Positions 1 through 64,000 of a stretch of 64,000 nt of DNA are shown in pieces. The DNA is taken from the NCBI RefSeq assembly GCF_014837245.1, contig NZ_JACYFU010000001.1:248001-312000 (forward strand). Direction: 5' to 3'. Below the pieces are notes generated by a model. That model was given only the letters and a program-made list of their open reading frames with translations. It did not search any database and was not told the DNA's origin. How positions within the stretch are numbered: the stretch's first letter is position 1; each line of letters starts with the position of its first letter. The position numbers and the translations under genes are program-made. Source of the stretch: Devosia oryzisoli (GTDB taxonomy: Bacteria; Pseudomonadota; Alphaproteobacteria; Rhizobiales; Devosiaceae).

Positions 1-2238
1 GAAGGCCCCGACAAGACTTGGGCTGCCCGGTTCGTCCGCATGGACATGCGCGGTCTGCTTGTCTTCGAGCGTGCCGACTGCCCCGATTTCACGGTCGCTG
101 TCCCGCTCTTCAAGCGCATGCGTTCGGACGGCAGGGCCGTACGGGTTCCGGTGAAGCTACGGACCCGGAAGAGCCCGCTCGAGCTCGGGGATGTCGACCC
201 GACCAACCTGCTCGATCCCGAGGAAACCGGCATCACCGTGACGGAGCAGTCGCGCCGCCTGAAGAAGGTCGAGATCTTCAACCATGCGAAGGACGTCCGC
301 TGGTTCGTGGTGGAGGCTGACGAGAAGCCGCTGCTCACCCGCGGCCATGCCGGCATCCGGGACTTCATCCAGTCCAAGGAAGCGGAGGCGCGCCGCAACG
401 GCGTCACCTTCATCCCTTCTGCACCGACCCTGCTGCGGGCCATCGACCAGTGCGGGGTCTTCCAGTCCCGCCCGCTCTCCGCGTTCTTCTACGACTACGG
501 CAAGCACGACAAGCTCCGCCGCTGGCACCCCGCGGTCATCCGCGAGGCCGACAAGATGGTGCAGGCCTACTGGCACCCGGACAAGAAGCCGCTGCACGAG
601 GTCCGCAATGACTTCTGGGACGCCATCAACTCCGAGATCAACGGCCTGAAGGCCAAGCGGCTGCCGGTGCCCCCTTCCTTGCGCAAGCCGTCCAAGGAAT
701 GTGTTCGTCTCTGGATCAACCTCGCCGAAGACTGGTACCGCTGGAAGGAGCGTTATGGGCAGCTTGCCGCCGACGCCCGCTTCCGCGGTCGCGGCAAGCA
801 CATCGAGGCGACGCGTCCGCTCGAATACGTGACGTTCGATCACACGATCGTGGACTGCTGGGCCTTGGTGGAGGACGAGGACGGCAACATCCTCCTGGTC
901 GAGAAGCCCACCCTCACGCTCGCGGTGGACGTTTTCACCCGCATGCGCGTGGGCGCGGTGCTCACCTACGAGCCGCCCTCCATTTACACGGTCAACCTCT
1001 GCCTCAAGCAGGTGATCCGCTTCAAGGACTTTCTGGTCGACGAATTCGGCGAGGTGAAGGGTGCCTGCGACGGTTGGGGCAAGCCCAAGTGCATCATCGT
1101 CGACAACGGCTGGGAATTCGTCGGCATGTCCTTCCAGGCCACCTGCGAAGCTGCCGGCATCTCGGTGATTTGGGCACCCATCCGCACGCCCCAGTTCAAG
1201 GCCGTGGTCGAGCAGGCGTTCGACGACCTCAACGAGCATGTCTGGCACCGCCTCCCGGGAGGCATCCCGCTCACCCCGCAACTCCGGGCCAAGCTGGGCA
1301 TCGACAACCGCGTCAACTCGGCCCATACGATCCGCCAGTTGGAATACCTGATGTGGCACCACCTGGTGCACGTTCGCCACCTCGAGCCCAACGCGGAAAT
1401 CGGCTGTGCCCCGGCGCAGAAGTGGGCCCAGGGGATTCAGAACAAGTCACGGGCCACCGTCGACGATCCTGCCTTGTTCGACGGTCTTCTCGGCCAGGGC
1501 AAGCGGTGCGTCCTCACCCCGCAGGGTGTGGCCGTCGATGGCCAGCGCTTCCACGATCCCGAGATCACCTCCGAGCTGCTCAACCGCCTGCTCAAGTACG
1601 GGCGCAAGAAGCACGTCAAGGGGTCCTTCCACAAGACGGGCAACGTCGACGTTTACGTCACGTGCGACCGCGTCGACGCCAGCTACGTGATGATCTGGGA
1701 CTTCGACCGCCGCAAGTCGGTCAGGATGCCCAATGTGAAATCCCGCTACACGCAGGGCACCAGCTGGAAGGTGGTCGAGGCGGTCGAAGCCTTCGCCACC
1801 GCCCAGAGCATCGCCTTCCATGACGAGGACGCGATGATCGCGGCGAGGGCCGCCTACAACCGTATGATCCGCTCACAGCTGCCGATCGAAGGTTTCGGCA
1901 AGGCCCGCAAGCGTGCCGCCGAAATCGACAAGGCCCCAAGTCTCGTCCCGGGCGACCGTGTCATCGAGCAAGCGGTGCAGGCGACGCCTGACGGGAGTGC
2001 CGACGTTCGCCACGACACGGCGGCGATCCACCGGACCGACGACCGTATCCCCTCCATCGGGCGCGATCGCGGGAAGCCCAAGCGGGAGAAAAAGCCCCGC
2101 GACAGCCCCGGCAAGGCCCGATCGCCGGAGCTTCCGGTCGTCGCCCTCGCGTCCCGAGCCCCGTCCCACACCGAAGACTTCGCCTTGTCCGACCCTATGG
2201 ACTTCCTGCGCCAACTCGCAGCTGCAGATCAGGAGTAA
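1..2238 (+). CDS. tniA: Transposase TniA/TnsB-type DDE integrase, 5' end outside window
   Basis: This is the catalytic subunit of a Tn5053/Tn7-like transposon, which cuts and joins the element ends. The frame is open from base 1, so the first ATG at base 40 is probably not the true start. Counting from that Met, the catalytic triad is visible: D267 in FDHTIVD, D355 in IIVDNGWEF and E391 in VVEQAFDD. This is the Mu/TnsB arrangement. A basic, proline-rich tail (residues about 640-700) fits the region that contacts the ATPase partner in this family. It lies 5 bp before tniB in the same direction, which indicates one operon. No TnsA-type nuclease is seen in the window, so replicative (cointegrate-forming) transposition is possible but inferred. 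Confidence 0.93.
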   Translation, partial: EGPDKTWAARFVRMDMRGLLVFERADCPDFTVAVPLFKRMRSDGRAVRVPVKLRTRKSPLELGDVDPTNLLDPEETGITVTEQSRRLKKVEIFNHAKDVRWFVVEADEKPLLTRGHAGIRDFIQSKEAEARRNGVTFIPSAPTLLRAIDQCGVFQSRPLSAFFYDYGKHDKLRRWHPAVIREADKMVQAYWHPDKKPLHEVRNDFWDAINSEINGLKAKRLPVPPSLRKPSKECVRLWINLAEDWYRWKERYGQLAADARFRGRGKHIEATRPLEYVTFDHTIVDCWALVEDEDGNILLVEKPTLTLAVDVFTRMRVGAVLTYEPPSIYTVNLCLKQVIRFKDFLVDEFGEVKGACDGWGKPKCIIVDNGWEFVGMSFQATCEAAGISVIWAPIRTPQFKAVVEQAFDDLNEHVWHRLPGGIPLTPQLRAKLGIDNRVNSAHTIRQLEYLMWHHLVHVRHLEPNAEIGCAPAQKWAQGIQNKSRATVDDPALFDGLLGQGKRCVLTPQGVAVDGQRFHDPEITSELLNRLLKYGRKKHVKGSFHKTGNVDVYVTCDRVDASYVMIWDFDRRKSVRMPNVKSRYTQGTSWKVVEAVEAFATAQSIAFHDEDAMIAARAAYNRMIRSQLPIEGFGKARKRAAEIDKAPSLVPGDRVIEQAVQATPDGSADVRHDTAAIHRTDDRIPSIGRDRGKPKREKKPRDSPGKARSPELPVVALASRAPSHTEDFALSDPMDFLRQLAAADQE

Positions 2239-2243
2239 ACACC

Positions 2244-3272
2244 ATGAACAAGATCGTCTCCCCCTCCAACATCGCCATGATCACCAGTGCTGTCTGGACC
2301 ACCTTCGAATCCCTGCACATCACCCACGATGCTCTCGCCAAGGCCCATGAGCAGTTCGATGCCGTCCGCCTGGCGCACGCCAAGACCAAGAACAACGGCA
2401 AGCCTCGCCGTTGCCTCTGCATCTTCGCCCCGTCCCATTCGGGCAAGAGCCACACGGTGAGCAGCTACATCCACAATACCGTGCTGCCGCGCCTCGTGAC
2501 GGAAGACCCGTCGCTGGCGGCCATGGATGCGGACGAATTGGCCCGCAAGCAGAAGAAGGTCGTGCACGTGACCCTGTCCGCCCAGGCGACCCCGAAGAGC
2601 TTGGCGACGGATATCCTGATCGCCCTCGGGGACCCGGATCCGGACAAGGGCACCAAGCCCACGCTTTGGGGAAGGGTCTACAAGTTGATCGCCAAGCTGG
2701 AGGTCGAGCTGCTGATTATCGATGAAGTGCAGCACCTTGCGAACAAGCGCATTAAGATCACCGAAACCGGCGACCCCATCGTCTTCGACCATTCGCGCGA
2801 CCAGAACGTGGCCGACACCCTGAAGGTCATGATGATCCGCGGGTCAGTCCCCTTGGTCTTCATGGGCATCCTGCAGGCCCGCGATCTCGTGATGGCGAGC
2901 ACACAGTTCAAGGGTCGAGTCCTCGACGAGATCGACTTCGAGACTCCCCGCTGGGCGGTGGAGAAGGAACGCCTCGACTTCATGTCCTTCTGCGGGCGCC
3001 TGGCGCTCAAGCTCAAGGAGACCGGCCTGTTCGAGGAGCCGCCCCCGCTCGTCCACGACGACATCCCCAGCCGGCTCTATGTCGCATCGCGGGGTCGCCT
3101 CGGTCTGCTCTGCCGCATCGTCGAGAAGGCGACCATCCTCGCACTCACCCGCGGCAACAAGGTGCTCACCCGCAAGGACCTCGAGGAAGCCGTGGACATC
3201 ATCATCGTGGGACGCGGCGAGCTGGCCGAGAACCCGTTCCATTCGGCCTCCAAAAGCCTGGAGCTGGTCTGA
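2244..3272 (+). CDS. tniB: Transposition AAA+ ATPase TniB/TnsC-type
   Basis: This is a 342-residue AAA+ ATPase that links target selection (TniQ) to the transposase (TniA). The Walker A segment PSHSGKSHT lies near residues 63-71 and the Walker B segment LLIIDEVQHL near 153-162. The C-terminal part (YVASRGRLGLLCRIVEKA) resembles the AAA lid region of TniB proteins. The length is typical for the family. It starts 5 bp after tniA, and its TGA shares one base with the tniQ ATG, so the three genes look translationally coupled. Confidence 0.93.
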   Translation: MNKIVSPSNIAMITSAVWTTFESLHITHDALAKAHEQFDAVRLAHAKTKNNGKPRRCLCIFAPSHSGKSHTVSSYIHNTVLPRLVTEDPSLAAMDADELARKQKKVVHVTLSAQATPKSLATDILIALGDPDPDKGTKPTLWGRVYKLIAKLEVELLIIDEVQHLANKRIKITETGDPIVFDHSRDQNVADTLKVMMIRGSVPLVFMGILQARDLVMASTQFKGRVLDEIDFETPRWAVEKERLDFMSFCGRLALKLKETGLFEEPPPLVHDDIPSRLYVASRGRLGLLCRIVEKATILALTRGNKVLTRKDLEEAVDIIIVGRGELAENPFHSASKSLELV

Positions 3273-5218
3273 TGCCCAGGCTGCCCATCCCCGTAAGCAT
3301 CGCGGAGGACGAGCACCTGGCCGGCGCCCTTTGCCGGGCGACGTCGGCGAACGGTCGCCGCTTCCCTTCGGAGGTTCTGGCCCTCGTCGATATCGAGACG
3401 TTGCACCCGGCGAGCATCGCAGCCAGCCTCGATGAGGTGGATGCCACCGGTCTCGCCGAACTGCTTGGAACGGAGGTGGCGTCGCTGCGGCGTGCCACCC
3501 ACCCCATCGCGGACGATGGCCGTTGCCTTTTCTTCGGCACGTCCATCCGCACCAAGCATCGCGAGGGCCCGGTCCGCCGCGTCTCGCCCCGCGGGCTTGC
3601 CGAAGCGCCCTATATCCGCGCCATGTGGCAACTCAGGCCGATCGGATTCGATCCCCGCACCAAGGAGCTGCTGCTCTCGGAATGCCCGGTATGCGGCGCC
3701 TCCTTGGGGTTCTCCCGTACCTACGGCGTGTGCTTCTGCGACCGTTGTGCGGGAAATGACGAGCTAGGTTTCGTGCAGCCCGCGGTCGACCTCCGCGACT
3801 TCCCGCAGCCGCTCGTCGAGATCGAGGACATGGCGGCACTGGATTTCGTCACCGGCTTGGTCGACCCCGACCGGGCGGTTAGGGAACGGTTCGCTCCGGC
3901 ATTGGACGATGATCTGACCGGCCTCGACCGCGGCGAGATCTTCGACCTGTGCATGGCCATCGTCGGGGTCCTCGATCAGGACCCGAAAAGGGCCGTCACC
4001 TCTCCGGCCAAGCCCACCACGCGTAGCGACTACGAACGTCTGTTCACCCCCGAACGCCTGGCGGAAGCCGGACGGACCATCCTGGACTGGCGTACCGGTT
4101 TCGATAGCTTGTGCGAACGGGCTCGTGCCACATCTCATGATCGCCCGGGCTTCTACGGCATCAAGGCCGAACTCGGACAGGTCTATGCGCTCACTGTGGA
4201 CCGGACGTTAACCGAAAATGTGCGCAAGGTGGTTCGGGAGGCGGTCCTTCGCAACATGGCGACGAGCTCCGCCGGCGTAACCGTGCGGCGGACCGAGCAC
4301 CGCGGTCGCACCGACCTGATCACGTCCCAGCAGGCTGCCGAACGCTTCTGCATTCGCCTGAAGCTCTTCCAACGCCTGGCCAAGACACCGGAGCTGACGC
4401 ATCATCGTGCCCCTGGGACGAAGAAGGGGCCGGTGCTGTTCGTGGCGGAGGAGATCGCGGCCCTCGCGGCATTGCGGGCGGATCTCGAGAGCGCCTCCTC
4501 GGTGGGCCTCCGCCTCGGCATCCCGAAGGGGGCCGTTGCGCAGCTCGCGCAGGCAGGCCTGATCGAGAAGGTGACCGGGCCGGTGCTGCTGACGGTGGTC
4601 GGCAAGAACCAATATCGCCGCTCCACCGTGGATGCCCTGATCCGCGACATCGAAGCCAAGATCGGCAGCGGGCCCACCGGCAGCTTCCATATCCGGCTCA
4701 GCAAGGCCATGTACCGGATGCCGGCTGGCGAAAAGCCGTGGGTTGCGCTCGTCCATGCCGTGCTGGCGGGCCGTTTGGCCGTGTTCGAGGTGTCAGGTCG
4801 CCTGAGCGCCACCCTGGTCAAGCTTGCGGCATCTTCCTTTGAGGAGGTGGTGGCAGCCGTCGCCGGTGAGGCTGGCACCAGCGACGCCGTCGAGCCTATG
4901 GTCACCCGTGCCGAGGCAGCCGACATCCTGGGGATCACGGTGGCTACGGTGATCGGCATGATCGATGCCGACCTGTTGCCCAAGCACGGGTCCGGTGTCT
5001 GCAACCTGCGCCGCGCCGACGTCGTGCGGGCCGCCCGGACCTATCTCTCCACCGCCGAGGCCTCTCGCCTTCTCGGCGTGGGTTATCGCTGGGTTCGAGG
5101 CAAGCTGGCGGAGGGCGGAATCGAGCCTGTGGCCGAACTCAGCGAGCACCGCGGTATCCTCTATGACCGAGAACAGGTCACGCGCTGGCTCGCCACCTCG
5201 CGGAAGGGCGCGGCATGA
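3272..5218 (+). CDS. tniQ: TniQ/TnsD-like target-selection protein
   Basis: This is a 648-residue TniQ-family protein, which in related elements chooses the insertion target and recruits the ATPase. The N-terminus (LPIPVSIAEDEHLAGAL) matches the start of TniQ domains. A zinc-finger-like cysteine group lies around residues 138-164 (ECPVCG ... CFCDRC). Two helix-turn-helix-like segments near the C-terminus, TRAEAADILGITVATVIGM and STAEASRLLGVGYRWVRGK, look like DNA-binding modules. The protein is longer than the compact TniQ of Tn5053 or CAST elements and closer in size to TnsD, which binds a specific attachment site. It overlaps tniB by one base and the next ORF by four. Confidence 0.88.
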   Translation: MPRLPIPVSIAEDEHLAGALCRATSANGRRFPSEVLALVDIETLHPASIAASLDEVDATGLAELLGTEVASLRRATHPIADDGRCLFFGTSIRTKHREGPVRRVSPRGLAEAPYIRAMWQLRPIGFDPRTKELLLSECPVCGASLGFSRTYGVCFCDRCAGNDELGFVQPAVDLRDFPQPLVEIEDMAALDFVTGLVDPDRAVRERFAPALDDDLTGLDRGEIFDLCMAIVGVLDQDPKRAVTSPAKPTTRSDYERLFTPERLAEAGRTILDWRTGFDSLCERARATSHDRPGFYGIKAELGQVYALTVDRTLTENVRKVVREAVLRNMATSSAGVTVRRTEHRGRTDLITSQQAAERFCIRLKLFQRLAKTPELTHHRAPGTKKGPVLFVAEEIAALAALRADLESASSVGLRLGIPKGAVAQLAQAGLIEKVTGPVLLTVVGKNQYRRSTVDALIRDIEAKIGSGPTGSFHIRLSKAMYRMPAGEKPWVALVHAVLAGRLAVFEVSGRLSATLVKLAASSFEEVVAAVAGEAGTSDAVEPMVTRAEAADILGITVATVIGMIDADLLPKHGSGVCNLRRADVVRAARTYLSTAEASRLLGVGYRWVRGKLAEGGIEPVAELSEHRGILYDREQVTRWLATSRKGAA

Positions 5219-5736
5219 CCAGCATGGCTGGACGCGAAACTCCAATGGATGAACTCGAACGCCGGCGAGCCGAGGCCAAGGTCATGGCACACGAGGCTCC
5301 CCAGGCCGACATGTTCCTCGAGGCCGACCTCGATGCTGCCGGCTCGGCGGAACACATCTCCTCGTTGCTCCGCCGCAAGAAGATCCGTCGCCCTCGGACG
5401 AGCAAGCACGTGATCGTTGAGGATGGTGGCCACCAGCAGCTCGAGTTCGAGTACGCGATCGCCACGGATGTCACCAACGAAACACCCGTAGCTCCGAAGG
5501 CATGCCGTTCAAGGGCGATCGTCATGATGCAGGCTCGTACGTGTGGTCCAATGACCAGCCGTTCGACTTGGGCGTGGTGTTCTGGCGGTCCGGCTCTCCG
5601 GAAGCAACAGATGCATCGCCCGTGCGCAAGGAGGGGTGGGCTGATCCCGCTGGCACGTTCCGATTTGGTGCACGACAGCCGTGGTGTCTCGCCAGATCCA
5701 GCCTTAACCTTCGAGGAACTTGACCTTATCCCGTAA
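5215..5736 (+). CDS. Uncharacterised ORF after tniQ, possibly frameshifted
   Basis: The ORF starts with an ATGA overlap with the tniQ stop, which suggests a fourth operon gene. The first ~95 codons look like real protein: an acidic, alpha-helical start (MDELERRRAEAKVMAHEAP) and a basic RRKKIRRPR patch. From about base 5500 the composition becomes implausible (many R, S, C, P). At that point another forward frame (5502-5723) reads as a sensible, GC3-rich sequence (MPFKGDRHDAGSYVWSNDQP and onward). A one-base change near 5495-5505 would join them. I do not recognise either half. It could be one broken gene or two short overlapping genes. Confidence 0.4.
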   Translation: MTSMAGRETPMDELERRRAEAKVMAHEAPQADMFLEADLDAAGSAEHISSLLRRKKIRRPRTSKHVIVEDGGHQQLEFEYAIATDVTNETPVAPKACRSRAIVMMQARTCGPMTSRSTWAWCSGGPALRKQQMHRPCARRGGLIPLARSDLVHDSRGVSPDPALTFEELDLIP

Positions 5737-5747
5737 AAGGTATAAAT

Positions 5748-6215
5748 ATGCCGGGAGTACAGAAGCCCCTGAGCTGGTTGACCCCGTCGATCAGTGAGCT
5801 CGTTGACCTACCCAGGGCTGTCCGAAGGGAGTTCGGGTACAAGCTGAGTCTTCTGCAGCACGGTGATGAGCAGGAGAGCCCAGACATCAAGAGATTCGGC
5901 GAGGACGACAGGATCGCGCATCTCACGAAGGTCGTCGTCAACGGAGCCGATGGTAACACCTATAGGTTGGCAGCGACCGTTGAATTCGAAGAGGGCATCT
6001 GGGTGATCGACGTTTTCGTCAAGAAATCCAGCTCTGGGATCAGCACACCGCAGAAGGATATCGAAAGGATCGTCAGGCGGCTGAAGAGATTGAAGGACTT
6101 CCGTGCTTCACCCGAAGGCCAGAAAGTCATCCAGGAGATGAAGGCCGAATACGCTGAAGCGGTGCGATTGCAAGAGACGACCGAAATGCCCGGATCGAAA
6201 TACAGGAGAAAATGA
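5748..6215 (+). CDS. higB: HigB-type (Gp49-like) toxin, RelE/ParE superfamily
   Basis: This 155-residue protein has the layout of Gp49-like HigB toxins, which are ribosome-dependent mRNA interferases. It has an N-terminal KPLSWLTPSISELVDLPRAV segment of the family type, a central YRLAATVEFEEGIWVIDVFVKK beta core, and a basic helix (RIVRRLKRLKDFRAS). It starts shortly after an AT-richer stretch with GTAAAAGG upstream, and its stop overlaps the antitoxin start. Codon use (AGA, AGG, AAA) and lower GC differ from the chromosomal genes nearby, consistent with horizontal transfer as transposon cargo. The toxin-first order is typical of HigBA. Function is inferred from family features. Confidence 0.85.
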   Translation: MPGVQKPLSWLTPSISELVDLPRAVRREFGYKLSLLQHGDEQESPDIKRFGEDDRIAHLTKVVVNGADGNTYRLAATVEFEEGIWVIDVFVKKSSSGISTPQKDIERIVRRLKRLKDFRASPEGQKVIQEMKAEYAEAVRLQETTEMPGSKYRRK

Positions 6216-6577
6216 TGGACGAGAAGCTTGTCGCTTACAGAACCGGGAATGTGTTCGCGGACCTCGGCTTGGAAAATCCTGAAGAGGAGCTGGCGAAGGC
6301 ACGTATCGTTGCGAAGATCGCCAGTGTCATTCGAGAGCGCAACTTGACTCAGGCGCAGGCAGCATCGATCACCGGGATAGCTCAACCCAAGATCTCCAGC
6401 ATGGTCCGCGGGCATTTCGAGGAGTTCAGCTCGGACCGACTTTATCGTGTCCTCAATCGACTCGGTGTCAGCGTCATCCTGAAGTTCGAAGAGGAGCCCG
6501 ATTGGAGTCCCGGTCGTACCTTGGTCGCAGATGGTGAGGAGAACTCCGACGAGTCTGCGCCAGCCTTGGCCTTTTAG
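6212..6577 (+). CDS. higA: HigA-type XRE antitoxin
   Basis: This 121-residue antitoxin contains an XRE helix-turn-helix (about residues 30-85; LTQAQAASITGIAQPKISSM). It is preceded by a NVFADLGLENPEEELAKA segment, a hallmark of antitoxins paired with Gp49-like toxins. It would bind and neutralise the upstream toxin and repress the operon. Its ATG overlaps the toxin stop by four bases, so the two are translationally coupled. The C-terminal ~25 residues are acidic and probably flexible. The pair lies between the tni genes and the transposon right end, so it travels with the element. Confidence 0.87.
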   Translation: MMDEKLVAYRTGNVFADLGLENPEEELAKARIVAKIASVIRERNLTQAQAASITGIAQPKISSMVRGHFEEFSSDRLYRVLNRLGVSVILKFEEEPDWSPGRTLVADGEENSDESAPALAF

Positions 6578-6756
6578 CGAGTCGTCGGGATGTCGCAGCT
6601 TGCCGGTCGTGCTCTTCGACCGGGTTACATGAATGCTTGATCGCCGATGCCTCCGCTTGAGGCTCAGACGGCGGAGGCGATTGCCTTAGCGATGTCGTCC
6701 CTTGAAGGACGCGCACATCCACATCTTCGGTAACCAGGCTTGCGCCTGCGTCCCCC

Positions 6757-6791
6757 GGCTCGTCCCTTCAATGGGACGGGCCTTTTCTTTT
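6757..6791 (+). terminator. Intrinsic terminator
   Basis: A 10-bp stem, GGCTCGTCCC with GGGACGGGCC (one G-U pair), encloses a six-base loop and is followed by TTTTCTTTT. It lies 180 bp past higA and would end rightward transcription from the transposon operon before the transposon end. Confidence 0.85.
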
Positions 6792-6828
6792 GTGGCTCAT
6801 CGGGAGCTCGCCTCCGCCACGGCAGCGG

Positions 6829-6970
6829 ATCGACTCAAGAAACGCGGCCAAATGGTGGAAATCGACTCACGATTGGCGGTCGGAGGTCAACATTCGACTC
6901 TTGAAACGTGGTCAGGCCGACTCTAGGCTTTTTGCCGAGCCCCGGATTGCAGGGGTGTATCGACTCAACA
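6829..6970. repeat. Transposon right end: array of five transposase-binding-type repeats
   Basis: The core CGACTC occurs five times in direct orientation, starting at 6831, 6863, 6895, 6918 and 6961 (steps of 32, 32, 23 and 43 bp). Copies share longer matches, for example ATCGACTCAAGAAACG at 6829 and TTCGACTCTTGAAACG at 6893. The last copy ends ATCGACTCAACA at 6970, which reads TGTTGAGTCGAT inward from the outside. This gives the TGT...ACA terminus expected for Tn7/Tn5053-type elements. The next bases, TCTTT (6971-6975), would be a 5-bp target duplication. The left end is outside the window, so the mate cannot be compared. Confidence 0.8.
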
Positions 6971-6985
6971 TCTTTTGGTCGCATT

Positions 6986-7013
6986 AGGCGTCTCCGAAGG
7001 ATCGGGGGCGCCT
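6986..7013. terminator. Hairpin downstream of the mutase gene
   Basis: AGGCGTCTCC pairs with GGGGGCGCCT (two G-U pairs) around an eight-base loop. It lies 36 bp past the mutase stop codon (minus strand) and 15 bp from the transposon end. The T-run is short on both strands (TTTCTC on plus), so it may be a weak bidirectional terminator. Confidence 0.5.
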
Positions 7014-7048
7014 TTCTCGTTCTGTGGGCGACGGCAGAGAAGCGTTGC

Positions 7049-9163
7049 TCAGCGATTGGAGAGCCTCCCCTCGATTTCGTTGAGTACAGAGAAGGCGGCG
7101 TCGAGGACGTTGGTGCCGGGGCCGAAGATGGCGGCGACGCCGGCGGCGTAGAGGGCGTCGTAATCGGGCTCGGGGATGACGCCGCCGACGATGACGCTGA
7201 CGCTGTCGAGGCCGCGGTCGCGTAGCGCGGCGACCAGTTCCGGGACCAGGGTCAGGTGGCCCGCCGCGAGCGAAGAGACGCCCACGGCATCCACCCGGAG
7301 TTCGTCCGCATGCGCGGCCACTTCCGGGGCGGTTTCGAAGAGGTCGCCCATGTGCACCGAAAAGCCGAGATCGGCGAAGGCGGAGGCGATGACCTTGGCG
7401 CCGCGGTCGTGGCCATCCTGGCCCATCTTGGCGATGAAGATGGAGGGTGGTCGGCTGCGGGTCGCGGTGAAGGCGGCGACGCGCTCGGCCACGGCCTTGA
7501 GCTGCGGATCGTCGCCATAGCTTTGCGCGTAGACCCCGGAAATGACCTGGGTGACGGCGCGATAGCGGCCGAACACGTCTTCCATGGCCTGCGAGATTTC
7601 GCCCAGCGTGGCGCGGGCGCGGGCGGCTTCGATGGCCGCCTCGAGCAGATTGCCTTCGTCCATCGCCGCATATTCGCGCAAGGCCGCCAGCATGGATTGG
7701 CACTGCGCCTCGTTGCGCGTGGCGCGAATGCGCTCGAGCTGGGCAATCTGCTCGGCGCGCACGCGGGCATTGTCGATCTGTCGAACCTCGATCTCTTCCT
7801 CGATCTCGACCCGGTAGCGGTTGACGCCGACGATGACATCCTCGCCGCGATCGACGCGGGCCTGGCGGCGGGCGGCGGCTTCCTCGATGGCGAGTTTCGG
7901 CGCGCCGGACTGCACGAAGGCGGTCATGCCGCCCTTGGCTTCGGCTTCGGCAATCAGCGCCTCGGCGCCGGCGACGAGTTGGCTGGTGAGGGCTTCGACG
8001 TAGTAGGAGCCGCCCAGGGGATCGACCACGTCGGTAATGCGGGATTCGTGCTGCAGGATGAGCTGGGTGTTGCGGGCGATGCGGCTCGAAAACTCGGTGG
8101 GCAGCGCGATCGCCTCGTCGAAACTGTTGGTGTGCAGCGACTGCGTGCCGCCCAGGGTTGCGGCCAGCGCCTCGATGGTGGTGCGCACGATATTGTTGTG
8201 CGGGTCCTGCTCGGTGAGGGACACGCCCGACGTCTGGCAATGGGTGCGAAGCATTTTGCTGCGCGGGTCCCTGGCCCCCAGATCGGTCATGATCCGGCTC
8301 CAGAGCTGGCGCGCCGCCCGCAGCTTGGCGACTTCGAGGAAGAAGTTCATGCCGATGCCGAAAAAGAAGCTCAGGCGCCCGGCAAAGGCGTCGATGTCGA
8401 GGCCCCGGGCCTGGGCGGCGCGGACATAGTCCATGCCATCGGCCAGCGTATAGGCCAGCTCCTGCACGGCCGTCGCCCCGGCCTCGTGCATATGGTAGCC
8501 CGAGATGGAGATGGAGTTGAAGCGCGGCATGTGCCGGGCGGTGTGGGCGATGATGTCGCCCACGATGCGCATGGAGGGCTCGGGCGGGTAGATATAGGTG
8601 TTGCGGACCATGAACTCCTTGAGGATGTCGTTCTGGATGGTCCCCTCGAGCTGGGCCTGCTTGACCCCCTGCTCCTCGGCGGCGACGATGAACATGGCGA
8701 GCACCGGGATGACGGCGCCGTTCATGGTCATCGAGACGCTCATGCGGTCGAGCGGAATGCCGTCGAAGAGGATTTTCATGTCCTCGACGCTGTCGATGGC
8801 GACACCGGCCTTGCCGACATCGCCGACGACGCGCGGATGGTCGCTGTCATAGCCGCGATGGGTGGCGAGGTCGAAGGCGACCGAGAGGCCCTTCTGGCCC
8901 TTTTCCAGGGCCTGGCGGTAGAAGGCGTTCGACTCCCGGGCGGTGGAGAAGCCGGCATATTGGCGGATCGTCCAGGGGCGGTTGGCATACATGGTGGCGC
9001 GGACGCCGCGGGTGAACGGCTCGACGCCCGGAATTTCCGAGCCTTCGCCGAAGTAGACGGGCTTGATCGGAATGTCGCCATAGTCGCGGTCGAGGGATGC
9101 GAGCGGCGTGTCACGCAGTTCCTTCTGGGCGAGGGTAGTCCATTTTTCGTCGTGGTCAGACAT
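7049..9163 (-). CDS. scpA: Methylmalonyl-CoA mutase
   Basis: This 704-residue adenosylcobalamin enzyme isomerises (R)-methylmalonyl-CoA to succinyl-CoA, the last step of propionyl-CoA assimilation. The N-terminal catalytic barrel includes [22 protein letters not shown] (here from about residue 48) and the [10 protein letters not shown] segment. The C-terminal B12-binding domain has the base-off motif DGHDRG (about residue 595) with downstream GVSSLAAGH. Length matches the single-chain large subunit. It is the last gene of a minus-strand run with pccB, DUF559 and pccA, separated from pccA by 162 bp containing a REP-like doublet. A Tn7-like element is inserted 78 bp past its stop. mutA, mcmA and bhbA are equivalent names. 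Confidence 0.96.
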
Positions 9164-9193
9164 GGGTTGCTCCCGCAGTTCGAGCGCCTGGCA

Positions 9194-9310
9194 CCCCCCA
9201 CCCCGGCCCTCCCCGCGAGGGGGAGGGAGCCGGACCTGCGGCTATCCGCAGCGCTTGCCCAACATCAGATGCGGCTCCTCCCCCCTGGCGGGGGAGGCTG
9301 GGTGGGGGGG
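9194..9310. repeat. REP-like inverted doublet between pccA and scpA
   Basis: Two GC-rich palindromes face each other. The left arm is CCCCCACCCCGGCCCTCCCC followed by GCGAGGGGGAGGGAG. The right arm is CTCCTCCCCCCTGGCGGGGG followed by AGGCTGGGTGGGGGG and is close to the reverse complement of the left. Each arm can itself fold (CCCTCCCC/GGGGAGGG type). This is the layout of a bacterial interspersed mosaic element. Related copies lie at 11342 and 11797. Confidence 0.8.
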
Positions 9311-9325
9311 ATGAGAGCCACGCAG

Positions 9326-11310
<1,985 letters not shown>

Positions 11311-11314
<4 letters not shown>

Positions 11315-11793
11315 TTGTGGTCCTCATCGGTGTTTGCGCGTGGTGGTCTCCCCACAAGGGGGAGGGGGTCCGACCCAGCTTGCAGCACGGTCTCGTCAAA
11401 CTCACCGGCGCGACTCCCTCCCCCTTGCGGGGAGGGCTGGGGTGGGGGGCTGGGAGCCCGGATATCAAGGTGAGCCCTCAGCACGTCGAATATACCCTCA
11501 AGATTGGTCGTTACGTCGTGATTGGAGAACCGCAGCACGGTGAAACCGCGGGCCCGAAGGTAGTCGTCACGCACAGCATCATTGGATTGGGCAAGATCAG
11601 TGCCGTGGGTGTCACCGTCAATCTCGACCACCAGCTTGGCCTTGATGCAAGCGAAGTCGACATAGTAGGAACCGATCAACTGTTGCCGGCGAAACGGCCA
11701 ACCGGATTGCCGGAACGTCCAGGTCAAGCGCCAGAAGTCTTGCTCCGCATAGCTAGCCTGGCGGCGGAGTTTTCTAGCTAGTTCCTTGGCCAT
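11311..11793 (-). CDS. DUF559 (Vsr-like endonuclease fold) protein with REP-encoded tail
   Basis: This 160-residue protein is of the DUF559 family, which is related to very-short-patch-repair endonucleases. Characteristic segments are QASYAEQDFW, FRRQQLIGSYYVDFACIKAK, LVVEIDGDTHG and FTVLRFSNHDV, with the acidic D/E-x-D residues of the nuclease fold. The conserved domain ends near residue 112. The remaining tail (SPPPQPSPQGGGSRAGE and beyond) is translated directly from a REP-like doublet. Its stop overlaps the pccA start (ATGA), and 63 bp with another REP copy separate it from pccB. Whether it is an active nuclease is unknown. Its position inside the carboxylase operon looks like an insertion. 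Confidence 0.85.
11342..11449. repeat. REP-like doublet inside the DUF559 reading frame
   Basis: The left arm is near GTGGTCTCCCCACAAGGGGG (11343 on). The right arm is CTCCCTCCCCCTTGCGGGGA followed by GGGCTGGGGTGGGGGG (11415-11448). The arms are inverted relative to each other and resemble the doublet at 9194. The repeat supplies the last ~45 codons of the DUF559 ORF. Confidence 0.75.
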
Positions 11794-11796
11794 TCA

Positions 11797-11836
11797 TCCC
11801 CCCCACCCCAGCCCTCCCCGGAAGGGGGAGGGAGTC
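11797..11836. repeat. REP-like single palindrome between pccB and the DUF559 gene
   Basis: The sequence CCCCCCCACCCCAGCCCTCC followed by CCGGAAGGGGGAGGGAG is the same unit as the left arm at 9194. It folds through CCCTCCCC/GGGGGAGGG. With the 11342 doublet it brackets the DUF559 domain. Confidence 0.75.
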
Positions 11837-11856
11837 TGTTCCGTGCATGTCGGCCC

Positions 11857-13389
<1,533 letters not shown>

Positions 13390-13446
13390 GCAAAAACTCC
13401 GCTCGTCGCGGCGAGACTAGCGCGGGAAAGCGCAGGACCCAAGCGA

Positions 13447-14331
13447 TCAATCGGCGGCAGTTGCCGAGCCGAAGATTGCCACGGGCACGCCGGGGACGGG
13501 GCTGCGGAGCATGACGATGCCGTCGCGCCCGTCTTCGGCCAAACCGGAGTCCAGGCTGGTCACGAAAATGGTGCGCATGTCCGGGCCGCCGAAGCAGGGC
13601 ATGGTGGGACGGAGGAGGGGCAGGTCGACCCAGCCGGTGAGCGTGCCGTCGAGATGGATTTGGTTCAGCCTGCGGCGCGACGGGGCGGCGGACCAATAGG
13701 TGCCGGCGATGTCGAAGGCGCCGCCGTCGGCGCGGCCATTGGCCTCGTCATGCTCGCGCAGGCGGCGCCGATTGCCAATGGTCCCGTTCCGCCGATCGAA
13801 CGTCCAGCGATCGATGAACATGTCGCCACGCGAGTCGCTGTGGAAGAGGGTGGTGCCGTCAGCGGTCCAGGCCAGGCCGTTCGAGGTCTCGAAACCGCCG
13901 GCAAGTTCGGTTGCTGCACCATCCGCTCCGACGCGATAGAGGGCGCCCTCTGCCGGCGCACCATCGGGATCCATGCTGCCGACGTAGAAGGCGCCGTCAG
14001 GGCCGACCTTGCCGTCGTTGAGGCGCATGCCGGGTTTTGGCAGCGCGATCGTGGCGACGAGCCGCCGGCCTTCAGAGAGTGGATCGAAGAGGATGACGGT
14101 TCGCTGCAATGCCACCACCAGCTGGCCGTTCAGTGCCAGGCCGAACGAAGCGACCGACTCACCGAAGCTCCAATGGCGGCGCTGACGGGTGGCGAGGTGA
14201 ATGGCGTGGATGAGGCCGGCGGGAATATCGCACCAGTAAAGCGTTTGCGTCCCGGCATCCCAGACAGGACTTTCCCCAACGCCGAAGCGCTCCTGGAGAA
14301 GGAATTGGACTGGGGTGGCGGTGTTCGTCAT
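13447..14331 (-). CDS. SMP-30/gluconolactonase family protein
   Basis: This 294-residue six-bladed propeller hydrolase is of the SMP-30/regucalcin/gluconolactonase type, which opens sugar lactones using a bound divalent metal. Metal-ligand segments are visible: FGVGESPVWDA (Glu), ETSNGLAWTADG (Asn) and FHSDSRGDMF (Asp). I start it at the ATG giving MTNTATPVQF, because the 30 residues upstream do not resemble the family. It ends 57 bp from pccB. A nucleoside hydrolase and an alcohol dehydrogenase are divergently placed nearby, so a role in sugar or ribose-derivative catabolism is possible. The substrate is not known. Confidence 0.86.
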   Translation of the reverse strand: MTNTATPVQFLLQERFGVGESPVWDAGTQTLYWCDIPAGLIHAIHLATRQRRHWSFGESVASFGLALNGQLVVALQRTVILFDPLSEGRRLVATIALPKPGMRLNDGKVGPDGAFYVGSMDPDGAPAEGALYRVGADGAATELAGGFETSNGLAWTADGTTLFHSDSRGDMFIDRWTFDRRNGTIGNRRRLREHDEANGRADGGAFDIAGTYWSAAPSRRRLNQIHLDGTLTGWVDLPLLRPTMPCFGGPDMRTIFVTSLDSGLAEDGRDGIVMLRSPVPGVPVAIFGSATAAD

Positions 14332-14484
14332 GAGGTGATGTCCGGAGCAAGTCGGGGCGGTGTCCCCTGCATGACAAGGCAAAACCGGATGATCAAGTTG
14401 CGCCAGTGCTCGCGCTGCCACGCGCTTTGGCTTTGACGTCGCGGCCGGCTTGTGATTGGTCGCGCGTCAAAAAAGGACAAAACA

Positions 14485-15435
14485 ATGAAGGTCATTTTCG
14501 ACACCGACCCCGGCATCGACGACGCCATGGCGCTGCTCTACCTCAGCAAGCTGCCGCAGATCGAGCTTTTGGGCATCACCACCGTGGTTGGCAATTCCAA
14601 CCTCGACATCACGACACGCAATGCGCAGTTCCTGCGCCGCCAGTTCGGCATATCGGCACCCGTGGTGCGGGGCGCGGCCGAAACCCTCGATGGCGTGGTC
14701 AAGGACGAACCCACCATCGTGCACGGTCACAACGGGCTGGGCGATATCGACATCCCGGAGGTTGGCGACGAGGGCCTGCAGCACGGCACGGCAGCCGATT
14801 TCATCATCGATACGCTCCACGCGCATCCGGGCGAAGTCACCATCATCGCGGTCGGGCGCATGACCAATTTGGCCCTGGCCCTGCGCAAGGACCCGTCGGT
14901 CGCCGCGCTCGCCAAGCAAGTGATCATCATGGGCGGTGCCTTTGGCTACAAGGGTCGGAGCGGCAATGTCACGCCGGTGGCGGAAGCCAACATCCACGGT
15001 GATCCGGTGGCTGCGGACGAGATTTTCGGCGCCGCCTGGCCGGTCGTGGTGGTCGGACTCGACGTGACGCACGAGATCGTCCTCACCAGCGCCTATCTCG
15101 CAATGCTGGCCGACGAAGCCGGCGACAATGGCGAGTTGCTGCGCCAGATGTGCGGGCATTACGCCAGGTTCTACAACGCCATCATGGGCTTCGATGGCGT
15201 GGTCGGGCACGACCTGCTGGCGGTGACCTATGCGCTTCATCCGGAGTGGTTCGAGACGCGCTCGGGGCCCATCCGCGTGGTGACGGAAGGGCTGGCCGTG
15301 GGCCAGACCATCCAGAAGCCCGATACGCGCAAGGGCGGTGATCCGGCCTGGAGCGACCGGCCGTCCCACCTCATCTGCACCGCTGTGGACGGCACAAGGG
15401 TGCTCGAGCATTACCGGCAGACTGTTGCCGCCTGA
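14485..15435 (+). CDS. Nucleoside hydrolase (IunH/Rih family)
   Basis: This 316-residue hydrolase splits ribonucleosides into base and ribose. The N-terminus MKVIFDTDPGIDDAMALLYL carries the DTDPGxDD calcium-binding signature. VDLD/VGLDVTHEIVLTSAY and VGHDLLAVTYALHP supply further active-site residues. I use the ATG at 14485 rather than an in-frame upstream start, because the family begins directly at the DTDPG strand and AAAGGACAAAACA precedes it. It lies 24 bp before an iron alcohol dehydrogenase in the same direction. A second paralogue is at 21333-22274. Confidence 0.92.
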   Translation: MKVIFDTDPGIDDAMALLYLSKLPQIELLGITTVVGNSNLDITTRNAQFLRRQFGISAPVVRGAAETLDGVVKDEPTIVHGHNGLGDIDIPEVGDEGLQHGTAADFIIDTLHAHPGEVTIIAVGRMTNLALALRKDPSVAALAKQVIIMGGAFGYKGRSGNVTPVAEANIHGDPVAADEIFGAAWPVVVVGLDVTHEIVLTSAYLAMLADEAGDNGELLRQMCGHYARFYNAIMGFDGVVGHDLLAVTYALHPEWFETRSGPIRVVTEGLAVGQTIQKPDTRKGGDPAWSDRPSHLICTAVDGTRVLEHYRQTVAA

Positions 15436-15459
15436 CCATCTGTTTTCGGAGACCAGACC

Positions 15460-16689
15460 ATGACCTTGTTCGGCGCGTTGCGACTGCCCGCGGAAATCCT
15501 TTTCGGGGCAGGGCAGCGCCATGCGCTGGGCCGCGTGGCGCAACGCCTCGGCCAGCGAGCTCTGGTGGTGACCGATGCCCGCTTTACCGCTACGCCTGCC
15601 TTTGCCGGAATGGTGGCGGATCTGGAACAGGCGGGTCTGGTGGTGCAGGTGCATGACGCGGTGCTGCCTGACGTGCCCGTCGCCAGCGTCGCCGAAGGTG
15701 TTGCAGCGGTGCGCGGGTTCGAGCCGGACCTGGTGGTGGGGATCGGTGGCGGCAGTTGCCTCGACTTCGCCAAGTGCGCCGCGCTGCTGTTGAGCCATGG
15801 CGGGGCGCTGCAGGACTACTATGGCGAGTTCAAGGTGCCCGGACCGGTGCTGCCGCTGATTGCCGTGCCAACCACGGCTGGAACGGGGTCCGAGGTGACG
15901 CCCGTTGCGGTCATTTCCGATGCGGAGCGTACCCTGAAGGTCGGCATATCCAGCCCCTACCTCATCTCGCGAGTCGCGATCTGCGATCCGGAGCTGACGC
16001 TGTCCTGCCCGCCCATGCTGAGTGCCATTGCTGGCGCCGATGCGCTGACCCATGCCATCGAGGCGTTCACTGCCATCAAGCGAACGCCCGATGCCGCGCT
16101 GACGCAAGAGCATGTCTTTATCGGCAAGAATGCGCTGACCGACCAGCAGGCGCTCCATGCGATCGGCCTGTTGGGGCACAATCTCGAGCGCGCCGTCAGC
16201 GTGGGCGAGGACCTCGAAGCGCGCAGTGCGGTGATGATGGCCGCCATGGCCGCCGGGGCGGCGTTCGGCACGGCCGGTACGGCCGCGGCGCATGCCATCC
16301 AGTACCCGGTGGGCGCCTTGACCCACACCCCGCATGGGCTGGGTGTGGCGGCGCTGCTGCCCTATGTCATGGCGTATAATCGTCCGGCCTGCGAGACGGA
16401 ACTGGCGCAGGTGGCGGTGGCGCTGGGAGCGGCCGAAGCGGCGGACGACCGTGGGCACGCCGCTCAGGCGGCCATCGATGCGGTGGTGCGGCTCTTCGCG
16501 GCCATCGGCATTCCGCGCTCGCTTGGCGAACTGGGCCTGCCGACGGACCAGCTCGACTGGACCGCGGAGCAGGCGCTGGGCATCGGGCGCCTTATCAAGA
16601 ACAACCCACGTCCGCTGGACCTCGCGACCATGCGCAGACTGGTGCGGGCGGCGCACGCGGGGGATCTTGCGGCAGCAGCAGAGGCCTAG
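15460..16689 (+). CDS. Iron-containing alcohol dehydrogenase
   Basis: This 409-residue type III (Fe-ADH) dehydrogenase is NAD(P)-dependent, with a catalytic divalent metal. Family motifs are GIGGGSCLDFAKCAALL (dinucleotide binding, about residue 91), VPTTAGTGSEVTPVAVI (about 132), ADALTHAIEAF (His metal ligand, about 194) and LTHTPHGLGVAALLPYVM (His ligands, about 286). Length is typical. It is probably co-transcribed with the nucleoside hydrolase upstream. The substrate cannot be read from the sequence; maleylacetate-reductase-like or lactaldehyde/propanediol-like activities are alternatives. It ends 6 bp from the convergent diguanylate cyclase gene. Confidence 0.9.
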   Translation: MTLFGALRLPAEILFGAGQRHALGRVAQRLGQRALVVTDARFTATPAFAGMVADLEQAGLVVQVHDAVLPDVPVASVAEGVAAVRGFEPDLVVGIGGGSCLDFAKCAALLLSHGGALQDYYGEFKVPGPVLPLIAVPTTAGTGSEVTPVAVISDAERTLKVGISSPYLISRVAICDPELTLSCPPMLSAIAGADALTHAIEAFTAIKRTPDAALTQEHVFIGKNALTDQQALHAIGLLGHNLERAVSVGEDLEARSAVMMAAMAAGAAFGTAGTAAAHAIQYPVGALTHTPHGLGVAALLPYVMAYNRPACETELAQVAVALGAAEAADDRGHAAQAAIDAVVRLFAAIGIPRSLGELGLPTDQLDWTAEQALGIGRLIKNNPRPLDLATMRRLVRAAHAGDLAAAAEA

Positions 16690-16695
16690 GCCCGG

Positions 16696-18600
16696 CTACC
16701 CGGCTTCGCGCACAATGGCCGGAAGCGGCGTCGTGCCGGCGACGTCCTGCCAGTGGAGGGCGGTGTCCCGCCCCTGGTCCTTGGCCGCGTAGAGCGCCTT
16801 GTCGGCCTGGTCGAGGAGGTCCATCGGCACGCCGGGTGTTGCCGTTGCGGTGAAGGTTGCAATGCCTGCGCTGCAGGTGACATGGCCCTTGGTGCTGCCT
16901 TCGTGGGCAATCTGCAGGGTGCGGATTTCATCCTGAATGGCGGCGACGACGGCGCGCGCGCCTTCGGCATCGGTTTGCGGCAGGACCAGCACGAATTCCT
17001 CTCCACCATAGCGGGCGGCAAGATCGGACGGCCGCTGCACGCAGTGGCGGATGCGGTCCGCGACCATGCGCAGGCACGCGTCGCCCGCCGGGTGTCCGTA
17101 GAGGTCATTGAAGCGCTTGAACCAGTCCACGTCGATCAGCACGAAGCTGAGCGGGGCGTGGCTCCGCAGCGAGCGCGCATATTCGCTTTCAAGGGCCGTG
17201 ACCATGGAACGCCGGTTCTTGAGACCGGTGAGCGCGTCGACGCTGGCGAGGATGCGGAACTGTTCGGCCACAGCGGCCAGCTCTGTCTCGGCGCGCTTGA
17301 GGTGCGTAATGTCGGACACGACCACGACCGCTCCACCTTCGGGCAGCGGCGAGGTGCGGATCAGCAGCCAGGTGCCATTGCTGAGCTGGATGTCCTGCTC
17401 GCCACCGCGCACCAGGCTATCGAGGACGTTCTCGATCCAGCCCTGTTCGCTCTCGGGCAGGTTGGCCTGCTCTCCCGTCCGATACACGGCGCGAAGGATG
17501 GCGCCAAGGTGCCGCCCCGGCTCACGGAGGTATCCTGTGATCGGGAACAGCTCGCGATAGCGCGGGTTCGCCAGCACCAGTTTGCCCTGTGCATCGAAAT
17601 AGGCAATGCCGTCCGAGGTGTGATTGAGGACCATGTCGAGGCGCTTGTGGGCGCTCTCGAGATTGGCGAGCAGGGTTTCGTGTGTGGTGAAGTCCTTGGT
17701 GACTCCGACGAGGCCGGAGACTTCGCCGTCGCTGTTGAGGATGGGATATTTGCTGGTGAGGTAGGTGTGCGGCTCCCCGAAGGCCGTGGGCAGGCGTTCG
17801 GACCGGTTGACGATGGGCGTGCCGGTTCGCAGCAGGTGCTGCTCGGCTTCAAAGAGGGCTGCCGCCCGGTCAGGGCCGGCCAGATCGAGATCGGTGAGGC
17901 CGATCATCTTGCGCGGCGAGGACCGGTTGTTGAAGCGCGCGGTGTTCCAGTTGGCGGCGATGATCCTGCCGCTGCGGTCCTTGACGTAGAAGTAGTCCGG
18001 TGCCTGCTCGACGGCCGACTGGAGCAAGTGCGTGAGCCAGCCGCGCCGGCGCGATATGGCCATGCCGGTGCCGAAGGCGAGTGAAGCCAGAAAGGTGACC
18101 GCCAGCGATGGTCCGACCGCCGTCTGGACGACGATGGCCCGCGCCGCCTCCGGCAGGAAGGGAACGCCGGAGATGGAGGCGAGGGCATTGCCGATGGTGA
18201 AGAGCGTGAGGGAGAAGGCGGTGGTGCCGGTTTTGCGGCGAAGAGCCCAAAATGCGCTGCCGAGGAGGAGAGAGGCAATGATACCGACGAACCCGGCCAC
18301 GAGGCCGACGCCACCCAAGGTCGTCCGATAGACCGCCGCGATCAGCGCAGTGACAAGCCCGGAGAAAGGGCCTCCGAAGAATGTCGACAGGCCCACCAGG
18401 GTGGTGCGCAGATCGAAATAGGAGCCCGGCTGGAGTTCCACGCTCAGCAACATGGTGCAGATCGTGCCGATCCCCATCAGTATGCCGCTGGCCACGGGGC
18501 GCAGCGGGCGGGGCACGCGCCGCACCCACGTCTGAGCATTGGCCCAGATCGAGACGGTCAGTCCTACGGCCGAGAAATTGGCGAGCAGGTCAAGCCACAT
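16696..18600 (-). CDS. Membrane diguanylate cyclase with 5TMR-LYT sensor and PAS domains
   Basis: This 634-residue membrane protein makes the second messenger c-di-GMP. The first ~185 residues hold five to six hydrophobic segments with LQPGSYFDLRTTLVGLSTFFGG, the 5TM-LYT type sensor. Two PAS-like regions follow (about 190-305, DYFYVKDRSGRIIAAN; and 320-435, GIAYFDAQGKLVLANPRYREL). The C-terminal GGDEF domain has GGEEF near residue 532 and the product-inhibition site RPSD five residues before it. It should therefore be an active, feedback-inhibited cyclase. No EAL domain is present. The sensed signal is unknown. Confidence 0.92.
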   Translation of the reverse strand: MWLDLLANFSAVGLTVSIWANAQTWVRRVPRPLRPVASGILMGIGTICTMLLSVELQPGSYFDLRTTLVGLSTFFGGPFSGLVTALIAAVYRTTLGGVGLVAGFVGIIASLLLGSAFWALRRKTGTTAFSLTLFTIGNALASISGVPFLPEAARAIVVQTAVGPSLAVTFLASLAFGTGMAISRRRGWLTHLLQSAVEQAPDYFYVKDRSGRIIAANWNTARFNNRSSPRKMIGLTDLDLAGPDRAAALFEAEQHLLRTGTPIVNRSERLPTAFGEPHTYLTSKYPILNSDGEVSGLVGVTKDFTTHETLLANLESAHKRLDMVLNHTSDGIAYFDAQGKLVLANPRYRELFPITGYLREPGRHLGAILRAVYRTGEQANLPESEQGWIENVLDSLVRGGEQDIQLSNGTWLLIRTSPLPEGGAVVVVSDITHLKRAETELAAVAEQFRILASVDALTGLKNRRSMVTALESEYARSLRSHAPLSFVLIDVDWFKRFNDLYGHPAGDACLRMVADRIRHCVQRPSDLAARYGGEEFVLVLPQTDAEGARAVVAAIQDEIRTLQIAHEGSTKGHVTCSAGIATFTATATPGVPMDLLDQADKALYAAKDQGRDTALHWQDVAGTTPLPAIVREAG

Positions 18601-18697
18601 GCAGCGCTCCTATTGGAGCGCAATCGTCGGTCAAGCGCGACAACAAACCCTTAACTTGGCCGGGAAGAGTGTGCGGGACCCGCGGGTGGTGAACAGC

Positions 18698-18907
18698 TCA
18701 GGCCGTCTTGCTCATGCGGCTCATGGCAATTCGCGAAAACAGATTGCCTTGCCCCATGGTCAAATTGGTCTGGATGCTGGCGAAGTTGTTGGCAAGGGCG
18801 CTGGTGCGGGCCTGCTGTGCGGCCGCGTCTGCACGCCGGCTCTTCTGCCATTGCAGCCGGTCGTAGGACGAGTAGTTGAACTGGTTGAAGCGGTTAATGC
18901 TTGCCAT
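18698..18907 (-). CDS. Small conserved-looking protein of unknown function
   Basis: This is a 69-residue polypeptide (MASINRFNQFNYSSYDRLQW and onward) rich in N, S, Q and A, with no signal peptide or membrane segment. I start it at the internal ATG, because the upstream in-frame extension has poor composition and overlaps the lysE-like gene. The middle (SRRADAAAQQARTSALANNF) is probably helical. The overall look (short, Asn/Ser/Gln-rich, helical) recalls flagellin-associated or secreted small proteins, but I do not recognise a family. It lies between the diguanylate cyclase and the LysE gene on the same strand. Confidence 0.55.
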   Translation of the reverse strand: MASINRFNQFNYSSYDRLQWQKSRRADAAAQQARTSALANNFASIQTNLTMGQGNLFSRIAMSRMSKTA

Positions 18908-18953
18908 GGTGCAAGCCTGCTCCGGCGGCGTTAAGGAGCGGTTAATCCGGCCA

Positions 18954-19565
18954 TCAATGTTGCCAGACAACCAGGCCCGCTGCGGTGGCCATCATGACGC
19001 CGGCTGTCTTGTTGAGGCGTCCGAGGGCCCGCGGACTCTGGAAGAGATCGCGCGCGCGCGACGCCAGCCAGGCATAGCCAAAGCCGATCACCAAAAGCAC
19101 CACTACCACGATGGCCGTCAGTTCGGTGAAGGCCAGCGCGGTCATCTCGCCCAGCGGAACGACGGTGGGCAGGATGCCGAGATAGAACACGATGGTCTTG
19201 GGATTGCCCATGGTGAGCGAAAAGCCGGCGAGGAAAGTCTTCCAGGGCCGCTCACTGCGCGGCCGGATGTGTTCGGCGCCGGGACGGGCGGTCCAGAATT
19301 TCCAGGCGATGTAGAGCAGATAGGCGGCGCCGGCCCAGCGGATGACGACGAACACCGGCCCGAACCAGTTCGCGACGGCGGCCAGCCCGAAAACGGCAAA
19401 GGCGAAATAGACGAGATCGCCCGCCAGAATGCCGAGCACCATCGGTACCGCGCCGCGGAAGCCGCCGCCCAGGGCCCGTGCCACAACCGCAGCAACGCCC
19501 GGACCGGGCACAAGCACGGCGACAGCATAGGCACCGGTGAAGATGAGGAGCGTGACGGGATCCAT
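18954..19565 (-). CDS. LysE/RhtB-family amino acid exporter
   Basis: This 203-residue inner-membrane protein has six predicted hydrophobic segments and the family N-terminal motif VLVPGPGVAAVVARALGGGF, followed by GILAGDLVYFAFAVFGL and SLTMGNPKTIVFYLGILPT. LysE/RhtB exporters expel amino acids such as lysine, threonine or homoserine lactone by proton exchange. The substrate is not predictable here. Length is normal. The start, MDPVTLLIFTGAYA, is the first Met and fits the family. Confidence 0.9.
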   Translation of the reverse strand: MDPVTLLIFTGAYAVAVLVPGPGVAAVVARALGGGFRGAVPMVLGILAGDLVYFAFAVFGLAAVANWFGPVFVVIRWAGAAYLLYIAWKFWTARPGAEHIRPRSERPWKTFLAGFSLTMGNPKTIVFYLGILPTVVPLGEMTALAFTELTAIVVVVLLVIGFGYAWLASRARDLFQSPRALGRLNKTAGVMMATAAGLVVWQH

Positions 19566-19742
19566 GGCAGTCTCATAGCAGCGAGCCGGCGGACACTACG
19601 CCGCGCCCCTGGCTTTTGCCAGAGGCCGGTTGACGCGGGGAGCCAACGGCTTATGTTTCGGCTCATCGTAACCCGACCGGACGGTACCTGATGGATCGCA
19701 CCCCAAACGCACTGCACACCTGCTTTGCCCTAGGGGATATCC

Positions 19743-21329
19743 ATGCCTGCCTCCGTTACGATTTCACAGCTCTCCTATTCCGGCCCTGACGGCCGCTCCC
19801 TCTTCTCCAGCCTAGACCTCAGCTTCGGGCCCGGACGCACCGGCCTCGTGGGGCGCAATGGCGTCGGCAAGTCCACGCTGCTGCGTCTGATCCTGGGCGA
19901 GGTGCAGCCGGGTTCGGGCACAATCAGCGTCTCTGGCCGCATCGGAACGCTGCGCCAGACGCTGCAGCCGGGGCAAGGGGAAACCATTGCCGACCTCTTC
20001 GGTGCCACGGCGGGCCTGCACCTGCTCGACCGCGCGCTGGCCGGTGAAGCCAGTGCCGAGGAGATGGCGGAAGCCGACTGGACGCTCGAAATCCGTATCG
20101 AGGCGGCGTTGGCGCAGATGGGGCTGGCTCATGATGCGCAAACGCTGCTGGCGAGCCTTTCCGGCGGGCAGCGGACCCGGGCGGCGCTGGCTGCGCTGGT
20201 GTTCGGGGAGCCCGACCTCATCCTCCTCGACGAGCCCACCAATAACCTCGATGCCGAGGGGCGCGAGGCGGTTGCCGGTCTCCTGGCGCGCTGGCGGGGC
20301 ACGGCGATCCTTGTCAGCCACGATCGCCAACTTCTCGAGCAAGTGGATGCGATCGTGGAACTGACCAGTCTCGGCGCCACCACCTATGGCGGCAACTGGA
20401 GCCATTATCGGGAGCGAAAGGCGCAGGAACTGGCGGCCGCGCAGCACGACCTCGATGTGGCGGAGCGACAGATCCGGGAGAGTGCCCGCAAGGCGCAGGA
20501 CGCGCGGGAACGGCAGGACCGGCGTCAGTCCGCCGGTCGGAAAGAGGCTGCCAAGGGGGGCATGCCGCGCATTCTGATCGGTGGCCTCAAGCGGCGGGCC
20601 GAACAGACCGCGGGTGCGCTAGACCGACTGGCCGAGCGGCAGTCGGAGGCGACCGCAGACCAGGCACAGGTTGCCCGGGCGCGGGTGGACGTCCTGACGC
20701 CCTTCGCCGTTGCGCTGGCGCCGACCGGGCTCCATGCGGGCAAGGTGGTGCTGCGCGTGGACGGGCTCAGCGGCGGCTATGTTTCCGACGCGCCGGTCGT
20801 GCGTGACGTCACCTTCGACATCATCGGCCCCGAGCGCGTGGCGATCACCGGCCCCAATGGATCGGGCAAGACGACACTTCTGAGGCTGGTGACGGGTGAT
20901 CTTCCTGCCGCATCGGGAACCGTTACGCGGGGCGGGTCGGTGGCCGTGCTCGATCAGCAGGTGGCGCTATTGGATCGCGCTGAAACCATCCTCGCCAATT
21001 TCCGGCGGCTCAACCCGGACAGCAGCGAAAACGACTGCCGGGCCGTCCTCGCCGCGTTCAACTTCCGCAACGATGCGGCGCTGCAGCAGGTCGGGACGCT
21101 GAGTGGCGGAGAGATGCTGCGCGCTGGGCTCGCCTGTGTGCTGGGCGGCAAGACGCCGCCGCTGCTTCTGGTGCTCGATGAGCCGACCAACCACCTCGAC
21201 ATCGAGGCCATCGAGGTGGTGGAGGCCGGATTGCGCGCCTATGACGGCGCGCTCCTCGTCGTCAGCCATGATCGGACCTTCCTCGAGGCGGTCGGGGTCG
21301 AGCGCGAGATCAGGCTTGGTGAGGGGTGA
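19743..21329 (+). CDS. ABC-F family ATP-binding protein
   Basis: This 528-residue soluble protein has two ABC ATPase domains and no membrane segment. Domain 1 has GRNGVGKSTLLRLI, LSGGQRTRAALAALVF and LILLDEPTNNLD. Domain 2 has GPNGSGKTTLLRLV, LSGGEMLRAGLACVLG and LLVLDEPTNHLD. A charged linker between them (about residues 215-300, rich in R, K, Q, A) is the ABC-F interdomain region that can enter the ribosomal E site. Several ABC-F proteins act on translation or give antibiotic resistance. This one is not EttA, which is separately encoded at 42510. It ends 3 bp from the convergent nucleoside hydrolase. Confidence 0.9.
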   Translation: MPASVTISQLSYSGPDGRSLFSSLDLSFGPGRTGLVGRNGVGKSTLLRLILGEVQPGSGTISVSGRIGTLRQTLQPGQGETIADLFGATAGLHLLDRALAGEASAEEMAEADWTLEIRIEAALAQMGLAHDAQTLLASLSGGQRTRAALAALVFGEPDLILLDEPTNNLDAEGREAVAGLLARWRGTAILVSHDRQLLEQVDAIVELTSLGATTYGGNWSHYRERKAQELAAAQHDLDVAERQIRESARKAQDARERQDRRQSAGRKEAAKGGMPRILIGGLKRRAEQTAGALDRLAERQSEATADQAQVARARVDVLTPFAVALAPTGLHAGKVVLRVDGLSGGYVSDAPVVRDVTFDIIGPERVAITGPNGSGKTTLLRLVTGDLPAASGTVTRGGSVAVLDQQVALLDRAETILANFRRLNPDSSENDCRAVLAAFNFRNDAALQQVGTLSGGEMLRAGLACVLGGKTPPLLLVLDEPTNHLDIEAIEVVEAGLRAYDGALLVVSHDRTFLEAVGVEREIRLGEG

Positions 21330-21332
21330 GCC

Positions 21333-22274
21333 TCAGGGCAGGCGGGCCAGCCGCTCGGTCAGGAGCGTGAAAAAGCCTTCCGCGTCGCCCGAGCGCATGA
21401 AGGTGGCATTGGCCGGGCGGCCGGAGACGTGCCAGTAATCGGCGACCGTCATGCCCACCGTCAGTTCGCTGGCTGTCTCGATGGTCACGTTGCAGTGCCG
21501 CCCCTCGAACAGGTCGGGCTTGAGCAAATAGGCGATGACGGTCGGGTCATGCAGCGGCGCGCCTTCCCAGCCGTATTTCTTGAGGTCGAAGCTTTCCGAG
21601 AAGGTCAGCATGTCGTAGACGGCCTGGCCAGCCCGGTTGCCGATCGCGCGGATTGCGTCGAGCCGGGCCGGGGTGGACTGTATCATGTGCGTTACATCGA
21701 GCGGCAAGATGGTGATCGGTGCGCCGCAGCGCATGACGACGTCGGCTGCCTCAGGGTCGACATAGATATTGAATTCGGCGGCCGGGGTGATGTTTCCCAC
21801 CTCGAAATAGGCCCCGCCCATCATGACGATTTCGGCGATTCTCCCGGCGATCTCGGGCGCCTTGACGAGCGCCATGCCGATATTGGTCAGCGGCCCGAGC
21901 GTGCAGAGCGTGATCGACTTCGGCTCGGCGGCGAGCAGCGTTTCGATGATGTAGTCGACGCCGTGTTGCTTCTGGAGCGGGATCTGCGGCGTGGGGAGGT
22001 CCGGGCCGTTGAGACCGGTGTCGCCGTGGACGTGTTCCGCCGTCACCAGCGTGCGGCGCATGGGGCGTGCGTAGCCGGCATAGACGGGGATGTCGGTGCG
22101 GCCGGAGAGTTCAACGACTTTGCGGGCGTTGGTCGCGTTGTGGTGCAGGCCGACATTCCCCGCGACCGCCACGATGCCCAGCACCTCCAACTCCTCGCGC
22201 GACGCCAGGGCCAGAAGAATGGCGACGGCATCGTCCTGACCGGGATCGGTGTCGATGATGATCTTGCGGGGCAT
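21333..22274 (-). CDS. Nucleoside hydrolase (IunH/Rih family), second copy
   Basis: This 313-residue nucleoside N-ribohydrolase starts MPRKIIIDTDPGQDDAVAIL, which includes the DTDPGxDD metal-binding signature. Other conserved parts are AGNVGLHHNATNARKV, MMGGAYFEVGNITPAAEFNI (with the EFNIYVDPEAA loop) and APLHDPTVIAYLLKPDLF, which has the catalytic-site HDP. The sequence follows the purine/pyrimidine-nonspecific IunH pattern more closely than the copy at 14485. Role: salvage of nucleosides. It is a single gene between convergent and divergent neighbours. Confidence 0.92.
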   Translation of the reverse strand: MPRKIIIDTDPGQDDAVAILLALASREELEVLGIVAVAGNVGLHHNATNARKVVELSGRTDIPVYAGYARPMRRTLVTAEHVHGDTGLNGPDLPTPQIPLQKQHGVDYIIETLLAAEPKSITLCTLGPLTNIGMALVKAPEIAGRIAEIVMMGGAYFEVGNITPAAEFNIYVDPEAADVVMRCGAPITILPLDVTHMIQSTPARLDAIRAIGNRAGQAVYDMLTFSESFDLKKYGWEGAPLHDPTVIAYLLKPDLFEGRHCNVTIETASELTVGMTVADYWHVSGRPANATFMRSGDAEGFFTLLTERLARLP

Positions 22275-22501
22275 GGGCTTCTTTCCCTTGGTATCGGATG
22301 TGTTCGGCGCGGGACATTAGCCAAGGCGCAGACAGCGGTCGACTGGTCCTGGCCGAGACAACCACTGGAAAAAAGGCATTGCCGCACCGAATCCTGGGAT
22401 GGCTCACCGCCCGATGGCTCGACACGCAGCCATGCGTCTGGCCCGCTTGACGGCGCCCGAAGCACCAACCACTGTCTGCGGCCTGAGAAACGGGAGCAGC
22501 C

Positions 22502-24361
22502 ATGGCCGGCCAAGTTATAGGACATGCGGCGGACGCCGCGGCGCATGGCGTCGATCTTGTGCCGATCGTGGCCCTGCTGGGCGCCGGGGTTATCGCGGTG
22601 CCGCTGTTCCGGCGGCTGGGCCTCGGCTCGGTGCTCGGTTATCTGGCAGCGGGCCTCCTGCTGGGACCTTCGGGTATCGGGCTGATCAACGATCCCGCCT
22701 CGGTGCTCGCCGCCGCCGAACTGGGCGTCGTGATGTTCCTGTTCATCATCGGGCTCGAGATGGAGCCGCAACGCCTGTGGTCGCTGCGCAAGCAGATCTT
22801 CGGGCTGGGGGCCATTCAGGTCGTGGGGTGCGGTGCGCTGTTGACGGGCGCCGGCGTTTTGCTCGGCTTCGATCCGGTCGTGGCCTTTGTTGCCGGAATG
22901 GGTTTCGTCCTGACCTCGACGGCCATCGTGATGCAGATCCTGGGCGAGCGCGGCGAACTGGCGACGGAGAGCGGGCAGAAGATGGTGTCCATCCTGCTGC
23001 TCGAGGACCTCGCCATCGTGCCGCTCCTCGCCATCGTGGCCTTCCTCTCCCCCTCGACCGGAGACGAGAGCCTGTGGGCGCGGACGGTCGGTTTCGGGAT
23101 CGCCATCGGGGCGGTCTTGCTGCTGATCTTCCTTGGCCGCCGCATCATGAACCCGTTCTTTTCCCTGATGGCACAGGCCAGGGTGCAGGAGGTGATGACG
23201 GCCGCGGCGCTGCTGGTGGTGCTGGGGGCTGCGCTGCTGTTCCAGGCCAGTGGCCTCTCCATGGCGATGGGCGCGTTCCTCGCTGGCGTGCTGCTCTCCA
23301 CGTCCACCTTCAAGCATCAGCTCGAAGCGGACGTGGAACCGTTTCGCGGCCTGCTGCTGGGCCTGTTCTTCCTTGCTGTGGGGATGTCGCTCGATCTCTC
23401 GGTTGTGGCTGCCAACTGGGGCATTATTGCCCTTAGCGTCGTCGTCTACATGGCGCTCAAGGCCGGCGCCATCTACGGGCTGGCGCGTCTGCTGAAGTCT
23501 GACCATGGGGAGGCGCTGGAGCGGGCGGTGCTGATGGGGCAGGGCGGCGAGTTCGCCTTCGTGCTCTACACCACGTCGGCGGCGGCCGGGCTCATCGATG
23601 GCCCCACCAACGCCATCTTCACCGCCGTGGTCATCATCTCCATGGTAGTGACGCCCTTCGCGATGATCCCCATGCGCTGGTTCATGCCGAAACCGACACA
23701 GTCCTTCGATGGCGTCGAGAAGGCGGATGGGTTGTCGGCGCGCATCCTCATCATCGGCTTTGGGCGCTTCGGGCAGATTGCCAGCCAGCCGTTGCTGGCC
23801 ATGCGGCACTCGGTGTCCATCATAGACAACGACACCGATATGATCAGGGCCGCCGCACAGATCGGCTTCAAGGTCCATTATGGCGACGGGACGCGCCTCG
23901 ACATCCTGCGCGCGGCTGGGGCAGGGACGGCGGACCTTATTTTGGTTTGCACGGACAAGCCCGACCAAACCACGCGTATCGCTGAACTGTTGCGGAACGA
24001 GTTTCCGCTGGCCCGCGTCATGGCACGCGCGTTCGATCGTCAGCACGCCATCCAGCTGGTGCGCATCGGCGTGGAATATCAGCGTCGCGAGCTCTTCGAT
24101 TCGGCCCTCACCTTCGGGGGTGAAGCCATCCGCATGCTCGGGGCGGAGACGCAGCAGGTGGAGGACGTGCTCGAGGGCGTTCGGAACCGCGACAGCCAGC
24201 GCTTCGAGCTGCAACTGAACGGAAATGACTGGCGGGAGCTGGGGCAATTGCTGTTGTCCAATGCCCGCGAACAGGCGCGGGAAGGCGGCGTTGCCGTGTC
24301 GGATGAAAGTGCCGAAGAGGCGATCGGGGAGTCGAGCAGACAAGAACCCGGAGCGGCGTGA
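22502..24361 (+). CDS. Kef-type monovalent cation:proton antiporter (CPA2) with TrkA-N domain
   Basis: This 619-residue protein has an N-terminal Na/H-exchanger membrane domain (about 12 hydrophobic segments, residues 15-385). It is followed by a RCK/TrkA-N Rossmann domain starting ILIIGFGRFGQIASQPLL (about residue 418), with the acidic IIDND ribose-binding strand end. KefB/KefC-type motifs such as LGVVMFLFIIGLEMEP and GMSLDLSV are present. It probably exchanges K+ for H+ under nucleotide or thiol control, as KefB/C do. No KefF/G quinone reductase partner lies next to it. The exact ion and regulator are inferred. Confidence 0.9.
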   Translation: MAGQVIGHAADAAAHGVDLVPIVALLGAGVIAVPLFRRLGLGSVLGYLAAGLLLGPSGIGLINDPASVLAAAELGVVMFLFIIGLEMEPQRLWSLRKQIFGLGAIQVVGCGALLTGAGVLLGFDPVVAFVAGMGFVLTSTAIVMQILGERGELATESGQKMVSILLLEDLAIVPLLAIVAFLSPSTGDESLWARTVGFGIAIGAVLLLIFLGRRIMNPFFSLMAQARVQEVMTAAALLVVLGAALLFQASGLSMAMGAFLAGVLLSTSTFKHQLEADVEPFRGLLLGLFFLAVGMSLDLSVVAANWGIIALSVVVYMALKAGAIYGLARLLKSDHGEALERAVLMGQGGEFAFVLYTTSAAAGLIDGPTNAIFTAVVIISMVVTPFAMIPMRWFMPKPTQSFDGVEKADGLSARILIIGFGRFGQIASQPLLAMRHSVSIIDNDTDMIRAAAQIGFKVHYGDGTRLDILRAAGAGTADLILVCTDKPDQTTRIAELLRNEFPLARVMARAFDRQHAIQLVRIGVEYQRRELFDSALTFGGEAIRMLGAETQQVEDVLEGVRNRDSQRFELQLNGNDWRELGQLLLSNAREQAREGGVAVSDESAEEAIGESSRQEPGAA

Positions 24362-24393
24362 CTGTACCCGAAGGGGGTTTCCCCTGCCTTAAT

Positions 24394-24416
24394 TAAGTGC
24401 CAGAGTGTCGCACTTA
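24394..24416. promoter_or_regulatory. Inverted repeat upstream of glgP
   Basis: TAAGTGC (24394-24400) and GCACTTA (24410-24416) form a perfect 7-bp inverted repeat with a nine-base spacer, just before the GAGGGGAA ribosome-binding region of glgP. It could be an operator for a dimeric regulator or a small leader hairpin. The surrounding TTAATTAA makes this the only AT-rich patch here, so a promoter is likely. Confidence 0.45.
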
Positions 24417-24450
24417 GAGGGGAACATCGACATGCACTTTGGATCGCGAT

Positions 24451-26922
24451 ATGCCGCAGAAGCCGATCGTCTACGATGCTCCGACGCCCGAACCCCGGGC
24501 CACCACGGTTGAGGCGCTCCAGGCGCAAATCCTTGAGAAGCTGACTTATTCCATCGGCAAGGATCCGATCGTCGCGCGGCCGCACGACTGGCTGGCAGCC
24601 ACGATCTATGCCGTCCGCGATCGCATCATGGACCGTTGGATGGAGAGTTCGCGCGAGACGTGGCGGACCTCCAACAAACGCGTCTACTACCTCAGCCTCG
24701 AGTTCCTGATCGGCCGCCTGATGCGCGACGCCATGAGCAATGTGCAACTCATGGAGCCCGTGCAGCAGGCGCTGAAGAACCTCAATGTCGACCTGGGCGA
24801 CCTAATCAACATGGAGCCCGATGCGGCGCTCGGCAATGGCGGTCTCGGCCGTCTGGCCGCGTGTTTCCTTGAATCCATGTCGACGCTGAAGATTCCGGCC
24901 TATGGCTATGGCATCCGCTATGTGCACGGGCTGTTCCGGCAGGAGATGAGCGAAGGCTGGCAGGTCGAGCTGCCCGAAGAATGGCTGGCGCATGGCAATC
25001 CGTGGGAGTTCGAGCGGCGCGAGAGCGCCTATGAGGTCGGGTTTGGCGGTCACGTCGAGCCGGTCACCGACCCGGATGGCTTGATCCGCCAGGAGTGGCG
25101 GCCCAATGATCACCTGTTGGCCGTGGCCTATGATACGCCGATCGTCGGTTGGCGTGGCGCCCGCGTCAACACGCTGCGGCTCTGGAGCGCGCAGCCGATC
25201 GACCCGATCCTGCTCGACAAGTTCAACTCCGGCGACCACATCGGCGCGCTCGAAGAGAGCGCCCGCGCCGAAGCCATCACCCGCGTCCTCTACCCCGCCG
25301 ATTCGACGCCGGCAGGGCAGGAACTGCGGCTGCGCCAGGAGTTCTTCTTCTCCTCGGCTTCGCTGCAGGACATCGTGCGCCGGCACATCCAGCAGTACGG
25401 TGACCTGACGTCCCTGCCAGACAAGGTGGCGATCCAGCTCAACGATACACACCCCGCCATTTCCGTCGCCGAGCTCATGCGCATCCTGGTCGATGACAAC
25501 GGTATGAAATGGGCCGATGCGTGGAAGGTCACCAAGGGCACGTTCGGCTACACCAATCACACGCTGCTGCCCGAGGCGCTCGAAAGCTGGCCGGTGGCGC
25601 TGCTCGAGCGCCTGCTGCCTCGGCACATGCAGATCATCTACCAGATCAACGCGGACATTCTGGGCGAAGCCCGCAACCGGGCCAAGTTCACCGACCAGCA
25701 GATCGCCAATGTGTCGCTGATCGACGAGCATGGCGGGCGGCGCGTGCGCATGGGACAACTGGCTTTTGTCGGCTCGCACTCGATCAACGGCGTTTCGGCC
25801 CTGCACACCGAACTGATGAAGCAGACGGTCTTTGCCGACCTGCACAAGCTCTACCCCGAGCGCATCAACAACAAGACCAACGGTATCACGCCGCGGCGCT
25901 GGCTGATGCAGTGCAACCCCGGTCTCACCAGGCTCATTTCGGACCGGATCGGGCCAGCCTTTCTCGATGACATCGAGAAACTGCGCGGGCTGGAAGCCCA
26001 TGCCGACGACCCCGGGTTCCAGAGCCAGTTCGCCGCCGTCAAGCGCGCCAACAAGGAGCGCCTCGCGCGGCTGATAAAGGACCGGATGAACATCACCGTC
26101 TCGCCCGAGGCGCTGTTCGACGTGCAGATCAAGCGAATCCACGAATACAAGCGGCAGTTGCTCAACATCATCCAGGCCGTTGCCCTCTATGATGAAATCC
26201 GCGCCCATCCGGAGCGGGACTGGATGCCGCGCGTCAAGATCTTCGCGGGCAAGGCCGCCCCGAGCTACTGGAACGCCAAGCTCATCATCAAGCTCATCAA
26301 CGACGTCGCCCGTGTCATCAACAACGACCCAGCGGTGCGCGGTCTGCTCAAGGTGGTGTTCCTGCCCAACTACAATGTGAGCCTGGCCGAAGTGATCGTG
26401 CCGGCGGCCGATCTCAGCGAGCAGATATCGACGGCCGGCATGGAAGCATCGGGCACCGGCAACATGAAGTTCATGGCCAATGGCGCCATCACCATCGGCA
26501 CAATGGATGGCGCCAATGTGGAGATGCACAAGGAGGTGGGGGCGGACAATATCGTCATCTTCGGGCTCTCAACCGAGGAAGTCGAGGACAAGCGCAGCCG
26601 CAACGAAGTGCCGCGCACCGCCATCGACAGCTCTCCGCGGCTGAGCGAGGCGCTCGAGTCGATTGCGTCGGGCGTGTTCTCGCCGGACGATCCGCACCGG
26701 TACCGGGATCTTATCGGCGGGCTCTACGACCATGACTGGTTCATGGTGGCGCGCGACTTCGACAGCTATTGGGATGCGCAGATGCGCGTCAATGCGCTGT
26801 GGAACAACAAGCCAAAATGGCTGGGCATGGCGATCCGCAACACCGCCGCCGTCGGTTTCTTCTCGTCCGACCGGACGATCCGGCAATATGCACACGATAT
26901 CTGGAACGTACCCACCGCTTGA
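24451..26922 (+). CDS. glgP: Glycogen phosphorylase
   Basis: This 823-residue PLP enzyme releases glucose-1-phosphate from glycogen chain ends. Visible family segments are NMEPDAALGNGGLGRLAACF, EEWLAHGNPWE, the RIHEYKRQLLN region and EASGTGNMKFMANGAITIG, with the PLP lysine near residue 673. I give the ATG at 24451; an in-frame TTG at 24439 would add four residues. The best-spaced GAGGGG fits an out-of-frame ATG at 24432 that opens only a short frame, so the true start is uncertain. It heads the glycogen operon and is 93 bp from glgB. Confidence 0.95.
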   Translation: MPQKPIVYDAPTPEPRATTVEALQAQILEKLTYSIGKDPIVARPHDWLAATIYAVRDRIMDRWMESSRETWRTSNKRVYYLSLEFLIGRLMRDAMSNVQLMEPVQQALKNLNVDLGDLINMEPDAALGNGGLGRLAACFLESMSTLKIPAYGYGIRYVHGLFRQEMSEGWQVELPEEWLAHGNPWEFERRESAYEVGFGGHVEPVTDPDGLIRQEWRPNDHLLAVAYDTPIVGWRGARVNTLRLWSAQPIDPILLDKFNSGDHIGALEESARAEAITRVLYPADSTPAGQELRLRQEFFFSSASLQDIVRRHIQQYGDLTSLPDKVAIQLNDTHPAISVAELMRILVDDNGMKWADAWKVTKGTFGYTNHTLLPEALESWPVALLERLLPRHMQIIYQINADILGEARNRAKFTDQQIANVSLIDEHGGRRVRMGQLAFVGSHSINGVSALHTELMKQTVFADLHKLYPERINNKTNGITPRRWLMQCNPGLTRLISDRIGPAFLDDIEKLRGLEAHADDPGFQSQFAAVKRANKERLARLIKDRMNITVSPEALFDVQIKRIHEYKRQLLNIIQAVALYDEIRAHPERDWMPRVKIFAGKAAPSYWNAKLIIKLINDVARVINNDPAVRGLLKVVFLPNYNVSLAEVIVPAADLSEQISTAGMEASGTGNMKFMANGAITIGTMDGANVEMHKEVGADNIVIFGLSTEEVEDKRSRNEVPRTAIDSSPRLSEALESIASGVFSPDDPHRYRDLIGGLYDHDWFMVARDFDSYWDAQMRVNALWNNKPKWLGMAIRNTAAVGFFSSDRTIRQYAHDIWNVPTA

Positions 26923-27015
26923 AGTGTTCTGTATGCTGGAGCGGTGGTTCCGCAAACGATCAGACGGTCTTGAAATTACACGTCGAACAGATTCGGCACA
27001 GGCAGGAGTGACGGG

Positions 27016-29205
27016 GTGAGCAAAGAGGACTGGCAAGCCGACGGGCGCGACGTCGAAGCGATTGTTTCGGGGCGCCACAGCAACGCCTTTTCGGTCCTCG
27101 GGCTGCACGACATAGCGGGGACATGGGTCCTCCGGGCATTCATTCCTCATGCCGAGAGCGTCACGGCCTTCAAGCTCGATGGCGCCGAACTGGGGCGGCT
27201 GACTCCGCGTCATCCGGCGGGCTTCTTCGAGGGCAAGGTGCCGCTCGACCGGCGCCAGCCGATCCGCTACCTGGCGCGCAATGCCGGGGGCGAGTGGACG
27301 GTTTTCGACCCCTATTCCTTCGGCCCGGTGCTGGGTCCGATGGATGATTACTACATCGGGGAAGGCAGCCATCTGCGCCTCTTCGATAAGCTCGGCGCGC
27401 ACGAGATGGAGTTCGAGGGCATTCACGGCACCCATTTTGCCGTATGGGCGCCCAATGCCCAGCGTGTTTCGGTGGTCGGCCCCTGGAACGAGTGGGACGG
27501 GCGGCGCCACCCGATGCGCAACCGCAATGGCATCTGGGAAGTGTTCATCCCCGTGCTGGGGACCGGCACGCTCTACAAATACGAAATCATCGGCCCCAAT
27601 GGCCAGGTCATGCCGCTCAAGGCGGACCCGTTCGCCCGGCAGGCGGAGTTGCGGCCACGCACGGCGTCGGTGGTGCCCGACCCGACGCCCTTCACCTGGA
27701 CCGACCAGAAATACATGGAAGAGCGGGCCGCGCGCGACTGGCGGCGCACGCCGATGTCCATCTACGAAGTCCATCTTGGCTCCTGGCGGCGGCAGCCGGA
27801 TGGCGGTTTCCTCAGCTATGATCAACTGGCCGAACAGCTGGTGCCCTACGCTGCGGACATGGGCTACACCCATATCGAGCTCCTGCCCATTTCCGAGCAT
27901 CCCTACGACCCGAGCTGGGGCTACCAGCCCACCGGCCTTTACGCACCGACCGCGCGGTTCGGCGACCCAGCCGGGTTCGCCCGGTTTGTCGACGCTGCGC
28001 ACGAGGCCGGTCTCGGGGTGATCCTCGATTGGGTCCCTGCGCACTTTCCCACCGATGAGCACGGCCTCAGCCATTTCGATGGCACCGCGCTCTATGAACA
28101 CGCCGACCCGCGCCAGGGTTTCCACCCGGACTGGAACACGGCGATCTACAATTTCGGGCGCCAGGAAGTCTCGAGCTTCCTCACCAACAACGCGCTCTAC
28201 TGGTTCGATGCCTTCCATATCGACGGCCTGCGTGTCGATGCGGTGGCGTCCATGCTCTACCTCGACTATTCCCGCCAGCCGGGTGAGTGGGTGCCGAACA
28301 AGCATGGCGGCAACCAGAACCTCGAGGCCGTGGCCTTTCTCCAGCGCGTCAATGAAGAGGTCTATCGCCAGTTCCCTGGCGCCTTCATGATCGCCGAGGA
28401 GTCCACGTCCTGGCCCGGTGTCAGCGCACCCGTCTATACCGGTGGCCTCGGCTTCGGCTTCAAGTGGAACATGGGTTTCATGAACGACACGCTGCGCTTC
28501 ATGAGCCGGGAGGCGATCCACCGTCGCTATCACCACGGCGACATGACGTTCGGCCTCGTCTACGCGTTCAGCGAGAACTTCGTTTTGCCCATCAGCCACG
28601 ACGAGGTGGTGCACGGCAAGGGCTCGCTGCTGACCAAGATGCCGGGGGACGACTGGCAGAAGTTCGCCAATATGCGCGCCTATCTCGCCTTCATGTGGGG
28701 CCATCCGGGCAAGAAGCTTCTGTTCATGGGCCAGGAATTCGCCCAGCGCGAGGAATGGTCGGAGGATGGGGCGCTCGACTGGTGGCTGCTGGATGCGCCG
28801 GCTCACGAGGGCATGCGCCGTCTCGTGGCCGATCTCAATGCCGCCTATCGCAGCCTGCCGGCGCTACATGAGTGCGACTGCGAGCCCGACGGCTTTGAAT
28901 GGCTGATCGGCAATGACCAGGCGAACTCGGTTTTGGCCTGGGTGCGCAAGGCGCCCGGGGCCGATCCCGTGCTGGTCATATCCAATTTCACGCCAGTGCC
29001 ACGCAGCGGCTATAAAGTGCCGATGCCGCAGACCGGGCGCTGGGTGGAGCGTTTGAATACCGACGCGGGCTGGTATGCGGGTGGGAACACCGGCAATCAG
29101 GGTGCGGTCATCGCCTATGCTGTCGAAGGGCAGCACTGGCCAGCGGAGGCAGAAATCTACCTGCCGCCGCTGGCAACGCTGTTTCTCAAGTTCGAGGCGG
29201 CGTGA
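27016..29205 (+). CDS. glgB: 1,4-alpha-glucan branching enzyme
   Basis: This 729-residue GH13 enzyme creates alpha-1,6 branches in glycogen. It has an N-terminal CBM48-like region (about residues 15-210; HGTHFAVWAPNAQRVSVVG) and a catalytic barrel. The barrel shows ISEHPYDPSWGYQPTGLYAP, the nucleophile in DGLRVDAVASMLYLDYSR, the acid/base Glu in MIAEESTSWPGV and PISHDEVVHGKGSLL. It starts with GTG, preceded by AGGAGTGACGGG. Length matches the family. It lies between glgP and glgC in the glycogen operon. Confidence 0.96.
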   Translation: MSKEDWQADGRDVEAIVSGRHSNAFSVLGLHDIAGTWVLRAFIPHAESVTAFKLDGAELGRLTPRHPAGFFEGKVPLDRRQPIRYLARNAGGEWTVFDPYSFGPVLGPMDDYYIGEGSHLRLFDKLGAHEMEFEGIHGTHFAVWAPNAQRVSVVGPWNEWDGRRHPMRNRNGIWEVFIPVLGTGTLYKYEIIGPNGQVMPLKADPFARQAELRPRTASVVPDPTPFTWTDQKYMEERAARDWRRTPMSIYEVHLGSWRRQPDGGFLSYDQLAEQLVPYAADMGYTHIELLPISEHPYDPSWGYQPTGLYAPTARFGDPAGFARFVDAAHEAGLGVILDWVPAHFPTDEHGLSHFDGTALYEHADPRQGFHPDWNTAIYNFGRQEVSSFLTNNALYWFDAFHIDGLRVDAVASMLYLDYSRQPGEWVPNKHGGNQNLEAVAFLQRVNEEVYRQFPGAFMIAEESTSWPGVSAPVYTGGLGFGFKWNMGFMNDTLRFMSREAIHRRYHHGDMTFGLVYAFSENFVLPISHDEVVHGKGSLLTKMPGDDWQKFANMRAYLAFMWGHPGKKLLFMGQEFAQREEWSEDGALDWWLLDAPAHEGMRRLVADLNAAYRSLPALHECDCEPDGFEWLIGNDQANSVLAWVRKAPGADPVLVISNFTPVPRSGYKVPMPQTGRWVERLNTDAGWYAGGNTGNQGAVIAYAVEGQHWPAEAEIYLPPLATLFLKFEAA

Positions 29206-29264
29206 CGGCTTATCAAGGAACACGTCCCGGGGGGTAAAAAGCCGGGCGCTTGGAGGGAAACAGA

Positions 29265-30532
29265 ATGGCAGACTACCGGGTACCTTCGCCCCTGGCGCGC
29301 GAGGCCATGGCCTATGTGCTGGCGGGAGGGCGCGGCACGCGCCTGATGGAACTGACGGATCGCCGCGCCAAGCCGGCCGTCTATTTCGGCGGCAAGGCGC
29401 GCATCATCGACTTTGCGCTGTCCAACGCCATCAACTCCGGCATCCGCCGCATTTCGGTGGCCACGCAGTATCAGGCCCACAGCCTGATCCGGCACCTGTC
29501 GCGCGGCTGGAACTTCCTGCGCCAGGAACGCAACGAGAGCTTCGACGTCCTGCCGGCCAGCCAGCGGGTTTCGGAAACGCAGTGGTACGAAGGCACGGCC
29601 GACGCAGTGTTCCAGAACATGGACATCATCGAGGATTACGGCCCGCGCTACATCGTGATCCTGGCTGGCGACCACATCTACAAGATGGACTACGAGATCA
29701 TGCTGCGCCAGCACGTGGACACGGGGGCCGACGTGACCGTGGGGTGCCTCGAAGTGCCGCGTGCGGAAGCGAGCGCGTTCGGGGTGATGCATGTCGATGG
29801 CCGCGACCGGATCGTGGACTTCGTGGAAAAGCCCAAGGACCCGCCCGGCATGCCGGACAAGCCGGACATGGCGCTGGCCTCCATGGGCATCTATGTGTTC
29901 GAGACGCGCTTCCTCATGGAACAACTACGTCGCGATGCCGCGACCGAAGGCTCGAACCGCGATTTCGGCAAGGACATCATCCCCTATATCGTCAAGAACG
30001 GGACGGCCTGGGCCCATCGCTTCACCCGCTCCTGCGTGCGCTCGAGCAATGAAACCGTCTCCTACTGGCGCGACGTGGGCACGGTGGATGCCTATTGGAA
30101 GGCCAATATTGACCTCACCGACATCACCCCGCAGCTTGACCTCTACGATCGCGACTGGCCGATCTGGACCTATGCCGAGATCACGCCGCCGGCCAAGTTC
30201 GTGCACGATTTCGACGGGCGCCGAGGTTCGGCCGTCAACTCTCTGGTCTCGGGCGACTGCATCATCTCCGGCGGTCACCTGCAGCGCACGCTGCTCTCGA
30301 CCGGCAGCCGCGTCCATTCCTACTCGGTGCTGGAGGAGGCGGTGGTGCTGCCCTATTGCGACATCGGGCGCAACGCGCGGCTCAAGAAGGTCGTCATCGA
30401 CCGCGGCGTCAGCGTGCCCGAGGGGCTGGTGGTCGGGGAGGACCCCGAATTCGACGCCAAATGGTTCCGGCGCACGGAAGAAGGGGTGACGCTCGTCACC
30501 CAGCCGATGATCAACCGGTACCTGGCCGATCG

Positions 30533-30536
<4 letters not shown>
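29265..30536 (+). CDS. glgC: Glucose-1-phosphate adenylyltransferase
   Basis: This 423-residue ADP-glucose pyrophosphorylase makes ADP-glucose from ATP and glucose-1-phosphate, the committed and usually allosterically controlled step of glycogen synthesis. The N-terminus has [20 protein letters not shown] (nucleotide binding) and [31 protein letters not shown] and [11 protein letters not shown] follow, then a C-terminal left-handed beta-helix region. I start at the ATG preceded by GGAGGGAAACAGA; an upstream in-frame TTG overlaps this site. The stop overlaps glgA (ATGA). Confidence 0.96.
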
Positions 30537-33608
<3,072 letters not shown>

Positions 33609-33620
33609 AACGGTCTATCC

Positions 33621-35636
33621 ATGAATCCCGAATTGGTCCCCCAGGGGGGACGCACCGATCAGCTTGGCGCGACCGTGACGCCCGAGGGGGTCAATTTCGC
33701 TGTCTACTCCGAAAGCGCTTCGGTCATCTGGGTCTGCATCTTCGATGAGCAGGACGAGGAGATCGGGCGCTTCGAACTGGACGTTCACCAGGACAACATC
33801 CACGCTGGCCTAATCGCCAACGTCACGACTGGTGCGCGTTACGGACTGCGCGCCGACGGACCCTATGATCCCGACCAGGGGTATTTCTTCGATCCGAACA
33901 AGCTGCTGGTGGACCCTTACGCCAAGTGGCTGGACCGGGTGTTCGTGCGCTCGCCGCGGCTGCGTCTCGGACGCGAAGAGGCGGTGGACACGGCACCCCT
34001 GGTGCCCAAGGCCATCGTCATGGGCGAGCGCAACAAGCTGGCCAAGCCGCGCCGCAAGGCGCCGAGCCTCTTCTACGAGCTCAATGTGCGTGGGTTCACC
34101 ATGCGCCACCCCGGCGTGCAGGGGCCGCTTCGCGGCACCATCGCCGCCCTGACGACGCGGCGCGTCATCGACCACTTCAAGCATCTCGGCGTGGATACCA
34201 TCCAGTTGATGCCGACGGCGGCCTGGATCGACGAAGGGCACCTGCCGGCGCTCGGATTGACCAATGCCTGGGGCTACAATCCGCTGGCCTATTTCGCCGT
34301 CGATCCCCGCCTCGCCCCGCGCGGCCCGCAGGAAATGCGGGTGATGACCGACGCCTATCGCAAGGCCGGCATCTCGGTGATCCTCGACGTCGTCTACAAC
34401 CACACCGGCGAAGGCGATCAGCAGGGCCCGATCCTCTCGATGATGGGGCTCGATCCGCAGACCTATTATCGTTGGGTGGACGTGGACGGGAAGAAGTACC
34501 TCGTCAACGACACCGGCACTGGCAACACGCTGCGCTGCGACCACCCGGCCGTGCAGCGGCTGGTGATCGACAGCCTGCGCTACTGGATCGAGGAGATGGG
34601 TGTCTCCGGTTTCCGTTTCGATCTTGGTACCGTGCTGGGACGCGATCCGGGTTTCAACCCGGAAGCCGAGATGCTCAAGAAGATCAAGGCCGATCCGGTG
34701 CTGAAACAGTCGATCCTGGTCGCCGAGCCCTGGGATCCGGGTCCGGGCGGCTATGGCCTCGGGCAGTTCGGCAAGGAGTTCCAGGAGCACAACGACACGT
34801 TCCGCGACGAAGTGCGGGCTTTCTGGCGTGGCGAGCCAAGCAAGATTGGCGCGCTGGCCGGCAAGGTCGCCGGATCGGCCGAAATCTTCGATGTCGAGGG
34901 CCGCAAGCCCAGCAATGGCGTCAACATGCTGGCCGTCCATGATGGCTTCACGCTGCGCGACCTCGTCAGCTATGGCGACAAGCACAACGAGGCCAATGGC
35001 GAGGAAAACCGGGACGGGCACAACAACAACCAATCCTGGAACTGCGGTTTCGAAGGCGAGACCGATGACGAGGGCGTCGTCGTCGCGCGCAAGCGCGATG
35101 TCCGGGCGCTCCTGGCGACGCTATTCTTCTCCCGCGGCACCCCGCTGATCCAGCAGGGCGACGAGATGTATCGCACCCAGCAGGGTAACAACAACGCCTA
35201 TGCGCAGGATAACGAAATCACCTGGGTCGACTGGGAAGGCGCCGACGGCGCGCTGGTGGACTATGTGGCGGCGCTCAAGAGTTTCCGGCAACAGCACCTT
35301 GCGCTGACGCATGACCGGTTCTTCACCGGCCAGGAACGCCATGGGGTTCGCGACATCGAGTGGTTGCACCCGGACGGGCGCGAAATGAACGAGGGCGACT
35401 GGGGCGATCCCGGCGCGTCAGTGCTCGGCATGCATCTGCGTGACAAGGGTGACGAGGTGCTGGTGTGGTTCAACCGCCGCATCGAACCGGTCGTGGCGCA
35501 CCTGCCGGAGGGCGAGTGGGTCGTGGGCATGCAGTCCGATGCTTCGGTGGAGGTGCCGTTCACGGAAGGGACCGCAACGTTGCCGCCTCGATCCGTGGTG
35601 GCGTTGATCCGCCCGCCAGCCACTGACAGCGTCTGA
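33621..35636 (+). CDS. glgX: Glycogen debranching enzyme
   Basis: This 671-residue GH13 isoamylase-type enzyme removes alpha-1,6 branches from phosphorylase-limit glycogen. It has an N-terminal CBM48-like region (VTPEGVNFAVYSESASVIW), then barrel motifs VVYNHTGEGDQQGP, VSGFRFDLGTVLGRDPGF (nucleophile Asp), LVAEPWDPGPGGYGLGQF (acid/base Glu) and LAVHDGFTLRDLVSYGDKHN. It starts 12 bp after pgm and is the last glycogen gene. A strong hairpin follows at 35655. Confidence 0.95.
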   Translation: MNPELVPQGGRTDQLGATVTPEGVNFAVYSESASVIWVCIFDEQDEEIGRFELDVHQDNIHAGLIANVTTGARYGLRADGPYDPDQGYFFDPNKLLVDPYAKWLDRVFVRSPRLRLGREEAVDTAPLVPKAIVMGERNKLAKPRRKAPSLFYELNVRGFTMRHPGVQGPLRGTIAALTTRRVIDHFKHLGVDTIQLMPTAAWIDEGHLPALGLTNAWGYNPLAYFAVDPRLAPRGPQEMRVMTDAYRKAGISVILDVVYNHTGEGDQQGPILSMMGLDPQTYYRWVDVDGKKYLVNDTGTGNTLRCDHPAVQRLVIDSLRYWIEEMGVSGFRFDLGTVLGRDPGFNPEAEMLKKIKADPVLKQSILVAEPWDPGPGGYGLGQFGKEFQEHNDTFRDEVRAFWRGEPSKIGALAGKVAGSAEIFDVEGRKPSNGVNMLAVHDGFTLRDLVSYGDKHNEANGEENRDGHNNNQSWNCGFEGETDDEGVVVARKRDVRALLATLFFSRGTPLIQQGDEMYRTQQGNNNAYAQDNEITWVDWEGADGALVDYVAALKSFRQQHLALTHDRFFTGQERHGVRDIEWLHPDGREMNEGDWGDPGASVLGMHLRDKGDEVLVWFNRRIEPVVAHLPEGEWVVGMQSDASVEVPFTEGTATLPPRSVVALIRPPATDSV

Positions 35637-35654
35637 CACGGCGATGCTGCACAA

Positions 35655-35677
35655 GCGGGCTCCCAAAAGGAGCCCGC
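35655..35677 (+). promoter_or_regulatory. Hairpin covering the ribosome-binding site of the VOC gene
   Basis: GCGGGCTCC (35655-35663) pairs perfectly with GGAGCCCGC (35669-35677) around a CAAAA loop. The AAGGAG Shine-Dalgarno (35667-35672) falls in the loop and right arm, and the ATG is at 35679. There is no T-run, so it is a weak terminator candidate at best. It may hold the start region closed when transcribed from glgX. Confidence 0.5.
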
Positions 35678-35678
35678 C

Positions 35679-36050
35679 ATGCATCTTGCCTCAATCCGCC
35701 TCGTGACCAACCAGATCGATCGTCTGGTCGTCTTCTATACTGTGCTCACCGGCGTGACGCCGAACCAGCCGGCCCCGGTCTTCGCAGAGTTCCGGTTTGG
35801 AGCCGTGGCGCTGGCGATCTCCGATGAGTCCGTCATCAAGCAGTTCAATGCTGGCGCCGTGGTGGCGGGGGCGAACCGGTGCGCGCTTATCGAGTTCGAG
35901 GTCGACGATGTCGAAGCCGTGCTCATGCGCCTGCCGGAACGGACCAAGGTGGTGATGCAGCCCACCACCATGCCCTGGGGCAATCGTTCGCTGCTGATCC
36001 ACGATCCGGACGGCAACGTGATCAATGTGTTCTCGCGCCCACAGGGCTGA
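35679..36050 (+). CDS. VOC (glyoxalase/bleomycin-resistance fold) family protein
   Basis: This 123-residue protein has the paired beta-alpha-beta-beta-beta pattern of the vicinal oxygen chelate superfamily. It begins MHLASIRLVTNQIDRLVVFY and ends WGNRSLLIHDPDGNVINVFS, with the usual metal-site His/Asp-rich strand near the C-terminus. Members include glyoxalase I, dioxygenases and antibiotic-binding proteins; the substrate is unknown. It lies 42 bp after glgX, with its ribosome-binding site within a hairpin. Confidence 0.88.
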   Translation: MHLASIRLVTNQIDRLVVFYTVLTGVTPNQPAPVFAEFRFGAVALAISDESVIKQFNAGAVVAGANRCALIEFEVDDVEAVLMRLPERTKVVMQPTTMPWGNRSLLIHDPDGNVINVFSRPQG

Positions 36051-36063
36051 CGGCTTTGCCGGT

Positions 36064-36513
36064 CTAGAGCACTTCGACCATACCGTGACGCGCGTATAGA
36101 AGACGTGCTGCGGTGTTGCTTTGCCAGACCTTGAGGTCGAGGCAAGATAATCCACGGTCGCGCAAAAGCTGGAACGCGGACAGCAGCAGCCATGATCCGG
36201 CGCCGCGGCCGCGCAGATCGTGCCGGACCACAAGATCCTTGATGAAGCCGCTGGTCCAGCACTGCACGAGGCCAGCGGGCAGGCTATCTTTGTCGACCAG
36301 CGTCAGAACCAGCGCGGGGTCAAACTCTTCATCCTCGACCAGCGGGAAGAACCACTGCTCGAACGGCGCGACGCTGCCGCCGCCGGTGCGGTAGGCGTCC
36401 TCCAGCAGCCGATGGAGCTTCACTGGCTCGACCTGCCAGAGCGCGCGCGGTTCCAGCCCCGGAGGCAGCCGGGGCGTATCGAAAGGCCTCGTCAGGTCGC
36501 GCCTCAGCCGCAT
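36064..36513 (-). CDS. GNAT-family N-acetyltransferase
   Basis: This ~149-residue protein has the GNAT acetyl-CoA binding core DLVVRHDLRGRGAGSWLLLS, matching the V-x-x-x-x-R-G-x-G motif A. Downstream LDLKVWQSNTAARLLYARHG is the usual motif B. The acceptor substrate is unknown. I choose the ATG giving MRLRRDLTRP, with AAGGTG upstream; an in-frame GTG at 36576 would add 21 residues. It is convergent with the VOC gene. Confidence 0.85.
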   Translation of the reverse strand: MRLRRDLTRPFDTPRLPPGLEPRALWQVEPVKLHRLLEDAYRTGGGSVAPFEQWFFPLVEDEEFDPALVLTLVDKDSLPAGLVQCWTSGFIKDLVVRHDLRGRGAGSWLLLSAFQLLRDRGLSCLDLKVWQSNTAARLLYARHGMVEVL

Positions 36514-36649
36514 GAAATCCGGCACCTTTTTCGCATCGCTCTCTATCACGATGACGAAGACGGCGAGGTCCGCCACATCAGGCGAAATGGTTGCCGGAAC
36601 ATTGTCGCCGCTCTCGGACCATCGACATTTTTGCCCATGCCCATTCCCT

Positions 36650-37081
36650 TCAGCTCAGGCGCAGCAGGGAAAGGACGAAGAAACCCAGCCCAAGCAGGAG
36701 GCAGAGGGGCGAATAGACACGGGTGTCGTTGAAGCGGAAGTTCGGCTCCGGCGTGCGCTGCTTCCACCAACCAGAGTAGCCGATAGAGCCGCGCACGACG
36801 AAGATCAGGCCCGCCACGATACCCAGCGCGTTCAGCCCGGCGCCGCCGCTGTCATGGTCCGCCAGCGACAGGGCGAGAACGCCGGCGGCTAGAGCAAGGA
36901 TCGCGACACCGAACGAGGCGTAGCGAGGCGGCATGTGATCGATGCCGCTGGTACCCACGACCGTCTGGGCCAGCAGTTTTTCATCGCGGATGGGCCAGGT
37001 CTTGCCGAAGGACCAGAGCAGGTGGGCCAGCGCGACGGCGAAAAGGGCGATGAACATCAGCGAGGAGATGAACATGCTCAT
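36650..37081 (-). CDS. DUF3995-type integral membrane protein
   Basis: This 143-residue membrane protein has four hydrophobic segments. The features [11 protein letters not shown] near the start, a long central TM pair, a conserved R-x-x-x-x-Y-S-G-W-W-K segment and the final [20 protein letters not shown] fit the uncharacterised DUF3995 family. I start at ATG 37081 ([11 protein letters not shown]), preceded by GAGGATC; the 20 residues upstream in frame are not hydrophobic and look spurious. Function is unknown. Confidence 0.8.
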
Positions 37082-37183
37082 GACCGGAAGATCCTCGTAG
37101 GCAGCGTCTCGTGCTTCATTTGCGCGATATCGGCGCAACACGCAACAGAGCCGATGTCGTCGAGCGACGCTCCAAGCTGATGG

Positions 37184-37624
37184 TCAGGGGGTGTTGCTGG
37201 TCTCGGTGCATTCGGCCATAGGTGCCGCGCCTTCATCCTGCATCAGGTCGCGCAGCGTGCCGTCGCCGCCCTTGTTCCACCATTCATAGGGACCGGCCAC
37301 GTAGCGCGCGCCCGAGGCGGAGATGGTGGTGACGAACACATGGTTCTCGCCATCAACCGGCAGGATGGCGAGGAAATTGGGGGCGGCATTGATGTACTGT
37401 ACGGTCAGGCTTGTCTCATCCTTGCACTGGTAAGTGACGACGGTCCGCTCGATATCGCCTGTGCTTTCCAGGGACAGTGTCAGCGCTGCGCTGGCCGTCG
37501 CGGGCGCCGGAGCCACCGGCACGGCAGGGGCATCTTCGGCAGGCGTTGGAGGCTCCTGTGCCATGACGCCGGAAAGGGTCAGGCCCATGGCAGCGCAGGC
37601 GAGCAGTGTGCGGGTCATTCTCAT
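37184..37624 (-). CDS. MliC-like periplasmic lysozyme inhibitor
   Basis: This 146-residue exported protein has a signal peptide ([22 protein letters not shown]), a Pro/Ala-rich linker (residues 24-47) and a C-terminal MliC-type domain. The domain starts [21 protein letters not shown] and ends [21 protein letters not shown]. MliC proteins block C-type lysozyme at the cell envelope. The two domain cysteines (YQC and AEC near the end) could form the family disulfide. No lipobox cysteine is present, so it is probably soluble in the periplasm. Confidence 0.82.
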
Positions 37625-37706
37625 GCGGCGGTCCTTGCGTTCTCGATCCCTCTATCGACAGGCACAATGATGGCGTTTGCGAGGTGACGCAACGTGAAGG
37701 CTCCAT

Positions 37707-37820
37707 TCAGGACTCTTCGTATCGCTGCGCCAGATCCTGTACGTCGCTCTCAGAGGCCAGGTGCAGTTCGCGGGCGATCCGCAGCATCGGCTTGACCGCA
37801 AAGAGCGCGATTCCGAGCAC
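37707..37820 (-). CDS. Possible 37-residue membrane micro-protein
   Basis: A short minus-strand frame from GTG gives VLGIALFAVKPMLRIARELH and a polar tail LASESDVQDLAQRYEES. The hydrophobic start and charged helical end look protein-like, while the upstream in-frame extension does not. No clear ribosome-binding site is seen, so this remains tentative. Confidence 0.22.
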   Translation of the reverse strand: MLGIALFAVKPMLRIARELHLASESDVQDLAQRYEES

Positions 37821-37878
37821 AAAGCACCACGTGCCTGCTCGGATATGGGGACAATGACCGGGAGGAGGGGCCTCGCGG

Positions 37879-38280
37879 CTAGTTCTGTTTTGCGCGCAGC
37901 GCGATATACGTTTTGGCGGTGTGGTCGATCGCCTGATCGAGCAATTTTTCGCCAGCGGCGACGTCGGCATCGGCCCGCTGTGTCATGGCGACGACAGACA
38001 TGGCTAGCGCCTGGATGGCATAGGCCTGCTTGTGCCGCCCCGCCTGGTGATGTTCATTGCCCTTCTCGGTAAAGGCCGCGATCAGTTGCCGGTAGGTGTC
38101 GTTGGTAAGGCCCTGCTTGAAGGCGGACCAGCTGGGCTTCTTGTTGGCCAGTGCCAGTTCGCCGGCCATGCTGCCGAGAATGGCCATGGCCTCTCCATCT
38201 TCGCCGCCGGCTTCGTGCAGGTCGCGGATCACGGCTGCGAACCGCTGCTTGAACTCGGCTTCTTTTGTGGGCTGGCTCAT
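37879..38280 (-). CDS. Hypothetical alpha-helical protein
   Basis: This 133-residue cytoplasmic protein starts MSQPTKEAEFKQRFAAVIRD and is almost wholly helical, rich in A, K, Q and E. I chose the ATG at 38280 over an in-frame upstream one because GGTGGCTCCAGAGAAATC upstream of the latter lacks a good site. The segment HQAGRHKQAYAIQALAMSVV may be a TPR-like helix. I do not recognise a family. Confidence 0.6.
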   Translation of the reverse strand: MSQPTKEAEFKQRFAAVIRDLHEAGGEDGEAMAILGSMAGELALANKKPSWSAFKQGLTNDTYRQLIAAFTEKGNEHHQAGRHKQAYAIQALAMSVVAMTQRADADVAAGEKLLDQAIDHTAKTYIALRAKQN

Positions 38281-38835
38281 GGTGGCTCCAGAGAAATCAG
38301 GGGACATGTGCGGCCTTAAACCATTATTCGCCGCCGCAGACCATCGCCCGTAGGCTCCCGCGGTGAAGACGGCCCATCACCTCCTGGCGAAATCCGCGTG
38401 TCATTCGCTCGCCGCCGACCTGCACCAGCCCGGTCTGCCTCGGCTCGAGACAACGGCCATGCCAGCGGCGATATCGATCCACATTTTCCGCGTGGTCTGC
38501 ACCGGGTGACCTTCTGGCGCGGCCTCTGCCTCACAGGTTAACCTATTACGCCCGTCAGGTCGCCAGCACTGTCGATTGGCGCGGCCCAATGGCCCTGCGG
38601 TGGGTGTGGGGAGGCGGATTGTGCGGCACCCCTCCCGAATAGAGCGTACCCAGCTCTGTCCGGGCCCAGCATCGTCACGGACTGAAGGGTCGGTGTCCGT
38701 GGGCACGCCGCATAACGGGTGCGGCGGAAGTAATTGCAATTCTTTCCATCGCCACTTCGATTGCAACGTTTTGCCGTGCCCCCCGTTTTGATGTCGAGCA
38801 AGCGCTCTACCAGCGAAAAAATTCGAGGTTACAAA
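38281..38835. other. Intergenic region with no recognised gene
   Basis: This 555-bp stretch lies between two divergent genes. Long antisense frames through it have random-looking composition. The last ~120 bp become AT-richer, with two TTGCAA-containing stretches (around 38735 and 38762), and probably hold the promoter of the secreted protein gene at 38836. No tRNA, repeat array or terminator was found. Confidence 0.5.
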
Positions 38836-39195
38836 ATGCGTGTTAAATCCGCCCTGACTTCTATTGCACTCGTTGCCGGCCTTTCTTTCTCGGGCCCTGC
38901 TTTTGCTGCCATGATCAATGGTGTTGAAATCCCGGAAGATGAAATGGCCGCTGTTCAGCAGCGTTGCGACGAACTTGTCACCGCTGACAATACCGAGTCT
39001 CTTACGGCCGATAGCTCGACCACGGCCGACGATAACAGCGCCTCCTCCGCCGATAACAACAACGACTCCTCGGCAGATGACGCTGTTGTCGAGACCGCTC
39101 CGGACGTCAACGAAGCCGTCGACGCCACGACCAAGATCGATCTCGAAACGATCACCCTGCAGGCCTGCACCGATGCTGGTCTGGTCACCAAATAA
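38836..39195 (+). CDS. Secreted acidic Ser/Asp/Asn-rich protein
   Basis: This 119-residue protein has a clear signal peptide (MRVKSALTSIALVAGLSFSG to AFA). A short ordered segment with INGVEIPEDEMAAVQQRCDE follows. Then comes a low-complexity acidic stretch of about 45 residues rich in D, S, N, T and A (residues 52-95), and a C-terminal IDLETITLQACTDAGLV. The two cysteines flank the acidic linker and could be disulfide-bonded. GAGGTTACAAA precedes the ATG. I recognise no family. A terminator follows at 39217. Confidence 0.75.
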   Translation: MRVKSALTSIALVAGLSFSGPAFAAMINGVEIPEDEMAAVQQRCDELVTADNTESLTADSSTTADDNSASSADNNNDSSADDAVVETAPDVNEAVDATTKIDLETITLQACTDAGLVTK

Positions 39196-39216
39196 GAGCA
39201 ATCTCCATTTTTCAAA

Positions 39217-39244
39217 GGCGCCCGGTCATCGACCGGGCGTTTTG
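39217..39244 (+). terminator. Intrinsic terminator of the secreted protein gene
   Basis: CGCCCGGTC pairs perfectly with GACCGGGCG around an ATC loop, followed by TTTTGC. It lies 22 bp after the stop of the gene at 38836. Confidence 0.88.
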
Positions 39245-39349
39245 CTGTTAAGCTGCCAGGTGAGGGCCATCAACGCTTCGCAGGAAGCTGACTCATTTCG
39301 ACACTTTTGCGCGGCCCGTTCACAATTTTACAGGCCTGCTGTGACGACT

Positions 39350-39374
39350 GGAACCGGGGGCTTTTTGCTTCGTT
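39350..39374 (+). promoter_or_regulatory. EcfG-type (general stress response) promoter
   Basis: GGAAC at 39350-39354 and CGTT at 39371-39374 are separated by exactly 16 bases, a perfect match to the alphaproteobacterial EcfG consensus. No CDS begins soon after it. The first downstream signal is the terminator ending at 39539, which gives a transcript of about 160 nt. Confidence 0.6.
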
Positions 39375-39380
39375 GACGAG

Positions 39381-39539
39381 GCAAGCCCGGCCGCAGAATG
39401 CACCATCGGCGGTCGGCATAGTCACGACGGAACGCCAACAGAGCCTCCGTCTCGGATCGGAGGATGGCCGCAAAGGTTGACGCTCCTCTGCGGCTTCCCC
39501 GGTGGGGCGCGAAACTTCGGTTTCGCGCCCTGTTTTTTT
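39381..39539 (+). ncRNA. Candidate stress-induced small RNA
   Basis: This proposed ~160-nt transcript runs from about 7 bases after the EcfG-type promoter to the T-run of a strong terminator. Internal pairing is possible (CCTCCG with CGGAGG around 39444-39463), and a C-rich single-stranded-looking stretch, GGCTTCCCCGG, precedes the terminator stem. The context recalls GsrN, an EcfG-driven small RNA of Caulobacter, but I cannot assert homology. The 5' end is inferred from the promoter only. Confidence 0.5.
39505..39539 (+). terminator. Strong intrinsic terminator
   Basis: An 11-bp perfect stem, GGGCGCGAAAC/GTTTCGCGCCC, with a TTCG tetraloop is followed by TGTTTTTTT. No protein gene lies in the 260 bp before it, so it most likely ends a non-coding RNA. 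Confidence 0.92.
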
Positions 39540-39717
39540 GCGCCAAGCAGCATCCTCGGGCCTTCCCGCGCGGCCCTCAAGACTTTTGCTAAAAATCGAG
39601 AGGTGCCGTCAGTAAAACAGACTCTAGCGCAGGTTCCGGTCCGCCCTCAACGGAACATGCTCGCTGCTCTCCCGTAGTCCGATTGCGACTATTCGTCGAT
39701 CGAACAGGAGAAAGATC

Positions 39718-40466
39718 ATGAAGTCCCTTGTTATTTCGGCCTCTGCGGCAATCCTGCTTGCGGGCGTGTCCTTCCCCGCGCAGGCGCAGTCCGTTCTGGG
39801 CGTGGGGGTCCCAAAGGCAGCGATGCCGCCGCCACGCTCGGCTCGGGCGACGCAGGCAATAGCGGCCTCGCCAATGTCGGTGTGGGCGGGGACAACCAGG
39901 TGCTCGATGCTAACATCGGCGGGACTGACAGCAGCATCGCGAACGCAACCGTAGGCTCGGGTGGCGGCAGTGCCGCCGATGCCGATATCGACCTCCTCGG
40001 CGGCGGGGCCAATGCGGACGTGATCGTCGGTGGCGGCGGTTTGGCGGGCGTTACGGTCGGTGTGGGAAGCGGTGGTAGCGGTGGATCTGGTGCAAGCCCG
40101 GCTGGTAATGGATACGGGGCAGGCGGCGGCGTTGCGGCGGTCACCAATGCACGATCTGCGACCGGTGCGCTGCCCGATTGTGACGGGGTATCTGGACAAC
40201 AGGTGCAGGCGCTCCTGTCGTCGACCCAGATCGATGGCCCCTGGCAGCGGGCCAGTAACGTCAGTATCGAGAGGGTGGATGTGTGCCCCGCACTGCGCAT
40301 CCAACTGTCCGCTACGCTCAGCAGCAGTGGGCTGGGCGACCAGTTGCAATCGGCCATTCTGAGCGATCCACTGCTGAGTGCGTCCCTTGCGCGCTCAAGC
40401 TACAGCGCATCGCGTGTTTTCGCCGTCGAGCAGGATGGAAACACCCTCACGGTCTACGTTTACTGA
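39718..40466 (+). pseudogene. Secreted Gly/Ala/Ser-rich protein gene with a frameshift
   Basis: The first frame gives a clean signal peptide (MKSLVISASAAILLAGVSFP to AQAQSVLG). After about base 39805-39817 it becomes implausible and soon stops. From there another forward frame reads GSDAAATLGSGDAGNSGLAN and onward to the stop at 40466, with repeated Gly-rich segments and a C-terminal domain (DGVSGQQVQALLSS to GNTLTVYVY). One missing base in the GTGGGGGTCCCAAAGG stretch would restore a ~249-residue protein. It may be a true mutation, a sequencing/assembly indel in the G-run, or phase variation. The family is not recognised. Confidence 0.7.
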
Positions 40467-40486
40467 ACCCTTCCAGACCATAACTT

Positions 40487-40523
40487 GCGCAGGCTGCACA
40501 TGAATTGTGCAACCTGCGCTTTT
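40487..40523 (+). terminator. Intrinsic terminator
   Basis: GCGCAGGCTGCAC pairs with GTGCAACCTGCGC (one mismatch) around a seven-base loop, followed by TTTTGC. It lies 20 bp past the stop of the frameshifted secreted-protein gene. Confidence 0.8.
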
Positions 40524-40707
40524 GCATGTTCCGTGCGCAAAAACTTCTTGCACGCCGCTTCAACTTGCTTTTTCATTCCGTGCTCGGGCTGCGCCATCCA
40601 TTCGGCGAGACGGTGCGCAGTCCTCGCAATTCCGGGTGTAAGGGCGCTCGGCAGTCTGCTCCGGGCCATCCAAATCAGGGAACGGGGATGGTCCGGAGCG
40701 GCGTCTC

Positions 40708-42342
40708 TTACCGGCGTTCGCCGTTGCAACGCAGCCAGCAATAGCCGAAGGGCGAGAGGGTGATGGGTTCATCCGGCCCGAGCGGGTCGAGCGGCGTGTC
40801 GTCCGTCAGCATGGGCGTCAGGGTGCGGATCGAAGTGTCGTCCAGATGGAAGGACTTGTTGCGATCCGAGAAGTTGTGGGCGGTAAAGACGCGGTTGCCC
40901 CGCCAGGTGCTCTCCAGCACTAGGAGCTCGTCGTCGCCCACATCCACGATGTTGACGCCATCCCAGCCGATTTCCGGCGAGGAGCGGCGGGTCGAGATCA
41001 TGTCCGAGACGGCGTGAAACAGTGAATCCCGGCGGTGCACCTCTGCCGCGGCGTTGACGGTCTTGTAGCTGAACTTGCCCTTGTCGATGACGGGGCGGAT
41101 CAGCTTGTTCGGGTCCGCTGACGAAAAACCGGCATTGGGTTCCTGCGACCACTGCATGGGCGTGCGCACCGCCTCACGCTCCTTGAGCGACTGATCGTCC
41201 CCCATGCCGATCTCGTCACCATACCACAGCACCGGCGTGCCCGGCAGGGACATGAGCAGCGAGAAGGCCAGCTTGAGGCGCCGCTCGTCGCCGTCCAGCA
41301 TGCTGGCGAGCCGGCGGCGAATGCCGCGGTCGTAGATCTGCATCTCCGGCTTCGGTCCGAAGGCGGCAAAGCACTCGGACTTTTCCTGCTCGGTAAGACG
41401 GCCCAGGTCCAGTTCGTCGTGGTTGCGCAGAAAGTTTGCCCACTGGCCCATGCCATTGGGGGCAGGGCGGGCGGCGAGGGCTTGCCGCAGAGGGGCGGCC
41501 GTCTTCTGCGCCAAGGACAGGAAGAGGTGCTGGTTGCCGATGAAGTCGAACACCATGGTCATGCGGTCGCCGGCGTCGAAATAGCTCTGCGCCACGTCGT
41601 AGTCGATGTTGGCTTCCGCCAGCAGCACCGCCTCCGCCTTGCGCCAGGAGAGGAAGTTGTGAATGTCGGTCAGGAAGGAATAGGGGTCGGTCACAGGCTT
41701 GTCGGTCAAGACGCCCCGCGGCTCGATGAGGAAGGGGACGGCATCGACGCGAAAACCGGACACGCCCAGCTCGAGCCAGAACCCCATGATCTTGAGGATT
41801 TCGGCCCGCACCTCGGGGTTGGTCACGTTGAGGTCGGGCTGGAACTGGTAAAAGCGGTGCATGTACCAGGCTTTAGCGGCATTGTCGTATGTCCAGATTC
41901 CCTTCTGGACGCCCGGGAAAACGATCCCGTCCGTGATGTTGTCCGGCTTGTCCTTGCGCCAGACGTACCAGTCCCGGTAGGGCGAATTCGGATCGGATCG
42001 CGCCGACTGGAACCAGGGGTGCTGGTCCGATGTGTGGTTGACCACCAGATCGACAATGACGCGCATGCCGCGGTCCTTTGCCGCCTGCATGAACTCGACG
42101 AAGTCGCCCAGATTTCCAAGCTGCGGATCGACCGCGTAGTAGTCCGCGATGTCGTAGCCATTGTCCTTGCGCGGGGAGGGATAGAACGGGTTGAGCCAGA
42201 TGCAGGTGACGCCCAGCCGCTCCAGATGGTCGAGCCGGTCCGCCAGCCCGGCAAAATCGCCCACGCCGTCCCCATTGGCATCCATGAAGCTTTTCACGTC
42301 GACGCAGTAGACGACGGCGTTGCGGTACCAGAGATTGGCCAT
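40708..42342 (-). CDS. GH13 alpha-amylase family enzyme, trehalose-synthase (TreS)-like
   Basis: This 544-residue enzyme begins NLWYRNAVVYCVDVKSFMDA and contains IWLNPFYPSPRKDNGYDIAD, DLVVNHTSDQHPWFQ, the nucleophile in VSGFRVDAVPFL, the acid/base Glu in AVLLAEANIDY and the third acid in RNHDELDLGRL. These match the TreS-like GH13 group, which rearranges maltose into trehalose or transfers glucosyl units. It lacks a fused maltokinase domain. The actual substrate is not certain; alpha-glucosidase activity is the alternative. An EcfG-type promoter precedes it, and trehalose is a common stress protectant. Confidence 0.88.
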   Translation of the reverse strand: MANLWYRNAVVYCVDVKSFMDANGDGVGDFAGLADRLDHLERLGVTCIWLNPFYPSPRKDNGYDIADYYAVDPQLGNLGDFVEFMQAAKDRGMRVIVDLVVNHTSDQHPWFQSARSDPNSPYRDWYVWRKDKPDNITDGIVFPGVQKGIWTYDNAAKAWYMHRFYQFQPDLNVTNPEVRAEILKIMGFWLELGVSGFRVDAVPFLIEPRGVLTDKPVTDPYSFLTDIHNFLSWRKAEAVLLAEANIDYDVAQSYFDAGDRMTMVFDFIGNQHLFLSLAQKTAAPLRQALAARPAPNGMGQWANFLRNHDELDLGRLTEQEKSECFAAFGPKPEMQIYDRGIRRRLASMLDGDERRLKLAFSLLMSLPGTPVLWYGDEIGMGDDQSLKEREAVRTPMQWSQEPNAGFSSADPNKLIRPVIDKGKFSYKTVNAAAEVHRRDSLFHAVSDMISTRRSSPEIGWDGVNIVDVGDDELLVLESTWRGNRVFTAHNFSDRNKSFHLDDTSIRTLTPMLTDDTPLDPLGPDEPITLSPFGYCWLRCNGERR

Positions 42343-42369
42343 TCTCGCTCCTCTTGATGACCAGTCCGC

Positions 42370-42395
42370 AACGGCAGGGCGCGCGACGTCGTTCC
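42370..42395 (-). promoter_or_regulatory. EcfG-type promoter upstream of the TreS-like gene
   Basis: On the minus strand, GGAAC (42395-42391) and CGTT (42373-42370) are 17 bases apart, a perfect EcfG consensus match. The predicted transcription start lies about 20 bp before the ATG at 42342. This places the enzyme in the general stress regulon, as is known for trehalose genes in other alphaproteobacteria. Confidence 0.6.
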
Positions 42396-42509
42396 CGGCC
42401 GCGCGTCACCGGTGCGGCATTGCACCGTCGGGGCAGGGCGTTGCCCCGGTCGGGCGCATGCCCTACATAAGCGCCAATTCTCCGAACACCCCGAAGAGGT
42501 CACTCGCAT

Positions 42510-44165
<1,656 letters not shown>

Positions 44166-44170
44166 GAGAC

Positions 44171-44204
44171 AAAGGGGCGCGACAGGTTCGTGCCCCTTTT
44201 TTTT
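44171..44204 (+). terminator. Intrinsic terminator of ettA
   Basis: AAAGGGGC pairs with GCCCCTTT around a GCGACAGGTTCGT loop and runs into an eight-base T-tract. It lies directly after the ettA stop. Confidence 0.9.
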
Positions 44205-44362
44205 GTCCCGATCACCTCACCACGTTGCTTGGAAAGATGTTCTCGCAGCAAATCCTGATGCGGCAAGCATTTTCCCGTCCGGTCCCGCTTATGGCAGCCC
44301 AGTCCTCGCGGCAACACGCCAACCGCTGTAGCTTCACGCCAGATTATTTTCCGGAGTTTGCC

Positions 44363-45274
44363 ATGCGTTTCGCATCATTCGTTGCCGCCGCCGGCTTTGC
44401 CATTGCGGCGCCCGTGGTGGCCCATGCCGCCGACGTCACGCCGCTCGTCACTGCTGAGTGGCTGAAAGCCCATGCGGGCGACGAGAACGTCAAGATCATC
44501 GACATTCGCGACGACATCGACGGCACCGATCTGGGCGACAAGCCCTATGTCGCCAATGCCGTTGTGGCGCCCTATGGCTCCTATGGCTGGCGCACCGAAG
44601 TGCAGGGTGTCCCGGGCCAGATTCCGCCGCCCGAGCAGATCGGCAAGCTGATCGGCGATCTCGGCATCGACGGCGACGATCATGTCGTCATCGTGCCCTG
44701 GGGCACGGATTCGTCCGAATTCGGTGGCGCGACGCGCGTCTACTGGACCTTCAAGTATCTCGGCCACGACGACGTCTCCATCCTCGATGGCGGCTGGCGC
44801 CAGTACGACGCAGTTGGTGGCGAGCGCGTTGCCGAGCCGGTCCAGCCTGTGGCGGCCGAGTTCCCTGTCAGTGTCCGCCCCGAGCTGCGCGCGACGACTG
44901 CCGACGTGGAAGCTGCGCTCAAGGACGGCACCAAGCTGATCGACGGCCGGCCGGAAGAACAGTTCCTCGGCCAGTCCAAGAGCCCGGTGGTTGCGTCCCT
45001 CGGCACCATTCCCGGCGCCGTGAACCTTCCCAATTCCAAGTTCTACAGCGCCGACTACGCCAGCTTCGCCACGCCCGAGACCATCGCGTCGCTGGCCAAG
45101 GGCGCCGGGCTCGAGGATGACCAGAAGAACATCATCTTCTGCAACACCGGGCACTGGGCTTCCGTGGTCTGGTTCGGCCTTCATGAGGTCGCCGGCAACA
45201 AGAACGCCGCCATGTATGACGGCTCCATGGCCGAATGGACGGCTGATCCGTCCCGCCCTGTCCAGACACCCTGA
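44363..45274 (+). CDS. Periplasmic rhodanese-type sulfurtransferase
   Basis: This 303-residue exported sulfurtransferase has a signal peptide (MRFASFVAAAGFAIAAPVVA to HA) and two rhodanese domains. Domain 1 (about 30-150) has KIIDIRDDIDGTDLGDKPYV. Domain 2 (about 165-300) has KLIDGRPEEQFLG and the catalytic Cys260 in IIFCNTGHWASVVWFGLHE. The enzyme would move sulfane sulfur from thiosulfate or a similar donor in the periplasm. I start at ATG 44363 because the long in-frame upstream extension overlaps ettA and its terminator. A YeeE/YedE transporter follows, so the two may handle the same sulfur compound. Confidence 0.9.
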   Translation: MRFASFVAAAGFAIAAPVVAHAADVTPLVTAEWLKAHAGDENVKIIDIRDDIDGTDLGDKPYVANAVVAPYGSYGWRTEVQGVPGQIPPPEQIGKLIGDLGIDGDDHVVIVPWGTDSSEFGGATRVYWTFKYLGHDDVSILDGGWRQYDAVGGERVAEPVQPVAAEFPVSVRPELRATTADVEAALKDGTKLIDGRPEEQFLGQSKSPVVASLGTIPGAVNLPNSKFYSADYASFATPETIASLAKGAGLEDDQKNIIFCNTGHWASVVWFGLHEVAGNKNAAMYDGSMAEWTADPSRPVQTP

Positions 45275-45286
45275 CGCTATCATCCA

Positions 45287-45375
45287 GGCGGCAGGTCATC
45301 TGCCGCCGTCGAGTTGATCGAGGCTTCTGGTCCTGACACTGGATGTTGCGCTTTATCGGCGCAGCATCCAGTGTC
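45287..45375 (+). promoter_or_regulatory. Two hairpins between rhodanese and YeeE genes
   Basis: GGCGGCAG/CTGCCGCC (45287-45307) and GACACTGGATG/CATCCAGTGTC (45335-45345 with 45365-45375) are perfect stems of 8 and 11 bp. Neither has a T-run. They fill most of the 128-bp gap and could act as a processing or attenuation element that sets the ratio of the two gene products. Confidence 0.5.
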
Positions 45376-45402
45376 GTTCCAAGCACCACAGTTTTCGGAA
45401 TC

Positions 45403-46617
45403 ATGAGCGATATTTCCCTAGCCGCACCCAAATACCTGCCGCCCGTCACGCGCGATAAGGGCCCGTTTGCCGTGGCCGCAGTCGTTCTTGTTCTGGGATT
45501 CCTGGCCATCACCATGCTGGTCGACCTCCGGCAGGGCGCGCTGTTTCTCATCGGCGGCGCCTTGGGCGCGACGCTCTATCACGGCTCGTTCGGCTTTACC
45601 GGCGGCTGGCGCCGCATGGTGGTCGAGAAGCGTGGTCGTGCCATGCGCGCGCAGATGTTGATGATCGGCGTTGCGGCCTTGGCCATGATCCCGCTCGTTG
45701 CGGCCGGCTCCGTTGGTGGCCAGGGGATCGTGGGCGCCGCCGCGCCGGTCGGTGTGTCCGTTCTCTTCGGCGCGGCCCTCTTCGGCTTGGGCATGCAGAT
45801 GGGCGGCGGTTGTGGGTCCGGCACCCTTTTCACCGTTGGCGGTGGGTCGGCCCGCATGCTGGTGACGCTGGTGTTCTTCATCATCGGCGCCCTGGTCGGC
45901 ACGGCGCACCTGCCGTTCTGGCTGGCGCAGCCGTCGCTGCCGGCGATCAGCCTGGGGGCCGAGTTCGGCATTGCCGGGGCGATCGCCGTGACCATCACCG
46001 GGCTGGCGCTGGTGGCGCTGGTGACGGCGCTTATCGAGCGCAAGGTGCACGGCAACCTCGAATCTGAACCCGTCCCCGCGCGGCCCGGCTGGAGCTGGCT
46101 CTGGCTCGGTCCGTGGCCCTTGGTGGGCGCGGGGCTACTGCTTGCGCTTCTCAATGTCGCGACCCTGTTGGTCGCCGGGCACCCCTGGTCGATCACCTAC
46201 GGGTTCGGTCTCTGGGGCGCCAAAATCGCGTCGGCCATCGGCGTGCCGGTAGCTGGCTGGGAATTCTGGACCTGGCCGGCACAGGCGCAGGCGCTCCAGT
46301 CGAGCGTGCTGCTCGATACCGTGTCGGTCATGGATTTCGGCCTCGTGCTCGGCGCCGCCCTGGCAGCCGCAATCGCCGGCAAGTTCGCACCCAAGGCCAA
46401 GCTGCCGCTCGGCTCGCTGCTGGCGGCCATCTTCGGTGGCCTGCTGATGGGCTATGGCGCGCGGCTCTCCTTCGGCTGCAATATCGGCGCCCTGTTCTCC
46501 GGAATCGCCACCGGGAGCGTGCATGGCTGGCTGTGGTTCGCGGCCGCCTTTGTCGGATCCTATGCCGGCGTCTGGCTGCGGCCCGTGTTCGGTCTCGACG
46601 GGCTGGTGCGCAAATGA
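45403..46617 (+). CDS. YeeE/YedE (TsuA-like) sulfur-compound transporter
   Basis: This 404-residue membrane protein has about nine to ten hydrophobic segments and the conserved cysteines of the YeeE/YedE family: MQMGGGCGSGTLFTVGGGSA (about residue 140) and RLSFGCNIGALFSGIATGSV (about 360). In TsuA, cysteines at equivalent places pass thiosulfate through the membrane. The partner rhodanese upstream supports uptake of thiosulfate or another sulfane-sulfur donor. I use ATG 45403 (MSDISLAAPKYLPP); the earlier in-frame ATG lies inside the hairpin region. It overlaps the next gene by four bases. Confidence 0.9.
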   Translation: MSDISLAAPKYLPPVTRDKGPFAVAAVVLVLGFLAITMLVDLRQGALFLIGGALGATLYHGSFGFTGGWRRMVVEKRGRAMRAQMLMIGVAALAMIPLVAAGSVGGQGIVGAAAPVGVSVLFGAALFGLGMQMGGGCGSGTLFTVGGGSARMLVTLVFFIIGALVGTAHLPFWLAQPSLPAISLGAEFGIAGAIAVTITGLALVALVTALIERKVHGNLESEPVPARPGWSWLWLGPWPLVGAGLLLALLNVATLLVAGHPWSITYGFGLWGAKIASAIGVPVAGWEFWTWPAQAQALQSSVLLDTVSVMDFGLVLGAALAAAIAGKFAPKAKLPLGSLLAAIFGGLLMGYGARLSFGCNIGALFSGIATGSVHGWLWFAAAFVGSYAGVWLRPVFGLDGLVRK

Positions 46618-47033
46618 GCGGTCGCAACACGATTCTGTTCGGCGCCGCGCTGGCGGTCTCCACGGCCGCCATTGTCTACGACACCATCAGCCACCCGGTG
46701 CCGCCGCGCCCCGTGGCGATGGCCAGTTCGGGCACTTCTGGGGCGGCGCCTTGTGCGGCCGGCGCTGCGCCCTGTGCGGCCGGTGCAGTCGCGCCATGCG
46801 CTGCCGGTGCACCGGTGACGCCCACTGCGCCTTGCGCGGCCGGTGCTCCTGCCCTCAAGGCCGCGCCGCCCCCGCCGGCGGCTCCTCCCGCCGATACGGC
46901 AAAGAAAGCGCCGCCCCCTCCACCGGCAGCGCCACCGGCCCAGCAGGCCCCCAAGAAGGCTCCTCCGGCGCCTCCCTTGGCCAAGCCACAAGGGCAAGAG
47001 GCTCCAGATCTGGTTCCCGAGACGCAGGGATGA
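46614..47033 (+). CDS. Membrane-anchored Cys-repeat, Pro/Ala-rich protein
   Basis: This 139-residue protein has an N-terminal hydrophobic segment (NTILFGAALAVSTAAIVYDT, residues 4-23). It is followed by four PCAAGA repeats (each with one cysteine, about residues 44-78) and a long Pro/Ala/Lys-rich tail (PPPPAAPPADTAKKAPPPPP type). Its ATG overlaps the YeeE stop, and its own stop overlaps the next ATG, so it is translationally embedded in the sulfur locus. The cysteines would face the periplasm if the anchor is uncleaved. I know no named family; a role in binding sulfur or metal is speculation. Confidence 0.72.
   Translation: MSGRNTILFGAALAVSTAAIVYDTISHPVPPRPVAMASSGTSGAAPCAAGAAPCAAGAVAPCAAGAPVTPTAPCAAGAPALKAAPPPPAAPPADTAKKAPPPPPAAPPAQQAPKKAPPAPPLAKPQGQEAPDLVPETQG
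46744..46855 (+). repeat. Short in-frame tandem repeats encoding PCAAGA
   Basis: Four copies of a GCGCCTTGTGCGGCCGGTGC-like unit occur with variable spacing. Synonymous differences between copies (TGT/TGC, GCG/GCT) with the amino acids kept suggest the peptide repeat is maintained by selection. Confidence 0.6.
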
Positions 47034-47722
47034 GTGGCACCGCCCGCGCCCAGGCCCTGGCGGAGATGGCCTTTTGCGAAGATGTCCTCGCCAAGGGCGG
47101 GCTCAGCGTGGTCACGGCCACACTGGCCGGCGTTGACCAGATCGGGGCGTGGGAACACTACCCCGCGGCCGATGTCTATGATCCGGTCAGCGGTGGCCAG
47201 TGGTACTACCATTGCCACCCTGCAGAGGAGGGGTCCGCGGAACACGGCCATTTCCACTGCTTCGTCCGTCCCGATGGTCCCGATGGCCCGATCCACCACC
47301 TCCTGGCGATCGGGGTGGATGCGCAGGGCAAGCTGTTGCGCCTGTTCACCGTCAACCACTGGGTGGTGGGCGACGACTGGATCGACGCGGAGGCGACGAT
47401 TCCTCTGCTGGCGCGGTTCGACATGCAGATGCCGGTGCCGTCTTACCTCGTCAATCGCTGGCTCACGGGCGTCTTTGGGGCTTATGATGCAGAGATCGCG
47501 GGTTTGATCCGGGCCCGGGACGAGGCGCTTGCCGAACGGGGGGCAGCGCTGCACCTGCGGTGCGTGAAGACCGGAACCTTGAAGTTCTTTCCGAATTGTA
47601 CATTAAGTCTGTCGGCGAAGCATAGTCGCGCGCACGTGGAACTTTCACGCGCGGCTGACGTTGCTGGCTGGCGGGGTGTGTTAGGGACCCGCCGTATTGG
47701 GGGTCTAGTGCATAATGGCTGA
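47030..47722 (+). CDS. Uncharacterised protein (DUF6969-like)
   Basis: This 230-residue soluble protein has a His/Trp/Tyr-rich core: WEHYPAADVYDPVSGGQWYY, HCHPAEEGSAEHGHFHCFVR, GPIHHLLAIGVDAQGKLLRL and FTVNHWVVGDDW. The clustered His residues suggest metal or cofactor binding. It resembles a domain I associate with DUF6969, but this is from memory and function is unknown. The start ATG overlaps the previous stop. The last ~45 residues (after RCVKTGTLKFF) look unlike the domain and overlap a promoter region, so they may be non-conserved read-through. Confidence 0.72.
   Translation: MSGTARAQALAEMAFCEDVLAKGGLSVVTATLAGVDQIGAWEHYPAADVYDPVSGGQWYYHCHPAEEGSAEHGHFHCFVRPDGPDGPIHHLLAIGVDAQGKLLRLFTVNHWVVGDDWIDAEATIPLLARFDMQMPVPSYLVNRWLTGVFGAYDAEIAGLIRARDEALAERGAALHLRCVKTGTLKFFPNCTLSLSAKHSRAHVELSRAADVAGWRGVLGTRRIGGLVHNG
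47638..47662 (+). promoter_or_regulatory. EcfG-type promoter upstream of the HWE kinase
   Basis: GGAAC (47638-47642) and CGTT (47659-47662) are 16 bases apart, a perfect consensus match. It ends 52 bp before the kinase start, inside the 3' end of the preceding gene. HWE kinases often take part in the general stress response, and control by the same sigma factor would be feedback. Confidence 0.6.
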
Positions 47723-49157
47723 GGTGGATTTCGCGCAGGTCTTTCAGGCGCTCCCCAGCCCATTCATGATCCTCGATCGCGAATTTCGGTACGTTGCGGC
47801 CAATCCAGCCTATTTGGCCACCACCGGCCGGACGATGGACGAGCTGCGCGGCGAGAACATTTTCGGTAAGTTTCCCAACCGCGGGGAGAGTGGCCGGCGC
47901 TTGCAGGAATCATTCGAGCGCGTGCTGGCGACAGGCGAACCCGATACGCTGGCTTATCTGGCCTACCCCATCCCCGATGCCGATGGCCGGATGACCAATC
48001 GCTATTGGACCGCGGTTCACGTCCCGCTCTTTGGCGCGGACGGGACGGTCGAATTCGTGATGCAGAATACGGTGGATGTGACCGAATATGCGCGTCTGCG
48101 CGAAGCGGCCACCTTGCCCTTCACGTCCTTGTCTGCCGAAACCTCCCTGATCGAGCGCACACGGGAGGCCGCAGAGGCCAGCGCCAATTTCCGGCGTCTC
48201 TTCCAGCAGGCGCCGGCGTTCTTTGCTGTCCTCTCGGGGCCCACGCATATTTTCACCTTCGCTTCGGACAGCTATCTTCGGCTGGTCGGGAACCGCGAGG
48301 TGGTGGGGCAGACAGTCGCGGAAGCGCTGCCCGAGGTCATCGACCAGGGCTTTATCGAGCTTCTCGATCGAGTGTTCCATGAGGGGTACGCCCATTCCCA
48401 GGAAAGCGCCCGTGTCATGCTGGCGCGTACGGCGGGCAGGCCGCCCGAGGAAACCTTCCTCGATTTCTCCTATCACCCCATCCGCGACCCGTCGGGCGAA
48501 ATCACCGGCGTCTTTGTCCAGGGCATGGACCGCACCGAGTCGGTGCGGTTCGCGCAGCGTCAACGCCTTCTGATCGATGAGCTCAACCACCGCGTGAAGA
48601 ATACCCTGGCCACGGTGCAGTCCATCGCCAGCCAGAGCTTCCGATCCACCAGTGATGTCGCCGCCGCCAAGCGCGCCTTCGAGGCCCGGCTGGTGGCTTT
48701 GTCACAGGCCCACAACATGCTCAGTGACCGGCAGTGGCACGACACCGAAATGGACCGCCTGGTGTGCCAGGAACTCAGCATCTTCGATCCGCGGCAAGTC
48801 CGCTCTTCCGGGCCGAGCCTGCGGGTGAATGCCAAGGCCACCGTGGCGCTGGCCCTCCTCATCCATGAACTGGCGACCAATGCCGCCAGGCACGGGTCAT
48901 TGTCCAATCCCGAAGGCTCTCTTGCGGTGGAGTGGGGCGAGGACGCGCAGGGCAATCTCGTCATCGACTGGATCGAACGGGGCGGCCCGCCGGCCCGGGA
49001 ACCGCAAAAGCACGGCTTCGGCTCGCGCCTCCTGCACACCGTCGTCACGGGGGAACTCGGCGGCAAATTGCAGACCCGCTTCGAGGATGAGGGGTTTGCC
49101 GCCCACATCGTCTTGCCATCCGGAGCCTATATTGCGCAGGAGAACAGCCTTGTCTGA
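47715..49157 (+). CDS. HWE/HisKA_2-type PAS sensor histidine kinase
   Basis: This 480-residue cytoplasmic kinase has no membrane segment. PAS 1 (about 8-130) begins QALPSPFMILDREFRYVAAN. PAS 2 (about 155-275) contains PAFFAVLSGPTHIFTFASDS. The phosphorylated His292 lies in ELNHRVKNTLATVQSIASQS, the H-box of HWE/HisKA_2 kinases. The ATP-binding domain has LALLIHELATNAARHGSLS and HGFGSRLLHTVV. It overlaps the response regulator start by eight bases, so the two form a pair. The signal, perhaps light or redox, is unknown; no LOV cysteine motif (NCRFL) is seen. Confidence 0.93.
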   Translation: MAEVDFAQVFQALPSPFMILDREFRYVAANPAYLATTGRTMDELRGENIFGKFPNRGESGRRLQESFERVLATGEPDTLAYLAYPIPDADGRMTNRYWTAVHVPLFGADGTVEFVMQNTVDVTEYARLREAATLPFTSLSAETSLIERTREAAEASANFRRLFQQAPAFFAVLSGPTHIFTFASDSYLRLVGNREVVGQTVAEALPEVIDQGFIELLDRVFHEGYAHSQESARVMLARTAGRPPEETFLDFSYHPIRDPSGEITGVFVQGMDRTESVRFAQRQRLLIDELNHRVKNTLATVQSIASQSFRSTSDVAAAKRAFEARLVALSQAHNMLSDRQWHDTEMDRLVCQELSIFDPRQVRSSGPSLRVNAKATVALALLIHELATNAARHGSLSNPEGSLAVEWGEDAQGNLVIDWIERGGPPAREPQKHGFGSRLLHTVVTGELGGKLQTRFEDEGFAAHIVLPSGAYIAQENSLV

Positions 49158-49530
49158 GCCCGGAAGCCGCCGGATACTGGTTGTCGAGGACGAGACGCTG
49201 GTCCTGTTCAACCTCGAGGACATCCTGTCCGATCTGGGGTGGGAAATCGTCGGCGTCGCCATGCGGCTCGAGGAAGCACGGCGTCTGGCCGAGACGGCCG
49301 TCCGGCCCGACGTGGCCATCCTGGACGTCAATATCGGTGGCGGCCTGGTATTCCCGGCCGCCGAAATTCTCGTGCAACGTGGCGTGCCTGTGGTGTTCGC
49401 GACCGGATATGGGCGCGATGGCCTGCCACCGGAATGGCAGGACCGGGAAGTGATCGTGAAGCCCTATACGCAGGCCGACGTGGAACGTGTCCTGCAGCCC
49501 TATTCCCAGCAGGCGTGTGCCGCCGGCTGA
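49150..49530 (+). CDS. Single-domain response regulator
   Basis: This 126-residue receiver domain has no output domain. It shows RRILVVEDETLVLFNLEDIL (acidic pocket D14), the phospho-acceptor D59 in PDVAILDVNIGGG and Lys104 in VIVKPYTQADVE. It starts at TTG 49150, overlapping the kinase end. Single-domain regulators coupled to HWE kinases often relay or drain phosphate in alphaproteobacterial stress signalling. It probably accepts phosphate from the kinase just upstream. Confidence 0.9.
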   Translation: MSEPGSRRILVVEDETLVLFNLEDILSDLGWEIVGVAMRLEEARRLAETAVRPDVAILDVNIGGGLVFPAAEILVQRGVPVVFATGYGRDGLPPEWQDREVIVKPYTQADVERVLQPYSQQACAAG

Positions 49531-49653
49531 ACCGCTGCCCTCCCTTTACGATCTTCTCCGATGGTAGGGAAAACCCATTGGGTTTGCTGGCCTTTGTGCT
49601 CTATTGTGCGCCAGAGGGCGATGGCCCACGACTTGGTGCATTTGGGGGATTGA

Positions 49654-49992
49654 ATGAAGACGATGCTGACGGGGGCGGTGCTGCTGGGCGGCCTTGCCCT
49701 CGCCGTTCCGGCGGCCGCCGCGCCGGGACAGTGTTTCCTCACCGGCTATGGCGCGTTTCCCTGTGACGTATCGGCCGATGGTGGCGGGCTGACCTTCCCC
49801 TTGCCCGATGGCAATGTCTTCGCTTTTGTGCTTGTCGCGGTGGACGAGGGTGTCGGCTATCGCGTCGCCGCCGACGCACAGCCGGGGCAGGCGCCCAAGG
49901 TGTTGGGGACCTTCCGCCCGGTGACCGGTGAAGACGGCTGCTGGCAGGCGGACCGCGACGAAATTCGGTTCTGCGCGGCGGTAGAACAGTGA
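49654..49992 (+). CDS. Secreted small hypothetical protein
   Basis: This 112-residue protein has a signal peptide (MKTMLTGAVLLGGLALAVPA to AAA) and four cysteines in the mature part (GQCFLTGYGAFPCDV; DGCWQADRDEIRFCAA), which could make two disulfides. The rest looks like a small beta domain. I do not recognise a family. Its TGA overlaps the GTG of the hydrolase gene. Confidence 0.75.
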   Translation: MKTMLTGAVLLGGLALAVPAAAAPGQCFLTGYGAFPCDVSADGGGLTFPLPDGNVFAFVLVAVDEGVGYRVAADAQPGQAPKVLGTFRPVTGEDGCWQADRDEIRFCAAVEQ

Positions 49993-50834
49993 GCCAAGGG
50001 CCCCTCGAAACGTTCGACCTCGAACTCGATGGCGCCACGCTGGTGGGCGCCGAGGTTGGCGAAGGCCTGCCGGTGGTCTTTCTCCATGCGGGCGTGTGCG
50101 ACCACCGCATGTGGCTCGCGCAGATGGATGCCGTGGCCCAGCGCGGCTGGCACGCGCTGGCCTATGATCGTCGCGGCTATGGCGAGAGCGCGGCGGACGA
50201 TGTCCCGTTCAGCCATCTCGAAGACCTCGAGGCCCTGCTCGACGCCGCCGATATTCACGCCGCGGTTCTGGTGGGGTGCTCCATGGGGGGCGGCCTCGCG
50301 ATCGACTTTGCCCTGCGCCATCCCGGTCGCGTGATCGGGCTCGTGCTCATCGGCACGTCGGTGGCCGGCGCGCCCTGGTCGGCCACGCAGGAAGAACGCT
50401 TCGTCGAGATGGCCGAGGAGGATGCCTGGGAGCGGGGCGATACCGAGACGCTCAACAAGGTTCAGGCGCATGAATGGCTCGACGGACCGCGCGCGCAGAG
50501 CGGGCGCGTGGGCGGGGAAACGCGCAAGCTGTTTTTCGACATGAACGGCAAGGCGCTGGCCAAGTCGCCGCTGACCAAGGGCGAAGAGCCGGACGAGGCG
50601 TGGGCGCGCATGGAGCAGGTCGGCGCGCCGACACTGCTGCTGGTCGGTGACGAGGATTTCACGGCCATCGTCGACCGCCACGAGACGCTCTCGGAAACCA
50701 TGCCCAACGCCTTCGCCATGGTGCTAGAGGGGACGGCGCATCTGCCCAGCATCGAAAAGCCGGAGCTGGTCAGCCGCCTTGTCGTGGAGTTCCTCGACGC
50801 CCTCGCGGGTGAGCCGGATACGGAAGAGGATTAA
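49989..50834 (+). CDS. Alpha/beta hydrolase
   Basis: This 281-residue alpha/beta-hydrolase-fold enzyme has VVFLHAGVCDHRMW (oxyanion-hole region), YDRRGYGESAADD, the nucleophile Ser in LVGCSMGGGLAIDFALRHPG (about residue 99), the acid region LLVGDEDFTAIVD and the catalytic His in LEGTAHLPSIEKP near the end. The substrate is unknown; esterase, lactonase and haloperoxidase-like activities are alternatives. It begins with GTG, overlapping the previous stop. Confidence 0.9.
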   Translation: MSQGPLETFDLELDGATLVGAEVGEGLPVVFLHAGVCDHRMWLAQMDAVAQRGWHALAYDRRGYGESAADDVPFSHLEDLEALLDAADIHAAVLVGCSMGGGLAIDFALRHPGRVIGLVLIGTSVAGAPWSATQEERFVEMAEEDAWERGDTETLNKVQAHEWLDGPRAQSGRVGGETRKLFFDMNGKALAKSPLTKGEEPDEAWARMEQVGAPTLLLVGDEDFTAIVDRHETLSETMPNAFAMVLEGTAHLPSIEKPELVSRLVVEFLDALAGEPDTEED

Positions 50835-50880
50835 GGCGTAGACTTCCTGAATCCGCGTTGGCGTTCAAGCCACTGATCCC

Positions 50881-50912
50881 AAAACGTGAAAAGAGGCGGC
50901 CGGAGCCGCCTC
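50881..50912 (-). terminator. Intrinsic terminator of the host-attachment gene
   Basis: GAGGCGGC/GCCGCCTC forms an 8-bp perfect stem with a four-base loop. On the minus strand it runs into TTTTCACGTTTT. It lies 24 bp after the minus-strand stop at 50936. Confidence 0.85.
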
Positions 50913-50935
50913 CTACTCATCTGGACGAGCTTTGG

Positions 50936-51385
50936 CTAGACCGCGATGATGCCGTCGAAATGCTTGTCGAGCTGCGGGGTGGGCAGGTTGGTCAGGTCCT
51001 TGTCCAGTTCGGCGACGACAGTCTTCTTGACGTGATCCGACAGCGCCTTGCGCAAATTGCCCAGCGCGATCGGCGCGGCAGCGATGACCAGCCGGTCGAA
51101 GGCGCCAGCCCTGGCCTTCTTGTCGAGTTCGGCGGCGACGCCCTTGACGAACTCGGCTTCGCGAAGCTGCGCCGGATCGGTCTTCGGACCCACGGCACTG
51201 CGCCCGGGGCCAACGGAAGAGAAGCTGCGACCCGGGCGGTCCGAGTCGATGTCCTGCGACTGCAGCGGGACGATGGACCAGTCGAGGTCCCTGACGGCGT
51301 TCAGCCCCTTGCCCGGCCCGGTGTTTTCCAGCACGCGGGCCTGCGTCCCATCGGCGATCAAGATCCAGGTGACTGTCTTCTTCAT
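50936..51385 (-). CDS. Host attachment family protein (baeRF-like)
   Basis: This 149-residue protein begins MKKTVTWILIADGTQARVLE, the typical opening of the host-attachment family first noted in Agrobacterium. These proteins share the Rossmann-like fold of release factor eRF1 domain relatives. The segments FVKGVAAELDKKARAGAFDR and LVIAAAPIALGNLRKALSDH complete the domain. The name reflects an old phenotype; the biochemical role is unknown. I start at ATG 51385, with GCAGGAGCAGCAG just upstream. It ends at a minus-strand terminator. Confidence 0.85.
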   Translation of the reverse strand: MKKTVTWILIADGTQARVLENTGPGKGLNAVRDLDWSIVPLQSQDIDSDRPGRSFSSVGPGRSAVGPKTDPAQLREAEFVKGVAAELDKKARAGAFDRLVIAAAPIALGNLRKALSDHVKKTVVAELDKDLTNLPTPQLDKHFDGIIAV

Positions 51386-51574
51386 CTGCTGCTCCTGCTG
51401 TTGACGCTGCCCCAATGCCGCGCCCCATTCCATCATCAACGTGCGAATGTCGCAAAAAGTTGGCCGCGCATCATTCGCCGCATTCACGGGGGCAATCACA
51501 AACTCTCATTGGCGCTCACCCCCTTCCGCTGGTAAAGGCAAAAATGGCGTCCTTTGGCGGCGCGGAGCATCCCC

Positions 51575-52528
51575 ATGAACCTTCCCGAACAACCGCCCGT
51601 GGCCGTTCGTCCGGCCACTCAACCCTTGCCGGCGGACCCCGCCGAAACCGGCAAGGGCGTTGCCGCCGCGCTGGCCGCCTATCTTCTCTGGGGTTTTCTG
51701 CCGATCCTGTTTCACCTGCTGGAATCGGCGGGGCCGGTGTTGATCGTGGCGGAGCGGTCGCTCTGGTCGCTGGTGCTCGTGGCCATCATCCTTGCCGTTA
51801 CCGGAGGGTTTCGCGAGGCCGCTGCGCTCTTGCGAGACCGGCGCCGCATGAAGGTCATCGCCATCTCGACGACGCTGCTGCTGGGCAATTGGCTGCTCTA
51901 CGTCTGGGCGGTCGAGAGCGGCAATGTGCTGGAAGCGAGCTTCGGCTACTTCATCAACCCCCTGGTCAACGTGGCCATCGGGATGGTGTTTCTCGGGGAA
52001 CGGCAGAACCGACTGCAGGGGGTGGCGATCGCCGTTGCGAGCGTCGCGATTGCCCTGCAAGCGGTCGGCCTGGGAAGCATGCCCTTCATCGCGCTGGGGC
52101 TGGCGTTCACCTTCGGGTTTTACGGCTTCTTCCGCAAGACGGCCAAGACGGGCCCCACGGTCGGCATGTTCGCCGAAACGCTGGTGGCAGCACCTTTCGC
52201 CTTGGGCTTCGTGCTCTATACGCTGGTGACCGAGGGCGCCGGTCCGCACGCCGATCCGCTGCTGATGACGCTGCTCGTGTTCACCGGGCCCGCAACGGCG
52301 GTGCCGCTGCTGCTCTTTTCATATGGCGTGCGCCGCCTGCGCCTCACCACCATCGGCATGCTCCAGTACCTGGCGCCTTCCATCCAGTTCCTGTTGGCCA
52401 TCTTCATCTTTGGCGAGCATCTCAACGGCCTGCGCCTGCTCAGCTTTGCGCTGATCTGGCTGTCGCTGGCGATCTTCTCGTGGGACAGCCTGCACCAGCG
52501 GCGCCGGGCGAGGGCAGCCCTCGCCTGA
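51575..52528 (+). CDS. rarD: EamA-family transporter RarD-like
   Basis: This 317-residue membrane protein has ten hydrophobic segments in two EamA repeats. Family parts are ALAAYLLWGFLPILFHLLES, NWLLYVWAVESGNVLEASFG and GYFINPLVNVAIGMVFLGER, with LQYLAPSIQFLLAIFIFGE in the second half. It matches RarD (chloramphenicol-sensitive protein) homologues in length and pattern. The natural substrate is unknown. I prefer ATG 51575, with GGAG nine bases upstream, to the TTG at 51554. It ends 9 bp from oxyR (convergent). Confidence 0.9.
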   Translation: MNLPEQPPVAVRPATQPLPADPAETGKGVAAALAAYLLWGFLPILFHLLESAGPVLIVAERSLWSLVLVAIILAVTGGFREAAALLRDRRRMKVIAISTTLLLGNWLLYVWAVESGNVLEASFGYFINPLVNVAIGMVFLGERQNRLQGVAIAVASVAIALQAVGLGSMPFIALGLAFTFGFYGFFRKTAKTGPTVGMFAETLVAAPFALGFVLYTLVTEGAGPHADPLLMTLLVFTGPATAVPLLLFSYGVRRLRLTTIGMLQYLAPSIQFLLAIFIFGEHLNGLRLLSFALIWLSLAIFSWDSLHQRRRARAALA

Positions 52529-52537
52529 TAACCCCGC

Positions 52538-53437
52538 TCAGGCGTGTGAGTCGCCCTGCTGGCGGATGATGTCCGCGACCTGCCGGAAGATCGCCCCATA
52601 GGGCGTGGCCTCGCGCCAGACCAGGCGCAGGCGCCGCGCCGCGTGCGGATCGGCCAGTTCATGAACCGCTATGCGCGGATCGCCGGCCTCCCGGCGCAGG
52701 GCGATGCTGGGCAACAGGGTAATGCCCTGTCCGTTGGCGACGAACTCCACGATGGTGGACAACGACGTCGCGGCAAATGTCCGCGAACTCCGGTGGCCCT
52801 CTAGACGGCACGCGGCGATCGTCTGGTCGCGGAAGCAATGGCCTTCGTCGAGCAGCAAGATGCGGTCGGCCGGAAGACCCTCCAGCGAGATCGGTTGTGG
52901 GGCATCCTCGTGCCTCGACATCGCCAGCACAAAAGGATCGTCGAACAGAGGCACGCTTTCGAGCCGCGGGCCGTCCGCGGACGGGTCCGTCGCAATCAGC
53001 GCCAGATCGATCGTCCCATCCCAGAGGCCCGCCAGGAGTGCCTCGGTGCGGCTTTCGCTGATGGCAAAGCGGAGGTCCGGCAATTGTACGGTCAGACGCG
53101 GGAACAGATCGGGCAGGAGATAGGGCGCCACCGTCGGGATGAGGCCGAAGCGCAAGGGCCGGTCGGGCTTGCCGCTATGGCCGAAAGCGAAGGCGTTGAC
53201 GGCGTCGGCCGCCTTTAACGCCTCCTCGGAAAGATCGATGAACCGCTGGCCGAACGGGGTCGGGCGGATGCCGCTCTTGAGGCGATCGAACAGCGTCGTC
53301 CCGAACATCGTCTCGAGCGCCAGGACTTGCTGTGACAATGCCGGCTGCGAGATGGCGCACTCCCGTGCTGCCCGGCCGAAGTGACCGGTTCGCGCGACCG
53401 CCACCACGTACCGCATCTGTTTGAGCGTAACGGTCAC
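52538..53437 (-). CDS. oxyR: Hydrogen-peroxide-sensing regulator OxyR
   Basis: This 299-residue LysR-type regulator has an N-terminal winged helix (MRYVVAVARTGHFGRAAREC) and a sensing domain with the redox pair Cys201 and Cys210 in LLLDEGHCFRDQTIAACRLE. These correspond to Cys199/Cys208 of E. coli OxyR, and SLSTIVEFVANGQGITLLPS follows. It starts with GTG, preceded by GGAG five bases away. It is divergent from katG across a 94-bp region, the usual regulator-target layout, so it most likely activates katG on peroxide exposure. Confidence 0.95.
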   Translation of the reverse strand: MTVTLKQMRYVVAVARTGHFGRAARECAISQPALSQQVLALETMFGTTLFDRLKSGIRPTPFGQRFIDLSEEALKAADAVNAFAFGHSGKPDRPLRFGLIPTVAPYLLPDLFPRLTVQLPDLRFAISESRTEALLAGLWDGTIDLALIATDPSADGPRLESVPLFDDPFVLAMSRHEDAPQPISLEGLPADRILLLDEGHCFRDQTIAACRLEGHRSSRTFAATSLSTIVEFVANGQGITLLPSIALRREAGDPRIAVHELADPHAARRLRLVWREATPYGAIFRQVADIIRQQGDSHA

Positions 53438-53484
53438 GATAACTCCATCTTATCGTGGCATGAAGATTTATCGATTGGCCCTAT
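53438..53484. promoter_or_regulatory. Probable OxyR-binding region between oxyR and katG
   Basis: GATAACTCCATCTTATC (53438-53454) is a palindromic ATAA-N7-TTAT dimer site of OxyR type. A second, looser half ATCG-N7-CTAT lies at 53470-53484 on the katG side. The first palindrome covers the oxyR ribosome-binding site, so autorepression is plausible. Further toward katG lie TATAAC and an AGGAGG ribosome-binding site. Confidence 0.55.
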
Positions 53485-53522
53485 CAGGGCCGCGGGCTTA
53501 TAACCAGTGTAAATTCGCATAG

Positions 53523-55733
<2,211 letters not shown>

Positions 55734-55756
55734 ACCTCTGCTGCCTCACGATTGAA

Positions 55757-55787
55757 GGGCTCCGCGACGGCCGTTGCGGGGCCCTTT
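55757..55787 (+). terminator. Intrinsic terminator of katG
   Basis: GGGCTCCGC pairs with GCGGGGCCC (one G-U pair) around a ten-base loop, followed by TTTCC. It lies 23 bp after the katG stop. The T-run is short. Confidence 0.65.
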
Positions 55788-55914
55788 CCAGTTTTGGGCC
55801 GGGCCAGGACCCGTACAATTTTATTCAAATGCCGCCGCGCCCCTTCAAGCAGGCACAATCGCGACCGTCCAAGCTCTCATCCAGATCAACGGCAGAAGCC
55901 GGGAGAGGCACAGC

Positions 55915-57042
55915 ATGAGCGAACTTGAAGAAGGCAATCGCGCATTCGCTAGTTTTCGCGTTCTCAACGGCGAGGACAACCACACCGAGCGCGAGCAGCT
56001 GTTCCGTAACATGGCGCAGTTGTTCAGCTATGTTTCTGACCGCTGCGACGACGAACAGGTAGCCCAGTACGACGAGGTGCTGTGCCAATTGGCCGAGCTC
56101 GTGGAAGTGGAGGCGCGCGCCCATGTCGCCAAGCTTCTGGCGCCGCTGGACCGCGCGCCCGGCACCGTAGTCATGCGCCTCGCCAATGACGACGACATCG
56201 AGGTGGCCCGCCCGCTCCTCGAGTTCTCCAACGTCCTTTCCGACGACGACCTGATCGACATCATCTCCAACCGGTCCGAAGAGCATCGCGTGGCCATCGC
56301 TGGTCGTGCAGAAGTTGGTGAACGGGTCGGCGAGGCGATCGTGCAACATGGCGAGACCGCGTCGGTGGTCCGCCTGGTCCGCAATGAGAATGCCGAATTT
56401 GACCGCTCGACGCTTGAGAAGCTGGTGGAGCGTGCCCGTCGCGATGCCGAAATCGCATCGGATCTGCGCGGCCGGTCCGATATCGACTGGCAGTCGCTGC
56501 GCGGCGAGATAACCTCTGCCGCCGGCAAGGTGCTGCAATCGCTGAGCCATGTGGAGCGGCACATCGATCCGGTGGCGGCCGACCGCGTCAACACCGTGGT
56601 CTACAACCGCATCCGCAACCGCGCCGGCTTCAACGCGCAGGAGTGGAAGGTGGCCTACAACCAGGTCAAGGGCCTCGCCGACCGCAAGCAGCTCGATGAC
56701 CGGGCGCTGGCGCGCTTCGCCCGCTTCGGCTACGGCCACCATGCCGCCGCGGCGATGGGCGTGATGCTCCGCGTGCCGCCCGAGATCGTCGTCAAATGGC
56801 TGGCAAGCCAGGACTATGTCGCCATCACCGTGGCCCTGCGCGCCGGTGGCCTCTCGCCCGATCTCTTCGAAGCCATCGTCGCCACGCTGCCCTGGCGCGA
56901 CCTGCCCACCGATGCGGACAAGGCGATGATCGCCAGCCGTTTCGAGGCGCTGGACGAGGAAGAGGCGGGACATATCTTCGAGCTTTGGCGCGAGCATGCC
57001 TTCCGCAAGCGAGCCATGAGCGAAGATCGCCAAACGGCCTGA
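55915..57042 (+). CDS. DUF2336 domain-containing protein
   Basis: This 375-residue, entirely helical, soluble protein belongs to the alphaproteobacterial DUF2336 group, which is built of HEAT-like repeats. Visible repeats include AKLLAPLDRAPGTVVMRLAN, ARPLLEFSNVLSDDDLIDII and GEAIVQHGETASVVRLVRNE. I start at ATG 55915 (MSELEEGNRAFASFRVL), with GGGAGAGG upstream; the in-frame upstream extension overlaps the katG terminator region. Function is unknown in this context. Confidence 0.85.
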   Translation: MSELEEGNRAFASFRVLNGEDNHTEREQLFRNMAQLFSYVSDRCDDEQVAQYDEVLCQLAELVEVEARAHVAKLLAPLDRAPGTVVMRLANDDDIEVARPLLEFSNVLSDDDLIDIISNRSEEHRVAIAGRAEVGERVGEAIVQHGETASVVRLVRNENAEFDRSTLEKLVERARRDAEIASDLRGRSDIDWQSLRGEITSAAGKVLQSLSHVERHIDPVAADRVNTVVYNRIRNRAGFNAQEWKVAYNQVKGLADRKQLDDRALARFARFGYGHHAAAAMGVMLRVPPEIVVKWLASQDYVAITVALRAGGLSPDLFEAIVATLPWRDLPTDADKAMIASRFEALDEEEAGHIFELWREHAFRKRAMSEDRQTA

Positions 57043-57103
57043 CTGGTCCATTGCTCCGGCCGCTGCTATGGGAGGCGCACTTCCATGGCAACAGGGGGCG
57101 GAC

Positions 57104-57925
57104 GTGCTGCCGACCATCGTGAGTTTCTGGCACGGCCCGGCAAGCTGGCTCGAACGCCTTTCGGCCCGCAGCTTCCTCGAGGCCGGACACCGGGTTGAAG
57201 TCTATTCCTACGATTCCGTGGAAGGGCTGCCCTCCGAGGTCGTACTCAAGGATGCTGCCGAAATCCTGCCGCGCGACAAGCTCGTGTTCTACAAGGGCAG
57301 GGGCACGCCCGGCGTGTTCTCGGACTATTTTCGCGCCAGCCTCATGGCGGCGGAAAAGGGGATATGGGCCGATCTCGATGTTGTGTGCCTCCGGCCGCTG
57401 GCGGAGCTTCCGCCCCTCGTGGTGAGCTATGAGCGGCCCGGCTCGGTGAATGGAGCGGTCCTCCGCATCCCTAGCGACAGCCCCCTCTTGGCGGCGATGC
57501 TCTCGATCTTCACCCAGGAAAAGCGCCCGCTGCTGGAGCCTCACCTGCCGACGTTCCGGCGCCTGGAGGTGGCGGCGAGGCGACTGATCGGGCACACGAT
57601 CCGCCCCGAAGACATGCAGTATGGCGCCACCGGTCCTTTTGCCCTCACCTACTACACCAGGGCGCTGGGAGTGGGACCCATCCTGCCGCAGGGGGTCTTC
57701 TACCCCGTGCCCTATGAAGCCATTCCGGAACTGCTGAAGGCGGGGTCGAGCATCGAGGCCTTTGTGCGGCCCGAGACTCTGGCGGTGCATCTCTGGCGCA
57801 GCCAGATCACCCGGCGGGGGCGCGCGGGGATGCCGGCGCCTGAAGCGAGGAGCGCTCTCGCCACGCTCTGTCGGCGGTTCGGTATCGTGCCGGCGGCTGA
57901 CGAACCCGTCAGGGCGGGGTCGTAG
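57104..57925 (+). CDS. Glycosyltransferase of the DXD sugar-binding family
   Basis: This 273-residue protein begins LPTIVSFWHGPASWLERLSA and contains TPGVFSDYFRASLMAAEKGI and WADLDVVCLRPL, whose D-L-D is the DXD motif that binds the metal-nucleotide sugar. This is the Gly_transf_sug/capsular type of glycosyltransferase. Donor and acceptor are unknown. I choose the GTG at 57104, with AGGGGGCGGAC just upstream; an ATG at 57068 is an alternative. Its 3' end overlaps the convergent opgC gene by 17 bp. Confidence 0.83.
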   Translation: MLPTIVSFWHGPASWLERLSARSFLEAGHRVEVYSYDSVEGLPSEVVLKDAAEILPRDKLVFYKGRGTPGVFSDYFRASLMAAEKGIWADLDVVCLRPLAELPPLVVSYERPGSVNGAVLRIPSDSPLLAAMLSIFTQEKRPLLEPHLPTFRRLEVAARRLIGHTIRPEDMQYGATGPFALTYYTRALGVGPILPQGVFYPVPYEAIPELLKAGSSIEAFVRPETLAVHLWRSQITRRGRAGMPAPEARSALATLCRRFGIVPAADEPVRAGS

Positions 57926-59132
57926 CGGCCGCCGGACGCGGCTGGGCGCGGCGCAGCCTCGTCGTCGTGTTGAGCGCCCAGGACAACACCAGCAGCAGAA
58001 CAAGCCCGCTCCCGAGCATCAAGCCGTCGGTCACCGGGTCTGGCTCGACCACCGTCTTGATCGCCTGAAGGAACAGGCTCAGCACCGTCCCGGTCGCAAA
58101 GACCGCCAGGCCCTGCCGACCAAGGCTGCGCAGCGGTGCGGTCCAGCGGCTGGCGGCGACCAACTGCAACGCAGGGATGGACGCGAGAACGTAAAACAGC
58201 GCCAGTGCGTGCAGAAGGCGGGGCGCCGCAACGAACGACTTGTCGAAGTTGGTCAGATAAAAGGGCAGCCCCCAGGCGCTCAATTGCCCCAGGCCAGCCC
58301 GCCCCGCTTCCGCAATCGGGGGAACCTTTACCCAGACGATCACAAAGAGCACGAACCCCAAAGACAGGAGAAAGAGCCAGGGATTGACCGGAATGAACCG
58401 CCGTCCCTGCTTCATGGCCATGCCCGAAAGCAGCCCGGTCACGAACAGCAACTGCCACGAGATCGGATTGAAGAACCAGCCGCCGGATGTGGGGTAGTTC
58501 GGCAGGTTGATCCGGAACTGCCCGGCCAGAACCCAGAGCGCAATCGAGCAGAGGAAGGTTGGCCAGGGCCAGCGCAGGCCCGCGATAAAGACGAGCGGGC
58601 TGGCGAGCAGCAGCACCAGGTAGAGCGGCAGGATATTGAGGTAGCCGAACTGGTGCGTCAGCAGCGGAATGCCGACCAGCGTTGCGAGAGGGTCCTTCAC
58701 CAGCGCCGCTATATTGTTCTTGAGCAGCACTTCGTAGAGCCCGAAGTAGTGCGCAGCGCCGGCGAAGATGGCCAGCGAAATCGCGGTGATCGCGATGTGC
58801 ACGAAATAGAGTTGCCGCGCGCGCGCCCATGGCCGCGCAATCGCCAGCCAGAGCGGGCCGCCATTGCGGAAGGCGCCGGAATAGGCGAGGCCCGCCGCGA
58901 GGCCGGACATGAAGACGAAAGCCTCCGCGGCGTCGGAAAAGCCGAAATTGCGGTTGGTGAAGTTCTCGTAGACGGTGCCGGGAACGTGGTTGATGAAGAT
59001 CATCACCAGCGCCAGGCCCCGGAACATGTCGAGGCGGTCGTCGCGCGCGCCGGGCGGCAGCGGCGCCGCACCGGCCATCACGTGACCCATCAGCGGTATC
59101 CGGCTCCAGGCGGTTTCCCTACGCTCGAGCAT
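57909..59132 (-). CDS. opgC: OpgC-type glucan succinyltransferase
   Basis: This 407-residue membrane acyltransferase has about ten hydrophobic segments. It starts its domain with DDRLDMFRGLALVMIFINHV and has FVFMSGLAAGLAYS and HQFGYLNILPLYLVLLLASP. OpgC proteins add succinyl groups to periplasmic or cyclic glucans, which makes them anionic. It overlaps the end of opgH by 14 bp, consistent with an opgG-opgH-opgC operon. A later start at MGHVMAG is possible. Confidence 0.92.
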   Translation of the reverse strand: MLERRETAWSRIPLMGHVMAGAAPLPPGARDDRLDMFRGLALVMIFINHVPGTVYENFTNRNFGFSDAAEAFVFMSGLAAGLAYSGAFRNGGPLWLAIARPWARARQLYFVHIAITAISLAIFAGAAHYFGLYEVLLKNNIAALVKDPLATLVGIPLLTHQFGYLNILPLYLVLLLASPLVFIAGLRWPWPTFLCSIALWVLAGQFRINLPNYPTSGGWFFNPISWQLLFVTGLLSGMAMKQGRRFIPVNPWLFLLSLGFVLFVIVWVKVPPIAEAGRAGLGQLSAWGLPFYLTNFDKSFVAAPRLLHALALFYVLASIPALQLVAASRWTAPLRSLGRQGLAVFATGTVLSLFLQAIKTVVEPDPVTDGLMLGSGLVLLLVLSWALNTTTRLRRAQPRPAAATTPP

Positions 59133-60876
59133 GCGTCACACCAAGAAGGGGTTCGGTCACCGCGATCTGCCCCGTGGTCCTCCAGGAATCGAGGATGCGG
59201 CGCGACTCCAAGATGACGGGCGAGGGCGCGATTTCGCTCGGCATCGTGAACACCCAGTTGCGGGCGATGCGGCCATCCCCCAGCGAGGTCAGGGCAATGG
59301 TGAACGGGGCGAGGGTCGCCGGGATGGCCACGGGAAGAAGCCAGGGCAGATAAGCGGGCGCTGCCAGGGAGAGGAAACCGATGGTCCCGAACGCGAGGAG
59401 GACGATCCACCAGCTTGCGGCGAAGGCCGTCCGCACCGACACGGCTGCGGCGTCCCGGGCCGTGGCCGGCCAGCCGCCGTCGAGCCCGAGGAGAATCTGG
59501 ACCACGGCGCGGGTCTGCATGGCGAGAAGGACGGGCGCCAGGATGGTCGAGAGCACCACCTCCGCGATCACCGAAAGCACCACCTGTCCGGAGCTGCCGA
59601 ACCGGCGGTTGTGCCCGTCGAAGATGCCGCGCAGCAGAATGGCGAGTTTTGGGATCAGCAGCGTCGCAATCACGCCGGCGCCGATCAGCCAGGGAGTTGC
59701 GCCCCAGCGGTCGCCGCCGCGATCGGGGAAGATGCCGGCAAAGACGCTGGTGATCACCAGCAGCAGCCAGAGCGGGGAGGCGAGATAGGCCATGATGCCC
59801 TGCAACAGGGTGAAGCGGCTCCAGGCCTTCAGCCCCGGCGCGTTGAGCAGACGGCGGTGCTGCAGGTTCCCCTGGCACCAGCGGCGGTCCCGCTTGGCGT
59901 ATTCGATGAGGTTTTCCGGACCTTCTTCGTAGGATCCACCCAGATCGGGAGCCACCCCCACCTTCCAGCCACCGCGCGCCAGCAGCGCCGCTTCGACATA
60001 GTCATGGCTGAGGATGTGCCCGCCATAGGGCGGTCGCCCGGACAGCACCGGCAGGCCGCAACAGGCGGCAAAGGCGCGGAGCCGGATAATCGCGTTGTGC
60101 CCCCAGTAGGGCCCTTCATTGCCCTGCAGCAGGGCCCCGCCGCGCGCAAAATAGGGCGACAGATAGGCCGAGGAAAACGCCATCATGCGCCCGAAGACGC
60201 TGCCAGCGCCGATGACCACCGGCACGGTCTGCAGCAGCCCCAGTTCCGGGTCGGCATCCATGCGCAGGGCCATCGCGGCGAGTGTGTCGGCTTCCATCAG
60301 GCTGTCGGCATCGAGGATGACGGCGTAGTCATAAGCGCCGCCGGAGCGGGCCACGAAATCCTCGATGTTCCCGGCCTTCTTGCCGGTGTTGATTTCGCGC
60401 CGGCGGTAGAAAATCCGTCCGGCGGCCTCACGCTCTTGGGCCAGCCGCTCGAACGCGACGGCTTCCTGGGTGGCCACCTCCAGCGAGGTGGTGTCCGACA
60501 GAATCGCGAAGTGGAACAAATCCGCCAGGCCCTTGTCCACGACCTGTCGGTTCATGGCGGCGATGCGCGAGAAGGTTTCGATGGGGTTTTCGTTGTAAAC
60601 CGGTATCAGGACAACGGTTTTTCCTTGCGGGCGCTGGAGCGTCCGCCTGAAGCGCCCGCCAGGGATGAATGCGCCGATCAGTCCCGCCAAGCCCCCCCAG
60701 ACGAGCCAGAACCCCGTCAGGGTCAGCAGCAGGGCCCGCACGATGTCGAGCCCGCTTGGCCGGTTGCCGCCAATAAGGTCGAGAAACACGAGGCCCGCCG
60801 CAAGACTGGCGGCACCCGCCAGGGTCAGCAGCACGATACGCAGCCACACCACGCCTGTCGTTCCGGATGGCGTCAT
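59119..60876 (-). CDS. opgH: Glucans biosynthesis glucosyltransferase OpgH
   Basis: This 585-residue inner-membrane GT2 glucosyltransferase polymerises the beta-glucan backbone. Two N-terminal TM segments precede the cytoplasmic domain, which has VVLIPVYNENPIETFSRIAA, the DADSLMEADTLAAMALRMDA acidic motif, YWGHNAIIRL, HDYVEAALL and the RRWCQGNLQHRRLL (Q-x-x-R-W-type) motif. More TM segments follow from about residue 360. It lacks the ~50-residue N-terminal extension of other OpgH proteins, which here seems to be encoded by the preceding ORF. The start overlaps that ORF (ATGA). Confidence 0.93.
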   Translation of the reverse strand: MTPSGTTGVVWLRIVLLTLAGAASLAAGLVFLDLIGGNRPSGLDIVRALLLTLTGFWLVWGGLAGLIGAFIPGGRFRRTLQRPQGKTVVLIPVYNENPIETFSRIAAMNRQVVDKGLADLFHFAILSDTTSLEVATQEAVAFERLAQEREAAGRIFYRRREINTGKKAGNIEDFVARSGGAYDYAVILDADSLMEADTLAAMALRMDADPELGLLQTVPVVIGAGSVFGRMMAFSSAYLSPYFARGGALLQGNEGPYWGHNAIIRLRAFAACCGLPVLSGRPPYGGHILSHDYVEAALLARGGWKVGVAPDLGGSYEEGPENLIEYAKRDRRWCQGNLQHRRLLNAPGLKAWSRFTLLQGIMAYLASPLWLLLVITSVFAGIFPDRGGDRWGATPWLIGAGVIATLLIPKLAILLRGIFDGHNRRFGSSGQVVLSVIAEVVLSTILAPVLLAMQTRAVVQILLGLDGGWPATARDAAAVSVRTAFAASWWIVLLAFGTIGFLSLAAPAYLPWLLPVAIPATLAPFTIALTSLGDGRIARNWVFTMPSEIAPSPVILESRRILDSWRTTGQIAVTEPLLGVTHARA

Positions 60877-61022
60877 CCGCGCAGCCGCTTTTCCCGGGGC
60901 CAGGGAAGAAAGACCGAGCGGAAGAAGTCGAACAGCACCGACTGGCGCTCCAGCGACTGCTTGGGCATGGCGAGGGGCGCGTCGGGCAGGCCCTGGAAAT
61001 GTTCGAAGGTTTCACGCTTCAT
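60873..61022 (-). CDS. 49-residue ORF resembling the OpgH N-terminus
   Basis: This ORF encodes MKRETFEHFQGLPDAPLAMP and then KQSLERQSVLFDFFRSVF to KRLRG. The LPDAPLAMPKQSL segment closely resembles the LPPEAPLAMPEQSL segment I recall near the start of full-length OpgH proteins. Its ATG overlaps the opgG stop and its TGA overlaps the opgH ATG, so it is coupled to both. It could be a separately translated OpgH subunit or the 5' part of opgH split by a frameshift. Confidence 0.7.
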   Translation of the reverse strand: MKRETFEHFQGLPDAPLAMPKQSLERQSVLFDFFRSVFLPWPREKRLRG

Positions 61023-62623
61023 GCTGTGGTTCCTCCACGCCATTGGTAGAGCCAGGTCTCGGCCAGCGGCTGCCCGCCGGCGCTGATATCGGCCTTGAGT
61101 TCCATGAGGGTGCTGCCGTTCGTGTCGACATCGAGCACGAGCCGCCACAATCCGTTGGCATCGATGCGGGAAAACGCCTTGGAGACGACGCTGCCGCCCG
61201 AGACCTCGGCTGCGATATCGAATTCGGTGCCCTGCGGCACGTCCCGCAGGGGGCCGCCGGCATAGTCGACGACGAACTTGCGCAGGTTGGATGCCGCTTC
61301 CACACCCGAAACGCCGCCCTGGCCAACGCGGGTTTCCGCCACATAGGCGAGAGGAGCCTCGGGATCGGGCAACAGGTCGCCCCAGATCAGGCGGTAGCTG
61401 TAGTCGTGCTCCGAGCCGGCCTTGATGGGCTCGGCGGGAATCCAGAAGGCGACGATGTTGTCGTCTGCCTCGAGTTTTGACGGGATCTCGATCAGCCGGA
61501 CGCTTCCCGCGCCCCAATCGGTGGTCGGTTCGACGCGCACCGAGGGCCGTCTTTCATAGTGGGCGCCGGCGTCCTGGTAGGTTTCGAAGCCGCGATCGCG
61601 CTGATAGAGTCCGAAGGCGCGCAGGCTGGTATCGGCGAGATAGGTGTTGCCGAGCGTCGAGCCATTGTTGAGCGGCCGCCACATGGGCAGCCCGACGGAC
61701 GGCTCGACCCGCAGGCCATTGCTGTCGTGTACCTGCGGCCGGTAATCGTCGAACTGGCTGCGGTTCGTCTCGGCAAAGAGGAACATCGAAGTCAGCGGCG
61801 CAATGCCCAGTTCCGCCACGTCGGCGCGGAAGAAGAGCCGGGCGGTGACGTCGATGACGGTTTCCTGTTTTGCGTCGGATGCTGGTGTCAGCACGAAGCG
61901 ATAGGCGCCGGTGACGCTGGGGCTTTCCAGCGCGGCGTAGAGGGTGAGAGGACCCTTGTCGGTCGGCTTCTCGATATAGAATTCGCTGAAGCGGGGGAAT
62001 TCCTCCGCCCCATCGCGCCAGGAATTCAGCACCAGGCCCCGGGCGCTGGCGCCGTAGATATTGTCCCGCCCGAGCGCACGGAAATAGCTGGCGCCGAGGA
62101 AGGAGACGAGTTCGTCCATGGCGCCGGGACGATTGAGGGGATAGTTGATGCGGAAGCCGGCGATCCCCGGAAATTCCGCAGCTTCGGCCTCGGCCTGGTC
62201 TTCCGGGTCGAAGTAGAACGAAAAGTCCTTGGCGGTGAACTCGATCGGCTTGGCCACGCCGTCGACGACCTCAGCCAGGCTCACTGTCTCCTTGAACAGC
62301 CAGCCGGGCGGAAAGGCGTGGATCTGGTAGTCGTGCTGGTCATCGAGCCAGCGCGCCTTGCTCGTGTTGAACTGCACGCGGCGATACCCGTCATAGTCGA
62401 GACCGCTGTAGAAGGCGGACTGGATCAACTCCGGGGCCTGGTAAGGGGCCGCGGCGAGCTCTCGCATACGGGTGGTGAAGCTCTCGAAATCGAATGGTCC
62501 GGACTGATCCGGGGCCGCCCAGGCAACGTTGGATAAAGTCGTTGTGGAAAGGAGTATGGCGGCGGCGCCGGCGCCTCGAAGAAAGGTCCGCCGGGACAGG
62601 TAAACGGATGGGATCTGGAGCAT
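61019..62623 (-). CDS. opgG: Glucan biosynthesis protein OpgG
   Basis: This 534-residue periplasmic protein of the MdoG/OpgG family is required for branching or release of osmoregulated glucans. The N-terminus SRRTFLRGAGAAAILLST is a twin-arginine signal. The mature domain has YDGYRRVQFNTSKARW, FRINYPLNRPGAMDELVSFL and NEEWRDGAEEFPR-like family segments. I choose ATG 62623; a TTG at 62656 would add 11 residues. It is the first gene of the opg cluster and overlaps the 49-residue ORF by four bases. Confidence 0.93.
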   Translation of the reverse strand: MLQIPSVYLSRRTFLRGAGAAAILLSTTTLSNVAWAAPDQSGPFDFESFTTRMRELAAAPYQAPELIQSAFYSGLDYDGYRRVQFNTSKARWLDDQHDYQIHAFPPGWLFKETVSLAEVVDGVAKPIEFTAKDFSFYFDPEDQAEAEAAEFPGIAGFRINYPLNRPGAMDELVSFLGASYFRALGRDNIYGASARGLVLNSWRDGAEEFPRFSEFYIEKPTDKGPLTLYAALESPSVTGAYRFVLTPASDAKQETVIDVTARLFFRADVAELGIAPLTSMFLFAETNRSQFDDYRPQVHDSNGLRVEPSVGLPMWRPLNNGSTLGNTYLADTSLRAFGLYQRDRGFETYQDAGAHYERRPSVRVEPTTDWGAGSVRLIEIPSKLEADDNIVAFWIPAEPIKAGSEHDYSYRLIWGDLLPDPEAPLAYVAETRVGQGGVSGVEAASNLRKFVVDYAGGPLRDVPQGTEFDIAAEVSGGSVVSKAFSRIDANGLWRLVLDVDTNGSTLMELKADISAGGQPLAETWLYQWRGGTTA

Positions 62624-62829
62624 CTGCAACGCTTTGGGTTCGCCCTCACCGATCAAGTTTTGGCAACGCCGTCGAGGGTATAAAGTTGTGACATGGCTGC
62701 CATGCGCCCGCGGAATGGTTCACGGTTCTGTGTTCGCGCCGAAGTAAAGCCCGGTTGAGGCGACAATGCGGCTGGCGATGAAATGAAGGCCATGCTCTAG
62801 CTGTGCCTGCGACTGACGAGGACACGACG

Positions 62830-64000
62830 ATGGCTCCCAAGACCCCGCGCTACCAACCCTACAAGAGCCCGGCCGGAGGCTGGGGCGCGGCGGCGGCAAC
62901 GGCCAAGGTGATGCTGGAGCAGAGCGTCGTCGCGAAAGGATCCAAGGCGCTCCTGTCGATGAACCAGCCGGGTGGCTTCAAGTGCCCCAGTTGCGCCTTT
63001 CCCGACGCCGACCAGCGCAAGACGCTGGAGTTCTGCGAGAATGGCGCCAAGGCGCTGGCGCATGAAGCCACGCGGGCCCGTGTGGAGCGCTCGTTCTTCG
63101 AAGCGCACACGGTTTCCGAGCTCATGGAGCAGTCGGATTACTGGCTCGAAATGCAGGGCCGCCTGACCGAGCCGATGCGATACGATGCCGGAACCGACAA
63201 ATACGTCCCCTGCAGCTGGGACGAGGCTTTCGCGCTGATCGGGCAGCACCTGCAGGCGCTCGATGATCCGAACGAGGCGGAGTTCTACACCTCCGGCCGG
63301 ACGCCCAACGAGGCGGCGTTCCTCTATTCCATCTTCGTGCGGGAATTCGGCACCAACAACTTTCCCGACTGCTCCAACATGTGCCACGAGCCGACCAGCC
63401 GCGGCCTGCCGCCGGTGCTCGGCATTGGCAAGGGCAGCGTGATCCTCGACGACTTCGCCCAGGCCGAGGCGATCTTTGTCATGGGGCAGAACACGGGCAC
63501 CAATTCGCCGCGCATGATGACCAATCTGGTGGAGGCGCGGAAGCGCGGCGTGCCGATCGTTGCCGTCAACCCGATGCCAGAAAAGGCGCTGATGCGCTTC
63601 ACCGAGCCGCAGGACGTGGTGCAGATGGCGACCTTCGGCTCGACGCCCATCTCGAGCGAATTCGTGCACATTCGCATCGGCGGGGACCTGGCCCTGCTCA
63701 AGGGCATGATGAAGGTCATGTTCGAGCGCGATGCTTCAGGCGAGCCTGTGCTCGACAAGGACTTCATCGCCGAGCACACCACCGGGTTCGAGGCGCTGCG
63801 GGCAGACGTCCTTTCGCAAAACTGGGACGAGATCGTCGCCATTTCTGGCATTTCCGAGGAGCAGATCCGCCGCTGCGCCGATATCTACATCCGCTCCAGG
63901 GCGACGATTATCTGCTACGGCATGGGGCTGACGCAGCATCAGCAAGGGTCCCGCCTTATCCAGCAGCTGGCCAACCTCCTGCTCTTGCGCGGCAATATCG
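62830..64000 (+). CDS. FdhF/YdeP family molybdopterin oxidoreductase, 3' end outside window
   Basis: The first 390 codons of a large oxidoreductase are visible. It has the YdeP-type opening PAGGWGAAAATAKVMLEQSV and GGFKCPSCAFPDADQRKTLE, with EFYTSGRTPNEAAFLYSIFV, NNFPDCSNMCHEP, IFVMGQNTGTNSPRM and PIVAVNPMPE of the bis-MGD-binding fold. These proteins resemble formate dehydrogenase alpha subunits. YdeP is linked to acid resistance in E. coli, and the substrate is unknown. The start ATG follows GAGGACACGACG. It is divergent from opgG. Confidence 0.92.
   Translation, partial: MAPKTPRYQPYKSPAGGWGAAAATAKVMLEQSVVAKGSKALLSMNQPGGFKCPSCAFPDADQRKTLEFCENGAKALAHEATRARVERSFFEAHTVSELMEQSDYWLEMQGRLTEPMRYDAGTDKYVPCSWDEAFALIGQHLQALDDPNEAEFYTSGRTPNEAAFLYSIFVREFGTNNFPDCSNMCHEPTSRGLPPVLGIGKGSVILDDFAQAEAIFVMGQNTGTNSPRMMTNLVEARKRGVPIVAVNPMPEKALMRFTEPQDVVQMATFGSTPISSEFVHIRIGGDLALLKGMMKVMFERDASGEPVLDKDFIAEHTTGFEALRADVLSQNWDEIVAISGISEEQIRRCADIYIRSRATIICYGMGLTQHQQGSRLIQQLANLLLLRGNI

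Follow-up and report, generated by a model that had tools for sequence, protein, structure and literature searches.

A conserved RNA behind an EcfG-type promoter in Devosia, a probable small RNA of the general stress response

The window analysed here, a 64,000-nt stretch of the Devosia oryzisoli genome, contains a perfect GGAAC-N16-CGTT followed by an 11-bp terminator hairpin with a TTCG loop and seven Ts, the stem of which begins 131 bases after the CGTT. An earlier note on this DNA had described the arrangement, which is present in the sequence as stated, and had read it as an EcfG-controlled small RNA (sRNA) without a protein gene. The locus raises the question of whether such an RNA lies between the two signals and, if so, on what it would act, in a response, the alphaproteobacterial general stress response, for which there are few sRNAs with a defined conserved family. 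The first half of the question finds strong support in sequence conservation, through the promoter, covariation in the stems and a core common to all of the family RNAs, and the RNA is very probably an EcfG-controlled sRNA. The coordinates of its features and of a candidate target are collected in Table 1.

Table 1. Features of the RNA locus and of the candidate target gene (positions within the window)
Feature	Position	Strand	Remarks
TTCACA, own (weak) copy of the ATCACA box	39319..39324	+	one letter off; one base further out
EcfG-type promoter GGAAC-N16-CGTT	39350..39374	+	-35 box 39350-39354, 16-nt spacer, -10 box 39371-39374; 62 of 68 genus loci have a perfect copy
Small RNA	39380..39538	+	start inferred about 6 nt after the -10 box; covariance model R1 scores 129.6 bits on this copy, which is among the 30 sequences used to build R1
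Hairpin 2	39426..39451	+	stem sequence and length variable, pairing kept; two-sided changes in all 6 pairs, 91.3% of cells paired
Hairpin 3, long stem and conserved loop	39456..39503	+	helices 2 and 3 of the 89-sequence alignment, 92.7% and 98.5% paired
Apical loop UUGACGCU, proposed seed	39477..39484	+	inside hairpin 3
Intrinsic terminator	39505..39539	+	11-bp stem (39505-39515 / 39520-39530), TTCG loop 39516-39519, TG, seven T 39533-39539; also found by a terminator scan; 99.8% of cells paired, two-sided changes in 8 of 11 pairs
GH13 gene, trehalose-synthase-like, candidate target	40708..42342	-	TreS N-terminal model TIGR02456, E 1.9e-165, below the equivalog cut-off
Predicted pairing site AGAGGAGCG	42346..42354	-	in the Shine-Dalgarno region of that gene; pairing only predicted
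EcfG-like promoter GGAAC-N17-CGTT of the candidate target	42370..42395	-	pattern scan

Promoter and stress-response context

A single promoter match is weak evidence in this window. The earlier note had estimated that about one would occur by chance in 64 kb, a figure close to the 0.87 GGAAC-N16/17-CGTT sites expected from shuffling, and four are present. In 1.284 Mb of the D. oryzisoli genome (24 kb of which was counted twice) there were 29 sites with a spacer of 16, compared to 5–11 for each of the spacers 12–15 and 17–21, and in 400 kb of a relative (G031) there was no excess at spacer 16, with two sites vs. one to three at each of the spacers 13–15 and 17–19. The promoter is judged to be real because of its conservation across the genus loci, which is decisive where the single-site count is weak. 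Of 67 genus loci, 61 had the perfect N16 promoter in the site window, whereas each of eight control windows had it in none of 64–67 loci; a further perfect promoter just outside the site window (L118) raises the total to 62 of 68. Three of the remaining loci have imperfect versions (AGTT in L002 and L003, a spacer of 17 in L194) and three have none (L121, L123, and L119, which runs into the end of its contig). In the first DNA alignments conservation appeared confined to the 3' half and the promoter spurious, a reading overturned once the 30 best loci had been oriented, with GGAAC-N16-[CA]GTT found in 30/30 (28 CGTT, two AGTT), 107–125 bases before the core GG[CT]TGACGCTCC. In the other genera of the family, GCAAC-N16-CGTT was found in the site window of eight of 21 loci vs. 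0–1 of 20–21 in the controls, with more found in a wider look that had no matched control. According to the accessible part of a study of Sphingopyxis (PMC7083833), EcfG -35 boxes in that genus most often read GGAAC or GCAAC. A sigma-70-like match further upstream (39298-39326; 9 of 12 positions, 0.7 expected by chance) is no better than chance.

Upstream of the promoter there is a second conserved element. Of 66 promoter-bearing genus loci, 39 had the sequence ATCACA no more than 60 bp upstream of the -35 box, compared to 0–1 of 63–66 in seven control windows and none of 14 loci from other genera of the family. Its positions relative to the -35 box fall at -30 (17 loci), -18 to -20 (21 loci), and -27 (one locus), the two main distances differing by about one helical turn. 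As TCACA occurred within 60 bases upstream of only three of 40 N16/17 sites from the D. oryzisoli stretches and the window, with one of the three sharing the -30 spacing of the box at the sRNA itself, the element does not appear to be a general part of EcfG promoters and is probably a putative activator site.

In D. oryzisoli, contig C8 carries genes for NepR and an EcfG-type sigma factor (based on Pfam), EcfG sites, and an ORF, response-regulator-like at one end, that was read by eye as PhyR from its position and sequence; hfq is present in the same genome. With nepR at C8:9242 and the RNA at C1:287380, the RNA lies away from the general-stress-response locus. The EcfG site behind phyR on C8 was considered as a GsrN-like gene and rejected, with a short membrane-protein-like ORF (by eye) there instead. 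In the stretch L189:10434-10700 an EcfG promoter lies immediately 3' of phyR, with a short membrane-protein-like ORF and then a terminator after it. Within the window, a second perfect GGAAC-N16-CGTT (47638-47662, +) precedes a gene for a PAS/HWE histidine kinase (47715-49157, +); HWE kinases are inputs to PhyR.

Structure and distribution of the RNA

From the inferred start to the terminator the RNA is about 155–158 nt long, and the D. oryzisoli copy has a predicted fold of -79.7 kcal/mol (z = -3.5), with one of 200 shuffles as good. In an alignment of 89 sequences (88 distinct), 96.4% of cells were paired and 22 of 29 pairs had two-sided changes, values for which none of 500 shuffles reached any of the five measures used; sliding the partner by one to three columns reduced pairing to 41–58%. 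This alignment was fitted to the covariance model R1, which favours pairing, and relatedness can mimic part of the covariation. A MAFFT alignment of 30 sequences already had two-sided changes in 12 of the 29 pairs. In hairpin 3 the inner stem of the D. oryzisoli copy, alone among the 30 aligned RNAs, is interrupted by an A-C mismatch (39473 / 39488), and the changed base belongs to a perfect 9-bp match with the leader of the trehalose-synthase-like gene. Rfam returned no matches above the gathering scores in the 64-kb window, nor any up to an E value of 5 in a search with 301 bases.

The earlier note had named conservation in relatives as a check on its proposal, and the RNA proved to be widely conserved. 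With R1, built from the 30 best loci, matches at an E value of 0.01 or better were found in 94 of 136 genomes of the Devosiaceae, including 69 of 75 Devosia genomes (one of them weakly); the six Devosia genomes that had no match (G003, G040, G048, G054, G055, and G069) include incomplete assemblies. Ninety loci were collected, of which 89 match R1 at E 1e-6 (68 from the genus and 21 from other genera of the family) and one, L196 from G061, matches weakly; from the 25 family matches outside the genus, L133–L135, which lack the core loop, and G119 were left out of the set. The core GACGCUCC is present in 89/89 family RNAs and the heptamer UGACGCU in 87/89, the exceptions being L101 and L109.

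Beyond the family (Devosia is placed in the Devosiaceae, Hyphomicrobiales) the conserved loop was found in none of the matches inspected. A search of the order (397 genomes, drawn evenly) returned matches at E 0.01 in 42 genomes, 12 within the family and 30 outside it; the core GACGCTCC was absent from all 18 of the inspected loci from those 30 genomes (L065–L082). Of a further ten loci (L133–L142; three from the family and seven from the order), the core was absent from eight even when one mismatch was allowed; the other two, L138 and L140, had one-letter near matches without a promoter. At the class level, 14 of 385 genomes, D. oryzisoli included, had a match at E 0.001, and the seven inspected among the other 13 (L398–L404) were ordinary terminators with neither core nor promoter. 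The order and class searches used stricter filters, which lose weak matches. A plasmid search returned no match. A pattern scan of named genomes found 45 stretches, 35 of them in Devosia; three of the other ten, from a Phyllobacteriaceae MAG, a Rhizobiales bacterium, and an Alphaproteobacteria MAG, are true relatives based on R1. The remaining seven (two from Dietzia and one each from another Alphaproteobacteria MAG, Hyphomonadaceae, Clostridia, Oscillospiraceae, and Thermoplasmata) had no full-length R1 match and look like chance occurrences. Judged by its sequence, the RNA is kept across most of Devosia and some relatives, and its occurrence is not due to chance.

Candidate targets and a proposed mechanism

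The explanation that best accounts for these features, and one we regard as likely, is an RNA of the Devosiaceae transcribed by EcfG, ended by its own terminator and pairing in trans through the loop of hairpin 3. The mechanism that we infer from the sequence would begin with stress freeing EcfG from NepR, after which RNA polymerase with EcfG would transcribe the RNA from its own promoter as far as its own terminator. The accumulated RNA would then act in trans by base pairing, probably with Hfq, and pairing through hairpin 3 is the component that we favour by a modest degree. The conserved UGACGCU loop would make the contact and could open into the adjacent CUCCUUU strand, which we take to be a mimic of the anti-Shine-Dalgarno sequence. 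Translation would be blocked where the RNA pairs across a ribosome-binding site.

The search for targets gave no indication of a large set recognized through the loop. The loop complement AGCGTCA was not enriched at the start regions of 1232 crudely called D. oryzisoli genes, with four seen vs. 3.4 expected, a result that speaks against loop-matching ribosome-binding sites as a widespread feature. Across six genomes the pattern GAGCGTCA..ATG had 310 matches vs. 24 for a reversed-pattern control, an excess put down to codon usage as a candidate cause.

The best available candidate in the D. oryzisoli genome is the trehalose-synthase-like (TreS-like) gene, a predicted target that should be taken as a weak lead and is rather unlikely. 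It ranked 19th of 1224 D. oryzisoli start regions by pairing and first of 210 pairs of orthologues between D. oryzisoli and G031 by summed score (-16.7 vs. -12.7 for the next), having been chosen as a candidate after the former rank and for its nearness, with its G031 locus fetched on purpose. Complementarity of the TreS-like leader to the hairpin-3 segment was within about the best 5% in ten of 13 species, expressed as the share of the 1224 D. oryzisoli start regions that are at least as complementary: 0.0025 (D. oryzisoli), 0.0212, 0.0482, 0.0458, 0.0515, 0.0490, 0.0458, 0.1577, 0.0155, 0.0212, 0.5784, 0.1806, and 0.0000 (G008). In G008 the segment and the leader form 15 contiguous pairs, wobble included. 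When accessibility was included, the leader was in the best 5% in three of the 13 species, with a median fraction of 0.25. Six of the 13 share one pairing site and are probably one clade; by pattern test, these same six have no perfect EcfG promoter at the TreS-like gene, and inspection by eye shows GGAAC followed by a changed -10 box. A further point against this target is the general ability of Shine-Dalgarno sequences to pair with CUCC.

A perfect GGAAC-N16/17-CGTT lies upstream of nine of 15 close orthologues of the TreS-like gene, that of D. oryzisoli included, and the gene is within about 3–10 kb of the RNA in all 13 genomes that have both. G055 and G061 possess the gene and have no RNA in the 89-sequence alignment, and were left out of the scoring. 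As close orthologues (73% identity or more) are present in only 15 of 75 Devosia genomes, the TreS-like gene cannot be a general target, and the estimate for it was set slightly lower because most RNA-bearing genomes lack one. If the gene were a target, its own EcfG-like promoter would make the pair an incoherent feed-forward loop that limits output. An extended version of this idea has the RNA as a two-input regulator, responding to EcfG and to an activator at ATCACA acting from one helix face at two distances, which would, where the gene is present, cover the EcfG-driven TreS-like ribosome-binding site in such a loop, with the hairpin-3 loop and its target co-evolving; this we consider doubtful, and more so in view of the narrow spread of the TreS-like gene, for which its estimate was reduced a little.

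A second gene, glgX, outscored the TreS-like gene in the accessibility test (best 5% in 15 of 29 species), with AGCGTCA preceding the gene in 23 of 30 species. There it falls in the last codons of an upstream phosphoglucomutase gene (AGC GTC AT[CT] ACC TAG) and has changed synonymously in some species (AGTGTC, AGCGTT), for which reasons glgX was discounted, though it may still be a target.

Alternative readings and known systems

The genes downstream bear on whether the RNA is free-standing. In 47 of 109 loci, a count that includes duplicate records and a few chance loci, the RNA is followed on its own strand by a relative of the secreted-protein gene 39882-40466, and the first downstream ORF begins no more than 400 nt away in 68 of the 80 loci with one called (of 89; ORF calling was crude), as might be the case for a leader or attenuator acting in cis on the downstream gene. 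Against this, a strong terminator with an almost invariably paired stem stands ahead of that gene, and the first ORFs after the RNA encode various kinds of protein, with Lrp-like regulators or other secreted proteins (named from their N-termini by eye) in some of the other loci, which fits a free-standing RNA gene and makes the cis-acting reading very unlikely. That the RNA is instead the mRNA of a tiny protein, or has a dual function, we hold to be extremely unlikely: short ORFs are present in the D. oryzisoli copy, and a TTG nine bases after the start of the core GACGCTCC, with a Shine-Dalgarno-like stretch before it, opens a reading frame in 29 of 89 loci, but these frames range in length from 18 to 196 codons and extend into or through the terminator, while length changes and compensatory changes track RNA pairing. 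No conserved ORF was found, and ATG ORFs of at least 10 codons preceded by a Shine-Dalgarno sequence occur in only two of 89 RNAs, in agreement with the statement of the earlier note that no credible ORF separates promoter and terminator. The secreted-protein gene downstream in D. oryzisoli (39718-40466, +) looks frameshifted, with a signal-peptide-like ORF at 39718-39954 and the body in another frame at 39882-40466; several relatives have one long secreted-protein ORF that begins with a signal peptide.

Two further readings concern the mode of action. The RNA may titrate a protein through its conserved loop or stem instead of pairing with mRNAs, as the stem plus loop is its most conserved part and loop complements are not enriched at start sites; no known protein-binding motif was recognised in the RNA, and this reading appears unlikely. 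The other, put forward in the earlier note, is that the RNA is the Devosia counterpart of GsrN and activates katG by pairing with its leader. The note was correct that the window contains a katG (53532-55733, +; 14 kb from the RNA), the RNA has an EcfG promoter in front of it as GsrN does, a distance of 12–29 kb separates katG and the RNA in 21 of 33 genomes with retrieved loci, that of D. oryzisoli among them (33 of 75 is not a count of genomes with katG), and in one species (L313 with L116) the RNA has a 13-bp match to katG. However, the katG leader is predicted to outdo 95% of the background start regions in pairing with the RNA in only one of 29 species (L315 was left out, its genome, G003, having no RNA match), with a median fraction of 0.38 as good or better, and a simple accessibility-corrected scan found no pairing between the RNA and the D. 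oryzisoli katG leader. The C-rich 5' loop is also lacking, with six C in the 5' half of 0/89 RNAs and five C in 2/89, and in D. oryzisoli the RNA is distant from the general-stress-response locus. In addition, katG adjoins an OxyR-like gene (52538-53437, -), and a sequence around ATCGATTGGCCTAAT that is conserved upstream of katG in most of 30 Devosia leaders is possibly a putative OxyR site, both suggesting control by OxyR. The role as a katG activator was not borne out and is, in our estimation, highly improbable.

Taken as an sRNA that would pair in trans, the Devosia RNA can be set beside other alphaproteobacterial sRNAs. Among the matches listed in a search of the literature, subscription papers aside, there was no EcfG-dependent sRNA of Devosia, and no mention of small RNAs was found in the accessible main text of the S. 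melonis EcfG regulon paper. Two groups of EcfG-driven sRNAs are already known, in Caulobacter and Sinorhizobium, so that the Devosia RNA would be a new family of a known kind. In Sinorhizobium meliloti, a member of the same order, the accessible parts of two reports (PMC3616915, PMC7143759) describe 23 sRNAs predicted behind sigma-E2 promoters of RpoE2 (EcfG), with array support for eight intergenic regions; these share EcfG-type promoters with the Devosia RNA, a comparison made by description only. SuhB of Sphingopyxis granuli is, like the proposed Devosia RNA, an alphaproteobacterial trans-acting sRNA with Hfq, and differs in its length of 61 nt and in being raised at high growth rate, as described in the accessible part of that report (PMC6563040).

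The closest comparison is with Caulobacter GsrN, which, based on the accessible text of its description by Tien et al. in 2018 (PMC5869019), pairs with katG through a 5' loop of six C, has BLASTn matches confined to the Caulobacteraceae, and has homologues that typically adjoin ecfG/phyR, C. crescentus excepted; in the same text, Rhizobiaceae candidates for GsrN were picked by position, promoter, and transcription. The Devosia RNA, as known from sequence, resembles GsrN (PMC5869019) in having an EcfG-family promoter, an intrinsic terminator, and a probable place in the alphaproteobacterial general stress response. Unlike GsrN, it has no six-C 5' loop, is not near ecfG/phyR in D. oryzisoli, has no conserved predicted pairing with katG, and carries its conserved loop in the 3' half. 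Set apart by these features from GsrN, the Devosiaceae RNA is probably a new, previously uncatalogued sRNA family, and its sharp evolutionary record of promoter, structure, and loop across dozens of named Devosia species makes EcfG dependence, seed, and targets directly testable. The comparison suggests that the stress-response sRNAs of different alphaproteobacteria need not share descent or mode of action with GsrN.
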